This document shows, piece after piece, positions 1 through 64,000 of a stretch of DNA of 64,000 nucleotides. The stretch is from Flavonifractor sp. An10 (GTDB lineage: Bacteria; Bacillota; Clostridia; Oscillospirales; Oscillospiraceae): NCBI RefSeq assembly GCF_002161215.1, contig NZ_NFMB01000006.1, positions 62,001 to 126,000 on the forward strand. The letters are read 5' to 3'. Both the position numbers and the translations under genes were made by a program. Position 1 is the stretch's first letter; each line of letters starts with the position of its first letter. Under the pieces are notes generated by a model. That model ran no database searches. It was not told the DNA's origin and saw only the letters and a list, made by a program, of their open reading frames with translations.

Positions 1-633
1 ATCATGTACGGCGGCTTCCTGGGCTGCGGCAGCGCCCATCACATCATCGACGCCCTGGCCGAGAAGGGCACCAAGGATCTGACCATCATCGGCAACGACT
101 GCGGTATGGCCACCGGCCCTCTGGGTGAGGAGTACTACGGTGTTGCCAAGCTGGTGCACAACCACCAGGTCAAGCACGTCATCGCCACCCACGTGGGCAT
201 GACCCCCGACGTGGGCACTCAGGGCATGGTGGACAAGACCCTGACCGTGGATCTGATTCCCCAGGGCTCCCTGGCCGAGATGATCCGGGCCGGCGGCGCC
301 GGCCTGGGCGGCGTGCTCACCCCCACCGGCGTGGGCACCATCGTGGAGGACTCCCCCTTCTGCCTGGGCAAGCAGACCATCGACGGCAGGGAGTACCTGC
401 TGATGAAGCCCATCCGCGCCGACTTCGCCCTGCTCAACGGCCACATCATTGACAAGTTCGGCAACATCTGGTACAAGGGCACCACCCGCAACTTCAACAT
501 CGTCATGGCCACCGCCGCCGACGTGGTCATCGCTGAGGCGGACAACGTGGTGGAGATCGGCGACATTGAGCCCGAGAACGTGGTCACCTCCGGCGCCTTT
601 GTCAATTACATCGTGGATGGAGGGAATGTGTAA
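1..633 (+). CDS. atoD: 3-oxoacid (acetoacetate/butyrate) CoA-transferase subunit A, 5' end missing
   Basis: Alpha subunit of a family I CoA-transferase, which moves CoA between acetoacetate or another short acyl group and acetate or butyrate in the cytoplasm. The reading frame is open to the left edge and the first visible residues (MYGGFLGCG after an Ile codon) match the glycine-rich stretch that lies about 20 residues into AtoD proteins, so the true start is outside the window; 210 residues remain. The segment GTKDLTIIGNDCG is typical of the family. The TAA stop overlaps the ATG of the beta subunit by one base, as expected for subunits made in equal amounts. In lysine-fermenting butyrate producers such a pair ends the lysine-to-butyrate route; that role cannot be confirmed here because the upstream genes are not visible. 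Confidence 0.93.
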   Translation: MMYGGFLGCGSAHHIIDALAEKGTKDLTIIGNDCGMATGPLGEEYYGVAKLVHNHQVKHVIATHVGMTPDVGTQGMVDKTLTVDLIPQGSLAEMIRAGGAGLGGVLTPTGVGTIVEDSPFCLGKQTIDGREYLLMKPIRADFALLNGHIIDKFGNIWYKGTTRNFNIVMATAADVVIAEADNVVEIGDIEPENVVTSGAFVNYIVDGGNV

Positions 634-1292
634 TGGATAAGTCTGAGATCAAGGCCTTTATTGCCAAGCGCGTGGCCAAGGAGCTGAAGGACGGCGACGT
701 GGTCAACCTGGGCATCGGCCTGCCTACCCTCGTTCCCGCCTATCTGCCCGAGGGCGTCCACGTGATCCTCCAGTCCGAGAACGGCATCATCGGCACCGGC
801 GCCAAGCCCACCGCCGAGGAGGCCGACCCCCACTTCAAGATCGACGCCGGCGGCTCCCCCGCCCAGGCCGCCGTCTTCGGCTGCTACATTGACTCCGCCA
901 CCTCCTTCGGCTTCATCCGCGGCGGCCACGTCAACGCCACCATCCTGGGCGGCCTGGAGGTGGATCAGGAGGGCTCCCTGTCCAACTGGATCATCCCCGG
1001 CAAGAAGATGCCCGGCATGGGCGGCGCCATGGATCTGCTGGTGGGCGCCAAAGAGGTCATCGTGGCCATGGAGCACACCGCCAAGGGCAAGCCCAAGATC
1101 CTGAAGAAGTGCACCCTGCCCTACACCGCCGTCCACTGCGTCACCAAGATCATCACCGAGATGTGCGTGATCAACGTGACCGACAAGGGCCTGGAGCTGG
1201 TGGAGATCAACCCCGAGTTCACCGTGGACGACGTGAAGGCCGCCACCGAGGCCGACCTGATCATCTCCCCCGATCTGAAGCCCATGTGCTGA
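633..1292 (+). CDS. atoA: 3-oxoacid CoA-transferase subunit B
   Basis: Beta subunit of the same CoA-transferase, 219 residues, normal for AtoA. It carries the catalytic-glutamate motif of family I transferases, seen as SENGIIGTG around residues 48-56; the Glu forms the acyl-glutamyl-CoA intermediate. The glycine-rich start VVNLGIGLPTLV is also characteristic. Its ATG shares a base with the atoD stop, indicating translational coupling. It is the last gene of its operon: the next gene is convergent on the minus strand, and hairpins fill the gap. Substrate preference (acetoacetate, butyrate or acetate) is not readable from the sequence. Confidence 0.94.
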   Translation: MDKSEIKAFIAKRVAKELKDGDVVNLGIGLPTLVPAYLPEGVHVILQSENGIIGTGAKPTAEEADPHFKIDAGGSPAQAAVFGCYIDSATSFGFIRGGHVNATILGGLEVDQEGSLSNWIIPGKKMPGMGGAMDLLVGAKEVIVAMEHTAKGKPKILKKCTLPYTAVHCVTKIITEMCVINVTDKGLELVEINPEFTVDDVKAATEADLIISPDLKPMC

Positions 1293-1295
1293 AAC

Positions 1296-1470
1296 CTCAA
1301 TCAGACGGCAGACGCCGTCTGATTGAAAACAGCCCGCTGCATGCAAGGCCGGGCCGCCGTCGGCGGCCCGGCCTCACACTTGCGGGCTGAGCAGTGTTTT
1401 CAGCCACGCACATGTCGCGGCTGAAAACTGCCTGCTATTTTTTCGCGCCGCAGGCGCGAACTCTGCGAGG
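1296..1470 (-). repeat. Four-hairpin structured element, copy E
   Basis: Read on the minus strand this is one of five related intergenic elements. In order it shows the conserved segment CTCGCAGAGTT (1459-1469), hairpin I (CGCGCC/GGCGCG, 1444-1458), hairpin II (1396-1428) with the conserved loop GACATGTGCG, a segment resembling CACTTCTCA, hairpin III (12 bp stem, 1347-1373) and hairpin IV (12 bp stem, 1298-1325). The stem sequences differ from the other copies but pairing is kept. It fills the gap between the convergent atoA and MocA-like genes, so hairpins III and IV may also act as terminators although no T-run follows. Confidence 0.7.
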
Positions 1471-1502
1471 CCGCCCCTGGGGGAAGGTTCCTTGACAGAC
1501 GG

Positions 1503-1536
1503 AGCGCCGCCCCGGCATTGCCGGGGCGGCGCTTTT
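1503..1536. terminator. Hairpin terminator between convergent genes
   Basis: A perfect 14 bp GC-rich stem (1503-1516 with 1520-1533) with a 3 nt loop runs into TTTT on the plus strand, just outside the 3' end of the minus-strand MocA-like gene. It most likely ends plus-strand transcription from atoDA; minus-strand function is less supported because no T-run follows on that side. Confidence 0.6.
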
Positions 1537-1539
1537 CTG

Positions 1540-2100
1540 CTATCGGGACAGATCCGCCGGGGTGTCCACGTCCATCAGCTCTCTGGGGGAGGACGCCTCC
1601 ACCAGCCGCAGCCGCTCCGGGTGGCGGCGGAGCACCGCGCTGCCGCCGGTGTCGCCGGTGAGGGCGGCCAGCTCCCCAAAAAAACAGGCGGGGAAAATCA
1701 CCGGGTTGCCCCGGGTTCCCCGCCAGGACAGGGCGCAGATGGCGTCCCCCGCGTCCGAAAAGGCGTCCAGCAGCCGCCGGACGCTCTCCGTGGTCAGCCA
1801 GGGCTGGTCGCAGACGGCGAACAGGGCCCCGTCCATCCCGTCCATGGCGGCCACGCCCAGGCGGATGGAGGCGGCGATGCCCTCCCCCGCCCCCGGGTTG
1901 TCCAGGGGGCGGAAGCCGTACTCCGCCCCGGCGGAGAGCACCTCCGGATAGGGGGAGCACACCACCAGCCGGCCGAAGCCGGCGGGGGCCAGGGCGGCCA
2001 TGGCACGGCGGTGGAGGGGCACCCCCTCCACCGCCGTGAGCAGCTTGTTGGAGCCGAACCGCCGCCCCGCGCCGGAGGCCATCAGCACGCAGCCCACCAT
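1540..2100 (-). CDS. MocA/MobA-like nucleotidyltransferase (molybdenum cofactor cytidylyltransferase family)
   Basis: 186 residues, the usual length of MocA-type enzymes, which attach CMP to molybdopterin to make the dinucleotide cofactor used by xanthine dehydrogenase-family hydroxylases. Visible motifs: an N-terminal nucleotide-binding loop, LMASGAGRRFGSNKLL (residues 6-21), corresponding to the family LAAGxSxRxGxxK pattern; GEGIAASIRLGV (residues 73-84), matching the GMGxSL motif; and CDQPWLT, the metal-binding segment. It starts at an ATG overlapping the stop of the preceding membrane-protein gene (TGATG). A molybdenum hydroxylase operon begins 5 kb away, which fits a cofactor role, but other MobA-fold nucleotidyltransferases cannot be excluded. 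Confidence 0.82.
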   Translation of the reverse strand: MVGCVLMASGAGRRFGSNKLLTAVEGVPLHRRAMAALAPAGFGRLVVCSPYPEVLSAGAEYGFRPLDNPGAGEGIAASIRLGVAAMDGMDGALFAVCDQPWLTTESVRRLLDAFSDAGDAICALSWRGTRGNPVIFPACFFGELAALTGDTGGSAVLRRHPERLRLVEASSPRELMDVDTPADLSR

Positions 2101-2459
2101 CAGCCGAAGCCGTTGGCCAGATACATGATGAGGAAGGGCACGGCCACCTTGATGAGGCCCACCACCAGCGTCATGACGGTGAGGAGCACCAGGGCCTTGC
2201 CCCGGCTCTCAAAGGTGTCCTCCCACCGGCGGAGCATGTTGGTGAAGTTCCGGGTGCGGTTCTGGGCGCCGATGAGGTCGGCGATGCTCTTAATCGCGTT
2301 GAAGGCGGTGTAGCCCATCCAGATGGGCAGGGCGATCATGGAGACGTTGTGGCTGAACCCCCCGCGGAACAGGAAGAACAGCGCCAGCAGGAAGCTGGCC
2401 ATGGTAAACAGCAGGTAGGCCCAGACGCCGACCTTGGCGGCGCGGTCATGTGTAGGCAT
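2100..2459 (-). CDS. Small integral membrane protein of unknown function
   Basis: 119 residues if translation starts at the ATG (Met-Pro-Thr-His) preceded by a purine-rich GAAAGGAA site; a longer frame to 2528 exists but lacks a good ribosome site. Three hydrophobic segments are visible at about residues 12-34, 40-58 and 90-115, with a charged stretch (NRTRNFTNMLRRWEDTFESR) between the second and third. I do not recognise the family. It lies between threonine synthase and the MocA-like gene on the same strand and its stop codon overlaps the start of the latter, so the two are probably translated from one message. Confidence 0.75.
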   Translation of the reverse strand: MPTHDRAAKVGVWAYLLFTMASFLLALFFLFRGGFSHNVSMIALPIWMGYTAFNAIKSIADLIGAQNRTRNFTNMLRRWEDTFESRGKALVLLTVMTLVVGLIKVAVPFLIMYLANGFG

Positions 2460-2502
2460 AGCGGTTTGTTTCCTTTCTCGGTGAAATGTTGATTGCTTCT
2501 GG

Positions 2503-3741
2503 TCAGGGCGCGATGCCCGCCTCCGCAAAGGCGGAGAGCAGCGCGTCCATGTCCGGCGGCACCACCAGCGGCTCCCCGGCGGCCCTGATGCCGCTCTCCA
2601 CGTCCTTGAGGCCGTTGCCGGTGACGATGCTCACCACTGTGGACTCAGGGGAGATCAGCCCCAGCTCCAGGGCCTTCTTCACACCGGCGGTGCCGGTGAC
2701 CCCGGCGGGCTCCCCGAACACCCCCTGGGTGCGGCCCAGCAGGCGCATGGCGTCCAGGATCTCCCCGTCGGACACGTTGACGGCCACGCCGTCCGACTCC
2801 CGGATGGCGTTGAGGGCCTTGTCCGGGTTGCGGGGCACCCCCACGGCGATGGAGTCGGCCAGGGTGTTCTCCTCCATGGGCCGCCACGGCTCCCCGGTCT
2901 GGATGGCCCGGTTGATGGGGCAGCAGCCCTCCGCCTGCACGGAGATGAGCCGGGGCAGGCGGTCGATGAACCCGGCGGCGTACAGATCCTTCAGCCCCTT
3001 CCACGCCCCGGCGATGGTGCACCCGTCCCCCACGGACAGGGCGATGTAGTCGGGCACCTGCCAGCCCAGCTGCTCCATGATCTCCAGGGTGACGGTCTTC
3101 TTGCCCTCGGACAGGTAGGGGTTGATGGCCGCGTTGCGGTTGTACCAGCCCCAGCGGTCGATGGCGGCCTTACTCAGCTCGAAGGTGTCCTCATAGGAGC
3201 CGTCCACGCTCACCACCGTGGCGCCGAAGATGCGCAGCTGGGCCACCTTGCCCTTGGGGGCCCGCCTGGGCACGAAGATGTAGGTGGACAGGCCGGCGGC
3301 CGCCGCGTTCCCCGCCAGGGAGGAGGCGGCGTTGCCCGTGGAGGAGCAGGCGATGGTGTCCGCCCCCGCCTCCCTGGCCTTGACCACCGCCAGGGCGGAG
3401 GCCCGGTCTTTCAGGGAGGAGGTGGGGTTCTGCCCGTCGTCCTTGAGGTACAGGGTTTTCAGCCCCAGGGCCCGGGCCAGGCTGTCCGCCTTGTACAGCG
3501 GCGACCAGCCCACCCGCAGGGGCGGCGGGGCGGAGCCCTCCTCCACCGGCAGGAAGGGCCGGTACCGCCACATGGTGTTGTCCCGGCAGGCGGCCAGGTC
3601 TTTGGGCGAGAAGTCCCGCCGGATGGCGGCGTAGTCGTACACGATGTCCAGGATGCCGCCGCAGGCGCAGGTGGTCAGGCCGGGGACGGCTTCATATTCC
3701 TTCCCGCACCTGACACATTTTGCACCGAGGATATACTTCAT
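2503..3741 (-). CDS. thrC: Threonine synthase
   Basis: PLP enzyme converting O-phosphohomoserine to threonine. 412 residues, with an N-terminal zinc-ribbon-like CxxCG...CxCGG pair (residues 10-30) found in one branch of threonine synthases. PLP-lysine motif is NPTSSLKDRASAL (Lys about residue 111), the substrate-binding SSTGNAASSLAG follows at about 133-144, and the phosphate-binding glycine-rich segment SVGDGCTIAG lies at about 235-245. Ribosome site AAAGGAGG sits 8 bases before the ATG. It heads a minus-strand run with the membrane protein and MocA-like gene. Threonine synthase paralogues acting on other substrates exist in Clostridia, so the exact substrate is inferred. Confidence 0.85.
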   Translation of the reverse strand: MKYILGAKCVRCGKEYEAVPGLTTCACGGILDIVYDYAAIRRDFSPKDLAACRDNTMWRYRPFLPVEEGSAPPPLRVGWSPLYKADSLARALGLKTLYLKDDGQNPTSSLKDRASALAVVKAREAGADTIACSSTGNAASSLAGNAAAAGLSTYIFVPRRAPKGKVAQLRIFGATVVSVDGSYEDTFELSKAAIDRWGWYNRNAAINPYLSEGKKTVTLEIMEQLGWQVPDYIALSVGDGCTIAGAWKGLKDLYAAGFIDRLPRLISVQAEGCCPINRAIQTGEPWRPMEENTLADSIAVGVPRNPDKALNAIRESDGVAVNVSDGEILDAMRLLGRTQGVFGEPAGVTGTAGVKKALELGLISPESTVVSIVTGNGLKDVESGIRAAGEPLVVPPDMDALLSAFAEAGIAP

Positions 3742-4633
3742 GTGGAAAACCTCCTTTCAGGGGGTGAAGAAAGGGCGCTCACCCGGGGGCATCCCGGCAG
3801 GCGGGCGGCGCGGCAGGGATGCCGCGCCCTACAGGCGGCCGCCATGTATGGCGGCCCTACGGAGGCGGGCGGATGATATCCGCCCCTACAGCGTCGGCCC
3901 AAGCTGCGGATCGTTCGCTTCCGCGTAAACGCGAAAGCTCATTCCCTCCGCTGGGCCTCCTTCTCCCCACGCGACCCGCGGCACAGCCGCTGGGCTCGCG
4001 CGGGGGCCCCATTCCCATAAGCGCCGAAGTATTTCAGGGGCATGGCACTGATGGCGGCCCGGCGGGCCAAGCCGGTACAGCGCAGCGGCTATCAAGGCTT
4101 ACAGGGTAATCCCGATGCGTGCCACCCGAGGCGCGGCAGCGCCTTTTACATACGTGCCAATCGGGCGGGCGGCAATGCGCGCCCGGTCTCTGCCCTGTCC
4201 GTACAGCCCACCGACGCCATGGGCCCCGGGTCCAGGGCCGCAGCCCTGGTGGTTTTCCCACCGCTTTTGACATCAAAAGCGGTGCCCCGGCCGAGTCGGA
4301 GGCGCCGGGGGCGCTTCCGATAAAAATCCAGCGAAGCCACCTCCCAAAAAGCGGCCCGTTCCCCGGGGGCATCCCGGCAGGCGGATGGCGCGCCGAGGGT
4401 CGTCGCGCCCCACGGGTTGGTGGATACGCGGGCAAGCGGGCGACCACAGGTCGCCCCTACATCGTCGGCACAAGTTACGGATCACTCACTTCGCCGCAAG
4501 CGGCAAAGCTCGTTCCCTCCACTGTGCCTCCTCTCCCCACGACGACCACTCCGTTGGGTCGCCGCGGGGACCCCATGGAACAGGCATAGCAGTTGTCATG
4601 TCCCCGCGGGCGGCGCGGCAGGGATGCCGCGCC
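3742..4633. repeat. Mosaic of palindromic intergenic tiles (no gene)
   Basis: About 890 bases with no convincing gene. It is built of short palindromes, most ending in CCCTAC: a GCGGCAGGGATGCCGC-type tile (about 3810-3832 and again 4611-4635), a GGCCGCCATGTATGGCGGCC tile (about 3838-3857), a GGGCGGATGATATCCGCCC tile (about 3867-3886), and GGGCGACCACAGGTCGCCC (about 4438-4456). A non-tile block of about 80 bases starting GTCGGCCCAAGCTGCGG at 3893 recurs at 11180 and, diverged, at 4464. ACCGCTTTT/AAAAGCGGT (about 4259-4285) is a further hairpin. The tiles recur in other orders at 10.8-11.3, 21.8-22.05 and 32.9-33.2 kb. Open frames through this DNA are low-complexity and frame-independent, so I treat it as repeats. 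Confidence 0.75.
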
Positions 4634-6100
4634 CTACAGGGTCTTGAGCACCCCGGCCTCCTCGTTGAAGGCGTTGATCAGCGCATCCAGCTGGTCGGCC
4701 TGCCGGTGCACGTCGTCCCACACCGTGCCGTACCACAGGTCGTTGAGCTCCTGGGCGGTGCGGCCCTGCTGCTCCACCCAGGTGTAGTATTTCAGGTTGT
4801 GCACCCGCTTGCGGTCGCAGTAGTTCAGCTCCGCCATGGAGTCGGTGCGCAGGCCCAGCAGGTGGAGGGCGTGATCCACCGCGGCGGCGGTGCCGTCGTA
4901 GGGGCCGTACTGCTCGGCCAGCTCCTGGATGCGGGAGCCGTACATGGCCGCCGAGTCGGTGAGGACGGTGGCCACCACGTCGTGCTCGGTGAGCTCGTAG
5001 TACTTGGCCAGCTTGACGCAGCACAGCACGTTGGCGATGCCCGAGATGCCCAGCAGGGACAGGTTGGCGATGGTGTCCTCATCCACCCCCACAGCGCGCA
5101 GGTAGTCGTGGCCCGCCGGGTCATTAAACAGCCGGAGCAGCCGCTGGGAGTCCTCGTCGTCGATGTCGATGACCATATCGGTGTTCTTCACGTTGTGGAT
5201 CCAGGGGATGTGCTTGTCGCCGATGCCCTCGATGCGGTGGTCGCCGAAGCCGTTGTTGAGAATGGTGGGGCACTGGAGGGCCTCCCCCACCGCCAGCTTC
5301 AGGCCGGGGTAGACCTCCTTCAGGTAGTCGCCGCAGCCGATGGTGCCCGCGCTGCCCGAGGTGAAGCAGGCCCCCGAGAGCTTGTCGCCGGGGCGCCTGA
5401 CGGCCTCAAAAACCTCGGCGATGGCCCGGCCGGTGACCTGATAGTGCCACAGGTGGTTGCCCATCTCCTCAAACTGGTTGAAGATCATGCAGTCCGGCTC
5501 CTGCCGCAGCTCGTGGGTCTTGTCGAAGATCTCCTTCACGTTGGACTCGCAGCCCGGGGTGGCGATCACCTCCCCGGCGATCTGGGAGAGCCACTCAAAC
5601 CGCTCCCGGCTCATGCCCGCGGGCAGGATGGCCACCGACTTGACCCCCAGCAGCTTGGAGTTGAAGGCCCCGCCCCGGCAGTAGTTGCCCGTGGAGGGCC
5701 ACACCGCCCGGTGGTAGCCCGCGTCAAACTGCCCGGTGACCAGCCGGGGGGCCAGGCAGCCGAAGGAGGCCCCCACCTTGTGGCAGCCGGTGGGGAACCA
5801 CTTGCCCACCAGGGCCACGATGCGGGCCTTCACGCCGGTGAGGGCGGGGGGCAGCTCGATGTAGTTGGGCACGTCCCGGTACAGGCCGCCGGCCTCCGCC
5901 GGTTCGTTTTTCCAGGTGATGCGGAACAGGTTCAGAGGATTCACGTCCCACAGGCCCACGCCCCGGAGCCGCTCCTTCACCGCCTCCGGCACGGTCTCAG
6001 GATTGCGCATGTTCTCGAATGTGGGAATGATCACGCCGTTCTCCCGGGCCTTCTGAATATTGCGCGCCAGCACGTCCCGGTGAACCGTCAGATCGATCAT
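4634..6100 (-). CDS. Fold-type II PLP-dependent enzyme of unknown substrate (cysteine synthase/threonine synthase superfamily)
   Basis: 488 residues, longer than cysteine synthase (about 300). Recognisable parts: HKVGASFG (about residues 107-114) occupies the place of the PLP-lysine motif; WPSTGNYCRGGA (about 132-143) is the substrate-loop equivalent of SSGNH; TSGSAGTIGCGD (about 246-257) is the glycine-rich phosphate loop. The N-terminal 60 residues and C-terminal 120 residues are extensions outside the core. A strong AAGGAGGCGG precedes the ATG. The TAG stop falls inside a palindromic tile (TAGGGCGCGGCATCCC), so the natural 3' end may have been altered. It may be a lyase or a thiolase-type enzyme of amino acid fermentation; the sequence does not say which. 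Confidence 0.8.
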   Translation of the reverse strand: MIDLTVHRDVLARNIQKARENGVIIPTFENMRNPETVPEAVKERLRGVGLWDVNPLNLFRITWKNEPAEAGGLYRDVPNYIELPPALTGVKARIVALVGKWFPTGCHKVGASFGCLAPRLVTGQFDAGYHRAVWPSTGNYCRGGAFNSKLLGVKSVAILPAGMSRERFEWLSQIAGEVIATPGCESNVKEIFDKTHELRQEPDCMIFNQFEEMGNHLWHYQVTGRAIAEVFEAVRRPGDKLSGACFTSGSAGTIGCGDYLKEVYPGLKLAVGEALQCPTILNNGFGDHRIEGIGDKHIPWIHNVKNTDMVIDIDDEDSQRLLRLFNDPAGHDYLRAVGVDEDTIANLSLLGISGIANVLCCVKLAKYYELTEHDVVATVLTDSAAMYGSRIQELAEQYGPYDGTAAAVDHALHLLGLRTDSMAELNYCDRKRVHNLKYYTWVEQQGRTAQELNDLWYGTVWDDVHRQADQLDALINAFNEEAGVLKTL

Positions 6101-6176
6101 GCAACCGCCTCCTTTTCATGCTATCTCCATGATAACACAAGGCGGGGAGAAATCAAGCCGCAATTGCCGCCGGAGA

Positions 6177-6208
6177 CAAAAAGATGGGGCGCCGCTCTGC
6201 GGCGCCCC
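6177..6208 (-). terminator. Rho-independent terminator of the lipoprotein gene
   Basis: Perfect 10 bp stem GGGGCGCCGC/GCGGCGCCCC (6186-6208) with a 3 nt loop; on the minus strand it is followed by TCTTTTTG. It sits 12 bases past the stop of the minus-strand lipoprotein gene. Confidence 0.85.
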
Positions 6209-6220
6209 GGTGGTCGGCGG

Positions 6221-6721
6221 TTACGCGTCGTTGGAGGAGAAGGACTGGGTGTACAGCACGTTGCCCGCACCGTCCATGAAGGTGACCACCACGACGACCT
6301 CCTCGTTGGAGACCATGGACTTCAGCTCGGCGGCGGTGCTCCGGTAGGCGTCGGCGCCGGCCTCGGTGGAGGACTGGAGGGCCTCGGCATAGACGGCGCG
6401 ATCCTCCTCAGAGGTCTCCAGGCTGTCGATGGTGAAGTCATACCGCAGCTCGTTGCCCTCGGCGTACATGGCCGCGGAGGTGCCCTCCTCGCCGTACTGC
6501 GCCGCGGTGGCGTCCACCAGCTCCTGCATGGCGTCGGAGTTGAAGTAGTCCTCCAGGGTGGGCAGACCGCTGCTGTCCTGGGCGGGGGCGGACTCCTGCA
6601 CGGGGGCTTCGGAGGCGGGCGCGCCGGAGGGGGACTCCTGCGGGGCGTCGCCGCCGCCGCAGGCGGCCAGGGTCAGGAGCAGGCAGGATGCGGCAGCAAG
6701 AGACAGGATGCGCTTTTTCAT
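6221..6721 (-). CDS. Small secreted lipoprotein, DUF4854-like
   Basis: 166 residues with a textbook lipoprotein signal: MKKR, a hydrophobic core, then the lipobox LAAC at residues 18-21, followed by a Gly/Ser/Pro-rich spacer to about residue 50. The folded part (about 52-165) is acidic and ends in VVVVVTFMDGAGNVLYTQSF; the pattern resembles DUF4854 lipoproteins, common in Clostridia and of unknown role. The ATG overlaps the TGA of a 55-residue membrane peptide upstream (ATGA), so the two are coupled, and a terminator follows. The protein should be anchored to the outer face of the membrane. Confidence 0.85.
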   Translation of the reverse strand: MKKRILSLAAASCLLLTLAACGGGDAPQESPSGAPASEAPVQESAPAQDSSGLPTLEDYFNSDAMQELVDATAAQYGEEGTSAAMYAEGNELRYDFTIDSLETSEEDRAVYAEALQSSTEAGADAYRSTAAELKSMVSNEEVVVVVTFMDGAGNVLYTQSFSSNDA

Positions 6722-6885
6722 AGCTGTGTACCTCGTTTTTTCTTAAATTGCAGGCCCCGGCGGGCGGCCGCGCCGCAGACCAGACCGGCCAGGCCGTTCA
6801 GGGAGGATATTCCGATGTACAGGGCGCCGGACACCCCGATGACCAGCAGGACGGCAAAGACGGTGATCAGCTGCAGCGCCCTCAC
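6718..6885 (-). CDS. 55-residue single-span membrane peptide coupled to the lipoprotein
   Basis: A short frame starting at a GTG embedded in a GGAGGTGAGG context and ending in a TGA that overlaps the ATG of the DUF4854-like lipoprotein (ATGA). The product has a hydrophobic span at residues 4-27 (LQLITVFAVLLVIGVSGALY), a second weakly hydrophobic Ala/Gly stretch and a basic tail (RRGLQFKKKRGTQ). Positive charges at the end suggest the C terminus is cytoplasmic. An in-frame stop lies just upstream of the GTG, so no longer form is possible. The stop/start overlap is the main argument that it is real. Function unknown. Confidence 0.6.
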   Translation of the reverse strand: MRALQLITVFAVLLVIGVSGALYIGISSLNGLAGLVCGAAARRGLQFKKKRGTQL

Positions 6886-7112
6886 CTCCGGCGGAGACCC
6901 GCCCCATCACGGATAAAAGCAGTGTAGCACAGGAGCCCGGGTCTTTCAATCGCTTTTCATGAAAAAAGAACATGAGAAGATTCCGCCCGCGCCCTGAACA
7001 GTATATGGCCCGGGCCGGAGAGCCATGCCGGCCGGCCGGGAAGTTCTCCTTCCCTTTTGCCCGCCGTTGCGGTATACTGGTGGTGCCAAACAGAAAGGAG
7101 GCGCGCTTTTTT

Positions 7113-9413
7113 ATGGAAGTCGGAAGAAGCATCCCCCGCGTGGACGCGGCCGACAAGGTCACCGGCCGCGCCAAGTATACCGACGACCTCTGCCCCCATC
7201 CCGTGCTGGAGGCGGCGGTGCTCCACAGCACCATCGCCAACGGCTGGGTGAAATCCATGGATATCTCGGAGGCCCAGGCCCTGCCCGGGGTGGTGAAGGT
7301 GCTCACCTGCTTTGACGTGCCGGACATCCAGTACCCCACCCCCGGCCACCCCTGGAGCGTGGAGGCGGCCCACCAGGACGTGGCCGACCGGAAGCTGCTC
7401 AACCGCCGCGTGCGCATCTACGGGGACGACATCGCCGCCGTGGTGGCGGAGGATCTGATCACCGCCCACCGGGCGCTGAAGCTGATCAGGGTGGAGTACG
7501 AGGAGTACCCCGTGGCCCTGGAGCCGGAGGGGGCCATGGCCGAGGGGTTCCCCCCCATCCACGAGGAGCACCCGGACAACGTGCTGGCCCGGATGGATCT
7601 CCGCACCCCCATCCGGGGCGGGGAGTTTGAGACCGTGGAGGACGTGCTGTCCAGCCCTAAATTCCGCCAGTTCCAGGGGCACTATGAGACCCAGCAGGTG
7701 CAGCACTGCCACATCGAAAACCCGGTCTCCTTCGCCTACATGGAGTCAGGGCGCATTACGGTGGTCACCTCCACCCAGATCCCCCACATCGTCCGCCGGG
7801 TGATCGGACAGGCCCTGGGCATCGGCTGGGGCTCCATCCGGGTGGTCAAGCCCTACATCGGCGGCGGCTTCGGCAACAAGCAGGAGGTGCTCTACGAGCC
7901 CCTCAACGCCTGGCTCACCACCCAGGTGGGGGGCCGGTGCGTGCGCCTGGACGTTTCCAGGGAGGAGACCTTCCAGAACACCCGCTCCCGCCACCCCATC
8001 TCCTTTGACGTGGCCGCGGCGGTGGACGAGGACGGCACCCTCATGGCCCGGTACTGCAAGGCCGTGTCCAACCAGGGGGGCTACGCCTCCCACGGCAACG
8101 CCATCGTGGCCAACGCCGTCACCGGCTACCGCCAGCTGTACTTAGACCAGATCGGCCACCACGCCCAGGCCCTCACCGTCTACACCAACCGGCCCGCCCC
8201 CGGCGCCATGCGGGGGTACGGCATCCCCCAGTGCAACTTCGCCTCCGAGTGCTTTATGGAGGACATTGCCCGGGAAATGGGGCTGGATCCCCTGGAGTTC
8301 CGCAAGAAAAACGCCATGCCCCTGGGCTATGTAGACCCCTTCAACGGCATCACCTGCCACTCCACCGCCCTGCGGGAGTGCATCGACAAGGGCGCGGCGT
8401 ACATCGGCTGGGACGAGCTGCGGGAGAAGTACAAAAACCAGACCGGCCCGGTGCGCCGGGGGGTGGGCATGGCCTGCTTCTCCTACAAGACCGGCGTGTA
8501 CCCCATCTCCCTGGAGACCTCCTCCGCCCGCATGGTGCTCAACCAGGACGGCACGGTACAGCTCCACCTGGGGGCCACCGAGATCGGCCAGGGGGGCGAC
8601 ACCGTGTTCTCCCAGATGGCCGCCCAGGCCATCGGCATCCCCACCGAGGACGTGCACATCATCTCCTTCCAGGACACCGACACCGCCCCCTTTGACACCG
8701 GGGCCTACGCCTCCCGGCAGACCTACGTCACCGGCAAGGCCATCAAGAAGGTGGGGGAGGAGTTCCGGGCCAAGCTCCTCTCCTACGCCGCCGAGCTCTT
8801 CCCCGACGCCGACGGCCTGACCATCCTCCACCGGCACATCGCCGACGGCAGCGGGGAGAAGCTCATCTCCCTGGCCGACCTGGCCCTCAACGCCTTCTAC
8901 TCCCTGGAGCACTCGGTGCACATCACCGCCGAGGACACCAACCACTGCAAGGACAACACCTTCGCCTTCGGCTGCTGTTTCGCCGAGGTGGAGGTGGACA
9001 TTCCCGTGGGCAAGATCAAGGTGCTGCGCATCGTCAACGTCCACGACTCCGGCAGGCTGATCAACCCCCAGCTGGCCGAGGCCCAGGTTCACGGCGGCAT
9101 GAGCATGGGGCTGGGCTACGCCCTCAGCGAGGAGATGAAGTTCGACCCAAAGACCGGCCGGCTGCTCAACGGCAACCTGCTGGACTACAAGCTGCCCACC
9201 GCCATGGATCACCCGGAGCTGAAGGCCCTGTTCGTGGAGACGGTTGACCCCTCCGGCCCCTTCGGCAACAAGGCCCTGGGCGAGCCCCCCGCCATCCCCG
9301 TGGCCCCCGCCGTGCGCAACGCGGTGCTCTACGCCACCGGCGTGGCGGTGAACTCCCTGCCCATGAGCCCTCAGCACATGGTGGAGGAATTTCAGAGAGG
9401 AGGGCTGATCTGA
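7113..9413 (+). CDS. xdhA: Xanthine dehydrogenase-type molybdenum hydroxylase, molybdopterin-binding subunit
   Basis: 766 residues when started at the ATG with AAAGGAGG 11 bases upstream; an upstream in-frame ATG has no ribosome site. This is the large subunit of a heterotrimeric hydroxylase that hydroxylates purines or related N-heterocycles. Visible: an N-terminal aldehyde oxidase/xanthine dehydrogenase hammerhead-type domain (about 15-125), the cofactor motif GGGFGNKQE (about 250), AMRGYGIPQ (about 368), and the catalytic glutamate in ALGEPPAIP (about 722). The FAD and 2Fe-2S subunits follow with 3 nt spacing and a 4 nt overlap. A MocA-like cytidylyltransferase lies nearby. The substrate is uncertain: xanthine is likeliest, but nicotinate-type or selenium-dependent relatives share these motifs. 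Confidence 0.9.
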   Translation: MEVGRSIPRVDAADKVTGRAKYTDDLCPHPVLEAAVLHSTIANGWVKSMDISEAQALPGVVKVLTCFDVPDIQYPTPGHPWSVEAAHQDVADRKLLNRRVRIYGDDIAAVVAEDLITAHRALKLIRVEYEEYPVALEPEGAMAEGFPPIHEEHPDNVLARMDLRTPIRGGEFETVEDVLSSPKFRQFQGHYETQQVQHCHIENPVSFAYMESGRITVVTSTQIPHIVRRVIGQALGIGWGSIRVVKPYIGGGFGNKQEVLYEPLNAWLTTQVGGRCVRLDVSREETFQNTRSRHPISFDVAAAVDEDGTLMARYCKAVSNQGGYASHGNAIVANAVTGYRQLYLDQIGHHAQALTVYTNRPAPGAMRGYGIPQCNFASECFMEDIAREMGLDPLEFRKKNAMPLGYVDPFNGITCHSTALRECIDKGAAYIGWDELREKYKNQTGPVRRGVGMACFSYKTGVYPISLETSSARMVLNQDGTVQLHLGATEIGQGGDTVFSQMAAQAIGIPTEDVHIISFQDTDTAPFDTGAYASRQTYVTGKAIKKVGEEFRAKLLSYAAELFPDADGLTILHRHIADGSGEKLISLADLALNAFYSLEHSVHITAEDTNHCKDNTFAFGCCFAEVEVDIPVGKIKVLRIVNVHDSGRLINPQLAEAQVHGGMSMGLGYALSEEMKFDPKTGRLLNGNLLDYKLPTAMDHPELKALFVETVDPSGPFGNKALGEPPAIPVAPAVRNAVLYATGVAVNSLPMSPQHMVEEFQRGGLI

Positions 9414-9416
9414 GCC

Positions 9417-10298
9417 ATGTATGACATCCAATCCATCTATCAGGCCACGTCGGTGGACGACGCCATCCGGGCCCTCCAGGCCGACCCCTCCGCCCTCGTG
9501 ATCGCCGGGGGCACCGACGTGCTCATCAAGATCCGGGAGGGCAAGCTGGCGGGCTGCTCCCTGGTGTCCATCCACAATCTCACCGGCGAGCTCTCCGGCG
9601 TCACCCTCTCCCCCGGCGGCGACGTGGAGATCGGCCCCCTCACCACCTTCCGGGGGGTGACCTTCTCCGACGTGATCCGCCAGACCGTCCCCGTGCTGGG
9701 GGAGGCGGCGGACATGGCCGGCGGGCCCCAGCTGCGGGCCGCGGGCACCATCGGCGGCAACGTGTGCAACGGCATCACCTCCGCCGACACGGCCTCCACC
9801 CTGGTGGCCCTGGACGCGGTGCTGCGGGTGCGGGGCCCCAAGGGGGAGCGGGACGTGCCCATCTCCGAGTGGTACCAGGGGGTGGGCAGGGTGGCCCTGG
9901 CCCCCTACGAGCTGCTGGTGAAGATCATCATCCCCCGCGACAACTACGCAGGGTATACCGGCCACTACATCAAATACGCACAGCGAGCCGCCATGGACAT
10001 CGCCACCCTGGGGGTGAGCTGCCTGGTGAAGCTCACCGACGACAAAAAGACGGTGGACGACGCGGCCCTGGCCTTCGGCGTGGCCGGGCCGGTGCCCATG
10101 CGCGCCCCCTCCGCCGAGGCGGCGGTGCGGGGCCTGCCCATCGAGGAGGCCATCGCCGTCATCGGCAAGGCCGCCCTGGCCGACGTGAACCCCCGCACCA
10201 GCTGGCGGGCGTCCAAGGAATTCCGCATCCAGCTCATTGAGGAGCTCTCCCCCCGCGCCCTGCGGGAGGCGGCCCGGAAGGGAGGCGCCGACGTATGA
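9417..10298 (+). CDS. xdhB: Xanthine dehydrogenase FAD-binding subunit
   Basis: 293 residues, normal for the separate FAD subunit (CoxM/XdhB type). The FAD-binding loop VIAGGTDVLIKIREG is at about residues 29-43 and the second FAD motif AAGTIGGNVCNG at about 108-119; the C-terminal CO dehydrogenase flavoprotein domain runs from about residue 180. The subunit passes electrons from the Fe-S subunit to NAD+ or another acceptor. It starts 3 bases after the xdhA stop and overlaps the start of the Fe-S subunit by 4 bases (ATGA), so all three subunits are translated together. Confidence 0.92.
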   Translation: MYDIQSIYQATSVDDAIRALQADPSALVIAGGTDVLIKIREGKLAGCSLVSIHNLTGELSGVTLSPGGDVEIGPLTTFRGVTFSDVIRQTVPVLGEAADMAGGPQLRAAGTIGGNVCNGITSADTASTLVALDAVLRVRGPKGERDVPISEWYQGVGRVALAPYELLVKIIIPRDNYAGYTGHYIKYAQRAAMDIATLGVSCLVKLTDDKKTVDDAALAFGVAGPVPMRAPSAEAAVRGLPIEEAIAVIGKAALADVNPRTSWRASKEFRIQLIEELSPRALREAARKGGADV

Positions 10299-10780
10299 TC
10301 GAGATTCTGCGCTGCACTGTGAACAACAAGCCGGTGGAGATCGGCATCGACCCCCGGGAGTCTCTGGCCGACACCCTGCGGGAGCGGCTGGGCCTGACCA
10401 GCGTGAAGAAGGGCTGTGAGGTGGGGGAGTGCGGGGCCTGCACCGTCCTGGTGGACGGGGAGGCCATCGACTCCTGCATCTACCTGTCCGTGTGGGCCCA
10501 GGGAAAGACCATCCTCACCGTGGAGGGCCTCCAGGATCCCGACGGGGGCCTCTCCCCCATCCAGAGGGCCTTCGTGGAGGAGGCCGCCGTCCAGTGCGGC
10601 TTCTGCACCCCCGGCATCATCATGTCCGCTGTGGAGATCGTGGGCTCCGGCAAGCAGTACACCCGGGACGAGCTGCGCAAGCTCATCTCCGGCCACCTGT
10701 GCCGCTGCACCGGCTACCAGAACATCCTCAACGCCGTGGAGCGGGCCGTCAACGAGGCCCATAAATTCGTGGGGAAATAA
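10295..10780 (+). CDS. xdhC: Xanthine dehydrogenase 2Fe-2S subunit
   Basis: 161 residues holding two [2Fe-2S] clusters. The ferredoxin-like N-terminal cluster motif is GCEVGECGACTVLVDG (about 40-55) with the fourth Cys near residue 68; the C-terminal helical cluster motifs are CGFCTPGIIMSA (about 104-115) and LCRCTGYQNI (about 136-145). The arrangement is complete and intact. It carries electrons from the molybdenum site to the FAD subunit. It is the last gene of the operon; a 12 bp hairpin lies 50 bases after the stop. Confidence 0.93.
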   Translation: MIEILRCTVNNKPVEIGIDPRESLADTLRERLGLTSVKKGCEVGECGACTVLVDGEAIDSCIYLSVWAQGKTILTVEGLQDPDGGLSPIQRAFVEEAAVQCGFCTPGIIMSAVEIVGSGKQYTRDELRKLISGHLCRCTGYQNILNAVERAVNEAHKFVGK

Positions 10781-11334
10781 TCTGCCAATGGGGGCCATCC
10801 CCCCGGGGGCGGGCCTGCCCGGCCGGGGCACCGCTTTCTTTCCGAAGAAAGCGGTGGTAAAGAAAGGGCCGGGGGGAATCTTCCCCCCGGCGCCCCCCAA
10901 AAAACGGGGGTTCATGGCGGCGGTGCGCTGCGTTTGGCCTGCAAAGACCAGCCGCGCATCGCCGCCCGTTTTATTGTCTCTCATGTTACAGGCGCTGCCG
11001 CGCCTCGGGCGGCACGCATCGGGATTACCCTGCAAGCCCTGAAAGCTACTGCGCTGTACCAACTTGGCCCGCCGGGCCGCCATCGGTGCCATGCCTCCGA
11101 AAAACTTTGGTGGTTGTGGTAATTATATCCGTAGGGGCGACCTGCGGTCGCCCGCCCCGAGCCGAGGGGGCGTTACGGCGTCGGCCCAAGCTGCGGATCG
11201 TTCGCTTCCGCGTAAACGCGAAAGCTCATTCCCTCCGCTGGGCCTCCTTCTCCCCACCGAACCCGCTTCGCTGGGCTTCGGCGGGGCCCCGGCCGGGCAG
11301 GCCCGCACGGGCGGCGCGTCAGGGATGCCGCGCC
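10781..11334. repeat. Intergenic tile mosaic downstream of the hydroxylase operon (no gene)
   Basis: About 550 bases without a gene. It opens with a 12 bp hairpin CACCGCTTTCTT/AAGAAAGCGGTG (10829-10856) that may terminate the xdh operon. It continues with a block related, in inverted orientation, to 4080-4160 (shared text CGATGCGTGCCRCCCGAGG read on one strand). Then come a GGGGCGACCTGCGGTCGCCC tile (about 11135-11154), the 80-base GTCGGCCCAAGCTGCGG block (11180-11258) nearly identical to 3893-3971, and a GCGTCAGGGATGCCGCGCCC tile (about 11316-11335). The last tile supplies the stop codon of the minus-strand anti-sigma gene. Confidence 0.72.
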
Positions 11335-12591
11335 CTACGGCAGGGAGATGGTCTCCCCCCGGATGGTAATGGAGGCGATGTCGTCCAGCTCCACCGGCTC
11401 GTCAAAAGACCAGAAGTCATAGCGCAGGCCGGCATCTTCCCCGATGGCCGCCCCGCCGATCTGGATGCGCAGGGGTACCTGTGTGCCGTCCTTCCGGGTG
11501 AGCACCACATGGCCCACGCTGCTCTCCGGGCTGTCCCGGTAGAACACCGCCAGGCTCAGGGGGGACAGGTGGATTTTCTCCACCTGCACACCGCCTATGG
11601 CCCGGCCCGGAGCCTGTTCCCAGGCGTCCACCGGCTGGAGTTCCAGCGGGAAGGTGACGTTGAGGGGGATGGGCTCCTCGGGGCCGTGGTAGGAGCCGCT
11701 GACGAACACGTATTCCACCTGCTCCGGCGTCACGCCGGTGGTGATGGTGTCCTCGCCGTGCTCCACCTTCACCCACTCGGTCTCCCCGGGGTATCGGTCG
11801 ATGCCCTCCGCGCCGGGGATGTAGGGATAGGCATCGCCTGTCAGATCGTGGAACTGCTCGTCAAAGAGCACCAGGGCGTGGAACCGGCCTTCCCCGTCGA
11901 AGCCCACAGCGGAGAGGACATAGTCGCCGTTGTCCGGGTCGGTCACCGTATTCTGCCCCGGCAGGGCCACGGCCCTGCCGTCCACAAGGGTGGTCTGAAT
12001 GGGCTTCTCGGGCAGCGTTACGGGGAGCACCGCGTCAAAAGTCCGCCGGGAGGAGTCCGCGGAGCCGACGGTCAGCGCGGCGGGCTGGCTGAAGTCCGCG
12101 CCGAAGAGCAGCTTTTCCACCAGCAGGGTATCTGTGTCCGGGTCGCAGGAAATCACCCCGCCCCCGAACCGGGCGACGGCCCCCAGGTTTTCGGCGGAGA
12201 TGCCGCCGCCCACGGCGGTGTGGTCGTTGAACCGGCCCCCCTCCAGGTCGGTGAGGGTGTAGTAGACCCGGGCGCTGTACCCGTCGGTGACAGCCTCCAG
12301 CAGGCGGATCTCCACGCCGTTGACCGTGGCAGTGCCCTCCAGCGCCTGGCCGTAGGGGGCAAAAGACCCCAGGTGGGCCGACAGCGCCTGCCGGATGGAG
12401 GGCCCCGCCGCCAGGGCGGTGGCGGTCAGCGCCCCGCACAGGGCCAGGGCCAGGGCGGCCCGCCGGCCCAGCCGCCGCCGTGGCCTTTTCCCCTCTGCCG
12501 GGCCCTCTGCCAGCAGCTCCTCCAGCCGCTCCATAGCCGCCGAGCCGGGGGCCAGGCTGTCCATCTCCCGCCTATAGTCGCTCTGAAACAT
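11335..12591 (-). CDS. Membrane-anchored anti-sigma factor, DUF4179-like
   Basis: 418 residues. The first 50 are cytoplasmic and charged (MFQSDYRREMDSL...), then a single hydrophobic span (about 47-63, LALALCGALTATALAAG), then a large extracytoplasmic beta-rich domain, the arrangement of DUF4179 anti-sigma factors. It overlaps the preceding ECF sigma gene by 20 bases, the usual organisation for a sigma/anti-sigma pair. The protein would hold the sigma factor at the membrane until an envelope signal releases it. Its stop codon TAG lies inside a palindromic tile, so the C terminus (ETISLP) may be slightly altered by that insertion. Confidence 0.85.
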   Translation of the reverse strand: MFQSDYRREMDSLAPGSAAMERLEELLAEGPAEGKRPRRRLGRRAALALALCGALTATALAAGPSIRQALSAHLGSFAPYGQALEGTATVNGVEIRLLEAVTDGYSARVYYTLTDLEGGRFNDHTAVGGGISAENLGAVARFGGGVISCDPDTDTLLVEKLLFGADFSQPAALTVGSADSSRRTFDAVLPVTLPEKPIQTTLVDGRAVALPGQNTVTDPDNGDYVLSAVGFDGEGRFHALVLFDEQFHDLTGDAYPYIPGAEGIDRYPGETEWVKVEHGEDTITTGVTPEQVEYVFVSGSYHGPEEPIPLNVTFPLELQPVDAWEQAPGRAIGGVQVEKIHLSPLSLAVFYRDSPESSVGHVVLTRKDGTQVPLRIQIGGAAIGEDAGLRYDFWSFDEPVELDDIASITIRGETISLP

Positions 12592-13063
12592 CGTCGTCCT
12601 CCTTCAGCGCCTCCCGCAGCATGGCCCGGGCCCGGAACAGCCGGGACTTCACCGCGCTCTCGCTTTTGCCGGTGATTTTGGCGATCTCCGCCACGCTCAG
12701 CTCCTCGTAGTAGTACAGGTGCACAGCCGTCCGGTACTTGGCGGGCAGAGCCAGCACCGCCTCCACCACGCCGCCGTCCTCGTGCTCCGGGGCGGGCAGG
12801 GAGTCCATCAGGGGCCCCTCCCGCCGCCGCCAGGGGGCGCGGAACCAGTCGTTGGCGCAGTTGGCCGCCACCCGCAGCAGCCAGGCCCGGGCGTGCGCCC
12901 GGTCGGCAAAGTCCGGCCCGGCCCGCAGCAGGCGGACGAACACCTCCTGCATGATGTCCTCCGCGTCGGCCCGGCTGCCCGTCCGGGCGTAGGCCAGGCG
13001 GTAGATGGCCGGGGCGTAGGCCCTCGCCAGCTCCGCCGGCTCCCGCCAGTTTTCGCCGTCCAC
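12572..13063 (-). CDS. ECF-type RNA polymerase sigma factor
   Basis: 163 residues, typical of an extracytoplasmic-function sigma factor. Region 2 is at about 14-75, with SRADAEDIMQEVFVRLL (residues 29-45) as the region 2.2 core-binding helix and a Trp/Arg-rich region 2.4. Region 4 is at about 100-155, with LPAKYRTAVHLYYYEELSVAEIAK and the helix-turn-helix GKSESAVKSRLFRARAML. It precedes and overlaps the anti-sigma gene. The pair probably senses envelope stress and autoregulates; no matching promoter pair can be claimed from this window alone. Confidence 0.92.
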   Translation of the reverse strand: MDGENWREPAELARAYAPAIYRLAYARTGSRADAEDIMQEVFVRLLRAGPDFADRAHARAWLLRVAANCANDWFRAPWRRREGPLMDSLPAPEHEDGGVVEAVLALPAKYRTAVHLYYYEELSVAEIAKITGKSESAVKSRLFRARAMLREALKEDDDVSERL

Positions 13064-13127
13064 GGCCCTCCCTCCTTTCCATCCTATTCTACCTGATACA
13101 CGCGCCGGCGGGGCATTTGGTTGCAGA

Positions 13128-13164
13128 AAAACACAAAAAAATTCCGGGCAGGACTGCCCGGAAT
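13128..13164 (-). terminator. Rho-independent terminator of the P-type ATPase gene
   Basis: Perfect 10 bp stem ATTCCGGGCA/TGCCCGGAAT (13141-13164) with a 4 nt loop. On the minus strand it is followed by a long T-rich tract (13128-13144). It lies just beyond the ATPase stop codon. Confidence 0.9.
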
Positions 13165-13171
13165 GGAAGTG

Positions 13172-15817
13172 CTATGGGCGCCCGGCGGGGATCTTCTCCG
13201 CCGGGCGCCGCTTTTTGGGCCGGGCGCGGCGGCGGGCGATGGCCTTGGCGCACTCGCACACCGCCACCGGCGTCACCGCCAGGGCCAGCACCGCCGCCCA
13301 CTGGATGGGGCTCATGGGCACGGTGCGGAACACCGCCTGGAGGGGGGGCACGCAGAGCACCGCCAGCTGCATGACCAGGCCGATGAGGAAGGCGCGGTTC
13401 ATGGCCGGGTTGGAGAACACCCCGATGTGGAACAGGGAGGCCTCCTCGCTGCGCACGTCGAAGGCGTGGAAGAGCTGGGAGAGGGTGAGGGTGGCGAAGG
13501 CCATGGTGTTGGCGGCGGCCATGGGGGCGGCGGGGCCGGGGAGCACCCAGCCCCCCAGCAGCCAGGCCGCCAGGGTGAGGGCCCCCACCATCGCCCCCTG
13601 CCAGGCCAGGCGGCGGGCGAAGCCGTGGGCGAAGAGGGAGGCGTGGGGATCCCGGGGGGGCCGGGCCATGGCCCCCTCCTCCACCGGCTCCACCCCCAGG
13701 GCCAGGGCGGGCAGGGAGTCGGTGACCAGATTGAGCCACAGCAGCTGCACCGGCGCCAGGGGCATCTGGGGGAAGCGGAACAGGGTGGCGCAGAAGATGG
13801 TGAGGATCTCCCCGATGTTGCAGGAGAGCAGGTAGTGGATGGCCTTCTTGATGTTGGCGTAGATGCCCCGGCCCTCCTCCACGGCGGCGACGATGGTGGC
13901 GAAGTTGTCGTCGGTGAGGATCATGTCCGCCGCACCCTTTGCCACGTCGGTGCCGCTCAGGCCCATGGCGCAGCCGATGTCGGCGGCCTTGAGGGCGGGG
14001 GCGTCGTTGACCCCGTCGCCGGTCATGGCCGCCACCTTCCCCCGGGCCTGCCACGCCTGGACGATGCGCATCTTGTGCTCCGGCGACACCCGGGCATAGA
14101 CGGAGAATTTGTCCACCTCCTCCTCCAGCACCTCCTGGGGGAGAAAGTCCAGATCGTCGCCGGTGAGGGCCAGGTCGCCGGGGCGGCAGATGCCCAGCTC
14201 CCGGGCGATGGCAACGGCGGTGAGCTTGTGGTCGCCGGTGATCATCACCGGCCGGATGCCGGCGGCAAAGCACCGCTCCACCGCCGCCTTTACCTCTGGC
14301 CGGGGCGGGTCGATCATGCCGATGAGGCCGGCGAAGGTGAGGCCCTGCTCCAGCACGGCGCTGCTGAGCTGGGCCGGCAGGAGGGCCAGATCCTTGTACG
14401 CCACCCCCAGCACCCGCAGGGCCCGGGAGGCCATGGCCTCGTTGCGCGCCTCCAGCCGCCGGGCGGCGGCGGAATCCAGCCTGCACCGGCGAGAGAGCAC
14501 GTCGGGGGCCCCCTTGACGCACACCCGGTACCCCCCGCCGGGCTTGGCGTGGACGGTGGTCATCAGCTTGCGCTCCGAGTCGAAGGGCAGCTCCCCCCGC
14601 CGGGGCCACGCCCCCTCCAGCTCGTTCTTGTCCAGGCCCTCTTTGGCGGCGGCGGTCACCAGGGCCGCCTCGGTGGGGTCGCCGGTGCTCACCGGCTCCC
14701 TCCCCTTCCAGGTCAGGGCGGCGTCGGAGCAAAGAGCCCCGATGGTGAGGGCGGTCTCCCGCCCCGACGGGCGGGGCGTCCACACCTCCACCACGGTCAT
14801 TTTGTTCTGGGTGAGCGTGCCCGTCTTGTCCGAGCAGATCACCCCCGCGCAGCCCAGGGTCTCCACGGCGGGGAGCTTTTTGACGATGGCCCGGCGCTTT
14901 GCCATGCGCCCCACGCCCAGGGCCAGCACGATGGTGACGATGGCGGGCAGGCCCTCGGGGATGGCGGCCACCGCCAGGGACACGGCGGTGAGGAACATGT
15001 CCAGCATCCCCCGGCCCTGGAGCAGGCCCACCCCGAACATCACCGCGCACACGCACAGGCACACGAAGGACAGGGCCCTGGAGATCTCCGCCATCTTCTT
15101 CTGCAGGGGGGTCTCCCCCTCCTCCTGATCCAGCAGCAGGCCGGCGATGCGGCCCACCTCCGTGTCCATGCCGGTGGCAATGACCACCGCCGCGGCCCGC
15201 CCCCGGGTGAGCACCGTGGAGGCCATCACCAGGTTGGCCCGCTCCGCCAGGGGGGTGTCCTCCGGCAGGGCGGCCAGCACCCCCTTGCTCACCGGCGCGG
15301 ACTCGCCGGTGAGGGCGCTCTCGTCGGCCTGGAGGCCCGCCGCCTCCAGCAGGCGGGCGTCGGCGGGCACCAGATCCCCCGCCTCCAGGTGAATGATGTC
15401 GCCGGGCACCAGCCTGTCCGTCTCCAGCCGGATCAGCTTCCCGTCCCGCACCACCCGGGCCAGGGGGGCGGACATGTCCCGCAGGGCCGCCAGGGCCTTC
15501 TCCGCGCTGTCCTCCTGGGACAGGGAGATGCAGGCGTTGACCACCACGATCACCAGGATGATGGCCGCGTCCAGCCAGTCCTCCCCCCCGCTGGCCCACA
15601 GGCTCAGCCCCGCCGCCGCCAGCAGCACCAGCACCATGGGGTCGGTGAGCTGCCCCCACAGGCGGCGGAGGAGCCCCGGCCGCCTTCCCCCCTCCAGCCG
15701 GTTGGGGCCGTACCGCTCCAGCCGCCGCTCCGCCTCCCCCTGGGTCAGGCCCCGGGTTCGGTCGGTCTCCAGCTCTGCTATGGCCTGCTGTGCGCTGTAT
15801 GTATGCCATGCGCCCAT
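13172..15817 (-). CDS. Calcium-translocating P-type ATPase (P2 type)
   Basis: 881 residues from the ATG of MGAWHTYSAQQAIAELE; the frame extends further upstream but this start fits the family and has a GTGAGGGA site. Order of parts: N-terminal cation-ATPase domain (about 1-70), two membrane spans (about 50-90), actuator domain with TGES (about 167), phosphorylation site CSDKTGTLTQN (about 324-334, Asp about 326), nucleotide-binding domain with KGAPD (about 430), hinge TGDGVNDAPALK (about 599-610), and six C-terminal spans. The membrane motif CNIGEILTIF follows the hinge. It exports Ca2+ (possibly Mn2+) using ATP. It has its own extended -10 promoter candidate and terminator, so it is likely monocistronic. 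Confidence 0.93.
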   Translation of the reverse strand: MGAWHTYSAQQAIAELETDRTRGLTQGEAERRLERYGPNRLEGGRRPGLLRRLWGQLTDPMVLVLLAAAGLSLWASGGEDWLDAAIILVIVVVNACISLSQEDSAEKALAALRDMSAPLARVVRDGKLIRLETDRLVPGDIIHLEAGDLVPADARLLEAAGLQADESALTGESAPVSKGVLAALPEDTPLAERANLVMASTVLTRGRAAAVVIATGMDTEVGRIAGLLLDQEEGETPLQKKMAEISRALSFVCLCVCAVMFGVGLLQGRGMLDMFLTAVSLAVAAIPEGLPAIVTIVLALGVGRMAKRRAIVKKLPAVETLGCAGVICSDKTGTLTQNKMTVVEVWTPRPSGRETALTIGALCSDAALTWKGREPVSTGDPTEAALVTAAAKEGLDKNELEGAWPRRGELPFDSERKLMTTVHAKPGGGYRVCVKGAPDVLSRRCRLDSAAARRLEARNEAMASRALRVLGVAYKDLALLPAQLSSAVLEQGLTFAGLIGMIDPPRPEVKAAVERCFAAGIRPVMITGDHKLTAVAIARELGICRPGDLALTGDDLDFLPQEVLEEEVDKFSVYARVSPEHKMRIVQAWQARGKVAAMTGDGVNDAPALKAADIGCAMGLSGTDVAKGAADMILTDDNFATIVAAVEEGRGIYANIKKAIHYLLSCNIGEILTIFCATLFRFPQMPLAPVQLLWLNLVTDSLPALALGVEPVEEGAMARPPRDPHASLFAHGFARRLAWQGAMVGALTLAAWLLGGWVLPGPAAPMAAANTMAFATLTLSQLFHAFDVRSEEASLFHIGVFSNPAMNRAFLIGLVMQLAVLCVPPLQAVFRTVPMSPIQWAAVLALAVTPVAVCECAKAIARRRARPKKRRPAEKIPAGRP

Positions 15818-15861
15818 CGTCTGTTCCCTCACTTCCTGGATTTTTCCAATTTCTGGACTCC

Positions 15862-15870
15862 AGTATAGCA
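15862..15870 (-). promoter_or_regulatory. Extended -10 promoter candidate for the P-type ATPase
   Basis: On the minus strand TGCTATACT forms an extended -10 element about 45 bases before the ATG. No convincing -35 is seen at the right distance, so this rests on the -10 alone. Confidence 0.45.
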
Positions 15871-15908
15871 GAGGGCCCGTCCGATTTTGGGGGAATCCCG
15901 CCGGGCCG

Positions 15909-16595
15909 TCACATTTCCGGCAGACGCCCCGCCAGGCGGCGGAGGAAGGCGTCGTTGCTGGGCCGCTCCGGCGGCAGGCCGCCCATGAGGCGGGCATAGG
16001 GGGCGCCGCCCGCCCGGTGGAGGCGGCCCACCATGGCGCGGATGTTCTTCTCCACGCAGGCGTAGCTGGTGTGCTGGGCGGCCATGGCGGCGGCATAGGC
16101 CGCCTTCAGGGGGAGAGACTCCGCCCCGCCGGCGGCCAGGGCCCCGGCGGTGAGGGCCGCCGCCTCCAGCCCCAGGCCGGCGGCCCCCATCTCCTCCAGC
16201 ATGGCCCGGGCCGCCCGCACCCGGGGGCCGGGGCAGATGGAGCGCAGCAGGCTGGCCAGCTCCTCAAAATTCACCGGCTTGATATAGTAGTAGTTGGCCC
16301 CCAGGCGGCAGGCCAGGCTGGACACCGCGGGATCGGAGATCTGGGAGGTCACCACCACCACGGGGCCGCCGTCCCGCCGGCCCAGGGCCCGCAGCAGGCC
16401 CAGCCCGTCCAGCCCGGGCAGGATCAGATCCAGCACCACCGCGTCGGGCCGCTCCGTCCGGATGCGGGCCAGGGCCTCCAGCCCGTCCCGGGCCAGGCCG
16501 CACACCCGCAGGCCGTGGCGCTCCAGCAGGGCTGCGGAGAGCAGACGGGTCTCCTCCTGATCCTCCACCACCAGTACCCGCAGCTCCGCCGCCAT
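15909..16595 (-). CDS. Spo0A-like response regulator
   Basis: 228 residues. The receiver domain (about 4-118) has acidic residues ED at 11-12, phospho-acceptor Asp in VVLDLILPG (about 55), Thr in VVVVTSQ (about 84) and Lys in YYIKPV (about 106). The C-terminal half (about 125-225) follows the Spo0A DNA-binding domain pattern: LEEMGAAGLGL near its start, TSYACVEKNIRAMV as the recognition region, and PPERPSNDAFLRRLAG near the end, matching the Spo0A RPTNxEF segment. It is shorter and more Ala-rich than typical Spo0A, so it may be a paralogue. It follows an XRE regulator with a TAATG overlap. Upstream kinases or phosphotransfer proteins are not visible. Confidence 0.82.
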   Translation of the reverse strand: MAAELRVLVVEDQEETRLLSAALLERHGLRVCGLARDGLEALARIRTERPDAVVLDLILPGLDGLGLLRALGRRDGGPVVVVTSQISDPAVSSLACRLGANYYYIKPVNFEELASLLRSICPGPRVRAARAMLEEMGAAGLGLEAAALTAGALAAGGAESLPLKAAYAAAMAAQHTSYACVEKNIRAMVGRLHRAGGAPYARLMGGLPPERPSNDAFLRRLAGRLPEM

Positions 16596-16951
16596 TACTG
16601 CTCCGGCCCCAGTTCCTGGATGGAGCGGAAGGTCAGGCGCAGGATGTGGATGGCCATATCCCGGTCTACCGGGGAGAGCTCCCGCAGGTGGCGCACCAGC
16701 CGGTCAAGGCCGGGATCCGCCGGCGTCTTGCCCCAGGCCAGCTCGTCCAGCCCCCGGTGGAACACCCGGCCCAGCTCCGCGAAGATGGACATGCTCATGC
16801 ACTTCTTTCCCTGCTCAATCTCGCTGACATACTGGGGGGTGATGTTCAGCTGTTCGGCCAGGGCCTCCCGGCTCATGTGCGCTGCCGTCCGCAGGTCGTA
16901 TACCCGCGCCCCCACATCCTTCATCATCTGCTTCTTTTCAAAATCCTCCAT
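16595..16951 (-). CDS. XRE-family helix-turn-helix regulator
   Basis: 118 residues with an N-terminal XRE/HTH_3 domain (about 12-70): the core MSREALAEQLNITPQYVSEIEQGKK is intact, with the recognition helix TPQYVSEIEQG. The C-terminal 45 residues are helical and may mediate dimerisation. Its TAA stop overlaps the ATG of the Spo0A-like regulator (TAATG), so the two regulators are coupled. The AT-rich upstream region contains a small palindrome (17009-17021) that could be its own operator. Confidence 0.88.
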   Translation of the reverse strand: MEDFEKKQMMKDVGARVYDLRTAAHMSREALAEQLNITPQYVSEIEQGKKCMSMSIFAELGRVFHRGLDELAWGKTPADPGLDRLVRHLRELSPVDRDMAIHILRLTFRSIQELGPEQ

Positions 16952-17008
16952 GGTGCCCTCCTCAATGGTTTAACTTTAGCTATAGATTGACACAACTTTG
17001 GATTTTTA

Positions 17009-17021
17009 CTATCAACGATAG
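17009..17021. promoter_or_regulatory. Possible operator palindrome upstream of the XRE gene
   Basis: CTATC-AAC-GATAG, in a locally AT-rich stretch 58 bases before the XRE start, with a second ACGAT direct repeat nearby (about 17036-17040). Position and symmetry suggest an autoregulatory site; no binding evidence. Confidence 0.35.
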
Positions 17022-17062
17022 ATGATATATTTGAAACGATAATTTCAAAACGGAAAAACAGC

Positions 17063-17322
17063 AGGCGCAGCGCCCCCGGGCGCTGCGCCTCAGCGTGTCG
17101 AAAAAGTCTCGCAGAGTTCGCGCCCGCAGGCGCGAAAAAATGGGAATCTGTTTTCTCCGGCGACATGTGCGTCGGAGAAAACACTTCTCAGGCCGCAAGT
17201 GTGGGATTTGTCCGCCTGAATCGGACAAATCCTGCGCGCGGCGGACTGCATCCTGCTCGAAAAAGTGGCAAAAGCCACTTTTTCGACAGTCTCAGGCGCA
17301 GCGCCCCCCGGGCGCTGCGCCT
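17063..17322 (+). repeat. Four-hairpin structured element, copy A, with flanking palindromes
   Basis: The element itself is 17091-17293. It contains CTCGCAGAGTT, hairpin I (17119-17134), hairpin II (17151-17181, 9 bp TTTTCTCCG/CGGAGAAAA, loop with GACATGTGCG), the linker CACTTCTCA, hairpin III (11 bp GGATTTGTCCG/CGGACAAATCC, 17204-17232) and hairpin IV (13 bp, 17257-17286). It is bracketed by two near-identical palindromes at 17063-17090 and 17294-17322 (AGGCGCAGCG...CGCTGCGCCT). Copy B at 50.5 kb is about 95 percent identical inside but has different flanking palindromes. The element occupies most of the 406-base gap between two minus-strand genes. Confidence 0.8.
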
Positions 17323-17357
17323 GCATTGCGCAAAGAGAAGTGCAAAGGGAATTTCGT

Positions 17358-18644
17358 CTATTCGGCGGAGGAGGTCTCCGCCGGGGCAGGGGTTTCGGAT
17401 TCAACTGCCGGGGTCTCGGTCTCCGCGGCGGGAGTCTCACTCTCCGCCGCGGGGGAGGCGGTGGCCTGGGCGGCCTGCTCGGCCTCCCGCTCTGCCTGCC
17501 AGGCCTGGGCCATCTCCGCCATGTTCACGTAGAAGGCGTGGGGATCCAGCGCCTCATAGGCGGGGGTGGTCTCCACCACCGCCTCGGCGATCCACTCCTC
17601 ATTGCGCTGGTTCATGGCGTAGTTGGGGTAGATGGAGGCCATGGAGTCCCGCAGCTGCTGCCGCTCCTCGTCGGTGAAGTCCTCCCGCATCAGGATGTGG
17701 TAGCCGTAGGAGGTCTCCACCGGGTCGCTGATCTCCCCCACGGCCAGGGCCTTGGCGGCGTTGACAAACTCGCTGACCAGGGCGCCGGTGCCGTCGGCCA
17801 GGTAGCCGTCGCCGTAGAAGGTGTACCCCTCCGGCATGTACAAATCGCCGTTCTCGTCCCGGCCGTCGTCGCTGCGCTGGTTCATCACCGCGTCAAACTC
17901 CGCGGCGGGGTCGGCGGCGGCGCGGATCTGGGCGAGGAGCTGGTTGGCCTCCTCCAGCACGGCGGCCTTCTGCTCGTCGGTGGCGGCGGAGCCGTCCTCG
18001 TTGGTGGGGAAGGCCAGCAGGATGTGCTTGGCCCTGGTGTAGCCGGCCTCTTCGATCATGGCGTCCAGATCGGCCTCACCGGCCTCAAACTCGCCCCGCT
18101 CCTCCAGGGCGGCCTGGAGATCCTGGGCCAGGTAGGCCACGCTGTTGAGCTTGCGGAAGGCCGCGTCGCTGATGCACTGCTGATCCAGGTACTCCTGGTA
18201 GGTCATGCCGTAGTAGGTGTCCAGGTTCTGGGTCAGGGTCTCCAGCTCGGTGTCCATGGCGTCCTCGTCCTCCTGGCTGAGGGTGATGCCCTCGGCGGCG
18301 GCATGGTTGGCCACGGTGGTGTAGAGAATGCTGGTGTTCAGGGCGTCCTCACGCAGGTACTCCGCCGTGGGGGTGCCGTTGATCTCCTCCTCCCAGGCGT
18401 TGTCGTCGGTCAGATAGCCGCTCTGCTTGGCGGCGGCCACGCTCTGGAGCAGCCAGAACAGGTACTCGTCGGCGGTGACCTCGGTGCCGTCCACGGTGAA
18501 GAGCACCGTGTCCCGGGAGATGCCGGCGGCCTGGTAGGCGATGTCGTCGGGATCGGCCTGGGGCGCCTCGGGGGCGCAGGCGGACAGCCCCGCCAGCAGC
18601 ACCGCGCCGCACACTCCGGCGCACAAGAGACGGTTCAGTTTCAT
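17358..18644 (-). CDS. PrsA-like peptidyl-prolyl isomerase/foldase lipoprotein
   Basis: 428 residues. A lipoprotein signal (MKLNRLLCAGVCGAVLLAG, lipobox LSAC ending at about residue 23) is followed by a SurA/PrsA N-terminal helical domain and a parvulin-type rotamase domain at about 205-330, visible as TRAKHILLAFPTNE near its start and GEISDPVETSYGYHILMRED near its end. The last 45 residues are a Thr/Glu/Ala/Pro-rich low-complexity tail built on SETPAAE/TETPAVE units. It should act outside the membrane in folding exported proteins. It is a single-gene unit with the four-hairpin element A just past its stop. Confidence 0.85.
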   Translation of the reverse strand: MKLNRLLCAGVCGAVLLAGLSACAPEAPQADPDDIAYQAAGISRDTVLFTVDGTEVTADEYLFWLLQSVAAAKQSGYLTDDNAWEEEINGTPTAEYLREDALNTSILYTTVANHAAAEGITLSQEDEDAMDTELETLTQNLDTYYGMTYQEYLDQQCISDAAFRKLNSVAYLAQDLQAALEERGEFEAGEADLDAMIEEAGYTRAKHILLAFPTNEDGSAATDEQKAAVLEEANQLLAQIRAAADPAAEFDAVMNQRSDDGRDENGDLYMPEGYTFYGDGYLADGTGALVSEFVNAAKALAVGEISDPVETSYGYHILMREDFTDEERQQLRDSMASIYPNYAMNQRNEEWIAEAVVETTPAYEALDPHAFYVNMAEMAQAWQAEREAEQAAQATASPAAESETPAAETETPAVESETPAPAETSSAE

Positions 18645-18762
18645 GGGTGGTAATCCTCCTTTATTGCCGGCGGCCCTTTCCGGGCGGCGCGGCCGGGATC
18701 AGTTTACACCATCCCGCCGCCGCAGACAACCCAAATTTTTCGACCGGGCCGGCGGGCAAGGC

Positions 18763-18798
18763 AAAAAGCCGCCCCCGGAGCACGGCTCCGGGGGCGGC
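18763..18798 (-). terminator. Rho-independent terminator of the flotillin gene
   Basis: Perfect 14 bp stem (18768-18781 with 18785-18798), 3 nt loop, followed on the minus strand by TTTTT. It is 13 bases past the flotillin stop. Confidence 0.9.
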
Positions 18799-18811
18799 TG
18801 TATGGGGTCGG

Positions 18812-20266
18812 TTACTGCTCCGCGGCCTCCGCGGGCGCCTCGGCGGCCCTGGGGGCCTCCGGGGCCTTGGGCGCCTCGGGCTGGGCGGGGGCGGCCTCGC
18901 CGGCCTTGCTGGTGCCCAGGAACTGGGGCAGCTGCATGCCCGCCATGTCGAACATCTCGTTCATGGGGGGGATGGATTTCATCAGGCCGGAGACAAAGCC
19001 CGCCGTGGCGGTCTTGCCGTCCCTGCCCTCGCCGCCGTCCCAGACGGTGACCTTGTCGATCTTGATGTTCTTGACCGCGTCCACCTGGATGCGCATCAGC
19101 TCCTCCATCTTGTCGGCCAGCATCAGGCGCACGGCGCTGTCGGCGTTGCCGCCGGCGGCGGAGACGATCTGCCGCAGGCCGTCGGCCTGCTTGAGCAGGA
19201 TCTCCTGGGCGCCCTGGGCCTCGGCCTGCATCTTGGCCAGGATGGCGTCCGCCTCGCCCCGGGCCTTCCGGCGGATCTGCTCGGCCTCGGCCTCGGCCTC
19301 CAGCTCCATGCGGCGCTTGTCGATCTCGGTGCGGACGATGACGTCGGCCTCCTGGGTGGCCTTCTCGCGCTGGGCGCGGGCCTCCTCGGCCTTCTGCTCG
19401 GCGGCGTAGGCCTCCTCCAGGGCCTGGGCGGCGGCGATCTTCTCGGCGGCGGTGGCGATGCGGGTGGCCTCGGCCTCCTTCTCCCGGCGCTGGGCGTTGG
19501 ACATGGCCACCTCCACCTTGGCGGCGTTCTCACCCTGGATGGCGGTGGCGTCGGCCTGGGCCACCTGGACGCGCTGATCCTTGCGGGCGTTGGCCTCGCC
19601 GATGGAGCCGTCGCGATCCCGCTCGGCCACGTTCTTCTTGGCGTCGTTGATGGCCTTGGCGGCGGCCTCCTTGCCCAGGGCGTCGATGTAGCCGCTCTCG
19701 TCGGAGATGTCGGTGACGTTGACGTTGATGAGCCGCAGGCCGATCTTCTTCAGCTCCCCCTCCACGTTGCGGGAGACGGCCTCCAGGAACTTGTCCCGGT
19801 CGGTGTTGATCTCCTCGATGTCCATGGTGGCGATGACCAGGCGCAGCTGGCCGAAGATGATGTCCTTGGCCAGCTCCTGGATCTCCTGGAGCTTCAGGCC
19901 CAGCAGGCGCTCGGCGGCGTTCTGCATCACGCCGGGCTCGGTGGACACGCCCACGGTGAACCGGCTGGGCACGTTGATGCGGATGTTCTGGCGGGACAGG
20001 GCGTTCTCCAGATCCACCGAGATGGACATGGGGGTCAGATCCAGGAACTCATAGGCCTGGATCACCGGCCAGATGAAGGCCGCGCCGCCGTGGATGCACT
20101 TGGCGCTGCGGGTGGAGCCGTCCTTGTTGCTGCCCACCTTACCGTAGATGACCATCACCCGGTCGGAGGGGCACTTCTTGTACCGCTTGATGATGAACAC
20201 CAGCAGGGAAAAGACGATGAGGACGATGACACAGACCAGAATCATGCCGAAGATACTGTCAAACAT
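18812..20266 (-). CDS. Flotillin-family (SPFH/band 7) membrane scaffold protein
   Basis: 484 residues from the ATG of MFDSIFGMILVC, which has AAAGGAGG 9 bases upstream; the longer open frame is spurious. One N-terminal span (about 7-27), SPFH domain (about 30-200), then a long Ala/Glu-rich coiled coil (about 200-370, for example EAYAAEQKAEEARAQREK) typical of flotillins, and an Ala/Pro/Glu tail. Flotillins organise membrane microdomains. It lies directly downstream of an NfeD-like gene (20 base gap), the standard NfeD-flotillin pairing, and ends in a strong terminator. Confidence 0.9.
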   Translation of the reverse strand: MFDSIFGMILVCVIVLIVFSLLVFIIKRYKKCPSDRVMVIYGKVGSNKDGSTRSAKCIHGGAAFIWPVIQAYEFLDLTPMSISVDLENALSRQNIRINVPSRFTVGVSTEPGVMQNAAERLLGLKLQEIQELAKDIIFGQLRLVIATMDIEEINTDRDKFLEAVSRNVEGELKKIGLRLINVNVTDISDESGYIDALGKEAAAKAINDAKKNVAERDRDGSIGEANARKDQRVQVAQADATAIQGENAAKVEVAMSNAQRREKEAEATRIATAAEKIAAAQALEEAYAAEQKAEEARAQREKATQEADVIVRTEIDKRRMELEAEAEAEQIRRKARGEADAILAKMQAEAQGAQEILLKQADGLRQIVSAAGGNADSAVRLMLADKMEELMRIQVDAVKNIKIDKVTVWDGGEGRDGKTATAGFVSGLMKSIPPMNEMFDMAGMQLPQFLGTSKAGEAAPAQPEAPKAPEAPRAAEAPAEAAEQ

Positions 20267-20286
20267 GAGCTTTCCTCCTTTGCTTT

Positions 20287-21009
20287 CTATTCTTCTTGCT
20301 TTTCTTGCTGCCCGGATGACGCGGGGGCGGGCTCCACCAGCAGGATGTCCCGGCCGGCCAGGCCGGTCACCCGGACGGCGCTGCCCGTGGGGATGGGCTG
20401 AGGGGAATCGGTGCGGGCGTCCAGCTCCCGCAGCTGCTCCTGCACCGTCACCATCACCTTGCCCTCCCCCGTCCGGGCGGGGGGCACGGTGAGGTACACC
20501 TGGCCGGCCAGGCCCACGGCGTTGCGCAGATCCAGGGTTCCGTCGTACTGGAGGCGCACCGCCTGGCGTACCGCCAGGGCGATGCCCACCATGCCGGCAA
20601 AGCCGATGGGCACGGCCAGAAAGACGGCCAGGAAGCCGGGCATCCCCACCTGGCACAGGCACAGGCCGCCCCACCCGAAGAGCACCAGGAAGGCCACCAC
20701 GCCCCGCACCGTGAACAGGTGCAGGCCGCTGTCGGGGCCGCCGGAGTGGTCGGGGGTCAGGTCGGAGCCGTCGCCGCCGGGGGGAGCGTCGTGGCCGCCC
20801 ACGTCGAAGTGGCTGTCCGCGTGGTCGAAGCCGTCGTGGTCAAGGCCGTCGTGGTCAAGGCCGCCGTCTCCCTCCCCGGCGCCGTCGCTGTCAAACACGC
20901 CGCCGGCGAAGAGCAGGACGGTCTGGATGATCAGCACCAGCGTGGCGGGGACGGCGATGTAGAGCAGAATGTGTTCCAGGGCAGTGAGGGACTGCCACCA
21001 GGCTGCCAT
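20287..21009 (-). CDS. NfeD-like membrane protein with His/Asp-rich linker
   Basis: 240 residues. N-terminal span (about 14-36), then a hydrophilic segment (about 38-90) with repeated DHDG units (GLDHDGLDHDGFDHAD) rich in His and Asp, two or three spans (about 97-155), and a C-terminal NfeD-type OB-fold domain (about 165-235) with VGLAGQVYLTVPP and TGSAVRVTGLAGRDILLVE. NfeD proteins partner with flotillin/SPFH proteins, and the flotillin gene follows immediately. The His/Asp-rich stretch is unusual and could bind divalent metal; this is inference. Confidence 0.82.
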   Translation of the reverse strand: MAAWWQSLTALEHILLYIAVPATLVLIIQTVLLFAGGVFDSDGAGEGDGGLDHDGLDHDGFDHADSHFDVGGHDAPPGGDGSDLTPDHSGGPDSGLHLFTVRGVVAFLVLFGWGGLCLCQVGMPGFLAVFLAVPIGFAGMVGIALAVRQAVRLQYDGTLDLRNAVGLAGQVYLTVPPARTGEGKVMVTVQEQLRELDARTDSPQPIPTGSAVRVTGLAGRDILLVEPAPASSGQQEKQEE

Positions 21010-21117
21010 GGACGCGCGCCTCCTTTCTCTCAGGCGAAAAATTCAGGGAACTTCAGGGATGTATCTGAAAACAGCGGCAGGGGCCGGAAAGCCGTCCCGC
21101 CGCTGGATCGGGACGCC

Positions 21118-21675
21118 TCAGGTCAGGGCGGACAGGAGGGCCTCCGCCTCCTGCTTGAGCCGGGCGGCCAGGTAGGCCGTCAGAATCACGTGCAGGCAGC
21201 GGGCCACCCGGTTCCGGGCGCCCGGAACCGGCTCCTGGTAGTCCTCCACCGCCGCGCGGCACCACTGCGCGGCCTCCTCCGGCCCGGTGGGGTTCTTCCG
21301 CTCCACCAGAACCACCAGGCGCACAAAATAGAGGTACAGCTGGGCGTCGTCGATCAGATCGTCCGACTCGTCGTCCAGCTCTCCGTTCACATAGGAGAGC
21401 AGGGTGCAGATCTTGTCCAGCTGCATGGAGTCCTTCAGCATGTTGATGAGGACAATGCGGCAGAACTGGCGGCGGGAATACCGCTTGCGCTCCGGCGGGG
21501 CCGCAAAGCCCCGGCGCACCCAGTTCTGGATCACATAGGGCTCCAGCCCCGTCAGGCTGGCCACCTGGGAGAGCATCAGCCCACCCGCCAAAAAGAGGGA
21601 GTTGAGCCGGGTCTCGGCCTCCTCCGGACGGCTCCAGTCCACCGGGATGGTGGTGCCGGGCAGCGTCTTGGCCAT
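21118..21675 (-). CDS. DUF1836-family regulator with MerR-like helix-turn-helix
   Basis: 185 residues from the ATG of MAKTLPGTTIPVD, chosen because AAAGGAG lies 8 bases upstream; another ATG 18 bases earlier lacks a site. Residues about 30-75 (LMLSQVASLTGLEPYVIQNWVRRGF, then ERKRYSRRQFCRI) resemble a MerR-type DNA-binding domain, and the rest is helical, as in DUF1836 proteins. Its promoter has consensus -35 and -10 hexamers with a 16 bp palindrome across the spacer and -35, suggesting autorepression. It appears monocistronic. Confidence 0.8.
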   Translation of the reverse strand: MAKTLPGTTIPVDWSRPEEAETRLNSLFLAGGLMLSQVASLTGLEPYVIQNWVRRGFAAPPERKRYSRRQFCRIVLINMLKDSMQLDKICTLLSYVNGELDDESDDLIDDAQLYLYFVRLVVLVERKNPTGPEEAAQWCRAAVEDYQEPVPGARNRVARCLHVILTAYLAARLKQEAEALLSALT

Positions 21676-21704
21676 ATCATCCACTCCTTTCATGCTGTGG
21701 CTTG

Positions 21705-21733
21705 ATTATACTAAACAATCATATGATTGTCAA
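21705..21733 (-). promoter_or_regulatory. Consensus promoter with built-in 16 bp operator
   Basis: On the minus strand TTGACA (21728-21733), exactly 17 bases, then TATAAT (21705-21710). The 16 bp perfect palindrome ACAATCATATGATTGT (21715-21730) covers the spacer and part of the -35. A repressor bound there would block polymerase; the downstream DUF1836 protein is the natural candidate. Confidence 0.85.
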
Positions 21734-21767
21734 TAGAGGTCAAGTAATTATTTTGTAAAATCGCGGA

Positions 21768-22045
21768 AGGTCACGACTCGGCGCGCCGCCCGGCTTCTTT
21801 CGGGGCGGATGAGGGGTTCCCGGATGCCCGCCCAGCCACCGCTATCCGTGGGGCGCGACGACTCGGCGCGCCGTCCGTAGGGGCGACCTGTGGTCGCCCG
21901 CCCCGAGCCGAGGGGGCGCCCGCCGCGTCGGAGGCGCCGGGGGCGCTTCCGATAGAAATCCAGCAAAGCCACCTTCAAAAAAGCGGCGCTCCACCGGGGG
22001 AGCACCGGTAAACGAGCGGCGCGTCAGGGATGCCGCGTCCTACGG
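21768..22045. repeat. Intergenic tile mosaic upstream of rpsO (no gene)
   Basis: No gene between the DUF1836 promoter and rpsO. Tiles seen: GTGGGGCGCGACGACTCGGC (about 21849-21868), a GTAGGGGCGACCTGTGGTCGCCC-type tile (about 21878-21900) and a GCGTCAGGGATGCCGCGTCC tile (about 22020-22039). A CGGAGGCGCCGGGGGCGCTTCCG hairpin-like segment near 21930 also occurs near 4298 beside the same AAATCCAGC text. The rpsO promoter follows. Confidence 0.68.
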
Positions 22046-22109
22046 TTGGATGGCGTGGTCGAAATCGCTGTTTTTGCCGGAAATTCCCCGCAATTTTGGG
22101 AATGACCCC

Positions 22110-22138
22110 TTTACAAGGGGAATAGAATATGGTAAACT
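22110..22138 (+). promoter_or_regulatory. rpsO promoter
   Basis: TTTACA (22110-22115), 17 bases, TAAACT (22133-22138) with TGG directly upstream of the -10 (extended -10). The predicted transcript start is about 100 bases before the rpsO ATG, leaving a leader with room for S15 autoregulation. Confidence 0.7.
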
Positions 22139-22247
22139 ACTACAGCCTGTGAACAGGCGACTCAACTTACCCCCGGCTTCGTCTCCTGGCTCTCACCGGC
22201 CGGTCACGCAGCCCCGGGCACATTGTATGAAAGGTGGAACCACAAGC

Positions 22248-22514
22248 ATGATTCGCAAGGACGAAAAGACGGCCGTCATTGAGGCCAACCGCACCCATCC
22301 CACTGACACAGGCTCTCCCGAGGTGCAGATTGCCATTCTCACCGCCCGCATCCAGGAGCTGACTGAGCACCTGAAGGTGCACATCCACGACAACCACAGC
22401 CGCCGCGGCCTGCTGAAGATGGTCGGTAAGCGCCGCAAGATGCTGGACTACCTGGCCAAGAAGGACGTGGAGCGTTACCGCGCCATCATCGCCAAGCTGG
22501 GCATCCGGAAGTAA
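22248..22514 (+). CDS. rpsO: 30S ribosomal protein S15
   Basis: 88 residues, the normal S15 length, from the ATG of [15 protein letters not shown]. The conserved core [19 protein letters not shown] (about 18-36), the 16S rRNA-binding [20 protein letters not shown] (about 46-65) and the end [15 protein letters not shown] are intact. A longer upstream frame to 22050 is not coding. S15 binds the central domain of 16S rRNA and often represses its own translation. pnp follows after 313 bases, the classic rpsO-pnp order. Confidence 0.97.
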
Positions 22515-22573
22515 GAAGAAGCGCGGAGGCGTGCGGAGCAGGACAACAGCGAAACACGCAGACGAAAAAACAG

Positions 22574-22599
22574 GTTGGCGGAACGCCAACGGCATTTTT
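22574..22599 (+). terminator. Terminator-like hairpin between rpsO and pnp
   Basis: GTTGGCG-GAA-CGCCAAC (22574-22590) followed by GGCATTTTT. It probably gives partial termination so that rpsO is made in excess over pnp. Confidence 0.6.
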
Positions 22600-22700
22600 C
22601 GCGGAGTGTTGAGCAGTTGTCCGTCGTGCAGCCGCCGCAGCGTGACAACAACGAATCAGGGGGTGGCGCGGGACACCGTGCCACCCCTTCTTCCCATCCG

Positions 22701-22781
22701 TCAGAGCGCGCCTTTTAGCAGTTGAACCTGGGCCCGGCGGGCCGGACGTGGGTTCAAATGCTAAAACGAGCACGGCTCTGA
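22701..22781 (+). promoter_or_regulatory. Long leader hairpin upstream of pnp
   Basis: An 81-base stem-loop: outer stem TCAGAGC/GCTCTGA (22701-22707 with 22775-22781), middle stem TTTTAGCA/TGCTAAAA (22713-22720 with 22759-22766), inner stem TTGAACC/GGTTCAA (22722-22728 with 22751-22757) and an apical GGCCC/GGGCC (22731-22743). It ends 46 bases before the pnp ATG. In enterobacteria a pnp leader stem cut by RNase III mediates PNPase autoregulation; this hairpin is in the same place, but equivalence is inference. Confidence 0.65.
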
Positions 22782-22827
22782 TGTGTGGGAGCGCCAAAAC
22801 CCAGGATAAAAAGGAGGAATCCCCCAC

Positions 22828-24978
22828 ATGTCAACCATCATCAAGCACAAGGAATTTACCAACCGCCATGTCTACAAGACCGAGGTGGCGGGCCGCCCCC
22901 TGACCATCGACGTGGGCAAGGTGGCCGAGCTGGCCTCCGCCTCCGCCATGGTGACCTACGGCGAGACCACCGTGCTGGTGGCCGTCACCGTGGCCCCCCG
23001 TCCCCGGGACGGGGTGGACTTCTTCCCTCTGAGCGTGGACTTTGAGGAGAAGCTGTACGCCGTGGGCCGCATCCCCGGCTCCTTCATGCGCCGGGAGGGG
23101 CAGCCCTCCCTGCCCGCCGTGCTGGCCAGCCGGGTGATCGACCGCTCCATCCGCCCCCTGTTCCCCTACGACTTCCGCAACGACGTGGTGGTCACCGCCA
23201 CCGTCATGAGCGTGGATCGTGACTGCTCCCCCGAGGTGACCGCCATGATCGGCGTGTCCGCCTGCCTGGCCTATTCCTGCATCCCCTGGGCCGGCCCCAT
23301 CGGCTGCCTGGAGGTGGGCTATGTGGACGGCCAGATCGTCATGAACCCCACCAACGAGCAGAAGCACGCCTCCCAGCTGGATCTGACCGTGGCCGCCACC
23401 GAGAAGAAGGTCATCATGATCGAGGCCGGCGCCAAGGAGATCCCCGACGACATCATGTATGAGGCCATTGTGAAGGCCCACGAGGAGATCAAGGCCCAGG
23501 TGGCCTTCATCAACTCCATCGTGGCCGAGATCGGCAAGGAGAAGATGACCTACGACCACGCCGACTTCGACCAGGAGCTCTTCGACAAGATCGTGGAGGC
23601 CACCATGGACGAGGCCAAGGCCGCCATGGACACCGACGACAAGAACGTCCGGGAGGAGCGCTGGAACGCCCTCATCGAGCACTGGCACGAGCTCTTCCTG
23701 GAGGACTATCCCGAGATGGACAAGTACCTGGAGGAGATCACCTACAAGTTCCAGAAGAAGATCGTCAAGGCCTGGCTGCTGGAGGGCCACCGTGTGGACG
23801 GCCGCCAGAAGAACGAGATCCGCCCCCTGGCCGCCGAGGTGGGCGTCCTGCCCCGGGTGCACGGCTCCGGCCTGTTCACCCGCGGCCAGACCCAGGTGCT
23901 CTCCATCTGCACCCTGAACACCCTCTCCGCCTCCCAGAAGCTGGACACCATCTGGGAGGAGGAGGAGAAGCGGTATATGCACCACTACAACTTCCCCGCC
24001 TACTCCACCGGCGAGGCCCGGGCCGCCCGCTCCACCAACCGCCGGGAGAAGGGCCACGGCGCCCTGGCCGAGCGGGCCCTGGAGCCGGTGATCCCCCCCG
24101 TGGAGGAGTTCCCCTACGCCATCCGGGTGGTGTCTGAGGTGCTGAGCTCCAACGGCTCCACCTCCCAGGGCTCCATCTGCGGCTCCACCCTGGCCCTGAT
24201 GGACGCCGGCGTGCCCATCTCCGCCCCCGTGGCCGGCATCTCCTGCGGCCTGATCCAGGACGACGACGGCTCCTTCCAGACCTTCATCGACATCCAGGGC
24301 GTGGAGGACTTCCACGGCGAGATGGACTTCAAGGTGGCCGGCACCAAGGCCGGCATCACCGCCATCCAGATGGACATCAAGAACGACGGCCTGAGCCACG
24401 AGATCATCAAGGAGGCCCTGGAGATCACCAAGGATGCCCGCTACGCCATCCTGGACGAGATCATGCTGCCCTGCATCTCCGCCCCCCGGCCCGACGTGGC
24501 CGACACCGCCCCCAAGATGGTGAAGATGAAGATCGACGTGGACAAGATCCGCGAGGTCATCGGCTCCGGCGGCAAGGTCATCCAGAAGATCTGCGCAGAC
24601 ACCGGCGCCAAGATCGACATCGAGGACGACGGCACCATCTACATCGCGGGCACCGACAAGGCCTCCTGCGACGCGGCCAAGAAGACCATCGAGACCATCG
24701 TGTTCGTGCCCGAGGTGGGGCAGCTGTACTACGGCAAGGTGGTGCGCATCCTCCAGTTCGGCGCCTTCGTGGAGCTGGCCCCCGGCAAGGACGGCATGGT
24801 GCACATCTCCAAGCTGGCCGACCACCGTGTCAACAAGGTGGAGGACGTGGTCAACATCGGCGACATGATCTGGGTCAAGGTCACCGACATCGACGAGAAG
24901 GGCCGGGTCAACCTGTCCTACAAGGACGCCCTCAAGGAGATCAAGGCCAAAAAGGCCGCCGGCGAAATGGTGAAATAA
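22828..24978 (+). CDS. pnp: Polyribonucleotide nucleotidyltransferase (PNPase)
   Basis: 716 residues, normal for PNPase, from the ATG with AAAGGAGG upstream. Two RNase PH-like domains (about 10-140 and 325-545) flank a helical domain; then a KH domain (about 560-620, with IREVIGSGGKVIQKI) and an S1 domain (about 628-700, GQLYYGKVVRILQFGAFVEL). The basic motif FRRT-like region and phosphate-binding SSNGSTSQGSICGSTLALMD (about 434-453) are present. It degrades RNA 3' to 5' using phosphate. A stem-loop leader precedes it, and the structured element D plus a strong terminator follow. Confidence 0.97.
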   Translation: MSTIIKHKEFTNRHVYKTEVAGRPLTIDVGKVAELASASAMVTYGETTVLVAVTVAPRPRDGVDFFPLSVDFEEKLYAVGRIPGSFMRREGQPSLPAVLASRVIDRSIRPLFPYDFRNDVVVTATVMSVDRDCSPEVTAMIGVSACLAYSCIPWAGPIGCLEVGYVDGQIVMNPTNEQKHASQLDLTVAATEKKVIMIEAGAKEIPDDIMYEAIVKAHEEIKAQVAFINSIVAEIGKEKMTYDHADFDQELFDKIVEATMDEAKAAMDTDDKNVREERWNALIEHWHELFLEDYPEMDKYLEEITYKFQKKIVKAWLLEGHRVDGRQKNEIRPLAAEVGVLPRVHGSGLFTRGQTQVLSICTLNTLSASQKLDTIWEEEEKRYMHHYNFPAYSTGEARAARSTNRREKGHGALAERALEPVIPPVEEFPYAIRVVSEVLSSNGSTSQGSICGSTLALMDAGVPISAPVAGISCGLIQDDDGSFQTFIDIQGVEDFHGEMDFKVAGTKAGITAIQMDIKNDGLSHEIIKEALEITKDARYAILDEIMLPCISAPRPDVADTAPKMVKMKIDVDKIREVIGSGGKVIQKICADTGAKIDIEDDGTIYIAGTDKASCDAAKKTIETIVFVPEVGQLYYGKVVRILQFGAFVELAPGKDGMVHISKLADHRVNKVEDVVNIGDMIWVKVTDIDEKGRVNLSYKDALKEIKAKKAAGEMVK

Positions 24979-24995
24979 GCACGGCCCGGAGGGAA

Positions 24996-25173
24996 GCCTC
25001 GCAGAGTTCCCGCGGCCGCAGCCGCGGGAATCAAATGAAAATCCGTCATTTCCGGGGACATGCGCCTCGGAAATGACACTTCTCATGGCGGAGGAGACGA
25101 CAATTTCGCAAGAAATCGAGTCTCCTCCGCCATGCAACTTTTCTCGGGAAAGCGGCCTGACGCTTTCCCGAGA
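24996..25173 (+). repeat. Four-hairpin structured element, copy D
   Basis: Between the pnp stop and its terminator. CTCGCAGAGTT, then hairpin I (CCCGCGGC/GCCGCGGG, about 25009-25028), hairpin II (TCATTTCCG/CGGAAATGA, 25046-25076, loop GACATGCGC), linker CACTTCTCA, hairpin III (14 bp ATGGCGGAGGAGAC/GTCTCCTCCGCCAT, 25085-25133) and hairpin IV (12 bp CTCGGGAAAGCG/CGCTTTCCCGAG, 25143-25172). All four stems differ in sequence from copy A while pairing is kept. Its position in the 3' untranslated region of pnp means it is probably transcribed. Confidence 0.78.
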
Positions 25174-25177
25174 GGCT

Positions 25178-25206
25178 GGGCGGGGGATTTCCCCGCCCGG
25201 TTTTTA
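25178..25206 (+). terminator. Rho-independent terminator of pnp
   Basis: GGGCGGGG-GATTT-CCCCGCCC (25178-25198) followed by GGTTTTTATTTT. Strong terminator ending the rpsO-pnp unit after the structured element. Confidence 0.92.
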
Positions 25207-25214
25207 TTTTGTGT

Positions 25215-25243
25215 GTGACATTGGGGGCGGAATGTGATATAGT
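25215..25243 (+). promoter_or_regulatory. Promoter of the 28-residue peptide gene
   Basis: GTGACA (25215-25220), 17 bases, TATAGT (25238-25243) preceded by TGA (extended -10). It immediately follows the pnp terminator and precedes a short frame with a good ribosome site. Confidence 0.7.
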
Positions 25244-25277
25244 ATGTTGACCATGGGAAGGGAAAGGAGAACCCGAC

Positions 25278-25364
25278 ATGAAAAAGAAGGTGCTGGGGTA
25301 TCTGGCGCTGATCCTGGCCATCACGGCGGTGGTTCTGCTGTTCATCGCCCTGCGGGGGGCGTAA
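25278..25364 (+). CDS. 28-residue membrane peptide
   Basis: ATG with AAAGGAGA 7 bases upstream and its own promoter. The product is MKKK followed by a single hydrophobic span (VLGYLALILAITAVVLLFIA) and a short LRGA end. It looks like one of the small single-span peptides that are often missed in annotation; whether it acts as a regulatory peptide or a membrane-active toxin cannot be judged. An inverted-repeat element begins 24 bases after its stop. Confidence 0.55.
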   Translation: MKKKVLGYLALILAITAVVLLFIALRGA

Positions 25365-25388
25365 ACCGCCCCGCTTTTGTCCATACTA

Positions 25389-25475
25389 GGGCTTGCTTGA
25401 AAATGTCAACATGCCCAATCGGCGGGCCCAAATCCCTCGCCGCCGGGCACATCGCCAATTTTCAAACAAGCCCTG
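25389..25475. mobile_element. MITE-like inverted-repeat element, copy 1 (short form)
   Basis: About 87 bases with imperfect terminal inverted repeats GGGCTTGCTTGAAAAT and ATTTTCAAACAAGCCC. The left end is preceded by TA; the right end is followed by TG. Internal text GTCAACATGCCC and GGGCACATCGCCAA is shared with copy 2 at 59.1 kb, which is about 77 bases longer. No coding capacity. It lies between the small peptide gene and the M16 peptidase gene. Confidence 0.72.
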
Positions 25476-25511
25476 AGCGCGAAAATACAGAGAAGTGCGA
25501 GGTTATTTCGT

Positions 25512-26762
25512 TTGTTTTATGAGAAAAAGACGCTCCCCAACGGGGTGCGGATTCTGACGGAGCACGTGCCCGGGGTGCGCTCGGCGTCCCTGGGCATCTG
25601 GGTGGGCACCGGCTCCCGCCACGAGAGCGCGGCGGAGAACGGCGCGGCCCACTTCATCGAGCACATGCTCTTCAAGGGCACCGGCCGGCGCACCGCCGGG
25701 GAGCTGGCCGAGGAGATGGACGCGGTGGGGGGCCAGATCAACGCCTTCACCACCAAGGAGTGCACCTGCTTCTACGCCCGGGTGCTGGACACCCACCTGA
25801 ACCAGGCGGCGGACATCCTGTGCGACATGTTCTTCCACTCCAAGTTCGACGATGCCGATGTGGAGACCGAGCGGGGCGTCATCCTGGAGGAGATCGGCAT
25901 GTACGAGGACAACCCGGAGGATCTGTGCGCCGAGCGGCTGGCCGGGGCGGTGTTCAAGGGCTCCTCCCTGGCCCGGCCCATCCTGGGGCGGAAGGCCACC
26001 CTGGAGAAGATGGACGGCGCCTGGCTGCGGGAATACCAGCGGGAGCACTACGGCCCCGACCGCATCGTGGTGGCCCTGGCGGGCAGCTTCACCGACGCCG
26101 ACGCCCAGGCCCTGGCCGACCGCTTCGCCGGGCTGGAGGGGCGGCCCGGCCGGGCCGTGCGCCCCACCGCCTACGTCCCCGGCGTGACGGTGAAGAAGAA
26201 GGCCATCGAGCAGAACCACCTGACCCTGGCCTTCCCCGGCATCCCCTTCGCAGACCCCCGGCGGTTCCAGATGCAGCTGCTGTCCTCCATCCTGGGGGGC
26301 GGCATGTCCTCCCGCCTGTTCCAGCAGGTGCGGGAGCAGAAGGGCCTGTGCTACTCCATCTACTCCTACGGCACCTGCCACGACGACACCGGCTATTTCG
26401 GCGTCTACACCGCCCTGGGGAAGGAGACCGAGGGCCAGGCCCTGGACACCATCCTGGCCGTGATCCGCGACTTCGCCGACCACGGCGTCACCCAGGCCGA
26501 GCTGGATCGGGCCCGGGAGCAGTCCAAGGCCAACGTGCTCATGGGCCTGGAGTCCACCCAGGCCCATATGAGCAGCCTGGGCCGGGGGGAGCTGCTTATG
26601 GGCGAGGTGCTCTCCCCCGACGAGATCATCGCCGCCTACGACGCGGTGACCCGGGAGGACGTGCGCACCCTGGCCCGGGAGCTGTTCCGCTTCGAGAACG
26701 CCTCCCTCTCCGCCGTGGGACGGGTGGGCTCCGCCGAGGGGTACCAGGCCCTGCTGAGCTGA
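25512..26762 (+). CDS. M16-family zinc peptidase (processing peptidase-like)
   Basis: 416 residues starting at a TTG (FYEKKTLPNGVRIL follows); no ATG lies near the family start and GAGG is about 10 bases upstream. The inverted zinc motif HFIEH is at about residues 48-52, with the downstream Glu ligand in the ERGVILEEIGMYEDNPED region (about 118-135). The second, non-catalytic M16 half follows, including GGGMSSRLFQQVREQKGLCY (about 260-279). The closest style is the B. subtilis YmxG/MlpA group, often found next to pnp, as here. It probably cleaves short peptides in the cytoplasm. Confidence 0.9.
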   Translation: MFYEKKTLPNGVRILTEHVPGVRSASLGIWVGTGSRHESAAENGAAHFIEHMLFKGTGRRTAGELAEEMDAVGGQINAFTTKECTCFYARVLDTHLNQAADILCDMFFHSKFDDADVETERGVILEEIGMYEDNPEDLCAERLAGAVFKGSSLARPILGRKATLEKMDGAWLREYQREHYGPDRIVVALAGSFTDADAQALADRFAGLEGRPGRAVRPTAYVPGVTVKKKAIEQNHLTLAFPGIPFADPRRFQMQLLSSILGGGMSSRLFQQVREQKGLCYSIYSYGTCHDDTGYFGVYTALGKETEGQALDTILAVIRDFADHGVTQAELDRAREQSKANVLMGLESTQAHMSSLGRGELLMGEVLSPDEIIAAYDAVTREDVRTLARELFRFENASLSAVGRVGSAEGYQALLS

Positions 26763-26809
26763 GAGCGGGCAGGGGTGGGCCGGCCGCACAGTGCAGCACA
26801 ACCCCAGAC

Positions 26810-27050
26810 AGCGTGTCGAAAAAGCGGCAAAGCCGCTTTTTCGAGAAAGGCTGCATGGCGGAAGGGGTTCGTTTTCTTGCGAAAAAGTCACCCCTTCCGC
26901 CATGAGAAGTGTCATTTCCGAGGCACATGTCCCCGGAAATGACGGATTTTGATTTTATTCCTGCGGCTGCGGCCGCAGGAACTCTGCGAGGTACTCCTTC
27001 GCAGGAGGTTTTTCGACAGTCTGAGAGGAGGACGGGAACCGTCCTCCTCT
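26810..27050 (-). repeat. Four-hairpin structured element, copy C, with adjacent palindrome
   Basis: The element is 26810-27023, read on the minus strand. CTCGCAGAGTT (about 26980-26990), hairpin I (CCTGCGGC/GCCGCAGG, about 26960-26979), hairpin II (26912-26942, TCATTTCCG/CGGAAATGA, loop GACATGTGCC), linker CACTTCTCA, hairpin III (14 bp ATGGCGGAAGGGGT/ACCCCTTCCGCCAT, 26855-26903) and hairpin IV (13 bp, 26816-26844). An extra CTCCT/AGGAG hairpin is inserted near its 5' end. A separate 12 bp palindrome AGAGGAGGACGG/CCGTCCTCCTCT (27024-27050) abuts one end. It fills the gap between the M16 peptidase gene and the next promoter. Confidence 0.78.
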
Positions 27051-27078
27051 GTCTGCTAACAGGAGTTTTGCTTTTGCA

Positions 27079-27107
27079 TTGACAGCAGTTTCACTCCGTG
27101 ATACCAT
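27079..27107 (+). promoter_or_regulatory. Promoter of the two-gene unknown unit
   Basis: TTGACA (27079-27084), 17 bases, TACCAT (27102-27107) preceded by TGA (extended -10). It implies transcription from about 27114, so the longer open frame starting inside the -35 is not the gene start. Confidence 0.75.
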
Positions 27108-27139
27108 GGAGGCAAAAACCGGGAAAGGGGCGGTGAAGC

Positions 27140-27259
27140 ATGGAGAAAAAGGCCTGGAAATGGACGGGGAAGCGGATTGTCCGGCTGACAGGCCGCCCGG
27201 GAGCGGCTTGCGGCCTGGCTGTCGGGGCAGACCGCCTGAGGGGGGAAAAGGCCGCATGA
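27140..27259 (+). CDS. 39-residue basic leader peptide
   Basis: ATG about 26 bases after the predicted transcript start. The product (MEKKAWKWTGKRIVRLTG at the N terminus) is very basic and ends in EKAA with TGA overlapping the ATG of the next gene (ATGA). It has no recognised homologue in my knowledge. It could be a small protein or a leader that couples translation of the downstream gene. Confidence 0.45.
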   Translation: MEKKAWKWTGKRIVRLTGRPGAACGLAVGADRLRGEKAA

Positions 27260-27771
27260 ATGGAAGCTGCCGTCCGACGCCTCGGGACGTGATCACAATC
27301 GGAGCGCACAGCGCCGAGGAAATTTTGGAGGCCCTGAAACGGGAATTTGCCATGGAGCGGCTGGCATTTGAGAAACTGAATCCCGTAACCAGAGGCGGCT
27401 TTCAGAGAGAAAAGGAATTTCAACAGAAGAACGGGCTGCCTGTACGGGACTGGGAAAACATATGCTGCTACCGGCTTTCCTGGGATCAAAACAGCCTGCC
27501 GTATTACCGCTACCTGGAACACAGGTATCAAATGGTACCGGTGGATTTGTATGTATTCCATGAGCGGAACCAAGGGAAGCTGTTTTCCAATTGCGAGCTG
27601 CTGTCCATAAAGCTGGAGCTCATGAGAGGGATCGGGCAGGCTGAGGCAGGCGGAGAGACAAGGGCGTACAGGAATTACCTGTATCAGGCCAATCTGTTTT
27701 GTAAAACATGGGAGCAAGACCACCTGAGTGAGGAATCAGGGGAGACATCGCTGAAAGAGCCGCTTTCATAA
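27256..27771 (+). CDS. Hypothetical protein, unknown family
   Basis: 171 residues from the ATG that overlaps the leader peptide stop and has GAGGGGGGAAAA upstream; the longer frame to 27079 is rejected because it would start inside the promoter. The protein is soluble, without signal or membrane span, with Cys pairs (ENICCYRLSW) and a C-terminal helical half (KLELMRGIGQAEAGGETRAY). Codon use is clearly less GC-biased than the neighbours, suggesting horizontal acquisition. I do not recognise the family. An 18 bp stem terminator follows at once. Confidence 0.7.
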   Translation: MNGSCRPTPRDVITIGAHSAEEILEALKREFAMERLAFEKLNPVTRGGFQREKEFQQKNGLPVRDWENICCYRLSWDQNSLPYYRYLEHRYQMVPVDLYVFHERNQGKLFSNCELLSIKLELMRGIGQAEAGGETRAYRNYLYQANLFCKTWEQDHLSEESGETSLKEPLS

Positions 27772-27812
27772 AAACGACCGGCGGAACGGGAGAGCGTTCC
27801 GCCGGTCGTTTT
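27771..27812. terminator. Bidirectional terminator
   Basis: Perfect 18 bp stem: AAAACGACCGGCGGAACG (27771-27788) pairs with 27795-27812, loop GGAGAG. It has A-run and T-run on both sides, between convergent genes, so it can serve both strands. Confidence 0.95.
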
Positions 27813-27819
27813 GTCTGTA

Positions 27820-28824
27820 TCAAAGCCTCTGCTTCCGCAAAAGCCGGATGTCCTCCCCGTAGAAGGGCAGCACCCGGTACTCCCCCTCCAGGCGGGAGGC
27901 GATCTGGGGGGTGTAGCGGGCCCTCACCTGATCCATAGTCAGGTTGGAGGAGATCACCGTCCCCTTGTCCGCCGTCAGGCGGGCGTTGATGAGGGTGTAC
28001 AGGGCCGACTGGACAAAGGGGGTGGTGAGCTCACTGCCCAGATCGTCCAGGATCAGAAGATCACAGCCCAGGTAGCGGCGGGTCTCGTCCCTGGCCTCCC
28101 CCACCTCCTGCCTGTCCCGGGCGAACTTCTGCTCCTCAAAGCGGGCGAAGATGTTCACCGCCGTGTCGTACACCACGGAGAAGCCCTTCTCCGACACGGT
28201 GCGGGCGATGCAGGCGGACAGGAAGGTCTTGCCCAGCCCCGGCGCGCCGGTGAGGAACAGGTTGCGGAAGTAGAACTTCCCGAACCGCCGGGCATAGCTG
28301 GAGCACACGTCGAAGATGAACTCCATGTTCTCCCGGGGGGTGAGGGATTCCCCGGGAAATGGCAGGGGGGAATAGTAGTCCAGGGAGAAGGTGTCGAAGG
28401 ACTGCTCCCCCAGATCCAGCAGCTTGGACAGCTCGGCAATCTGCTCCTGGGTGCATAGCTCTTTCAGGCAGGAACACATACTGGCCCCCACCCAGCCGGT
28501 GTCGCCGCACCTGGGGCAGGCGGGAGCGTCGTCCAGGGCGTCGGCGGGGTAGCCGTTGGCGGTCAGCAGCTCCGCCTTTTCCCGCTGGAGATCCAGGTTC
28601 TTGTCCCGGATCACCCCGATGGCGGGCACCGGGTCGCTGCCGCTGCGCAGGGAGGCGGCGATGATCTGGGTGATGGTCTGCCGCAGCTCTTTGTCGATGG
28701 CCGCCACCCGGGGGAGCTTGGCGTAGATCTCCGCCCGCAGGCGATCCTGCCGCTCCTCCCGGGCCTTCCGGGCCTCCTCCAGCCGCTTGGTGGCCCGGCG
28801 CAGTACGCTGGCTTCGTATCCCAT
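27820..28824 (-). CDS. DnaI/DnaC-like helicase loader ATPase
   Basis: 334 residues. The N-terminal helical part (about 1-90) precedes a Cys cluster (CPRCGDTGW...CSC, about 101-118) that probably binds zinc, as in DnaI-type loaders. The AAA+ domain follows, with Walker A GAPGLGKTFL (about 193-202), Walker B LLILDDLGSE (about 254-263) and a sensor 1-like VISSNLT (about 290). It loads the replicative helicase at initiation. The start ATG is 3 bases after the stop of the DnaD-like frame, and GGAGGGAGG serves as ribosome site, so the two form a primosome unit. Confidence 0.88.
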   Translation of the reverse strand: MGYEASVLRRATKRLEEARKAREERQDRLRAEIYAKLPRVAAIDKELRQTITQIIAASLRSGSDPVPAIGVIRDKNLDLQREKAELLTANGYPADALDDAPACPRCGDTGWVGASMCSCLKELCTQEQIAELSKLLDLGEQSFDTFSLDYYSPLPFPGESLTPRENMEFIFDVCSSYARRFGKFYFRNLFLTGAPGLGKTFLSACIARTVSEKGFSVVYDTAVNIFARFEEQKFARDRQEVGEARDETRRYLGCDLLILDDLGSELTTPFVQSALYTLINARLTADKGTVISSNLTMDQVRARYTPQIASRLEGEYRVLPFYGEDIRLLRKQRL

Positions 28825-28827
28825 GGC

Positions 28828-29810
28828 TTAGCCTCCCTCCTTCTCCCGCTCCCGGCGGAGAAATTCCCGCATGCGCTCCAGATCCTCCGCACCCGCTGCT
28901 CCGCCTCCCGGGCTTGGCCGGGTGGGCCTGCATGGGGCTGGGCGGGCTGGGCCGTGCTCCGGCGGGGAGTCCCCGCCTCGATCTCCGCCAGGGTGTGCAG
29001 GTTCTTCCTGTGCCAGCCCAGCAGGATGCCGTTCATGTAGTCCCAGTCCATCTTCTGCTTCCTGTACACCGTCTTCTCGTAGGCCAGGCGGAGCACCGCG
29101 TCGGGGAAGCCCATGTCCGTCCAGGCCGCCACCTTTTTCCGCTCCTTCTCCACCAGGGGGCGGGGCGGCAGATCCAGCAGGCGGAGGATCTCCCCCTCCC
29201 GGCTGCGGTAGAGGGCCTGCTTTTTCAGGTGCTCCTCCGCCGCCTGGGCCGTGTCCACCCCCAGCCGGTGCCACACAAAGCCCTCCTTCTGGATCTGGCT
29301 CATGCGGGGCTTCCGGCCGGGGCCGTACTTGCGGGCAAACTCCTCCACGCACCAGCTCACCAGCAGGCAGATCACCTCCGCCGGCAGGGCCAGATAGTCG
29401 TAGAGGGTGTACAGGCTCTTGAGATCCGCCGTGGACAGAATCTTGCCCAGCCGCCGCTGCACCTCGTTCACCAGGCCGGGGAAGGTGGAGGTCTTGTCCT
29501 CCAGCTCCCTGGTGATGTCGGCGGCGGTGTAGTCCGGCGGGCCGGGGGGCGCCTCCGGCGGAGCGGCCGCCTGGGCCGGGCCGGCCTCGCCGTCCGCCAG
29601 TCCCAGGGACACCAGGGCCTTCCACCCCTCCTCCAGCCGGGCCTCGTCCCAGTGGAGGGCCTTGCGGGCCGCGGCGGCGTCCAGCTTCCCGCCCCGGGCC
29701 AGCAGGTGCAGGTAGAGCAGGGCCGCGTCCCCGTTCCCCCCGGCCACCAGCCGGTTGGCCGCCCGGGCCGTCATGGATACAATCTCGCCGGGCAGCAGCA
29801 GCTCCGCCAT
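28828..29810 (-). CDS. DnaD-domain replication initiation protein, probably frameshifted near its 3' end
   Basis: Starts at the ATG of MAELLLPGEIVSM with AAGGGGGGAAG upstream. A DnaD N-terminal winged-helix region (about 10-75) is followed by a DnaB_2/DnaD C-terminal domain (about 115-290, with DWDYMNGILLGWHRKNLHTL). After the family-typical LAEIEAG the frame degenerates and runs through the helicase-loader gene to 28611. In a neighbouring frame the text DLERMREFLRREREKEGG ends in TAA at 28828, 3 bases before that gene, the expected ending of DnaD proteins. The distance from start to this stop is 983 nt, not a multiple of three, so one base appears missing between about 28880 and 29000. It may be a sequencing error or a true mutation. 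Confidence 0.75.
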
Positions 29811-29968
29811 GGCACTTCCCCCCTTCTGCGGTGTGGTTGTCTCATGATCATACCACAGAAGGGGGAACTTGTAAAATGGGATCGGGGCCGCCGGCGGGTT
29901 TTGCACACCGCGGGCCGGAATTGTGGAAAACCGCCGGCCCAAAAAACGAAAATTCATGAAGATTTCAT

Positions 29969-29997
29969 TTCTCACGGGGGCCATACTATGGTATAAT
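29969..29997 (+). promoter_or_regulatory. zapA promoter
   Basis: Consensus TATAAT at 29992-29997 preceded by TGG (extended -10); a weak TTCTCA lies 17 bases upstream. It is 34 bases before the zapA ATG and is divergent from the DnaD-like gene. Confidence 0.7.
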
Positions 29998-30030
29998 AAT
30001 CTAAATCACTATGTGCAGGAGGGGGATCCC

Positions 30031-30354
30031 ATGAAAAACCGGGTTACCGTCACCATCGCCGGCCAGGAGTACACCCTGGTGGGCTCCGAGGACGCGGGCT
30101 ACACCAAAAAGGTGGCCGACCACGTGGACGCCAAGGTGCAGGAGGTTCTGGACGGGGCCCACGTGTCCCTGGTGGACGGGGCCATCCTGGCCGCGGTGAA
30201 CATCGCCGACGAGTACTTCAAGGAGGTGGAGGCCGCCGAGAACCTGCGCCGCCAGCTCAAGGAGTACCTGGAGGAGGCCACCAAGATGAAGCTGGAGCTG
30301 TCCGAGGCCAAGCGGGAGATCTTCAAGCTCCAGAACCAGAACAACAAAAAGTAA
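30031..30354 (+). CDS. zapA: Cell division protein ZapA
   Basis: 107 residues from the ATG with CAGGAGGGGG upstream; the longer upstream frame is spurious. The N-terminal ZapA domain (RVTVTIAGQEYTLVGSED, KKVADHVDAKVQEVL) is followed by a coiled coil (about 65-105). ZapA crosslinks FtsZ filaments at the division ring. It is followed within 33 bases by a U32 peptidase gene, a common pairing in Firmicutes. Confidence 0.92.
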   Translation: MKNRVTVTIAGQEYTLVGSEDAGYTKKVADHVDAKVQEVLDGAHVSLVDGAILAAVNIADEYFKEVEAAENLRRQLKEYLEEATKMKLELSEAKREIFKLQNQNNKK

Positions 30355-30386
30355 AGGGGAATGTCCCCAACCGGAGGTTTCCGACC

Positions 30387-32465
30387 ATGCTGGAACTGCT
30401 CGCCCCCGCCGGATCCATGGAGGCGGTGGCCGCCGCCGTGCAGAACGGCGCGGACGCCGTCTACCTGGGCTACGGGGATTTCAACGCCCGCCGCAACGCG
30501 AAAAATTTCTCGGAGGAGGAGTTTGCGGCGGCGGTTTCTTACTGCCATATCCGGGGGGCCAGGGTGTACCTGACCCTCAACACCCTGCTCACCGACCGGG
30601 AGCTGCCGAAGGCCGCCGAGGTGGCCGCCCAGGCCAGCGCCATCGGCGCCGACGCGGTGCTCATCCAGGATCTGGGGGTGCTGCGCATGCTGCGGCAGGC
30701 GGCCCCCGACCTGCCCGTCCACGCCTCCACCCAGATGACCCTCCACAGCCTGGACGGGGTGAAGATGGCCGCCGACCTGGGCCTCACCCGGGCGGTGCTC
30801 TCCCGGGAGCTGAGCCGGGATCAGATCGAATACATCTGCCAGCGCTCCCCCATCGAGATCGAGGTCTTCACCCACGGGGCTTTGTGCATGTGCTACTCCG
30901 GCCAGTGCTTCCTCTCCTCCGTCATCGGCGGGCGCAGCGGCAACCGGGGATTGTGCGCCCAGCCCTGCCGCCTGAAATACGGCTGGATGGACAGGGCGGA
31001 CGGCTATCCCCTCTCCCTCAAGGATCTGTCCCTGGCGGGGCATTTGCGGGAGCTGCGCAAGATGGGGGTGGCCTGCGTCAAGATCGAGGGCCGCATGAAG
31101 CGGCCCGAGTACGTGGCCGTGGTCACCGGCATCTATGCCCGGGCCATCAAAGAGGATCGGGAGCCCACGGCGGAGGAGCTGGAGCAGCTCCGCGCCGCCT
31201 TCTCCCGCCAGGGCTTCACCCAGGGTTACTACCTGGATCAGCAGGGGCCGGACATGTTCGGCGTGCGGGAGGAGACGAAGGAGCCCAAGGAGCTCTTTGC
31301 CGCGGCCCGCAATACCTACCAGAGCGGGGAGGCCCAGCGAGTCCCCGTCACCTTCTACGCCATGCTCCGCCCCGGCGAGCCCGCCCGGGTGGGGGTGGAG
31401 GATCCCGACGGCCGGGTGGTCACCGTGGAGGGGGCCGTGCCCGAGGCCGCCCGCACCCGCCCCCTGACGGAGGAGGCGGTGGCCGCCCAGCTCTCCCGCA
31501 CCGGGGGCACCCCCTACCGCTGCGAAAAGGTGCGGGCCCTGGTGGAGGACAACCTGTCCCTCCCCCTGGCCTCCCTCAACGCCCTGCGGCGGGAGGCCCT
31601 GGACGGCCTGACCAAGCAGAGGGGGGCGCCCCCCCGCCGCCGCAGCGGCGAATACCACGCCGGCGCCCGGTACGAGAACCGGCGGGAGGCCCCCGTCCTC
31701 ACCATCTCGGTGCGGAAGGCCGAGCAGGTGACACAGGAGCTGCTGGCCCTCAAGCCCGCCATGGTCTACATCCCCCTGGACGAGCTGGCGGCCCACCCGG
31801 AGCTGGCCGCCGGTACGGCGGACACCGCCGTCGGGGTGATCCTCCCCCGGATCGCCTGGGATCGGGAGTTCCCCGCCCTGCGGGAGAAGCTGGAGCAGCT
31901 CCGCGCCCTGGGGGTGAGGGACGCCCTGGTGGGCAACCTGGGTATGTTCCCCATTGCCCGGGAGCTGGGCTTCACCCTCCGGGGGGACTTCGGCCTGGAG
32001 ATCTACAACTCCCAGGCCCTCAAGGAGTACCGCCACCTGGGGCTCCAGTCCGCCACATTGTCCTTTGAGCTGAAATTTCCCCAGATCCGGGACATCTCCA
32101 AGGGCATCGACACGGAGCTCATCACCTACGGCCGGCTGCCGTTGATGATCATGGAGAACTGCATCATCAAAAACCGCACCGGCTCCTGCAGCTGCCAGAA
32201 CACCAACATACTCACCGACCGGAAGGGCGCCCGGTTCCCCGTGGTGAGCGCCCCCGGCTGCCGCAACGAGCTGCTCAACTCCCAGAAGCTCTTCCTGGCC
32301 GACAAGGCCGCCGACTACCGCCGGCTGGGCCTGTGGGCCCAGCGGCTCCTGTTTACCACTGAGAATCCCCGGGAGTGCGTCCAGGTGGCCCAGCGGTACC
32401 TGGAGCAGGGCTCCTGGGCCCCCAACGAGTACACCCGGGGACTATACTACCGAGATGTGGAGTGA
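30387..32465 (+). CDS. U32-family peptidase/RNA hydroxylation protein (RlhA/TrhP-like)
   Basis: 692 residues. The N-terminal U32 domain (about 1-290) has LELLAPAGSMEAVAAAVQNG, DAVYLG, and the family signature EVFTHGALCMCYSGQCFLSS (about 155-174) with its Cys residues, then GNRGLCAQPCRL. A middle DUF3656-type region (about 370-490) and a C-terminal Cys-containing part (RTGSCSCQ near 600) follow. Members with this layout support prephenate-dependent hydroxylation of 23S rRNA or tRNA uridine rather than classical proteolysis. Its stop overlaps the dut GTG by 4 bases. Confidence 0.88.
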   Translation: MLELLAPAGSMEAVAAAVQNGADAVYLGYGDFNARRNAKNFSEEEFAAAVSYCHIRGARVYLTLNTLLTDRELPKAAEVAAQASAIGADAVLIQDLGVLRMLRQAAPDLPVHASTQMTLHSLDGVKMAADLGLTRAVLSRELSRDQIEYICQRSPIEIEVFTHGALCMCYSGQCFLSSVIGGRSGNRGLCAQPCRLKYGWMDRADGYPLSLKDLSLAGHLRELRKMGVACVKIEGRMKRPEYVAVVTGIYARAIKEDREPTAEELEQLRAAFSRQGFTQGYYLDQQGPDMFGVREETKEPKELFAAARNTYQSGEAQRVPVTFYAMLRPGEPARVGVEDPDGRVVTVEGAVPEAARTRPLTEEAVAAQLSRTGGTPYRCEKVRALVEDNLSLPLASLNALRREALDGLTKQRGAPPRRRSGEYHAGARYENRREAPVLTISVRKAEQVTQELLALKPAMVYIPLDELAAHPELAAGTADTAVGVILPRIAWDREFPALREKLEQLRALGVRDALVGNLGMFPIARELGFTLRGDFGLEIYNSQALKEYRHLGLQSATLSFELKFPQIRDISKGIDTELITYGRLPLMIMENCIIKNRTGSCSCQNTNILTDRKGARFPVVSAPGCRNELLNSQKLFLADKAADYRRLGLWAQRLLFTTENPRECVQVAQRYLEQGSWAPNEYTRGLYYRDVE

Positions 32466-32920
32466 AACCGTTGATTCTGAAATATAAGGCCGTATCCGAC
32501 AAGATCGGGAAGGAGATTCCCGCCCCCTTCTACGCCACCCCCGGCTCCGCCGCCATGGATCTGTGCGCCTGCGTGGACGAGCCGGTGGAGATCGCCCCCC
32601 GGGCCCTGGTGAGCATACCCACCGGCATCGCCATCGCCCTGCCCTCCCCCGCGTACGTGGCCCTGGTATTCGCCCGGTCGGGGCTGGGCATCAGGCACGG
32701 CATCTCCCTCTCCAACGGCGTGGGGGTCATCGACAGCGACTACCGGGGGGAGATCCGGGTGGGGCTCACCAACCTGTCCGACACCCCCTACACCGTCATG
32801 CCCGGCGACCGGGTGGCCCAGCTGGCCGTGGTGCCCGTGGTGCAGGCCGCGCTGGATCGGGTGGAGGAGCTGGACGACACCGGCCGGGGCTCCGGCGGGT
32901 TCGGCTCCACCGGGCGGTAA
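32462..32920 (+). CDS. dut: Deoxyuridine 5'-triphosphate nucleotidohydrolase (dUTPase)
   Basis: 152 residues starting at a GTG that overlaps the U32 stop (GTGA); no ATG is available. All five dUTPase motifs can be followed: SAAMDLCA (about 25), ARSGLGIRHGI (about 73), VGVIDSDYRGEI (about 90), GDRVAQLAVVPV (about 117) and the C-terminal P-loop-like RGSGGFGSTGR. It hydrolyses dUTP to dUMP, protecting DNA from uracil. Confidence 0.95.
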   Translation: MKPLILKYKAVSDKIGKEIPAPFYATPGSAAMDLCACVDEPVEIAPRALVSIPTGIAIALPSPAYVALVFARSGLGIRHGISLSNGVGVIDSDYRGEIRVGLTNLSDTPYTVMPGDRVAQLAVVPVVQAALDRVEELDDTGRGSGGFGSTGR

Positions 32921-33180
32921 CCCCCCGGAGGCCGCCATATATGGCGGCCCTATGCTGCCGTAACCGCCCTGCCCTGTAGGGGCGGATAGTATCCGCCCGC
33001 ATGCCTTCCCCCCGATGGGGGGAAGGTGGCCCGCAGGGCCGGATGAGGGGTTCCCCCAGTCCCGCGCCGGGGGTGCCCCGGCGAATGGCGGGCGGCGCGC
33101 CGAGTCGTCGCGCCCCACGCGGAGATCCACAATGTCCAGCGGGCGACCACAGGTCGCCCCTACGGATCGATTCGGGACAG
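32921..33180. repeat. Intergenic tile mosaic between dut and maf (no gene)
   Basis: About 300 bases without a gene. Tiles: GGCCGCCATATATGGCGGCC (about 32931-32950), GGGGCGGATAGTATCCGCCC (about 32979-32998), GGCGCGCCGAGTCGTCGCGC (about 33094-33113) and GGGCGACCACAGGTCGCCCC (about 33142-33161). The block CCCCGATGGGGGGAAGGTGGC-type text between them is not tiled. It lies just upstream of the maf ribosome site; no clear promoter is visible. Confidence 0.7.
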
Positions 33181-33220
33181 CGCTTGCATCCCCGCGGCCC
33201 ACTGAGAAAGGAAGATAGAC

Positions 33221-33808
33221 ATGGACATCATTCTGGCCTCCCAGTCGCCCCGGCGGCGGGAGCTTCTGGAGCGCATGGGGCTCCCCTTCCGGGTCATCAC
33301 CCCCGACATCGACGAGCGCATGGAGCGCGCGCTGCCGCCGGGGGAGCTGGTGGCGGCCATCTCCGCCGAGAAGGCCGGGGCGGTGGCGGCCCAGGCCGGG
33401 CCGGACGCCGTCGTCATCGCCGCCGACACGGTGGTGGCCCTGGACGGGGCGGTGCTGGGCAAGCCCGCCGACGAGAGCGACGCGGCGCGGATGCTCTCCG
33501 CCCTCTCCGGGCGCACCCACCAGGTGTTCACCGGCCTCACGGTGGCCTGCGGGGAGGACGTGCGCACCGTCAGCGAGGAGACCGCCGTCACCTTCCGCCC
33601 CCTGACGGCGGAGGAGATCGCCGCCTACGTCCGCACCGGGGAGCCCATGGACAAGGCCGGGGCCTACGGCATCCAGGGCTACGGCGCCCTGCTGGTGGAG
33701 GGCATCCGGGGGGACTACTACAACGTGATGGGCCTGCCGGTGTGCCGCCTGGGCGGCCTGCTGAGGGAGCTGGGCGTGGACTGCCTGGCCCTGGCGGGAC
33801 AGAAATAA
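33221..33808 (+). CDS. maf: Maf-family nucleotide pyrophosphatase
   Basis: 195 residues, the normal Maf length. N-terminal LASQSPRRRELLERMGL (about 5-21) is the Maf signature; EKAGAVAA and AADTVVALDG (about 68-77) supply the catalytic Asp; GKPADESDAARML and DKAGAYGIQG complete the active site. Maf proteins hydrolyse dTTP/UTP or modified nucleotides and often precede mreBCD genes, as here. AAAGGAAG serves as the ribosome site. It opens a six- or seven-gene envelope operon. Confidence 0.95.
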   Translation: MDIILASQSPRRRELLERMGLPFRVITPDIDERMERALPPGELVAAISAEKAGAVAAQAGPDAVVIAADTVVALDGAVLGKPADESDAARMLSALSGRTHQVFTGLTVACGEDVRTVSEETAVTFRPLTAEEIAAYVRTGEPMDKAGAYGIQGYGALLVEGIRGDYYNVMGLPVCRLGGLLRELGVDCLALAGQK

Positions 33809-33818
33809 GAGGTAGAAC

Positions 33819-34661
33819 GTGAAGGATTTTTTCCGAAACAACGGGGTCTTGATCCTCATTGCCGCCATCCTGCTGGCCCTGGTGACGGCGGTGGTGTCCG
33901 CCCTGCTGGGCGGCGGGGCCAATCCCCTGGCCAACCTGGTGAACATCGTCACCACCCCCGTCCGCAGCGGCATCAGCGCCGTGGCCGGCTGGGCGGAGGA
34001 GAAGTACAACGACACCTTTGAGCTGGAGCAGATGAAGGAGCAGCTGGAGCAGGCCCTCCAGCGGGTGGCCGAGCTGGAGGCCAAGGAGCGGCAGTACGAG
34101 GCCGCCCTCCAGGAGAACGAGCGGCTGCGGGACTTCGCGGGCCTGCGGCCCAGCAGCCTGAGCTTCGACCCGGAGTCCGCCACCGTCACCGAGCGCTCCA
34201 CCTCCAACTGGAACTCCACCCTCACCATCAGCAAGGGCAGCTCCATGGGCATTGCCGTGGACGACGTGGTGGTGGATCAGTACTGGAACCTGGTGGGCGT
34301 GGTGGCCGAGGTGGGCGAGAACTGGGCCACGGTGCGCACCCTGGTGGACGTGGGCACCGAGATGGGCGGGCAGATCGCCCGCACCGGCGGCGCCGCCATC
34401 CTGGAGGGGGATTTTGCCCTCATGGGGGAGGGCAAGCTGAAGCTGACCTATCTGCCGGAGAACAGCGAGCTCATGTCCGGGGATCTGATCACCACCTCCG
34501 GCCGGGGCGGCGTGTACCCCCCCGGCCTGGCCGCCGGCCACGTGGAGGAGGTGCGCACCGACCCCTCCGGCATGACCCGCTATGCCGTGCTCATCCCGGA
34601 GACCGACCTGGCCGGCCTCCAGCAGGTCTTTGTCATCAAGGACTTCGAGGTGGTCGAGTGA
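33819..34661 (+). CDS. mreC: Rod shape-determining protein MreC
   Basis: 280 residues from a GTG 10 bases after maf. One N-terminal span (about 8-28), coiled coil (about 65-105, FELEQMKEQLEQALQRVAEL), then the double beta-barrel MreC domain (about 120-275) with GSSMGIAVDDVVV and ITTSGRGGVYPPGLAAG. MreC links MreB to PBP2 in lateral wall synthesis. mreB is not adjacent. Confidence 0.93.
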   Translation: MKDFFRNNGVLILIAAILLALVTAVVSALLGGGANPLANLVNIVTTPVRSGISAVAGWAEEKYNDTFELEQMKEQLEQALQRVAELEAKERQYEAALQENERLRDFAGLRPSSLSFDPESATVTERSTSNWNSTLTISKGSSMGIAVDDVVVDQYWNLVGVVAEVGENWATVRTLVDVGTEMGGQIARTGGAAILEGDFALMGEGKLKLTYLPENSELMSGDLITTSGRGGVYPPGLAAGHVEEVRTDPSGMTRYAVLIPETDLAGLQQVFVIKDFEVVE

Positions 34662-34665
34662 AGAA

Positions 34666-34697
34666 ATTGACAATGGATAATTGAGAATTGAGAATTG
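34666..34697. repeat. AT-rich short repeat between mreC and mreD
   Basis: AATTGACAATGGATAATTG followed by two AGAATTG units. It stands out in a GC-rich operon and resembles the dispersed AATTGACAATGGATAATT-type sequence found in many bacteria. Probably an inserted repeat relic. Confidence 0.5.
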
Positions 34698-34754
34698 GTG
34701 TCCTGAGCCGGGGCGGGCCTGCCCGCCGGGCGGGACGGCAAGGGAGGTGAGCCG

Positions 34755-35267
34755 GTGACCCGGCAGGATTTTCTCATCAAGTGGGGCGTGTACGCCCTGG
34801 CCCTGCTGCCCGTGTGGTTCTGCGAGGTCTACATTCTCAACCGCATCCCCGTGCTGGGGGTGATCCCCATGCTCCTCCCCCTGGCCGCCGTGTGCGTGGC
34901 GGTGCTGGAGGGGGCCACCGCCGGGGCGGGCTTCGGCCTGTTTGTGGGCATGCTGTGCGACGCGGTGTACTTCAACGCCGACGGGGCCATGACCGTGGTG
35001 GTCTGCCTCATCGGCGTGGGGGCCGGCGCCCTGGCCCAGTATGTGCTGCGGCAGAACCTGCTGGGCTGCCTGCTGTGCTCCCTGGCGGCCCTGGCCTTCA
35101 TCGACGCCGGGCGCATCGCCGCCCGGCTGCTCACCGGCCAGGCCGGCCTGCCCGCCATGCTCAGCGTGGCCGGGCGGGAGATCCTGTGGTCTATGGTATT
35201 CGTTTTCCCGGTGTACGCCCTGTTCCTGTGGGTGTTCCGCCGGGTACCCAAGAAAACCGTGCTGTAG
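34755..35267 (+). CDS. mreD: Rod shape-determining protein MreD
   Basis: 170 residues from a GTG with AGGGAGGTGA upstream. Hydrophobic throughout, with five or six predicted spans and the MreD pattern of short loops (GFGLFVGMLCDAVYFNADG near residues 56-74). It belongs to the elongasome with MreC and PBP2. It follows mreC after a 93-base gap that holds an AT-rich repeat. Confidence 0.85.
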   Translation: MTRQDFLIKWGVYALALLPVWFCEVYILNRIPVLGVIPMLLPLAAVCVAVLEGATAGAGFGLFVGMLCDAVYFNADGAMTVVVCLIGVGAGALAQYVLRQNLLGCLLCSLAALAFIDAGRIAARLLTGQAGLPAMLSVAGREILWSMVFVFPVYALFLWVFRRVPKKTVL

Positions 35268-35278
35268 GTGAGGAAAAC

Positions 35279-36739
35279 ATGGAAGCCATACAAACCTTCT
35301 GGAGAAAGTGGGGGCCGTGGCTTTTGCTGGCCCTGCTGGCGGCCAGCCTGGTGCCCATCCTGCTGCTGGGCCGGTACGACTGGCCCTCCGCCGACGACTA
35401 TATCTACGCCTATCTGCCCCATGAGGCCCTGCTCCGGGGCGACGGCTTCTGGGGAGAGGTCTGGCACACCATGTGGGGGTACTACAAGAGCTGGCAGGGC
35501 ACCTTCACCGCCCTGGCCCTCATGGCCCTCACCCCCCTCACCTTCTCCGAGTACCTGTACTGGCTGACGCCGGTGGTGATGCTGGCCAGCCTGTGCACCG
35601 GCACCTTCAAGCTCACCGACACCTTGGTGCGCCGGGGGCTGGGCGGCACCTGGCGGCAGACCGTGTTTGTGGCCGTGCCCATCCTGCTGCTGTCCATCCA
35701 CTGCGCGCCCTTCCCCAAGGACACCTTCTACTGGTGGAACGGGGCGGTGTACTACACCTTCACCTACGGCATCATGCTGCTGCTCATCGAGCGCATGGCC
35801 GCCCTCAGGCTGGCACAGACCCGGGCCCAGGTGCTGTGGGCCGCCATCCCGGCGGTGCCCGCGGCCCTGCTGGTGGGAGGGAGCAACTACGTCTCCGCCC
35901 TGCTGGCCACCCTGGTGTGCGGGCTGTTCCTGCTCTGGTTCCTGGTAAAAGAGCGGGACAAGCTCCTGCCCGCCCTGCCGGCGGTGCTGGCGCTGGCGGC
36001 GTGCTTTGCCGTCAGCTTCCTGGCCCCCGGAAACCAGGGCCGGCAGAGCACCATCGACGAGCCCATGAGCCCCGCGGGGGCCGTCCTCTGCTCCATCCTC
36101 AAGGCGGGGCAGGACTGCCTGGCGTGGCCCAACGCGCCCATCCTGCTGGTGGGGCTGCTGATGATCCCGGTGGTGTGGGGACTCACCGAACGGGTGAAGT
36201 TCTCCTTCCCCCTGCCCCTGGCGTTCTCGGTGTTCACCTTCCTCCTCTTCGCCGCCCAGAACGCCCCCCACTTCTACGCTGTCTCCACCTCCGGGCCGGA
36301 GCGGCTGCGCAGCATCGTGTTCTACTCCTTCTTCTGGCTGCTGCTGCTCAACCTGTGGTACTGGCTGGGATGGCTGCGCCGGGCGGTGCTCCCCCGGCTG
36401 GCCGGCGGGGAGAAGCTCCTGCGCCGGGGCCGCGCCCTGGCGGCGGTGCCCCTGGCTCTGCTGCTCCTCACCGCCCTGGCCGGCTCCTGGCCCGGAGACC
36501 TCACCGGGGTGGAGGCCGCCCGCGCCCTGGCCGACGGCAGCGCCCGGAGCTACTGGGAGCAGCAGACAGACCGCCTGGAGGTGCTCCGGGATCCGGCGGT
36601 GGCGGACGTGTACCTGGAGCCCATCACTGTCCGCCCGCCCCTGCTGGACAACGGGGACATCACCGCCGACCCGCTCGACTGGAAGAACAACGGGCTGCGG
36701 ATCTTCTACCACAAGAACAGCGTAGTGCTCATAGAATAA
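35279..36739 (+). CDS. DUF6056-like polytopic membrane protein within the elongasome operon
   Basis: 486 residues from the ATG 11 bases after mreD, with GGTGAGG upstream. About ten membrane spans. The segment YDWPSADDYIYAY (about 32-44) just outside the first span resembles the acidic motif of GT-C-type glycosyltransferases, and the C-terminal 60 residues are soluble (YWEQQTDRLEVLRD). The layout resembles DUF6056 proteins. It is placed between mreD and mrdA, where no such gene normally sits, and GH13 and GT2 genes follow, so a role in decorating the wall or a surface glycan is possible but unproven. Confidence 0.78.
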   Translation: MEAIQTFWRKWGPWLLLALLAASLVPILLLGRYDWPSADDYIYAYLPHEALLRGDGFWGEVWHTMWGYYKSWQGTFTALALMALTPLTFSEYLYWLTPVVMLASLCTGTFKLTDTLVRRGLGGTWRQTVFVAVPILLLSIHCAPFPKDTFYWWNGAVYYTFTYGIMLLLIERMAALRLAQTRAQVLWAAIPAVPAALLVGGSNYVSALLATLVCGLFLLWFLVKERDKLLPALPAVLALAACFAVSFLAPGNQGRQSTIDEPMSPAGAVLCSILKAGQDCLAWPNAPILLVGLLMIPVVWGLTERVKFSFPLPLAFSVFTFLLFAAQNAPHFYAVSTSGPERLRSIVFYSFFWLLLLNLWYWLGWLRRAVLPRLAGGEKLLRRGRALAAVPLALLLLTALAGSWPGDLTGVEAARALADGSARSYWEQQTDRLEVLRDPAVADVYLEPITVRPPLLDNGDITADPLDWKNNGLRIFYHKNSVVLIE

Positions 36740-36751
36740 AAAGGAGGCCCC

Positions 36752-38944
36752 ATGGAGGGAAAGCAATTCAACCGGCGCACTCTGGCCGTGGCGGCGGTGC
36801 TGGCTGTGATGCTGGCGGTGTTCGTCGGCGTGCTCTACAACCTGCAGATCGTCCACGTGGAGGACTACCGGGCCATGTCGGTGGTGAAAATCGACAACCG
36901 GGTCACCGTGGAGGGCGCCCGGGGGGAGCTGCTGGACCGGTACGGCCGGGAGCTGGTGACCAACCGGGCGGTGTACCGCATCACCCTGAACACCCGGCTC
37001 ATGGGGGACGAGGCCGAGCGCAACCCCAACCTGATGGAGCTCATCAACATCTGCCGGGACAACGGCCTGTCCTGGTCGGACAGCCTGCCCATCTCCACCA
37101 CCGCCCCCTTCACCTACACCACCGACACCCCCTTGGCCTACGAGCTGGAGGGCGGCGGCGTGGCCTTCACCCGGCTGGGCCGCCTGCTCAACGCCCTGCC
37201 CCTGGGCGAAACGGTGAAGGCGTCCCTCAACCTGCCCGACACCCGGGACATTGAGGCGGCCAAGGATCTCACCGAGATCCCCGCCGGGCCCACGGCGGAG
37301 GAGCTCATTGCCGCCCTGCGCAATTATTTTGAGATCGACCCCGCCTGGTCTGACGAGGACGCCCGGGCCCTCATCGGCGTGCTCTACGAGGTCAACCTGC
37401 GCACCTATGAGATCAACCAGCAGGAGTATATCTTCGCCCAGGACGTGGACATCGACGTCATCTCCGCCATCAAGGAGCGGGGGCTCACCGGCGTGTCCGT
37501 GGACGCCACCACCGTCCGGGAGTACCAGACCAGCGCCGCCGCCCACCTGCTGGGCCGGGTGGGCTCCATCCAGAACACTACCTGGGACTATTACCGGGAG
37601 CTGGGCTACAGCATGAACGACAAGGTGGGCATCGACGGGGCGGAGAGCGCCTTCGAGTCCTACCTGCGGGGGGAGTCGGGCACCCTGGTGCAGGAGCTGG
37701 ACACCTCCGGCCGGGTGATCAGCGAGTACTGGTACACCAACTCCAAGACCGGCGAGACCGACGAGCCCCAGCCGGGGGACAACGTGATGCTCACCCTGGA
37801 TCTCCGCCTCCAGGAGAAGGTGGAGGAGATCCTGGCCAACACCATCGAAAACCTGGACTCCGAGGACACCCGGGGCGGCGCCGTGGTGGTGGAGAGCGTG
37901 GAGGACGGGGAGATCCTGGCCATGGCCTCCTACCCCACCTACGACCTGGCCACCATCTACAGCGACACCGCTCTCTATAACCAGCTGGCCAATGACACCG
38001 TCCTGACACCCTTGGTCAACCGGGCCACCAATGGACGGTACTCCCCCGGCTCCACCTTCAAGCCCCTGGTGGCCATCGCCGCCCTGGAGGAGGGGCTGGT
38101 CACCCCCACCGAGGAGATCCAGGACACCGGGCGGCTGGAGCTGCCCGAGGAGGAGCACTACCCCTACGGCGACTCCCACCCACAGTGCTGGATCTACCGG
38201 CAGTACGGGGGCAACCACGGGTGGGAGAACCTGGCCGAGGCCCTGCGGGACTCCTGCAACATCTACTTCTACACCCTGGGACACCGGCTGGGCATCGACA
38301 AAATCGACGAGTACGCCGCCGCCTTCGGCCTGGGGGAGGCCACCGGGTTTGAGCTGTCCGAGTCGGCCGGCCTGGTGGCCGGCCCCGCCACCAGCGAGGC
38401 CCTGAACCAGACCTGGTACGGCGGCGAGGTGCTCAACGCCGCCATCGGCCAGGGCAACACCCTGGTCACCCCCCTCCAGCTGGCCAACTATATGGCCACC
38501 CTCCTCAATGGAGGGGACCACCTGGTGCCCCACCTGCTCAAGACCGTCAAATCCAGCGACTACTCCGAGACGGTGTACGAGCAGGAGCGGGAGGTGCGCA
38601 ACAGCCTGGAGCTGGATCCGGCCAACGTGGACGCCGTCAAGCAGGGCATGTGGGCCGTGGCCAACGACCCGGAGAGCACCGTGGATCAGTACCTCAGCAA
38701 TCTGGCGGTGGAGGTGGGCGCCAAGACCGGCTCCGCCCAGGTGGGTTCCGCCGAGCGGGAGGCCAACGCCATCTTCACCCTCTTCGCCCCCTACGACGAC
38801 CCGGAGATCGTCATCTCCATCGTGGTGGAGGGCGGCGCCTCCGGCGGCAACCTGGCACAGGCCGCCGGAGAGATCGTCAACTACTATTTCAGCGCGGAGC
38901 ACACGGTGGAATCGGTGGACGCCGAGAACACCCTGCTCCGCTGA
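36752..38944 (+). CDS. mrdA: Penicillin-binding protein 2 (elongation transpeptidase)
   Basis: 730 residues with AAAGGAGG upstream of the ATG. Short cytoplasmic start, one span (about 12-32), PBP dimerisation domain (about 50-310), then the transpeptidase: SxxK in PGSTFKPL (Ser about 433), SCN at about 505 and KTGSAQ at about 657. The family motif RGELLDRYGRELVTN is at about 53-67. It crosslinks lateral peptidoglycan with RodA (not in the window) and MreCD (just upstream). The 13-base gap to the DUF6056 gene indicates one operon. Confidence 0.95.
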   Translation: MEGKQFNRRTLAVAAVLAVMLAVFVGVLYNLQIVHVEDYRAMSVVKIDNRVTVEGARGELLDRYGRELVTNRAVYRITLNTRLMGDEAERNPNLMELINICRDNGLSWSDSLPISTTAPFTYTTDTPLAYELEGGGVAFTRLGRLLNALPLGETVKASLNLPDTRDIEAAKDLTEIPAGPTAEELIAALRNYFEIDPAWSDEDARALIGVLYEVNLRTYEINQQEYIFAQDVDIDVISAIKERGLTGVSVDATTVREYQTSAAAHLLGRVGSIQNTTWDYYRELGYSMNDKVGIDGAESAFESYLRGESGTLVQELDTSGRVISEYWYTNSKTGETDEPQPGDNVMLTLDLRLQEKVEEILANTIENLDSEDTRGGAVVVESVEDGEILAMASYPTYDLATIYSDTALYNQLANDTVLTPLVNRATNGRYSPGSTFKPLVAIAALEEGLVTPTEEIQDTGRLELPEEEHYPYGDSHPQCWIYRQYGGNHGWENLAEALRDSCNIYFYTLGHRLGIDKIDEYAAAFGLGEATGFELSESAGLVAGPATSEALNQTWYGGEVLNAAIGQGNTLVTPLQLANYMATLLNGGDHLVPHLLKTVKSSDYSETVYEQEREVRNSLELDPANVDAVKQGMWAVANDPESTVDQYLSNLAVEVGAKTGSAQVGSAEREANAIFTLFAPYDDPEIVISIVVEGGASGGNLAQAAGEIVNYYFSAEHTVESVDAENTLLR

Positions 38945-38959
38945 AGGGAGCCCTTTGTT

Positions 38960-40804
38960 GTGTGTGATGCCCAGACCTTTGACAGCCGGGATACCCGGTA
39001 CAAGCAGCCCTACGGCGCCGTCCCCTCCGGAACGGTGGTTCAGCTGACCCTCCGCCCGCCCCGGAGCGGGGGGTTCTCCAAGGGCGTCCTGATCGCCTAC
39101 TTTGAGCACCGGCAGGAGGAGCGGCACGAGCAGCCCATGACCTGGGCCGGCCTGGACGGCGACCGGGACGTGTTCCAGACGGCGCTGGACACCGGGGACT
39201 ATGTGGGCCTTGTCTGGTACTCCTTCCGCCTGGAGGGCCTGGACGGCCGGCAGGAGGAGCTGGGGCCCTACCAGCTCACCGTCTACGACGGGGCGGAGGA
39301 TGTGCCGGAGTGGTTTGGGGAGGGGGTCACCTACCAGATCTTCCCCGACCGCTTCCGCCGCACCCGGGTGCCCGACCCCACCGGCATGGTGGGGGGGCGC
39401 AGCGTCCACACCGGCTGGGACGAGGAGCCGGAGTACCGCCCCGACCAAAACGGCGAGGTGCGCAACCGGGACTTCTTCGGCGGCAGCCTGGCCGGCGTGC
39501 TGGAGAAGCTGCCCTACCTGCGGGGCCTGGGGGTGGACACCCTCTACTTCTGCCCCGTGTTCGAGGCGCCGGAGAACCACCGCTACGGCACCGGCGACTA
39601 TGAGAAGATCGACCCCATGCTGGGCACCGAGGCCGACTTCAAGGCCCTGTGCGACGCCGCCCACCAGCTGGGCATGCGGGTGATGCTGGACGGCGTGTTC
39701 AACCACCAGGCCTTTGTCAGCCGGTACTTCAACGGCGACGGCTCCTACCAGAGCGTGGGCGCCGCCCAGTCCCAGGACAGCCCCTACTACCCCTGGTACC
39801 ACTTCTCCCACTGGCCCGACCACTACGACTCCTGGTGGGGCATCTACTCCCTGCCCGCCGTGGACGAGAGCCAGCCCACCTACCGGGACTTCATCTTCGC
39901 CGGGGAGAACAGCATCATCCGCCGCTGGCTGAACGCCGGGGCGGACGGCTGGCGGCTGGACGTGGCCGACGAGCTGCCCGACGACTTCGTCCACGGCATC
40001 CATGCGGCCGCCCGGCAGGCCAAGCCAGACGCGGTGGTGATCGGCGAGGTGTGGGAGGACGGCTCCAACAAGATCGCCTACGGCGTGCGCCGCAGGCACA
40101 TCCTGGGCGGCCACTGCGACGGGCTGATGAACTACCCCTTCCGCAACGCCCTGCTCTCCTTCCTGCTGGGGGACGACGCCTTCCACTTCAAGCAGGCCAT
40201 GGAGACCATCCGGGAGAACTATCCCCCCTTCGCCTGGCGCTCCGCCATGAACTTCCTGGGCACCCACGACACCCCCCGCATCCTCACCCTGCTGGGGGTG
40301 GGGGGCGACGGCAAGGATCACTCCAAGGACTGGCGGGCCGCCTTCCGCATGAGCGATGAGCAGTACCAGCGGGGCAGGGCCCGGCTCAGGCTGGGGGCCC
40401 TGGTGCTCTTCGCCTTTCCCGGCTCCCCCACCATCTATTACGGGGACGAGGCCGGGCTGGAGGGCTTTGAGGATCCCTTCAACCGCCGCACCTTTCCCTG
40501 GGGCCGGGAGGACGAGGAGCTGCTGGCCTGGTACCGAGCCCTGGGGGCCGCCCGGGGACAGCTGGAGGCCCTGCGCCGTGGGGAGCTGACCTGGCTGTAC
40601 ACCCGGGGAAGGGTGCTGGCCTTCCTGCGGGGCGAGGGGGAGCGCGCCGTGCTGGCCGCCGTCAACGCCGGCGACAGGCCGGAGGCCATCACCCTGCCCT
40701 GGCCCGCCCGGGACTGGATGACCGGCGGGGAGCTGCCCGCCGGTGCCTGTGAGCTGCCCCCCATGACCGGCTGGCTGCTCACCCCGCGGAAACCGGAGGG
40801 CTGA
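38960..40804 (+). CDS. GH13 alpha-amylase-family glycoside hydrolase (neopullulanase/maltogenic type)
   Basis: 614 residues from a GTG with AAGGGAG 10 bases upstream; no signal peptide, so cytoplasmic. An N-terminal beta domain (about 1-110) precedes the catalytic barrel. Catalytic residues: nucleophile Asp in GWRLDVADELPDD (about 334), acid/base Glu in VVIGEVWEDGS (about 362), third Asp in LGTHDTPR (about 437). MLDGVFNH (about 252) is the conserved region I. It likely degrades maltodextrins. Location directly after mrdA is unusual. Confidence 0.9.
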   Translation: MCDAQTFDSRDTRYKQPYGAVPSGTVVQLTLRPPRSGGFSKGVLIAYFEHRQEERHEQPMTWAGLDGDRDVFQTALDTGDYVGLVWYSFRLEGLDGRQEELGPYQLTVYDGAEDVPEWFGEGVTYQIFPDRFRRTRVPDPTGMVGGRSVHTGWDEEPEYRPDQNGEVRNRDFFGGSLAGVLEKLPYLRGLGVDTLYFCPVFEAPENHRYGTGDYEKIDPMLGTEADFKALCDAAHQLGMRVMLDGVFNHQAFVSRYFNGDGSYQSVGAAQSQDSPYYPWYHFSHWPDHYDSWWGIYSLPAVDESQPTYRDFIFAGENSIIRRWLNAGADGWRLDVADELPDDFVHGIHAAARQAKPDAVVIGEVWEDGSNKIAYGVRRRHILGGHCDGLMNYPFRNALLSFLLGDDAFHFKQAMETIRENYPPFAWRSAMNFLGTHDTPRILTLLGVGGDGKDHSKDWRAAFRMSDEQYQRGRARLRLGALVLFAFPGSPTIYYGDEAGLEGFEDPFNRRTFPWGREDEELLAWYRALGAARGQLEALRRGELTWLYTRGRVLAFLRGEGERAVLAAVNAGDRPEAITLPWPARDWMTGGELPAGACELPPMTGWLLTPRKPEG

Positions 40805-40806
40805 GG

Positions 40807-41715
40807 ATGGAGCAGCCCCTGATCAGCGTCATTATACCGGTATATAACGTGGCCCCTTATCTGGAGCGGTGCCTGGACAGCGTGGCCGCCCAGACCTGGG
40901 AGAACCTGGAGGTTTGGCTGGTGGACGACGGCTCCACCGATGGCAGCCTGGCGCTGTGTGAGGCCCGGGCGGAGCAGGATCCCCGCTTCCAAGTGCTCCG
41001 GCAGGCCAACGCCGGGGTGTCCGCCGCCCGGAACCGGGGCATGGATCACGCGGCCGGGCAGTACCTCCAGTTCGTGGACGGGGACGACTTTCTCCCCCCC
41101 GACGCCACCGAGAACCTGGTGCGCACCGCCGCCGCCACCGGCGCCGACCTGGTGGTGGGCCGCTTCTGGCGGGTGGCGGGCGGCCGGGCCGCCGTCCGGG
41201 GCCACATCCGGGAGGCGCGGGTGCTCACCCGGCAGGACTACGCCGAGGAGATGCTCAAGGCCCCGGCCAACTTCTACTACGGCGTGCTGTGGAACAAGCT
41301 CTACCGCCGCTCCATTGTGGAGGCCGGGCACCTGCGCTGCGACACCGGCGTCAGCTGGTGCGAGGATTTCCTGTTCAACCTGGAGTACCTGCGCCGGGCC
41401 CGCCTCATCGCCGCCTGCGCCCGGCCGGTGTACTGCTACGTGAAGCGGCCGGGCAGCCTGGTGGCCACCCAGGCCACCCCCGCCCGCACCGTGGAGATGA
41501 AGCGCACCGTCTTTGCCGCCTACAAGCAGCTCTACCAGGCCCTGGATCTCTACGAGGAGAAGAAGCTCCAGGTCTACGGCTACCTGATCTCCGCCGCCCG
41601 GGACGGGGGGAGCGTCTCCCTCCGCCGCCCCCGCCGGCGGCGAAAGGGGAAACTTAAGGAATCCTTTATGTCCCGTTCACAGTCCGTTCACCAACGGCTC
41701 CAGAAAGAGGAGTAG
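40807..41715 (+). CDS. Family 2 glycosyltransferase
   Basis: 302 residues starting 2 bases after the GH13 stop. GT-A fold: IIPVYNVAPYLERCLDSVAAQ (nucleotide-sugar binding), VDDGSTDGSL, NAGVSAARNRGMDHA and the DxD-like VDGDDFLPPD (about 93-102). No membrane span. It probably transfers a sugar to a surface glycan or exopolysaccharide precursor. It is the last gene of the maf-mre-mrdA operon and a strong terminator follows. Confidence 0.9.
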   Translation: MEQPLISVIIPVYNVAPYLERCLDSVAAQTWENLEVWLVDDGSTDGSLALCEARAEQDPRFQVLRQANAGVSAARNRGMDHAAGQYLQFVDGDDFLPPDATENLVRTAAATGADLVVGRFWRVAGGRAAVRGHIREARVLTRQDYAEEMLKAPANFYYGVLWNKLYRRSIVEAGHLRCDTGVSWCEDFLFNLEYLRRARLIAACARPVYCYVKRPGSLVATQATPARTVEMKRTVFAAYKQLYQALDLYEEKKLQVYGYLISAARDGGSVSLRRPRRRRKGKLKESFMSRSQSVHQRLQKEE

Positions 41716-41791
41716 GATCAAAAGCGTCAGGAAGAAGTGCTTGCAGACACAACTCCTCACATCTCTCAAACCTCTCTCTATCCACACACAC

Positions 41792-41838
41792 AACAGGAAT
41801 GGCCCGCCGTTCGGCGGGCCGTTCCTGTTTTTGTTTTT
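41792..41838 (+). terminator. Rho-independent terminator after the envelope operon
   Basis: Near-perfect stem: AACAGGAA.GGCCCGCC (41792-41808) with GGCGGGCC.TTCCTGTT, loop near GTTC, followed by TTTGTTTTTTT. It separates the envelope operon from the lysis cassette. Confidence 0.95.
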
Positions 41839-41960
41839 TTGCCCCAGGGGAGACGCGGACATGCCACTTTTGCCGCCGTCTCCCGATCCCATAGAGGGGC
41901 CCGGAGGAGAGGAGGGGGCGCCGGAACAGGGCGGCGGGCCGCCGCCGGGGAGGGACATGC

Positions 41961-42221
41961 TTGGCGAGGTTACAGGAGTTGGCAGAGGACTATATGGACG
42001 CGGCGATCAGATTGCGGGCGGCCCTGGACGAGACGCGCGCCGCCATGGAGGACGAGGGGGCGGATCGGAGGGCGCTGGAGGGGCGGGCCCGCCTGCTGGA
42101 GGGGATGCTGCGGGAGATGCGGGAGCTGCGCCGGCTCACCGAGGGGTACTATATCCGGCCCAGGGACGGGACATACACCGCCGCGTTCTGGCAGGCTCCG
42201 CGCCGGGATAGTCTGGAGTGA
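41961..42221 (+). CDS. Small phage-type coiled-coil protein
   Basis: 86 residues from a TTG with GGGGAGGGA 6 bases upstream; an overlapping ATG at 41957 is in a different, non-coding-looking frame. The product is a long amphipathic helix (LAEDYMDAAIRLRAALDETR ... LLEGMLREMRELRRLTEGYY) ending with an aromatic tail (YYIRPRDGTYT). Proteins of this layout occur in Clostridia prophages ahead of sigma-like regulators. It opens the lysis cassette. Confidence 0.65.
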   Translation: MARLQELAEDYMDAAIRLRAALDETRAAMEDEGADRRALEGRARLLEGMLREMRELRRLTEGYYIRPRDGTYTAAFWQAPRRDSLE

Positions 42222-42223
42222 GG

Positions 42224-42254
42224 GCGCGGCGGGGGCAAGCCCCCGCCCTACGCG
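42224..42254. repeat. Single palindromic tile inside the lysis cassette
   Basis: GCGGGGGC-AA-GCCCCCGC (42229-42246) followed by CCTACG, the same kind of tile ending as in the large mosaics. It lies between the first two cassette genes. Confidence 0.6.
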
Positions 42255-42293
42255 GGAGCGCCCAGCATTCAGCGGGGAGGAAGGGGGAGTCAG

Positions 42294-43406
42294 ATGTCGG
42301 AGGCCCGGGAGGTGCGGGCGCGGGCCAGGGCGCTGCGGGAACAGCGGGGGGCGCTGGAGGCGCGGCTGGCCGCCGGGGAGGGGGATGCCCGGGCCCTGCG
42401 GCTGGAGCTGGCCCGGCTGAAGGAGGAGCTGGCGGACTGCGCCCACCGGCTGAAGGAGCTGGAGCCCCGCCACCGGGTGAGCCATGGCACCACCTGGGCG
42501 GGGGTGGACGGCTGGAAGTGGGACAGGCTCCAATACCAGACCTGGGCGGAGCTGGAGGGCGCGGAGGAGCCGGAGGGCCCCACCCGGCACGACAGGATGC
42601 GCCTGGCGGCCAGGACGGCCCGGGAGCGGGCCGTGACGGAGAAGCAGGGGGAATACCTCTCCCAGGTAGAGAAGGGACGCAGCGCGGCCCAGGCGGCCCG
42701 GGAGGCGGGTCGGGATCCCTCCGCCGTGGCCCGCACGGTGCGGAGAGGAAAGGCCAGAATCGCCCGGGACGCCAAGGCCCTGTTTGCCATCCTGGAGGCC
42801 CAGGAGAGGCCTGGGCCCCTGGTGCTTGACCTGGCGGAGCCGGCGGTGCTGGGGGCGGTGCTCTCCCTGCTGACGCCCCGGCAGCAGCTGTACCTCTATC
42901 TCTACTATGGGGAGTGGCTGAGCCTGCGGGAGATCGGGAGGCTGCTGCGGGTGGATCACGCCTCGGTGCTCCGCTCCATCCGGTGCGCGCTGGAGCGGCT
43001 GGAGGCCGTCACCTTGGGCACCGGCGTGGAGGTGCGGGGCCTGGAGGCCCTGGAGGAGGCCCTGGTGGCCCACTTCCACGCCCTGGAGCCGGAGGAGGAG
43101 GCTCCGCCCCGGCCCAAGGCCCCGGCGGCCGCCGCCCAGCCACGCAAGCCCATGCCGGCCCACCCCCTGCGGGCGCTGGTGCTCCGCCTGGTGCGGGGCG
43201 GGGAGGCGCGCACCGCCCGGCTGGGGGACAGCCTGGCCCGGACGGAGGGGCCCCGGTGGGGCTCGGGGAGGCTGCTGTCCGCCCTGGAGGAATGGGTGGA
43301 GCAGGCGCCCGGCCGGGGCAGGGAAAAAGAGAGCAGGCGGCAGAAGCTGGGCCGCCTGCTGGTGAAGATTCTGCGGAAAATCAGGGAGGAGTTGATCGGA
43401 TGCTGA
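42294..43406 (+). CDS. Sigma-70 region 4-like DNA-binding regulator of the lysis cassette
   Basis: 370 residues with GGGGAGGAAGGGGGAG upstream. N-terminal coiled coil (about 1-60), a middle segment (SHGTTWAGVDGWKWDRLQYQ), a first helix-turn-helix (about 120-150, KGRSAAQAAREAGRDPSAVAR), and a second, sigma region 4-like HTH (about 187-230, LTPRQQLYLYLYYGEWLSLR then EIGRLLRVDHASVLRSI). Region 2 of a true sigma factor is missing. The C-terminal 120 residues are basic and low complexity. Phage late regulators have this kind of organisation. It may switch on the lysis genes that follow. Confidence 0.72.
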   Translation: MSEAREVRARARALREQRGALEARLAAGEGDARALRLELARLKEELADCAHRLKELEPRHRVSHGTTWAGVDGWKWDRLQYQTWAELEGAEEPEGPTRHDRMRLAARTARERAVTEKQGEYLSQVEKGRSAAQAAREAGRDPSAVARTVRRGKARIARDAKALFAILEAQERPGPLVLDLAEPAVLGAVLSLLTPRQQLYLYLYYGEWLSLREIGRLLRVDHASVLRSIRCALERLEAVTLGTGVEVRGLEALEEALVAHFHALEPEEEAPPRPKAPAAAAQPRKPMPAHPLRALVLRLVRGGEARTARLGDSLARTEGPRWGSGRLLSALEEWVEQAPGRGREKESRRQKLGRLLVKILRKIREELIGC

Positions 43407-43681
43407 CCATCATCGAGATTGCGGCCAGAGAGGACGGCGGCCACGGCCTGGAGAGCCAGAGCCACCGCACCGAGTGCTGGATGGAGGGGTGGATCGCCGT
43501 GCCGGAGGAGCTGGTGGACACCGCCTGGGCCTGCCGGGGTTACTGTGATCTGACCATCCAGGACGGGGTGCTCACCGGCATCACGCCCAAGGATCCGCCC
43601 CCGCTGCCCGAGCCCGAGCCCACAGCGGAGGAGCGGCTGAACGACATCGAGGAAGCGATTCAGAGGGGGTTGTCACTGTGA
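43400..43681 (+). CDS. Small phage-type protein (XkdX-neighbourhood-like)
   Basis: 93 residues, ATG overlapping the regulator stop by 7 bases. Contains VPEELVDTAWACRGYCDLTI and a C-terminal Pro/Glu linker followed by EERLNDIEEAIQRGLSL. In prophages, small proteins of this type sit between the tail and lysis genes. Function unknown. It overlaps the next gene by 4 bases (GTGA). Confidence 0.6.
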   Translation: MLTIIEIAAREDGGHGLESQSHRTECWMEGWIAVPEELVDTAWACRGYCDLTIQDGVLTGITPKDPPPLPEPEPTAEERLNDIEEAIQRGLSL

Positions 43682-44103
43682 ACGTATACGACGCGCTGGC
43701 ATCGGCCATCTATGTGGCCCGGCAGAACCTGACCGGGGCGGCCATCGACACCGACGACAAGCGGCTGCGGGCCTCGGGGCTGTATGAAGATTGGGCGGAG
43801 GGGGCCTACACCGTGGGCGACATCCGCAACGCCAAGGGGCAGACCTGGGAGTGCTTCCAGGCCCACGACACGGCCACCTATCCCGACATCAACCCGGAGA
43901 ACGCCGCCTGGTTCACCTTCTGGCGGCCCCTCCACGGCACCACGCCGGAGACCGCCCGGCCCTTCGTGCCGGTACAGGGCGCTCACGACATGTACCGGAC
44001 GGGGGAGTACATGGTCTACACCGACGGCAAGACCAACAGGTGCCTGAGCGACACCAATTTTTCCCCCGAGGACTACCCCCAGGCGTGGGAGGCTACGGCA
44101 TGA
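43678..44103 (+). CDS. Carbohydrate-binding-like phage protein
   Basis: 141 residues from a GTG. The middle part YTVGDIRNAKGQTWECFQAH followed by TATYPDINPENAAWFTFWRP resembles the chitin-binding (CBM5/12-like, ChtBD3) repeats in phage tail and lysis proteins: an aromatic-rich beta domain with conserved Trp residues. A second repeat-like copy ends in FSPEDYPQAWEA. It may help target the lysin to glycan. It overlaps the endolysin ATG by 4 bases. Confidence 0.68.
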   Translation: MNVYDALASAIYVARQNLTGAAIDTDDKRLRASGLYEDWAEGAYTVGDIRNAKGQTWECFQAHDTATYPDINPENAAWFTFWRPLHGTTPETARPFVPVQGAHDMYRTGEYMVYTDGKTNRCLSDTNFSPEDYPQAWEATA

Positions 44104-45479
44104 GCAAGTATATCGCGGTCATCCCCAGGGCCGGCATCACCCGGCTGGCCCTGGTGGAGGCCGGGGGCCGCCCCATGGCCCAGGTCAAGGCGGACATCGG
44201 GTGCGACTATATCCTCAATTCCTGGTTCTACAATATGAACACCGGCAAGGCCGTGGGCAATCTGTGCATCGACGGGGAGGTCAAGGCGCGGGCCGGCTGG
44301 GCGGGCTATGGCCTCACCTGGGACACCGGCCCCGACATCCGCATGGAGGTGGTGCCGGGGGCCAAGGCGGGGCGGAGCTATCTGAGCGGCGTGGAGCTGC
44401 TCACCCCCAGCCGGGGGCCGGAGGAGCCCGCCAGCTACCCCGCCGAGTACGGCGGGAAGCGGGGCCGCTCTGCGGCCCTGCTGGCCGGGGAGTACCTGAT
44501 CCTGTACTGCTCCGGCGACGGCACGGCGGACGCCGCCACACCGGACGCCATGCGGGAGGAGCTGGTGGGAATCGGCACCCTGTGCGCCAGGGCGGAGCAG
44601 CTGCGGCTGCTGGGCCTGGACTCCGGCGGCTCCAGCCAGTGCGACTTCGGCGGCGGCCGGAGGATCACCAGCCCCCGGCGGGTGGCGGGGTACCTGTGCG
44701 TCTGGACAAAAGAGAGCGGCCAGGAGCCGCCGGAACAGGAGGAGAGGCCTGTGAGCAGAAAGACCGTCTGCCTGGATCCCGGCCACGGGCCGGGCTGCGT
44801 CAACGGCGCCCCGGACGGGAGCTATCAGGAGCGGGAATTTACCTGGGATATGTACCGGCGCATCGCCCCCCTGCTGGAACGGCAGGGGGTGCGCGCGCTC
44901 TGCACCCGGACGGAGGACAGCGACCCCTCCCTCACCGAGCGGGCCGGGGTGAGCAACCGGGCGGGGGCAGACTGCTACGTCTCCCTCCACTCCAACGCCG
45001 CGGGAAACGACGGGTGGTATGACGCCTCCGGCCTGGAGATCTACACCTCCGCCGGGCCGGAGACCGCCCAGCGGAACGTGCTGGCCTCCGCCCTTGCGGA
45101 GGCCTTCCGCGCCGCCGGGGTGGCCCTGCGCAGCTCCCCCATCAAGCACCGGATGTATACCGTGCTGGCAAAGACCGACGCCCCCGCCTGCCTCATCGAG
45201 TACGGCTTCCACACCTCGAAAGCGGATGTGGAAAAGCTGAAGGACTCCGGCTTCCGGGACAGGCTGGCAGAGGCCACCGCCCGGGGGCTCTGCGCCTGGC
45301 TGGGGGCGGCGTGGCAGGAGCCGGCAGAGGATGCCTCCGGGCTGGACGCCGACGTGGATACGCTGGCAGAGGCCGGGGTGATCAGCAACGCCGGCTACTG
45401 GAAAGCGGGCCGGTACGCGGCGGACACGGTGGCGGCCCTGATCGGCAGGATGGCCGAATTTGTGAGAGGAGTGGCGTAG
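44100..45479 (+). CDS. Bifunctional endolysin: phosphodiester glycosidase-like domain plus N-acetylmuramoyl-L-alanine amidase
   Basis: 459 residues. Residues about 1-205 resemble the NAGPA/phosphodiester glycosidase fold, with LRLLGLDSGGSSQCDFGG (about 174-191) matching its DGGGSS signature. Residues about 218-395 form an Amidase_3 domain: zinc ligand His in CLDPGHGP, Glu in SYQEREF, His in VSLHSNAAG and catalytic Glu in CLIEYGFHT. The C-terminal 65 residues carry the VDTLAEAGVIS...YW unit seen in phage amidases. No signal peptide, so it needs the holin encoded next. It cleaves the peptide-glycan amide bond; the N-terminal domain may act on wall glycopolymers. Confidence 0.85.
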   Translation: MSKYIAVIPRAGITRLALVEAGGRPMAQVKADIGCDYILNSWFYNMNTGKAVGNLCIDGEVKARAGWAGYGLTWDTGPDIRMEVVPGAKAGRSYLSGVELLTPSRGPEEPASYPAEYGGKRGRSAALLAGEYLILYCSGDGTADAATPDAMREELVGIGTLCARAEQLRLLGLDSGGSSQCDFGGGRRITSPRRVAGYLCVWTKESGQEPPEQEERPVSRKTVCLDPGHGPGCVNGAPDGSYQEREFTWDMYRRIAPLLERQGVRALCTRTEDSDPSLTERAGVSNRAGADCYVSLHSNAAGNDGWYDASGLEIYTSAGPETAQRNVLASALAEAFRAAGVALRSSPIKHRMYTVLAKTDAPACLIEYGFHTSKADVEKLKDSGFRDRLAEATARGLCAWLGAAWQEPAEDASGLDADVDTLAEAGVISNAGYWKAGRYAADTVAALIGRMAEFVRGVA

Positions 45480-45953
45480 ATGGAGCACATCAACAGAATC
45501 AAGGCCGCGGCGGTGGGGGTTCTGGGGTGCCTCACCGCCCTGTGGGGGTGGTTCGGCTGGCTGGTGGTGGCCTGGATCGGCTGCATGGTGCTGGACTACG
45601 CCACCGGCTCCGCCGCCGCCCTGCGCTCCGGGGAGTGGTCGTCCAGGATCGCCCGGGACGGCCTGTGGCACAAGCTGGGGTCTATGGTGGCCGTGCTGGT
45701 GGCCGCCATTTTGGACGGGGTGATCCGGCTGGCGCTGGCGCACATTCCCGCCCTGGAGCTGCCCTTTGAGTACACCGTGTTCGTCAGCGTCCTGGTGCTG
45801 GTGTGGTATATCCTCACCGAGCTGGGCTCCGTGGTGGAAAACGCGGGAGCCCTGGGGGCGCCTGTCCCCGCCTGGCTGGCCCGCATGCTGGCCGCCCTGG
45901 AGAGCGGCGTGGACAGGACGGGCTCCGCCATGGGCGGGGACGGGGAGGAATGA
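45480..45953 (+). CDS. Phage holin
   Basis: 157 residues, ATG immediately after the endolysin stop. Three hydrophobic segments (about 10-35, 63-85, 95-115) with DYATGSAAALRSGEWSS between the first and second, the signature of the toxin secretion/phage lysis holin family (Bacteriophage_holin_4, TcdE-like). The tail is hydrophilic and acidic. It would form membrane holes that release the adjacent endolysin. It is the last gene of the cassette; a convergent gene starts 13 bases later. Confidence 0.88.
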   Translation: MEHINRIKAAAVGVLGCLTALWGWFGWLVVAWIGCMVLDYATGSAAALRSGEWSSRIARDGLWHKLGSMVAVLVAAILDGVIRLALAHIPALELPFEYTVFVSVLVLVWYILTELGSVVENAGALGAPVPAWLARMLAALESGVDRTGSAMGGDGEE

Positions 45954-45966
45954 GGACGGCGGGCCC

Positions 45967-46902
45967 TTACCCCACCCGGTTGCGCAGGGGCTCCCCCCGC
46001 AGATAGCGGCCCAGGTTGTCCAGGGCGATGGCGGCAATGCGGCGGGCGGTGTCGGGCAGGTGGTCGCCGCCGGCGGCGTGGGGGGTGATCAGGGCCCGGG
46101 GCTGGCGCCAGAGGGGGTGCTCCGGCGGCAGGGGCTCCGGATCGGTCACGTCCAGTCCGGCCCCCCACAGGCGGCCGGACTCCAGCACCTCCGCCAGGGC
46201 GGCGCAGTCCACCACGCTCCCCCGGCCGCCGTTGAGGAGGATGGCGTCCTCCTTCAGGCGCAGCAGCCGCTCCCGGCCGAACAGGCCCGCCGTCTCCGGC
46301 GACTGGGGCAGGGTCAGGGCCACCACGTCGGCCCGGGGCAGCAGCTCGTCCAGCTCGGAGAAGCCGTACATGTGCTGGATGCCGTCGGCGGGGCGGGCGG
46401 GATCCCGGCGCACGCCGGCGGTATGGGCCCCCAGGGCCAGGCACAGCCGGGCGAAGGAGGCGCCCAGATCCCCGGTGCCCACCACCAGCACCTGGGCGTC
46501 CAGCAGGGTGCGGGCCCGGCCCAGATCCTGCCACCGGGCCTGCATCTGCTGATCCCGGTACTGGGGCAGGCGCTTCATGAGGGCGAGCAGCATGGCAAAC
46601 AGGTGCTCCGACACCGAGTGGCCGTAGGCCCCGGTGGAGCAGGTCAGCAGAACCCCCTCCGGCAGGACGCCGGGGGCGGTGTAGGCGTCCACCCCGGCGC
46701 TGCGGGTGTGGAGCCAGCGCAGGCCTGCCGCCCCCTTCAGGGCGGCGGGGGGCGGGTTGCCCAGGATCACCTCGGCCCCGGCATAGTCGGCGGCGTCCAG
46801 ATCTCCGGCGGCGGCGAAGCACTGGGAGACGCCGGGGGCGGCGGCCAGGAAGGCCTCCTTCTCCGCCGGCGTGAGGCTGAGCAGGTTGAGAATCTTGTCC
46901 AT
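45967..46902 (-). CDS. D-2-hydroxyacid dehydrogenase
   Basis: 311 residues from the ATG with AAAGGAGCG upstream; a longer frame to 47016 is not supported. NAD(P)-binding core VLVVGTGDLGASFARLCLALG (about 139-158, written in part as GTGDLG), substrate and catalytic residues: Arg in NGGRGSVVD (about 233), Glu in DVTDPEPLP (about 258), His in ITPHAAGG (about 281). The N-terminal substrate domain and the ARWQDLGRARTL segment resemble glyoxylate/hydroxypyruvate reductases. It is divergent from gudD and shares its intergenic promoter region, so it probably reduces a 2-oxo acid from aldarate breakdown. Confidence 0.85.
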   Translation of the reverse strand: MDKILNLLSLTPAEKEAFLAAAPGVSQCFAAAGDLDAADYAGAEVILGNPPPAALKGAAGLRWLHTRSAGVDAYTAPGVLPEGVLLTCSTGAYGHSVSEHLFAMLLALMKRLPQYRDQQMQARWQDLGRARTLLDAQVLVVGTGDLGASFARLCLALGAHTAGVRRDPARPADGIQHMYGFSELDELLPRADVVALTLPQSPETAGLFGRERLLRLKEDAILLNGGRGSVVDCAALAEVLESGRLWGAGLDVTDPEPLPPEHPLWRQPRALITPHAAGGDHLPDTARRIAAIALDNLGRYLRGEPLRNRVG

Positions 46903-46927
46903 GGTTCGGTTCGCTCCTTTCAGGGGT

Positions 46928-46956
46928 ATGGTACCACCCTTTGGGGCGGGGGGCAA
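46928..46956 (-). promoter_or_regulatory. Promoter of the 2-hydroxyacid dehydrogenase gene
   Basis: On the minus strand TTGCCC (46951-46956), 17 bases, TACCAT (46928-46933) preceded by TGG (extended -10), ending 25 bases before the ATG. Confidence 0.65.
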
Positions 46957-47054
46957 CTTCGGAAAACTGAACCTCGACGGGGGATCCATAAGCGGGAATA
47001 TGAGAAAGCCCGCCATGGATCAGTTCTTTTAAGCCTTTCTTCAGTTTATCCAAT

Positions 47055-47083
47055 TTGATTTCTGTTCCATCCCGTGGTACAAT
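47055..47083 (+). promoter_or_regulatory. gudD promoter
   Basis: TTGATT (47055-47060), 17 bases, TACAAT (47078-47083) preceded by TGG (extended -10). About 105 bases of leader precede the gudD ATG. Divergent from the dehydrogenase promoter about 100 bases away, so one regulator could control both. Confidence 0.72.
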
Positions 47084-47195
47084 GCTTTCACAATCCATTG
47101 CAGATGCGTTCCCTTTGCAAAGGAAGCTTTCGGAGCCGCTCACTGCCAACAGCCATCCGAGGCCATCCATTTGAAACAAAAAGGAGTGCATTGCT

Positions 47196-48530
47196 ATGTC
47201 CAATACCCCGAAGGTTGCCGCCATGGAGGTCTTTCCTGTGGCGGGCAAGGATTGCATGGAACTGAACCTCTCCGGCGCCCACGCCCCCTATTTCACCCGC
47301 AACGTGGTGGTGCTCACCGACGACCGGGGCAACACCGGCATCGGCGAGGTGCCCGGCGGCCAGAAGATCACCAAGGCGCTGGAGGATGTGAAGCACCTGG
47401 TGGAGGGCACCAGCGTGGCCGACTACAAGATGACCCTGCGCAGGATCAACGAGTGGCTCTCCGCCAACATCAAGGACGACGTGCGGGGACAGCAGACCTT
47501 CGACCTGCGCACCGGCGTCCACGTGGTCACCGCCGTGGAGACCCCCCTGCTGGATCTGCTGGGCCAGTACCTGGAGGTGCCCATGGCCGCCCTGCTGGGC
47601 GACGGCATCCAGCGGGAGCGGGTGCGCTTCCTGAGCTACCTGTTCTACGTGGGCGACCGGAAGAAGACCGACCTGCCCTACTACTCCGAGCCGGACTCCG
47701 ACTGCGCCTGGTACCGCCTGCGCCACGAGGAGGCCCTCACCCCCGACGCCATCGTGGCCCTGGCCAGGGCCACCTATGACAAGTACGGCTTTGAGGACTT
47801 CAAGCTCAAGGGCGGCGTGCTGGAGGGCAAGGAGGAGCTGAAGGCCGTCCAGGCCCTGAAGGAGGCCTTCCCCAAGGCCCGCATCACCCTGGATCCCAAC
47901 GGCGGCTGGCTGCTGAAGGACGCGCTGGCCCTGGCGCCCGAGCTGAAGAAGGTGCTGGCCTACTGCGAGGATCCCTGCGGCGCCGAGGGCGGCTTCTCCG
48001 GCCGGGAGATCATGGCCGAGTTCCGCCAGGAGAGCGGCATGCCCACCGCCACCAACATGATCGACACCGACTGGCGGCAGATGCGCCACTGCATCGCCCT
48101 GCACAGCGTGGACATCCCCCTGGCCGACCCCCACTTCTGGACGATGGCCGGCTCCGTCCGGGTGGGCCAGATGTGCAACGACTTCGGCCTGATGTGGGGC
48201 TGCCACTCCAACAACCACTTCGACATCTCCCTGGCCATGATGACCCAGTGCGCCGCCGCCGTGCCCGGCAAGCTCAACGGCATCGACACCCACTGGATCT
48301 GGCAGGAGGGGCTGGAGCGCCTCACCAAGGCGCCCCTGCAGATCGTGGACGGCTGCATCGACCTGCCGGAGCGGCCCGGCCTGGGCGTGGAGCTGGATAG
48401 GGAGCAGCTGATGAAGGCCCACCAGCTCTATCTGGACAACTGCCTGGGCGGCCGGGACGACGCCGTGGGCATGCAGTATCTCATCCCCGGCTGGAAGTTC
48501 GACCCCAAGCGGCCCTGCCTGGTGCGCTGA
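47196..48530 (+). CDS. gudD: Glucarate dehydratase
   Basis: 444 residues, matching the D-glucarate dehydratase length in the enolase superfamily. Visible active-site markers: the KxK motif in FKLKGGV (about 204-210), metal ligands Asp in LDPNGGW (about 231), Glu in YCEDPCG (about 256) and Asn in TNMIDTDW (about 285), and the catalytic His/Asp region [14 protein letters not shown] (about 336-349). It dehydrates D-glucarate (and often L-idarate) to 5-keto-4-deoxy-D-glucarate. It has its own promoter and terminator, and the regulator gene follows. Confidence 0.95.
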
Positions 48531-48553
48531 GGGTCAACGGCAGAGGTTAGACG

Positions 48554-48593
48554 GCGGCGCCGCCCGGGATTTCCCAGGCGGCGCCGCTTTTTT
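48554..48593 (+). terminator. Rho-independent terminator of gudD
   Basis: Perfect 11 bp stem GCGGCGCCGCC/GGCGGCGCCGC (48554-48587), 12 nt loop, followed by TTTTTT. Confidence 0.93.
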
Positions 48594-48632
48594 GACAACC
48601 CGGGCCGCGCGGCGGCCGGAAGGAGGCACCTT

Positions 48633-50510
48633 ATGGCAAAATTCGGACTGCTCCTCCCCCGGATGGAGATGGTGGAGCCCGCCGGGCGCATCGCCCGGGA
48701 GCTGGGGATGGACGTGGTGCTCAACCAGTCCACCAGCACCGAGCAGGTGCTGGAGGTGGCCGCCGAGGCCCGGCGGCTGGGGGCGGACATCCTGGTGGCC
48801 CGGGGGCGGCAGGCCTCCATCCTGCGGGCCCACACCGACTTCCCCCTGGTGGAGATCCAGCTCACCGGCCTGGAGATCGCCCGGCTCCTCCACCGGGCCC
48901 GCCGCCTGGCCCCCCAGGGGGCCCGGCCCCGCATCGGCGTGGTGACCATCCCCAACATGGTGGGCAGCATCCAGGGCTTTGAGGACATCCTGGACATCGA
49001 GCTGCGCACCTACTTCGTGGAGGGCAACGAGGAGATGGAGCGGGGGGCCCAGCAGGCCATCGCCGACGGGATGGACGTGATTCTGGGGGGCGACTTCGTC
49101 AACGCCTACTGCCGCCGGCTGGGCAAGCGCACCCTGTTCTTCGAGGGCACCGAGGACTCCCTGCGCACCAGCCTGCTCCACGCCCGCAGCGTGGGGCTCA
49201 TCACCGACACCGAGCGGCGCAACACCGCCCACCTCCAGGCCCTGCTGGACTACTCCTTCAACGGGATTCTGGAGCTGGATCCCGACGGGGTGGTGGTGCG
49301 GAGCAACGACGTGGCCTGCAAGATCCTGGAGCTGGAGCGGGACAAGCTGGAGGGCCAGCCCCTGGCCTCCCTCATGCCCCGGGAGGACGCCGAGCTGTGG
49401 CTGGACGCCCTGACCCAGCGGCGGGAGCTCTACGCCTCGGTGCTCAACGTGGCGGGGGTGTACGTGGTGGCCAACGCCGCGCCGGTGGCGGATCTGGACG
49501 CGGTGGAGGGGATGGTCTTCTCCTTCTACGAGATGCAGCAGATGGAGCGGCAGGGCGAGCGGGCCCTGCGGGAGCGGTACCGCCTCCAGCGCTATCTGGC
49601 CCACGGCCGCTTCGAGGACGTGAGCCACACCAGCCGGGAGATGTCCCGGCTGGTCAAGCTGGCCCGCTCCTTCGCCGAGACCGGGCAGCCCATCCTCCTC
49701 TGGGGGGAGGTGGGCAGCGGCAAGTCCCTCTTCGCCCAGAGCATCCACAACACCAGCCCCTGCGCCCGGGGGCCCTTTGTCACCTTCGACTGCGCCGCCC
49801 GGGAGGCGGATCAGCGGGCCCTCCTGGCCCAGGCGGGCAGGGCGGCGGACGGCGGCACCCTCTACCTGGACAACCTGGAGCATCTGACCCAGGGGGGCCA
49901 GCGGGTGCTGTGCCGCCTGCTGCGGGAGGGGGTAGTCCACCTCCCCGAGGAGGCGGCCCCCACCCCGTCCGCCGTGCGGGTGATCGCCTCCACCACCGGG
50001 GATCTGGCCCAGCTGGTGGAGGAGGGCACCTTCCAGGCGGAGCTGTACTACCTGCTCATCCCCCTGCGGCTGGCCCTGCCGCCCCTGCGCACCCGGCCGG
50101 AGGATCTCAACCAGGCCATCGACATGTGCCTGGACGACTGCGTGGTGAAGTTCAAGCGCTACGTGGTGCTCACCAAGGAGGCCCGCAAGCGGCTCAACGA
50201 CTACTCCTGGCCGGGCAATTACATCCAGCTGCGGGCCTTCCTGGAGCGGATGGTGCTCACCGCCCCCTCCCGGACGGTGAACGCCAGCTATGTGATGGGC
50301 CTGCTCCAGGAGCTCTACCCCGTCTCCACCGCCCGCAGCGAGGGGGCCCAGGCCCAGGAGATGCCGGACTCCGAGGGGGCCCGCCTGGCGGAGGTGCTCT
50401 CCCGCAACGGGGGAAACCGCGCCGCCGCGGCCGCCGAGCTGGGCATCAGCAAGACCACCCTGTGGCGGCGGATGAAGCAGTACGGCGTCAAGGATCACTA
50501 CGGCACGTGA
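48633..50510 (+). CDS. PrpR-like regulator with degenerate AAA+ domain
   Basis: 625 residues. N-terminal PrpR-type sensor domain (about 1-185, with GADILVARGRQASILR), PAS-like domain (about 200-300), AAA+ domain (about 335-555) and a Fis-type HTH at the end (LAEVLSRNGGNRAAAAAELG, then ISKTTLWRRM). Walker A is GEVGSGKSLF (about 357-366). The sigma-54-contacting GAFTGA loop with the ELFGHE segment is absent, and Walker B reads TLYLDNLE instead of the usual LDE, with Asn replacing the catalytic Glu. It is therefore unlikely to be a classical sigma-54 activator and may act as a ligand-sensing DNA-binding regulator. It sits between gudD and the uptake genes, so it probably controls the aldarate locus. 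Confidence 0.85.
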   Translation: MAKFGLLLPRMEMVEPAGRIARELGMDVVLNQSTSTEQVLEVAAEARRLGADILVARGRQASILRAHTDFPLVEIQLTGLEIARLLHRARRLAPQGARPRIGVVTIPNMVGSIQGFEDILDIELRTYFVEGNEEMERGAQQAIADGMDVILGGDFVNAYCRRLGKRTLFFEGTEDSLRTSLLHARSVGLITDTERRNTAHLQALLDYSFNGILELDPDGVVVRSNDVACKILELERDKLEGQPLASLMPREDAELWLDALTQRRELYASVLNVAGVYVVANAAPVADLDAVEGMVFSFYEMQQMERQGERALRERYRLQRYLAHGRFEDVSHTSREMSRLVKLARSFAETGQPILLWGEVGSGKSLFAQSIHNTSPCARGPFVTFDCAAREADQRALLAQAGRAADGGTLYLDNLEHLTQGGQRVLCRLLREGVVHLPEEAAPTPSAVRVIASTTGDLAQLVEEGTFQAELYYLLIPLRLALPPLRTRPEDLNQAIDMCLDDCVVKFKRYVVLTKEARKRLNDYSWPGNYIQLRAFLERMVLTAPSRTVNASYVMGLLQELYPVSTARSEGAQAQEMPDSEGARLAEVLSRNGGNRAAAAAELGISKTTLWRRMKQYGVKDHYGT

Positions 50511-50520
50511 ATGAAAAGCA

Positions 50521-50786
50521 AGGCGCGCCGCCCATATGGGCGGCGCGCCTTGCTCAGCGTGTCAAAAAAGTCTCGCAGAGTTTGCGCCCGCAGGCGCGAA
50601 AAAACTGGAATCTGTTTTCTCCGGCGACATGTGCGTCGGAGAAAACACTTCTCAGGCCGCAAGTGTGGGATTTGTCCGCCTGAAGCGGACAAATCCTGCG
50701 CGCGGCGGACTGCATCCTGCTCGAAAAAGCGGCTTTGCCACTTTTTCGACAGTCTCAGGCGCGCCGCCCGTATGGGCGGCGCGCCT
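50521..50786 (+). repeat. Four-hairpin structured element, copy B, with flanking palindromes
   Basis: The element is 50555-50756 and is about 95 percent identical to copy A at 17.1 kb: CTCGCAGAGTT, hairpin I, hairpin II (50615-50645, loop GACATGTGCG), CACTTCTCA, hairpin III and hairpin IV (50721-50749, with one mismatch). It is bracketed by two 30 bp near-identical palindromes, AGGCGCGCCGCCC..., at 50521-50550 and 50757-50786, which differ from those flanking copy A. It occupies the gap between two convergent genes. Confidence 0.8.
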
Positions 50787-50799
50787 TTGCGTGTCTGCT

Positions 50800-51675
50800 T
50801 TATTTCGCCAGGGTGTCGGAGAGCCTGAGGATCCCGTCCAGCTCGGGCAGGAAGTCCACCCGGGCCACCGCGTCGGTGGGGGCGATGCGGCTGGACACCT
50901 TCTGCCCCAGGATGCGGTTGGTGACGAACACATGGAGCCGGTCTCCCTGGACGCACACGGCCAGGGGCCGGTCGGTGCCCTCGGCCAGCTTGCGCAGGGC
51001 GGCCAGGAACTCGTGCCCCGGCACGTCGGGGGCGCCCTCCGGCCGGAGGGCGTACCAGGTGCCGTCCTCCATCCAGTCCGGGCCGAAGCCCACCACCCGC
51101 TTCAGGCCGGACTCCCGGCGGAACCAGGCGTCCCGGGAGGGCTTCATCATCACCCGCTCCTGGATGAGCCGCCAGTCCAGGCCGGTGTCCCGGCCCAGCT
51201 CCACCGTCACCCAGGTGCCCACCACGAATTCGTGGTGGGTTTTCCCGTCCATGGGGAAGGAGTTGGTAAAGCCCGCGTCCCCCAGGCGCACCGGCCGGTT
51301 CCGCCAGCGGCCGGCGCCCCCCTCCTTGATCAGGACGGAGCCCTTGGCCTCGCTGGCGGCCACCAGCCTGGCCCGGCACAGCTCCTCCTCGGTCAGGGTG
51401 GGCTCCGCCGTGTGGCGGGGCTCCTCCAGCCGGCGGGCCAGGGTGTACTGCCCGCAGGCGTGGATGAAGGCGCGCTGATAGGCCCTGCCGGCGGGGCGCA
51501 CCACCACCAGGTGGTAGATCAGGCTGGCCGCCACCAGAACCAGGGTCACCCGCCTGTCCACAAAGAAAAAGATCAGCGCCAGCACCGCCGCGGCCAGGTA
51601 GGCCAGATAGAGCAGCCGCAGCCGCCGGTATTGACGGCGCAGGCCGTCCACCAGTTCCAGGTTTTCCGCTTTCAT
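50800..51675 (-). CDS. Membrane protein of unknown function, DUF3137-like layout
   Basis: 291 residues with AAAAGGAGCG before the ATG. Two spans close together (about 22-39 and 44-60) near the N terminus, then a soluble domain (about 75-290) with GKTHHEFVVGTWVTVELGRD and GLKRVVGFGPDWMEDGTWYA. The double-span plus alpha/beta domain resembles DUF3137 proteins, but the match is by eye only. It faces away from the aldarate genes and may be unrelated to them. Confidence 0.72.
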   Translation of the reverse strand: MKAENLELVDGLRRQYRRLRLLYLAYLAAAVLALIFFFVDRRVTLVLVAASLIYHLVVVRPAGRAYQRAFIHACGQYTLARRLEEPRHTAEPTLTEEELCRARLVAASEAKGSVLIKEGGAGRWRNRPVRLGDAGFTNSFPMDGKTHHEFVVGTWVTVELGRDTGLDWRLIQERVMMKPSRDAWFRRESGLKRVVGFGPDWMEDGTWYALRPEGAPDVPGHEFLAALRKLAEGTDRPLAVCVQGDRLHVFVTNRILGQKVSSRIAPTDAVARVDFLPELDGILRLSDTLAK

Positions 51676-52144
51676 CGCCAGACGCTCCTTTTATAATACG
51701 AATTGAAATACTGCGGGGCCCGGCCGTCCGGGCCGCCAGATTCAGTGTATCAAAGTTCTCCGCCGGAGACAAGGGATTGTGCGCCAAACTGGAACCCGGT
51801 GCAGATTGTGCGTTTTAGCCAAAAAATATTTCTGATTTTATTGCAGACTATCAAAAACAACGGGGAGATCCCAAGATTTTACAAAAAATGGAGAAATGAT
51901 GATTTCACGGATGAAACGATTTCCGGGGTGATTTGAAAAATCCCGTTCAAATTGATGAACTGGCGACAGACTTTACAATTTTTTCACCGCGATTCAAGGC
52001 TATTTGCGAATAGAAATCCGGCCTTCCATCCTGCTATGATATGCACGGTAGTGAAGCGGTTCCCAGTTCAGCAACTCATTTCAGCAACCCAAACCCCAGG
52101 CAAGCAGCGACAAATCTGAAGAGATTGAAAGGAAGGAATGAACA
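51676..52144. other. AT-rich regulatory region upstream of tctC
   Basis: About 470 bases without a gene, clearly AT-richer than the flanks, between the divergent membrane-protein gene and the tctC operon. Apart from the extended -10 listed separately at 52032, I see no riboswitch, T-box or strong operator. A GG-N10-GC spacing at 51798-51811 fits a sigma-54 promoter only weakly. Confidence 0.55.
52032..52040 (+). promoter_or_regulatory. Extended -10 promoter candidate for tctCBA
   Basis: TGCTATGAT, an extended -10, about 105 bases before the tctC ATG. No convincing -35 at the expected distance, so an activator may be needed. Confidence 0.5.
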
Positions 52145-53260
52145 ATGAAGTTCAAAAAACTGATTGCTCTGCTTCTGTCCGCGTCCATGGCGGTGGGCCT
52201 GCTGGCCGGCTGCGGCGGCACCGGCGGCACCAGCAGCACCCCCAGCGGCGACGCCGGCTCCGGCACCGAGGAGAGCAGCGCCCCCGCTGACAACGCCTCC
52301 GGCGAGAGCAGCCTGAAGGGCAAGCGCGTGCGCGTGGTCATCGGCTCCACCTCCACCGGCGGCGACTCCTACATGATCGCCGACATGGTGACCCGCTATC
52401 TGGGCGAGGAGATGGGCTTCAACGGCAAGGTGGACGCCATCGGCAACGCCCAGGCTCTGGACACCATCTCCAAGGCCAAGGGCGACGGCACCACCATCAT
52501 GATGTTCCACGACATGGCCTACCTGAGCGTCCTGTTCGGCGCCGTGGGTGAGCAGTACTCCCTGGACAACCTGACCGTGGGCCCCCGCATCGGCATCAAC
52601 CCCGGCGGCTGCTTCGTGTCCCACGCCGACGCCCCCTACAACAACCTGAGCGAGGCCGCCCAGTGGCTGGCCGACAACCCCAGCGAGACCATCACCGTGA
52701 ACATTGAGTCCGGCTCCGCCTCCCACCTGGACTTCGTGGTCTGGTACATGTGGGTGCAGGAGCAGTACGGCGACGAGGTGGCCAGCCGCATCCGCGCTCT
52801 GGTGGGCGGCACCACCGACGAGAAGAAGCAGCGCCTGTGGGACGGCAACGCCGACATCATCTACGCCGACTACTCCTCCTGCGTGGAGTTCACCCGCGAG
52901 GGCGTGGACGCCCAGTTGGCCATGAAGCTGTTTGACACCTGCGGCAACCTGGAGGGCTCCGGCGTCATCTCCATGGAGGAGGACGGCATCACCTTCAACG
53001 GCGAGCCCTTCGTGTTCGACAAGGACTTCTTCATGCTCTTCCCCAAGGATATGGACGAGGGCATCCTGAACGAGATCACCGCCGCCATGCAGAAGGTGTG
53101 CGAGAACCCCGACTTCCAGGCCGAGCTGGCCAACCTGCTGTACAGCAACGTGACCGCTGAGGACGCCGATCTGGAGGCCTCCCGCGCCTTCATCGAGAAC
53201 AAGGCCGCCATCGCCCAGGAGATCATCGACGTGGCTCCCACCCTGGACGAGCTGACCTGA
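52145..53260 (+). CDS. tctC: Tripartite tricarboxylate transporter substrate-binding lipoprotein
   Basis: 371 residues. Lipoprotein signal (MKFKKLIALLLSASMAVG, lipobox LAGC ending at residue 23), Ser/Gly spacer to about 55, then a TctC/BugT-type domain: VRVVIGSTSTGGDSYMIADM (about 62-81), a conserved loop carrying FVSHADAPYNNLSE, and GSASHLDFVVWYM. It captures the substrate outside the membrane for TctBA. Genetic neighbours suggest an aldarate (glucarate, galactarate) as ligand. It is followed by a large hairpin, a common way to make the binding protein in excess. Confidence 0.9.
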   Translation: MKFKKLIALLLSASMAVGLLAGCGGTGGTSSTPSGDAGSGTEESSAPADNASGESSLKGKRVRVVIGSTSTGGDSYMIADMVTRYLGEEMGFNGKVDAIGNAQALDTISKAKGDGTTIMMFHDMAYLSVLFGAVGEQYSLDNLTVGPRIGINPGGCFVSHADAPYNNLSEAAQWLADNPSETITVNIESGSASHLDFVVWYMWVQEQYGDEVASRIRALVGGTTDEKKQRLWDGNADIIYADYSSCVEFTREGVDAQLAMKLFDTCGNLEGSGVISMEEDGITFNGEPFVFDKDFFMLFPKDMDEGILNEITAAMQKVCENPDFQAELANLLYSNVTAEDADLEASRAFIENKAAIAQEIIDVAPTLDELT

Positions 53261-53293
53261 TCCTCACCCTTTCCACCGCACCTGTATGGAATC

Positions 53294-53343
53294 GGGCGCC
53301 CCGCCGGGGCACGGCCGGAGTCTGGCCCTTCGGCGGGGCGCCC
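53294..53343 (+). promoter_or_regulatory. Intercistronic hairpin between tctC and tctB
   Basis: Perfect 13 bp stem GGGCGCCCCGCCG (53294-53306) with 53331-53343, containing a smaller GGCC-based hairpin in its loop. No T-run follows, so it probably protects the 3' end of processed tctC mRNA rather than terminating. Confidence 0.7.
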
Positions 53344-53373
53344 GCCCATTCCTGATGAAAGAGAGGTAACGAG

Positions 53374-53826
53374 ATGCGTATCAACGTAGAGTACTCGACC
53401 CAGCACTGGATCTTCCCCATCATCACCATCGGCGTGCTGGTCATCCTGGGCGTGCTGCTCATCGCCCTGGAGGGCCGGGCCCGGGTGAAGGCGGGGGGCA
53501 GCTTCTTCGCCAAGCCCGGCCGCTTCTTCGCCGAGAACTATGACAAGTTCAAGTTCTGGGGCTGCATCGTGCTGATGATCGTCTATTTCTTCTTCCTGGA
53601 CAAACTGGGCTTCACCTTCTGGTCTATGATCTGCCTGTATCTGTTCAACACCCTGTTTGCCAACAAGGCCCAGCTGAAGAGCGCCAAGTACCACGTGATC
53701 AGCGTGATCATCTCCGTGGTGGCCTGCCTGCTCATCAGCATCGTGTTCGGCACCCTGTTCGCAATCACCCTGCCCTCCGGACTCTTCACCATCGAGATTC
53801 CGTCCCTGGGCTTCATCCTGTACTGA
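53374..53826 (+). CDS. tctB: Tripartite tricarboxylate transporter small membrane subunit
   Basis: 150 residues with four hydrophobic segments (about 12-32, 62-80, 86-100, 108-135), the usual TctB topology. The hydrophilic loop with RVKAGGSFFAKPGRFF separates spans one and two. It works with TctA to bring in the substrate bound by TctC, driven by an ion gradient. AGAGAGGTAACGAG serves as ribosome site. TctA follows after 19 bases. Confidence 0.87.
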   Translation: MRINVEYSTQHWIFPIITIGVLVILGVLLIALEGRARVKAGGSFFAKPGRFFAENYDKFKFWGCIVLMIVYFFFLDKLGFTFWSMICLYLFNTLFANKAQLKSAKYHVISVIISVVACLLISIVFGTLFAITLPSGLFTIEIPSLGFILY

Positions 53827-53845
53827 GAAAGGCTGGTGAACGTTT

Positions 53846-55351
53846 ATGCCATTCGCTTTTGGCCCTGAATATCTGGCCGTGGCGCTGTTCGGCGTCGTGA
53901 TCGGCATCATCTTCGGCGCAATCCCCGGCATGACGGCCACCATGGCCGTGGCCGTGTTCCTCCCCCTGACCTACGCCTACTCCATGGAGATGGCCCTCTA
54001 CCTGCTGCTGGGCCTCTACGTGGGCGGCATTTCCGGCGGCCTGGTTCCCGCCATTCTCATCAACATCCCCGGCACCCCCTCGTCGGTGTGCACCACCTTT
54101 GACGGACACCCAATGGCCCTGAAGGGCCAGGGCGAGCGGGCCCTGAAGATCGGCATCACCTCCTCCTTCATCGGCGGCATGATCTCCCTGGTGGTGCTGG
54201 CCCTGTTCACCCCCGTGCTGGCCGCCTGGGCCATCAAGTTCTCCGCCGTGGAAAAGTTCCTCATCATCCTCTTCGCCCTCACCGTCATCGCCGCCCTGTC
54301 CCGGGGTCAGATGCTCCGCGGCATCTGGATCGGCATGCTGGGCGTGCTCATTGCCATGATGAACCAGTTCTCCGTGAACAACATGTACCGCATGGTGCCC
54401 AAGTTCCTGGAGAGCCAGATGCAGAGCGGCTTCCAGCTCTTCCCCGTGCTCATCGGCCTGTTCGCCGTGTCCGAGATGCTGGAGCAGTGCGAGACCGGCA
54501 TGCACGCCTCCTACAGCAAGGACGACACCCTGGAGATCAAGAACGACGTGAAGTTCAACTTCTTCCGGGACTTCAAGGGTCAGGTGATCAACGTCATCCG
54601 CTCCGCCCTGCTGGGCACCTTCATGGGCATCCTCCCCGGCGTGGGCGGCTCCGCGGCCTCCCTCATCGCCTACTCCCAGGCCAAGAGCTGGTCTAAGCAC
54701 CCCGAGCTGCTGGGCACCGGCGTGCCTGAGGGCCTGATCGCCTCCGAGACCTCCAACAACGGCCTGACCGGCGGCGCCCTGGTGCCCCTGCTGAGCCTGG
54801 GCATCCCCGGCGACTCCACCACCGCCGTGCTCATCGGCGCCTTCATGCTCCAGGGCATCCAGGTGGGCCCCCTCTTCATCACCAACAACCCGGAGATCTG
54901 GAACACCGTGCTGGTGGCCCTGCTGTGCTGCAACATCCTGATGTACCTGGTCATGTTCTTCCCGGTGAAGCTGCTGGCCAAGATCATCCTGATCCCCCAG
55001 GAGCGGCTCTACCCCGTGGTGCTGATGATGTGCACCGTGGGCGCCTACGCCACCCTCAACGGCCGCATGTTCGACGTGTGGTGCCTGCTGGTCTTCGGCA
55101 TCGTGGGCCTGCTCATCAAGAAGTTCCACTTCCCCGTGTCCTGCTTCCTCATCGGCTTCATCCTGGGCGGCGATTTGGAGGACTACTTCATCCAGGTGCT
55201 CACCACCTACAACGGCTATCTCACCGGCCTGTTCGTGCGCCCCATGGCCTGGGTCATCTGGGCGCTGATCATCCTGTCCGTCGTCTACGCCGTGCTGGAC
55301 AACCGCAAGGCCAAGCGCCAGGCCGCGGAAGAGGCCGCCGCCAAAAAGTAA
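53846..55351 (+). CDS. tctA: Tripartite tricarboxylate transporter large membrane subunit
   Basis: 501 residues with about eleven or twelve spans. The two TctA signatures are visible: [20 protein letters not shown] (about 25-44) and [20 protein letters not shown] (about 255-274), and [20 protein letters not shown] (about 315-334) also fits. [20 protein letters not shown] is a further conserved loop. It forms the channel. The garD gene starts 16 bases later, placing it in one transcript with the catabolic genes. Confidence 0.93.
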
Positions 55352-55367
55352 GAGAGGGGGTCGCGCT

Positions 55368-56888
55368 GTGAGCGCACCGCTGTACATCAAGGTCAAGGAC
55401 GAGGACAACGTGGCCATCGCCGTGGAAGACATCGCCGCGGGCACCCAGGTGATGCCCGGCGTGATCACCCGGCAGGACATCCCCCAGGCCCACAAGATCG
55501 CCCTGACCGACATCCCCAAGGGGGGAGAGATCATCCGCTACGGGGTGGTTCTGGGCTACGCCAAGGATCCCATCCCCGTGGGGGCCTGGATCAACGAGCA
55601 CATGCTGGAGCTGCCCCAGTCCCCCGGCCTGGACGACATGCCCTACGGCACCAACATCGTCCCCCCGGAGAAGCTGCCCGACCCGCCCCGCACCACCTGG
55701 CTGGGCTACCGCAATGAGCACGGCCCCGCCGGCACCCGCAACCTGCTGGGCATCGTCACCACCGTTCAGTGCGCCGCCGGCGTGGTCAACGTGGCGGTGG
55801 AGCGCATCAAGCGCGAGCTGCTGCCCAAGTACCCCAACGTGGACGGCGTGGTGGCGGTGAACCACCCCTACGGCTGCGGCGTGGCCATCAAGGCCCGGGA
55901 GGCCCACATCCCCATCCGGGCGGTGACCAACCTCATCCGCCACCCCAACTTCGGCGGGGAGCTGATGGTGGTGGGCCTGGGCTGTGAAAAGCTCACCTAC
56001 GACATGGTGCTGCCCCCCGAGGACATCACCCCCGAGAACACCCTCACCCTCCAGGACTACCCCGGCCACGACGCCATGATGGACGCCCTGATGGCCATGG
56101 CGGAGAAGAAGCTGGAGAAGCTCAACCGGCGCCGCCGGGAGGAGCTGCCCCTCAGCGAGCTGCTCATCGGCATGCAGTGCGGCGGCAGCGACGCCTTCTC
56201 CGGCCTCACCGCCAACCCCAGCGCCGGCTACGCCGCCGACATGCTGGTGAAGGGCGGAGCCACCGTGCTGTTCAGCGAGGTCACCGAGGTGCGGGACGGC
56301 GTCCACCTGCTGGCCGCCCGGTGCCGCGACGCGGCCGCCCGCGACAAGCTGGCCGCCGAGATGAAGTGGTACGACGACTACCTGGACGCCGGCGGGGTGG
56401 ATCGGGACGCCAACCCCACCCCCGGCAACAAGAAGGGCGGCCTGGCCAACATCGTGGAGAAGGCCATGGGCTCCATCGCCAAGTCGGGCACCGCCCCCAT
56501 CGAGGAGGTGCTCTCCCCCGCGGAGAAGCCCCACAAGCACGGCCTGATCTACGCCGCCACCCCCGCCAGCGACATCGTCTGCGGCCCCTCCCAGCTGGCC
56601 AGCGGCATCGGCCTGCAGGTCTTCATGACCGGCCGGGGCACCCCCTACGGCCTGGCCGCCGCGCCGGTGATCAAGGTCTGCTCCCGCAATGAGATGAAGG
56701 AGCACTGGTTCGACCTCATCGACGTGAACGCCGGCCCCATCGCCACCGGGGAGAAGACCATCGCCGACGTGGGCACCGAGCTGTTCCACCTGATCCTGGA
56801 CGTGGCCAGCGGCATCAAGCAGCCCTACTCCGACCAGTACGGGTTCCACAACGACCTGTGCATCTTCAACCCCGCGCCCATCACTTAA
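55368..56888 (+). CDS. garD: Galactarate dehydratase (UxaA/GarD family)
   Basis: 506 residues from a GTG with GAGAGGGGGT upstream. An N-terminal SAF-like region (about 5-80) carries [20 protein letters not shown], and the C-terminal domain has [14 protein letters not shown] (about 161-174), [20 protein letters not shown] (about 265-284) and [20 protein letters not shown]. Family members dehydrate galactarate or altronate using Fe2+. The gudD, garR and aldolase genes nearby favour galactarate, giving the same keto-deoxy product as GudD. Confidence 0.88.
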
Positions 56889-56909
56889 ATACGGAAAGGT
56901 TTGTTTCGC

Positions 56910-58220
56910 ATGGAAATCAGACAGGGGGGCGTGGTCTCGCGCCTGCTGGCCGACGTGGCCATTCCCCGCATGTTCCGGGCGGAACAGGTATTTCCCCGGG
57001 AGCATATCGCACCCGGGGAAATACCCTCTGTGGTGGAGCGTGAGCTCTCCAGAGAGCCCTTCCGCTCCAAAATCCGGCCCGGCATGACCGTGGCCGTCAC
57101 CGCCGGCAGCCGGGGCATCGCCAACGTGGACATCATCACCCGGGCCGTGGTGGACTTCGTCAAGGCCCGGGGGGCCGTCCCCTTCATCGTGCCCGCCATG
57201 GGCAGCCACGGCGGCGCCACCGCCCAGGGCCAGCTGGACATCCTGGCCGGCTACGGCATCACCCCCGACACCATGGGCTGCGAGATCCGCAGCAGCATGG
57301 AGGTGGTGGAGCTGGGCGTCTCCGACACCGGCATGCCGGTGTACCTGGACAAAAACGCCTACAGCGCCGACGGCATCATCCTGTCCTGCCGCCTCAAGCC
57401 CCACAACGCCTTCCGGGGCCCCTACGAGAGCGGCCCCTGCAAGATGATGACCGTGGGCCTGGGCAAGCAGAGGGGGGCCGAGCGGGTTCACGCCGCCGGC
57501 ATGGACAAGATCGGCGAGAACATCCCCTCCATGGCCAAAGTGGTGCTGGAAAAGGCCCCCATCCTCTTCGCCATCCCCTGCATCGAGAACGCCTACGACC
57601 AGACCTGGCGTATCGAGGCCATCGACAGGGACGACATCCTGACCCGGGAGCCGGAGCTGCTCCGGGAGGCCTTCGCCCGCATGCCCTCCCTGCTGGTGGG
57701 CGAGGGCGACGTGCTGGTGGTGGACGAGACGGGAAAAAACTACTCCGGCACCGGGGTGGATCCCAACATCACCGGCACCTTTTCCACCCCCTACGCCCAC
57801 GGCGGCGTGAAAGTCCAGCGCACCTGCTTCCTGGATCTCAGCGCCGCCAGCCACGGCAACGCCCTGGGGGTGGGCCTGGCCAATGTGATCACCAGGCGGT
57901 TTTTTGACAAGATCGACCCGGAGATGATGTATCCCAACTGCATCACCTCCACCGTCCTCACCTCCGCCCGCATCCCCTGCGTGGTGGCCACCGACAAGGA
58001 GGCCGTCCAGATGTGCATCCGCACCTGCAACGGCATCGACCCCGCCCGGGTTCGGGTGATCCGCATCCCCAACAGCCTGCACATCGGCCATATCATGCTC
58101 AGCGAGGCCTACTATCAGGACATGCTGGCCGGGAAATGGCCGGGCCTCATTGCCCGGTCTGCGCCGGAGGAGCTCTCCTTCGACCCGTCCGGGGCGCTGA
58201 CCACCCCCATCGAGGCGTAG
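56910..58220 (+). CDS. LarA-family racemase/epimerase homologue (DUF2088)
   Basis: 436 residues from the ATG with GGAAAGG 12 bases upstream. Residues about 40-110 match the lactate racemase N-terminal domain: RPGMTVAVTAGSRGIANVD and FIVPAMGSHGGATAQGQLDI, with the catalytic-type His in GSHGG. The C-terminal domain spans about 250-420. LarA enzymes use a nickel-pincer cofactor to racemise 2-hydroxyacids; characterised relatives include gluconate 2-epimerase and malate racemase. The cofactor genes larB, larC and larE are not in the window. The setting between garD and a transporter suggests an aldarate or sugar acid as substrate. Confidence 0.85.
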   Translation: MEIRQGGVVSRLLADVAIPRMFRAEQVFPREHIAPGEIPSVVERELSREPFRSKIRPGMTVAVTAGSRGIANVDIITRAVVDFVKARGAVPFIVPAMGSHGGATAQGQLDILAGYGITPDTMGCEIRSSMEVVELGVSDTGMPVYLDKNAYSADGIILSCRLKPHNAFRGPYESGPCKMMTVGLGKQRGAERVHAAGMDKIGENIPSMAKVVLEKAPILFAIPCIENAYDQTWRIEAIDRDDILTREPELLREAFARMPSLLVGEGDVLVVDETGKNYSGTGVDPNITGTFSTPYAHGGVKVQRTCFLDLSAASHGNALGVGLANVITRRFFDKIDPEMMYPNCITSTVLTSARIPCVVATDKEAVQMCIRTCNGIDPARVRVIRIPNSLHIGHIMLSEAYYQDMLAGKWPGLIARSAPEELSFDPSGALTTPIEA

Positions 58221-58222
58221 GC

Positions 58223-59131
58223 ATGGACAGCTTTTTCAAAATGGCGGACGTGCAGACGGTGCTGTTCATCTACATGGCGGTGGGCTTCGGGTGCCGCAAG
58301 GCAGGCATCTTCAACGACGCGGCCCGGGATAAGCTCACCGACTTCGTGGTGTTCGTCACCCTGCCCTGCATGATCTTCGAGTCCTTCCACATGGCCTTCA
58401 GCCTGGAGGCCCTCAGGCAGGGGGCCGTGGCCCTGCTTATCGCGGTGTGCATGGCCGGCGTGGCCCTGCTGCTGGGCAAGGTGCTCTACAACCGCTTCCC
58501 CTATGAGGAGAAGAGCATCCTCCAGTACGGCACCCTGGTGAGCAACTCCGGCTTCGCCGGCCTGCCGGTGGTCAGCGGGACTTACGGGGACGAGGGGCTC
58601 TTCCTGGGCTCCCTGTTCATCATCCCCACCCGCATCCTCATGTGGAGCGCCGGCATCTCCCTGTTCACCAGGGCCGACGCCAAACAGGCCGTTAAGAAGG
58701 TGCTGCTCAACCCCGGCATCATCGCCGTGGAGGTGGGCCTGGTGCGCATGGTGCTCCAGCTCCCCCTTCCCCACTTTGTGGACACGGCGGTGGACAATCT
58801 GGGGGCCTGCACCTCCCCCATGGCCATGGCCCTGGTGGGGGCCATCCTGGCCGACGTGCCCCTCAAGACCGTATTCGATCCCAAGAGCTTCTACCTGGTG
58901 GCGGTGCGGCAGTTCCTGCTGCCCGGCATCTGCCTGGCGGCCCTGCGGCTGCTGCAGGTGGATCCCCTCACCATCGGGGTGAGCGTGGCCCTCACCGGCA
59001 TGCCCATCGGCTCCACCACCGCCATCCTGGCCCAGAAGTACGGGGCGGACGCCCAGTTCGCCTCCAAGTGCGTGTTCATCTCGACGCTGACCAGCCTGGT
59101 CACCGTCCCCATACTGACCCTGTTCCTTTAG
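58223..59131 (+). CDS. AEC-family transporter (auxin efflux carrier type)
   Basis: 302 residues from the ATG 2 bases after the LarA-like gene. About ten hydrophobic segments. Conserved features include TLPCMIFESFHMAF (about 40-53), the YGTLVSNSGFAGLPVV half-site (about 97-112) and TGMPIGSTTAILAQKYG near the end, where the broken helix lies. AEC carriers move small carboxylates, so it may be a second uptake or an efflux system for an acid intermediate. Its TAG stop lies in the terminal repeat of a MITE-like element. Confidence 0.85.
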   Translation: MDSFFKMADVQTVLFIYMAVGFGCRKAGIFNDAARDKLTDFVVFVTLPCMIFESFHMAFSLEALRQGAVALLIAVCMAGVALLLGKVLYNRFPYEEKSILQYGTLVSNSGFAGLPVVSGTYGDEGLFLGSLFIIPTRILMWSAGISLFTRADAKQAVKKVLLNPGIIAVEVGLVRMVLQLPLPHFVDTAVDNLGACTSPMAMALVGAILADVPLKTVFDPKSFYLVAVRQFLLPGICLAALRLLQVDPLTIGVSVALTGMPIGSTTAILAQKYGADAQFASKCVFISTLTSLVTVPILTLFL

Positions 59132-59294
59132 GGCTTGTCTGAAACATGTCAACATGCCCGACCGACGGGTCTTTTGTCCCCTGGACGGCGCAATTTTTCC
59201 TTGAAATCCGCCGGGATTCCTGCGAAAGAATTGCTTGCCAGCGGCGCAAAACCCCTCGCCGCTGGGCACATCGCCAAGTTTCAAACAAGCCCTA
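59129..59294. mobile_element. MITE-like inverted-repeat element, copy 2 (long form)
   Basis: About 164 bases. Terminal inverted repeats GGGCTTGTCTGAAA and TTTCAAACAAGCCC, both bordered by TA (target duplication of the IS630/mariner type). Shares GTCAACATGCCC and GGGCACATCGCCAA with copy 1 at 25.4 kb but has about 77 extra internal bases. No coding capacity. The left border provides the stop codon of the AEC transporter gene. Confidence 0.75.
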
Positions 59295-59314
59295 GGAAGA
59301 AAGGACGAGAGCCT

Positions 59315-60784
59315 ATGCAGCAGTCCTACGACGTAGTCGTCATCGGCGGCGGCGTGGTGGGCAGCGCCATCGCCCGGGAGCTGTCCCGCTGGCGGCTGCG
59401 CATCGCGGTGCTGGAGAAGGAGAGCGACGTGTGCACCCAGACCAGCGGCCGCAACACCGGCATGCTCCACGCCGGCTTTCTCTACAAGACCGGCTCCCTC
59501 AAGGCCATCTGCGCCGTGGAGGGCAACCAGGAGTTCGACGCCGTGGCCCAGGAGCTGGACGTGCCCTTCAAGCGCACCGGCAAGCTCATCGTGGGCTTCA
59601 CCGACGAGCACCGGCAGCGGCTGGAGCACTTCATGGCCCGGGGCGAGGCCAACGGCGTGAAGGGCCTGGAGCTCATCGACCGCAAGCGGATGGACGAGCT
59701 GGAGCCCAGCGCCGGCGGCAACTTCGCCATGTGGTGCCCCGCCAGCGGCATCCTGGATCCCTTTGCCTACACCATCGCCCTGGCGGAGAACGCCGTGCGC
59801 AACGGCGTGGAGTATTTCCTCAACTGCGCCTTCCTCGGGGAGGAGCGCCAGCCGGACGGCACCCACCTGCTCCGCACGGAGAAGGGGGACTTCCGCACCC
59901 GGTGGGTGGTCAACAGCGCGGGGCTTCACTCCGCCGAGGTCAGCGCCCGGCTGGGCATCCCCGGCTACGTGATCAAGCCCGTGAAGGGCGAGTACTTCGT
60001 GCTGGATAAGCTGGCCGGGCAGTTTGCCAGAATCCCCGTCTACCCCGCCCCCAACCCGGACAACACCTTCGACACCCACGCCACCCCCACGGTGGACGGC
60101 AACGTGCTCATCGGCCCGGACAGCCAGCTGGCCCGGGACGACCAGGACTACGAGTCCACCCAGGCCGCCATGGACGGCCTGATCGAGAGCGGCTCCCGCA
60201 TGTTCCAGCATATGGAAAAGAGCTATTTCATCCGCAACTTCGCCGGCATCCGGCCCAAGCGGGTCGACCCGGCCACCGGGACGGTGCAGGACTTCGTGCT
60301 GGAGACCCGGGACGAGGCCCCCGGCGTGGTGAACCTGGTGGGCATCGAGTCCCCCGGCCTCACCAGCGCCCTGCCCCTGGCCCGCCGGGCCGTGGCCCTG
60401 ATCAGGGCTAAGGAGGAGCTGGTCCCCAATCCCGGCTTCGACCCCCGCCGCAAGGGCATCCGCCGCTTCATCGACATGAGCGACGGGGAGCGGGAGGCCG
60501 CCATCGCGGCCAACCCCGACTACGGAGAGATCTTCTGCCGCTGCGAGCAGGTGACAAAAGCCGAGATTCTCCAGGCCATCCACAACCCCCTGGGTGTCCA
60601 CACCGTCAACGGGGTGAAGGTGCGCACCCGGGCCACCATGGGCCGGTGCCAGGGGGGCTACTGCGAGACCCGCATCACCGAGGCCCTCCAGCAGGAGCTG
60701 GGGCTGGACTGCCGGGACATCGAGCTGGGCCCCGCCGGCTCCTGGATGTTCACCGGAAGCGTGAAGGGAGGCGGCGAGGCGTGA
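59315..60784 (+). CDS. FAD-dependent oxidoreductase, GlpA-like, with C-terminal BFD-type iron-sulfur domain
   Basis: 489 residues from the ATG with AAGAAAGGA upstream; the upstream frame runs through the MITE and is spurious. N-terminal Rossmann fold GGGVVGSAIARELSRW (about 11-26), DAO-type FAD domain to about 370, and a C-terminal BFD-like [2Fe-2S] domain (about 405-475) with FCRCEQVTKAEI (Cys-x-Cys) and GRCQGGYC. It is the first gene of a three-gene set (with a second FAD protein and a DUF1667 protein) seen in anaerobes and annotated as a glycerol-3-phosphate dehydrogenase-like complex. In this locus it may oxidise a hydroxyacid such as glycerate. That substrate is inference. Confidence 0.85.
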   Translation: MQQSYDVVVIGGGVVGSAIARELSRWRLRIAVLEKESDVCTQTSGRNTGMLHAGFLYKTGSLKAICAVEGNQEFDAVAQELDVPFKRTGKLIVGFTDEHRQRLEHFMARGEANGVKGLELIDRKRMDELEPSAGGNFAMWCPASGILDPFAYTIALAENAVRNGVEYFLNCAFLGEERQPDGTHLLRTEKGDFRTRWVVNSAGLHSAEVSARLGIPGYVIKPVKGEYFVLDKLAGQFARIPVYPAPNPDNTFDTHATPTVDGNVLIGPDSQLARDDQDYESTQAAMDGLIESGSRMFQHMEKSYFIRNFAGIRPKRVDPATGTVQDFVLETRDEAPGVVNLVGIESPGLTSALPLARRAVALIRAKEELVPNPGFDPRRKGIRRFIDMSDGEREAAIAANPDYGEIFCRCEQVTKAEILQAIHNPLGVHTVNGVKVRTRATMGRCQGGYCETRITEALQQELGLDCRDIELGPAGSWMFTGSVKGGGEA

Positions 60785-62019
60785 ACCTGGAATACCATCA
60801 GGCCGTGATCATCGGCGGCGGCCCCGCCGGCCTGGCGGCCGCCATCCGCCTGCGGGAGAAGGGCGTGGAGGACGTGGTGGTGCTGGAGCGGGAGGGCCAG
60901 ACCGGCGGCATCCTCCGCCAGTGCATCCACGACGGCTTCGGCCTCACCCGCTTCGGCGAGAGCCTGTCCGGCCCCGAGTACGCCCAGCGGTTCGTGGACG
61001 AGGCCCAGCGCCTGGGCATCCCCTGCCTCACCGACACCACCGTCCTCAGGCTGGACGCAGACCGGACGGTCACCGCCTCCGGCCCTGCGGGCCTGCGGCA
61101 CATCCGGGGGGACGCGGTGCTCCTCACCATGGGCTGCCGGGAGCGCACCCGGGGGGCCCTTGCCATCCCGGGCAGCCGGCCGGCGGGCATCTGGACTGCC
61201 GGCGTGGCCCAGGAGTACATCAACCTGCGCAACCGGATGGTGGGCCGGGAGGTGGTCATCCTGGGCAGCGGCGACATCGGCATGATCATGGCCCGCCGCC
61301 TCACCCTGGAGGGGGCCCATGTCAAGGGCGTGTACGAGGTGCAGCCCTACCCCAGCGGCCTGCCCCGCAACATCGAACAGTGCCTCAACGACTACAGCAT
61401 CCCCCTGCATCTCAGCCACACCGTCACCGACATCCACGGCCGGGCGCGGCTGGAGGGGGTCACCATCTCCCGGGTGGACGAGCGCTTCCGCCCCATCCCC
61501 GGCACGGAGGAGCGGGTGGACTGCGACACCCTGATCCTCTCGGTGGGCCTGATCCCCGCCGGGGACATCGCCAACGGCTCCGGCCTGGCGGTGGACGGCC
61601 GCACCAGGGGCGCCTTTGTGGATGAGCACTACCAGACCAGCATACCCGGCGTGTTCGCCGCGGGCAACGTGCTCCATGTCCACGATCTGGTGGACTTCGT
61701 CTCTCTGGAGGCGGAGGCCCTGGCCGACGCGGCGGCGGAGTACCTGCGCAACGGCGCCCTGCCCCCCTGCCCCCTGGCGGTGCGCGCCGGGGACAACGTG
61801 GGCCACGTGCTGCCCCAGCATATCAGCGGCACCCGGGACTTCACCCTCTCCCTGCGGGTGAGCCGGCCGCTGAAAAAGGCCACCCTGACGGTGCGCCAGA
61901 ACGGCCGGGAGGTGCTGCGGCGGGTGCTGGCCAAGGCCCTGCCCGCCGAGATGCTCCAGCTGTCCGTCAAGGCGGAGCGGCTGGACACGTCCGGCGATCT
62001 GGAGGTGAGCGTATCGTGA
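60781..62019 (+). CDS. FAD/NAD(P)-dependent pyridine nucleotide-disulfide oxidoreductase family protein
   Basis: 412 residues from a GTG overlapping the previous stop (GTGA). FAD-binding GGGPAGLAAAIRLREKG (about 11-27), GQTGGILRQCIHDGFG (about 39-54), NAD(P)-binding GSGDIGMIMARRLTLEG (about 161-177), and the FAD-closing TSIPGVFAAGNVLHVHDLVD (about 285-304). It is the partner of the GlpA-like protein and probably passes electrons between the substrate flavin and NAD(P)H or a carrier. The DUF1667 gene overlaps its stop. Confidence 0.87.
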   Translation: MNLEYHQAVIIGGGPAGLAAAIRLREKGVEDVVVLEREGQTGGILRQCIHDGFGLTRFGESLSGPEYAQRFVDEAQRLGIPCLTDTTVLRLDADRTVTASGPAGLRHIRGDAVLLTMGCRERTRGALAIPGSRPAGIWTAGVAQEYINLRNRMVGREVVILGSGDIGMIMARRLTLEGAHVKGVYEVQPYPSGLPRNIEQCLNDYSIPLHLSHTVTDIHGRARLEGVTISRVDERFRPIPGTEERVDCDTLILSVGLIPAGDIANGSGLAVDGRTRGAFVDEHYQTSIPGVFAAGNVLHVHDLVDFVSLEAEALADAAAEYLRNGALPPCPLAVRAGDNVGHVLPQHISGTRDFTLSLRVSRPLKKATLTVRQNGREVLRRVLAKALPAEMLQLSVKAERLDTSGDLEVSVS

Positions 62020-62378
62020 CACGAACCTTTACCTGCATCGTCTGCCCCAACGGCTGTGAGATCACCGCCGAATACGATGGCGCCCGGGTGGGCGCCATCA
62101 CCGGGGCCACCTGCCCCAAGGGGGAGGACTACGTCCGCCAGGAGCTCACCGACCCCCGGCGCACCATTGCCACCAGCGTCCCCGTGGACGGGGGCGGGCT
62201 GCCCCTGGTCAGCGTGCGCCTCAACCGCCCCATCCCCAAGAAGGACATCTTCCGGGTGATGGAGGCCGTCAATGCCGTCCGGCTCCAGGCTCCCGTCTCC
62301 ATCGGCCAGGTGGTTCTGGCCGACGTGTGCGGCCTGGGCGCCGACGTAATCGTCACCAAAAACGTGCCCCGCGCCTGA
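62016..62378 (+). CDS. DUF1667 iron-sulfur-type protein
   Basis: 120 residues from a GTG overlapping the previous stop by 4 bases. N-terminal CIVCPNGCEI (Cys-x2-Cys-x3-Cys, residues 7-16) and ATCPKGEDYVRQE (about 41-53) supply four Cys residues likely to bind a cluster or metal. DUF1667 proteins regularly accompany this pair of flavoproteins and are probably the third, electron-carrying, subunit. It is the last gene of the trio. Confidence 0.87.
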   Translation: MTRTFTCIVCPNGCEITAEYDGARVGAITGATCPKGEDYVRQELTDPRRTIATSVPVDGGGLPLVSVRLNRPIPKKDIFRVMEAVNAVRLQAPVSIGQVVLADVCGLGADVIVTKNVPRA

Positions 62379-62415
62379 CGCGGGAACGTTTGGATAGTCC
62401 CAATCAAACTTTTTA

Positions 62416-62434
62416 TGGTATACTGTTAAGGAGG
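62416..62434 (+). promoter_or_regulatory. Extended -10 promoter and ribosome site of garR
   Basis: TGGTATACT (62416-62424) forms an extended -10; AAGGAGG (62428-62434) sits 8 bases before the garR ATG. The predicted start leaves a very short leader. No good -35. Confidence 0.5.
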
Positions 62435-62442
62435 AATTTCTT

Positions 62443-63321
62443 ATGAAAATCGGACTCATCGGCCTTGGCATCATGGGCAAGCCCATGGCGAAGAACCTGC
62501 TCAAGGCGGGCTATGATCTGACTGTCAGCGATCTGAACAAGGCCGCCGTGGACGAGGTGGTGGCCGCCGGCGCCAAGGCCGCCACCAACGCGGAGATTGG
62601 CGAGACCTGCGACGTGGTGCTCACCATGGTGCCCAACAGCCCCCAGGTGAAGGCCGTCATGCTGGGCGAGGACGGCGTGGCCGCCCACATGAAGCCCGGC
62701 AGCGTGTTCATCGACATGAGCTCCATCAACCCCGTGGCCTCCAAGGAGATCGCCGCCGAGCTGGCCAAGAAGGGCATCGAGATGCTGGACGCCCCCGTGT
62801 CCGGCGGCGAGCCCAAGGCCATCGACGGCACCCTGTCCTTCATGGTGGGCGGCAAGCAGGAGGTCTTTGACAAGTACAAGGATCTGCTGGGCGCCATGGG
62901 CGCCTCTGTGGTGCGCTGCGGCGACGTGGGCGCCGGCAACACCACCAAGCTTGCCAACCAGATCATCGTGGCCTGCAACATCCAGGCCCTGTCCGAGGCC
63001 CTGACCCTGGCCAAGATGGCGGGCGTGGAGCCCGAGCTGGTCTTCCAGGCCATCAAGGGCGGCCTGGCCGGCTCCACCGTCATGAACGCCAAGGCCCCCA
63101 TGATGATTGAAGGCAACGACAAGCCCGGCTTCAAGATCGACCTGCACATCAAGGATCTGAACAACGCCCTGGACTGCGCCCACACCGTGGGCTCCCCCCT
63201 GCCCATGACCGCCGCGGTGCAGGAGATCTTCCAGTGGCTGCACAACAACGGCTGCGGCCAGGACGACCACAGCTCCATCATCAAGTACTACAAGAAGCTC
63301 ACCGGCATCGAGTCCCTGTGA
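62443..63321 (+). CDS. garR: 2-hydroxy-3-oxopropionate (tartronate semialdehyde) reductase
   Basis: 292 residues. N-terminal NAD(P)-binding GLIGLGIMGKPMAKNLLKAG (about 4-23), the 3-hydroxyacid dehydrogenase substrate motif DAPVSGGEPKAIDGTLSFMV (about 116-135), catalytic Lys in GNTTKLANQI (about 171). The family reduces tartronate semialdehyde to D-glycerate. This fits aldolase cleavage of keto-deoxy-glucarate to pyruvate and tartronate semialdehyde. Some family members act on 3-hydroxyisobutyrate or succinic semialdehyde, but the setting argues for GarR. Confidence 0.9.
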   Translation: MKIGLIGLGIMGKPMAKNLLKAGYDLTVSDLNKAAVDEVVAAGAKAATNAEIGETCDVVLTMVPNSPQVKAVMLGEDGVAAHMKPGSVFIDMSSINPVASKEIAAELAKKGIEMLDAPVSGGEPKAIDGTLSFMVGGKQEVFDKYKDLLGAMGASVVRCGDVGAGNTTKLANQIIVACNIQALSEALTLAKMAGVEPELVFQAIKGGLAGSTVMNAKAPMMIEGNDKPGFKIDLHIKDLNNALDCAHTVGSPLPMTAAVQEIFQWLHNNGCGQDDHSSIIKYYKKLTGIESL

Positions 63322-63348
63322 GGCCCGACGACGAGAGGTGACTTTGCC

Positions 63349-64000
63349 ATGAATACGGATTTTATCAAGGGCGTTGTGGTGCCCATACTCACCCCCATTG
63401 ACGCCGACGAGCGCATCGACGAGGCCAGGCTCCGCGCCCAGGTGGACTACGTCATCGACGGCGGCGTGTCCGGCATCCTGGCCTTCGGCAGCAACGGCGA
63501 GTTCTACATGGTGGAGGAGGACGAGATGGAGCGGGGCCTGAAGCTCATGGTGGATCAGGCCGCGGGCCGCGTCCCCGTCTACTTCGGCATCGGCGCCATC
63601 AGCACCAGGAAGTGCTGCCGCCTGGCCCAAATGGCGGCGGCCAACGGGGCCGCGGGCATCAGCGTGCTCCAGCCCATGTTCCTCAAGCCCACCTATGCCG
63701 AGCTGCTGCGCCACTTCAAGACCATCGCCGAGAGCGTGCCCGGCGTGCCCATGCTGCTCTACAACAACCCCGGCCGGGTGGGGTACACCCTCACCGCCGA
63801 CCTGGTGGATGAGCTGGCCCACACGGTGGACAACATCGTGGGCATGAAGGACACCAGCGGCGACATCACCCTCACCTCCGAGTTCATCCGCCGCACCCGG
63901 GACGTGGACTTCAAGGTGTTCGGCGGCAAGGATACCCTGCTCTATGCCAGCCTGTGCCACGGCGCCGTGGGCGGCGTGTGCACCGCGGCCAACTTCATGC
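63349..64000 (+). CDS. DapA-family aldolase/dehydratase, 3' end outside the window
   Basis: 217 residues are visible from the ATG (MNTDFIKGVVVPILTPIDAD), and the frame is open to the right edge. TIM-barrel features: FGSNGEFYMV (about 46-55, in place of GTTGE), YNNPGRVGYTL (about 138-148, with the Tyr that shuttles protons), and the Schiff-base Lys in GMKDTSGDI (about 166). DapA-family members in aldarate loci include 5-keto-4-deoxy-glucarate aldolases and dehydratases. With garR just upstream, an aldolase giving pyruvate and tartronate semialdehyde is likelier than the decarboxylating KdgD type. Confidence 0.83.
   Translation, partial: MNTDFIKGVVVPILTPIDADERIDEARLRAQVDYVIDGGVSGILAFGSNGEFYMVEEDEMERGLKLMVDQAAGRVPVYFGIGAISTRKCCRLAQMAAANGAAGISVLQPMFLKPTYAELLRHFKTIAESVPGVPMLLYNNPGRVGYTLTADLVDELAHTVDNIVGMKDTSGDITLTSEFIRRTRDVDFKVFGGKDTLLYASLCHGAVGGVCTAANFM

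Follow-up and report, generated by a model that had tools for sequence, protein, structure and literature searches.

Within the 64,000-nucleotide stretch of the Flavonifractor sp. An10 genome analysed here (the window), a group of hairpins with constant loops and differing, still paired stems recurs several times, which raises the question of whether it is a structured RNA or a mobile family, the two alternatives named in the original prediction. Each alternative captures a part: covariation is strong and the sequence is mobile, but the hairpins appear not to move themselves and instead belong to a MITE-like element with IS1182-type ends. We consider it likely that this is a non-autonomous MITE-like family of ~190–260 bp, present in Oscillospiraceae and neighbouring families, with a core that is kept for its fold.

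Anatomy of the copies in the window

A covariance model of the 5' half (R1) recovered all five copies reported earlier for the window (E 4e-19 to 4e-24), at 1388-1475 (minus), 17102-17190 (plus), 24992-25085 (plus), 26903-26996 (minus) and 50566-50654 (plus); two weak antisense echoes (E 0.006 and 0.05) overlap two of these copies. Stems, loops and compensated differences were as first described wherever we inspected them, and pnp (ORF 22828-24978, PNPase E 9.5e-274) indeed precedes the copy at 25.0 kb. Of the four-hairpin layout, the hairpins themselves stand, but in type A copies hairpin III lies within a longer stem, P3, with fixed AAGTGTG and TGCGCGC strands. The insertions at 17063-17322 and 50521-50786 further comprise inverted repeats and a terminator hairpin in duplicate. 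The features are as follows:

17063..17090, terminator stem-loop (AGGCGCAGCGCC...GGCGCTGCGCCT), the left of its two copies; in 11 relatives the unoccupied site has a single terminator hairpin
17091..17105, plus strand, inverted repeat CAGCGTGTCGAAAAA at the left end; a motif of this kind also bounds the IS1182-family elements L090, L082 and L323
17108..17118, plus strand, conserved 5' motif CTCGCAGAGTT, from the alignments
GAG of CTCGCAGAGTT with CTC at 17187-17189, proposed stem P1
17117..17136, plus strand, hairpin I, variable stem with loop CGCA; pairs changed on both sides, 5/5 and 6/6 in two alignments
17150..17182, plus strand, hairpin II with a conserved G-U pair and loop GACATGTGC, from alignments and covariation
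17183..17189, plus strand, conserved linker ACTTCTC
17190..17249, plus strand, stem P3 (CAGNCCGC / GCGGNCTG) around AAGTGTG, hairpin III and TGCGCGC; both-side changes in 6/7 P3 pairs and 11/16 inner pairs (type A alignment)
17257..17286, plus strand, hairpin IV TCGAAAAAGTGGC...GCCACTTTTTCGA, its 3' arm continuing into the right terminal repeat; L090 and L082 have a comparable terminal hairpin
17279..17293, minus strand, inverted repeat at the right end, reading GAGACTGTCGAAAAA on that strand
17294..17322, terminator stem-loop, the right of its two copies
50521..50550, terminator on the left side of the 50.6 kb element, one of two copies
50553..50756, plus strand, another copy of type A, with repeats, hairpins I and II, P3/III and hairpin IV
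50757..50786, terminator on the right side of the 50.6 kb element, the other copy; one hairpin at the empty sites L349-L351
24992..25173, plus strand, type B copy, situated in the pnp 3' region
26809..27023, minus strand, type B copy bounded on each side by a CAGNNTGTCGAAAAA repeat
1296..1475, minus strand, copy without clear terminal repeats (by eye)

The attachment of the repeats to the core varies: type A has them immediately ahead of CTCGCAG, type B behind a short hairpin and type C of genome G016 behind ~50 bases, with an extra hairpin on the right. Further variants include a ~45-base insert with extra hairpins inside the hairpin II loop (GACA...TGTGC), common to at least four copies of the genome to which the window belongs (L009 at 1501-1753, L010, L011 and L012), and, in genome G060 (L119, 1419-1586), a hairpin II unit followed in tandem by a second hairpin I/II unit.

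Family size and distribution

The five copies are a small sample of the family. With one copy as BLAST query, the window's own genome (G000, 3.88 Mb) gave at least 63 matches, at least 41 of them at E < 2e-12; two of these places (L014 and L024) are parts of one copy, and the figure of 41 is a lower bound because two of the five window copies are missing among the matches listed. The remaining matches, with E above 2e-12, are mostly reverse-strand echoes of single hairpins. A DNA-level match was found in 19 of 40 genomes, the own genome included, and R1 matched 34 of the 295 genomes sampled from the order, corresponding to 19 of 148 genera and six families. In a class-wide sample, four of 391 genomes matched, three from the own family (own genome included) and one weakly (E 3e-4).

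Named carriers, among the matches listed, are Flavonifractor sp. An82, several Pseudoflavonifractor, Intestinimonas, Sporobacter termitidis and Papillibacter cinnamivorans, with Oscillibacter sp. ER4 as a further one; a scan of contigs from named genomes yielded at least 110 stretches. Two of 72,556 plasmid records matched at 34 places, 33 of which lie on one replicon, the 861 kb replicon of Vescimonas fastidiosa, where the best place overlaps no annotated feature; five of 50,697 phage records matched. Copy numbers per genome are lower bounds, with 11–40 candidates scored in each. The family is thus multicopy, short and dispersed, as expected of a MITE, and includes near-identical young copies.

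Terminal repeats shared with IS1182-family elements

Young copies start with CAGNNTGTCGAAAAA and finish with its near reverse complement. Allowing at most one mismatch, this motif matches G000 161 times, compared with 10 for the reversed pattern, and many of these matches belong to other small palindromes. Counting the left side only, a clear repeat (at most one mismatch) is present in 118 of 279 copies and not in the other 161. Copies at L005 and L014/L024 contain, or end in, a further small palindromic element that has the same CAGCCTGTCGAAAAA ends.

Ends of the same kind bound an autonomous insertion sequence in G000 (L090), which encodes an IS1182-family transposase (NF033551, E 1.9e-110; DDE_Tnp_1_6) and is flanked by two copies of a 36-base hairpin that differ at two bases. 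Comparable IS1182-family elements, with such ends and the hairpin duplication, occur in a second genome (L082 in G006) and a second genus (L323 in G040). At the level of whole genomes, no clear association was found: an IS1182 match (E <= 0.001; counted by hand from result tables) is present in 13 of 34 genomes with the element and 74 of 261 others, and the curated cut-off was passed by only 23 of 295 genomes. We therefore read the insertion sequence as a passing driver rather than a resident partner.

Duplicated hairpins and empty sites

The two flanks of a copy match each other (score >= 30) in 102 of 279 cases and in none of 832 shuffled pairings, indicating target duplication at insertion, as in MITEs. 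The median length of the duplicated flanks is 30, and a stem of at least 9 bp is present in 87 of the 102 (0/102 in control windows upstream). Flank duplication is lacking in 177 of the 279 copies, and 129 have neither a clear left repeat nor a duplication.

At the corresponding loci of relatives, model R1 found no core, neither in one set of 19 loci nor in a second set of five gene-aligned loci. Of 17 loci examined for the 17.1 kb site, 11 keep the upstream motif of the left neighbour, and each of these 11 empty sites has one GC-rich hairpin (>=11 bp) where the window has two; four of them carry an extra AT-rich stem. For the 50.6 kb site, three relatives have one hairpin, and L348 and L352 have further small hairpins. 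In L352, the terminator 3' of the matched gene is directly followed by a tiny coreless hairpin with similar terminal repeats (AGGCTGTCGGAAAAGG...). At L017, the 3' end of the neighbouring gene is duplicated around a ~150-base stretch adjoining the element.

Together, the ends shared with IS1182-family elements, the doubled flanks and the single terminator at empty sites indicate that the whole element is probably MITE-like and inserted at terminators by an IS1182-type transposase, with duplication of the hairpin. We hold this mobile part of the explanation to be very likely.

Forward-strand hairpins with conserved loops, which the element has, are typical of single-stranded DNA recognition, and a REP-like single-stranded DNA element moved by an IS200/IS605 or RAYT-type (Y1) transposase would share this feature. 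REP/BIME and REPIN sequences are multicopy palindromic units at gene 3' ends, and the element is likewise multicopy, palindromic and found at gene 3' ends; it is larger, however, and has IS1182-type ends. Y1_Tnp matches show no clear association, as 15 of the 34 genomes with the element and 95 of the 261 without it have one, and the insertions have inverted repeats and duplicated flanks like those of IS1182 elements. We regard a Y1-driven origin as very improbable.

Covariation supports a conserved fold

The copy at 17108-17290 has a predicted folding energy of -103.9 kcal/mol (z = -10.5), with none of 200 shuffles as low, and 58 of 60 sampled copies have z < -3. RNAalifold, applied to a 49-copy alignment, gave 22 pairs, 13 of them with double changes. 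In 91 copies from named genome records, the structure is kept in 96.7% of cells (75.0% when shuffled), with a covariation score of 0.541 compared to 0.162 +/- 0.008 for shuffled alignments (0/500) and at most 0.109 for slid structures. For 34 type A copies (alignment A6), a hand-written structure to which P3 was added has 45 pairs, 31 with double changes; 94.3% of cells are paired (shuffled, 78.8%), and the score is 0.414, compared to 0.145 +/- 0.008 for shuffled alignments and at most 0.097 for slid structures. The A6 set was reduced from 76 to 39 non-redundant copies, of which five were then dropped by the author, L009 for its insert and L048, L125, L290 and L296 as divergent or degenerate, and this prior removal favours the structure. 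Alignments A2-A5 were fitted to model R1. The controls throughout were shuffled alignments and slid structures.

The fold is real: hairpins I, II and III and stem P3 covary far beyond the shuffled and slid controls, as expected of a structured RNA. Unpaired or wobble stretches that are conserved comprise CTCGCAGAGTT, GACATGTGC in the loop of hairpin II, ACTTCTC, AAGTGTG and TGCGCGC; for the pair just outside that loop, 203 cells have G-U, 75 a Watson-Crick pair and six something else. Stem P1 (GAG/CTC) is a proposal that constancy alone supports, since it is invariant in A6 and departs in A3 by unpaired cells only. A CACTT/AAGTG pseudoknot was rejected by eye, because CACTT varies and AAGTG hardly does.

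Rfam 15 offered no known RNA family for this fold: across the window it gave no match at gathering score, the best sub-threshold match at 17000-17400 reaching 24.9 bits against a required 70, in agreement with the view that the layout belongs to no named family.

The strong folding, the covariation in both alignments and the A4...T4 tracts of hairpin IV, present in 141 of 279 copies, would also suit a stand-alone small RNA family with hairpin IV as its own terminator and mobility as an incidental trait. Against this, conservation begins at about AAAAGCCTCGCAG, and upstream of that point copies without repeats share no visible sequence; no promoter-like site was found around the 17.1 kb copy (16900-17500); and flank duplication and ends shared with insertion sequences indicate transposition. 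The dozens of copies in G000 also speak against such a family. We judge a stand-alone small RNA improbable.

Which strand folds

If the forward strand folds as RNA, G-U pairs should be tolerated and A-C pairs should not. With the innermost pair and the conserved G-U pair set aside, hairpin II shows 45 G-U and 10 A-C cells and so behaves as a forward-strand fold; the innermost pair, counted separately, opposes the trend (2 G-U, 45 A-C). P1 has 9 G-U and 1 A-C, and hairpin I has 24 and 15. The outer stems show no strand preference: hairpins 3' of hairpin II, which were found model-free so that flanking hairpins were possibly counted, have 150 G-U, 130 A-C and 272 other mismatches. Several loops of hairpins III and IV and of the terminators appear inverted between relatives (by eye). 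The near equality of G-U and A-C, along with these inverted loops, suggests that template switching at DNA hairpins may maintain part of the pairing in the outer stems. The earlier argument that conserved loops and covarying stems point to selection on structure calls for caution: covariation is strong relative to the controls, but DNA template switching may contribute to the pairing.

Probable conservation of the core beyond transposition

These observations bear on whether the element is a MITE and nothing else, its core fold serving transposition or arising as a by-product, and its pairing due to template switching at DNA hairpins and not to selection on RNA. The strand-neutral outer stems and inverted loops favour that reading, as do the near-identical young copies. 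Exchange between copies could also keep motifs alike: at one site (L174, L291 and L304), a single species has a type A copy and two have type B, implying that copies can replace one another, and concerted evolution may keep them similar.

Other results are harder to reconcile with it, including the forward-strand bias of hairpin II. In each of four genomes of family f7, the core is present in 14 of 14 scored hits; in the same genomes there is no IS1182 match, and no repeats are visible by eye in the copies displayed. In 11 cross-genome pairs, compared at orthologous sites that lack a clear left repeat, changes affect 12 of 297 positions in the unpaired motifs and 26 of 110 in the linker before hairpin II, a difference that template switching would not explain. 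These pairs are not fully independent, as L019 was used twice, and the pair L290/L296, which lost the 5' motif, was excluded from the count for that motif. Loci L168-L277 were found by a pattern requiring the 5' motif, so that its conservation there is biased; one pattern-found locus, L250, which was also fetched by place, is among the pairs counted. In the stems at orthologous sites (15 non-independent comparisons), 46 changes were double and compensated and 28 one-sided and still paired, with 24 one-sided and broken, two double and broken, and 10 gapped. The multi-hairpin fold is retained even by copies that seem no longer to be mobile.

On balance, we find it doubtful that the element is a MITE only. 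Copies without repeats, the f7 core, constrained motifs and matched stem changes suggest, on comparative grounds, that the core probably serves a further purpose as a folded single strand, RNA near gene 3' ends being the most likely form; that such a role lies at the RNA level appears to us an evenly balanced proposition.

Placement relative to genes

After removal of 34 overlapping and 24 edge copies from 297, 239 copies could be placed, using gene calls from a home-made hexamer scorer for orientation. Of these, 109 lie between convergent and 14 between divergent genes; in co-directional gaps, the folding strand is antisense in 73 copies and sense in 43. Of 478 element sides, 334 face a gene 3' end, compared with 375 of 828 sides of other gaps of at least 100 bp, the excess that terminator targeting predicts. 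The antisense excess is present in co-directional copies without recorded duplication (49 antisense, 27 sense, p 0.015), a class that includes copies too close to a contig end for scoring, and is not clear in those with duplication (24 and 16, p 0.27). It might reflect selection against the folded strand within operon transcripts. In 87 of the 239 placeable copies, the 5'-side gene reads away, so that its read-through cannot transcribe the folding strand; many copies are thus beyond the reach of simple read-through, which counts against a general RNA role.

Two further candidates were rejected. A partner gene beside the copies was not found, as the clusters of neighbouring proteins were mostly translations through the element and the rest apparently common genes (by eye). 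Nor was there a longer, gene-bearing carrier of the core: in an all-against-all comparison of 20 loci of 3.5-7.5 kb, in which pieces below 120 bp were unlisted, shared stretches at the copies were at most 258 bp, and the longer ones in L067/L077 and L072/L077 lay away from the copies. A divergent core copy at L048 (1425-1603) lies antisense between groES-like and groEL-like genes (by eye).

Discussion

The literature covered, which was mostly open access, showed no description of this element, of IS1182 MITEs or of terminator duplication by them. The closest system is the IS1182 family itself. In the relevant passages of Wan et al. 2017 (PMC5678879), IS1272, a member of this family, replaces its target hairpin and leaves no duplication. 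Such replacement is not what we observe, as the hairpin stands on both sides of duplicated copies; duplication of the whole stem-loop is drawn as steps 3b-6b of the model in the legend of their Fig. 13. The element shares with the family, as portrayed in those passages, the kind of terminal repeat, the stem-loop targets and the duplication of a whole stem-loop seen around L090, L082 and L323. It differs in having a conserved structured core and no transposase gene that we could see.

BOX, RUP and QMITE2, MITEs with structured transcripts covered in the main text of a review (PMC10969869) in which IS1182 does not appear, are likewise short, multicopy, mostly intergenic and bounded by inverted repeats, with stable folds. 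Compared with those accounts, the present element targets a terminator and doubles it, its fold is kept by compensatory change across genera, and its core occurs with several repeat arrangements, apparently also without any. The core could be an unnamed entry in the catalogue of 3161 structured RNA candidates from human microbiomes that the main text of PMC8040213 presents; the terms 'Transpos', 'Flavonifractor' and 'Oscillibacter' are absent from that main text.

We propose that an IS1182-type transposase would act in trans on the ends of the element and would pick a hairpin as target, the joining step copying the whole hairpin to both sides. Hairpin IV would add a further hairpin at the gene end, and the core would be retained for an activity of its fold in the inserted copy, most likely exerted as RNA at or close to gene 3' ends. 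Judging from sequence comparison, we would go further only tentatively: the core may be a new class of RNA riding stem-loop-targeting transposons, older than its transposon ends and fitted with them more than once, which is delivered to gene 3' ends, doubles terminators and is kept by its hosts as a 3'-end regulatory or RNA-protecting structure.

The hosts are bacteria common in animal and human guts, across whose genomes a DDE-type transposon family apparently writes second copies of terminators. The element provides many natural cases of whole-hairpin target duplication with matching empty sites, an outcome that corresponds to one pathway in the model drawn in the legend of the IS1272 paper, and it represents a structured sequence spread by dozens to gene 3' ends. 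If the core acts as RNA, mobile DNA would here install a new regulatory RNA at many genes simultaneously.
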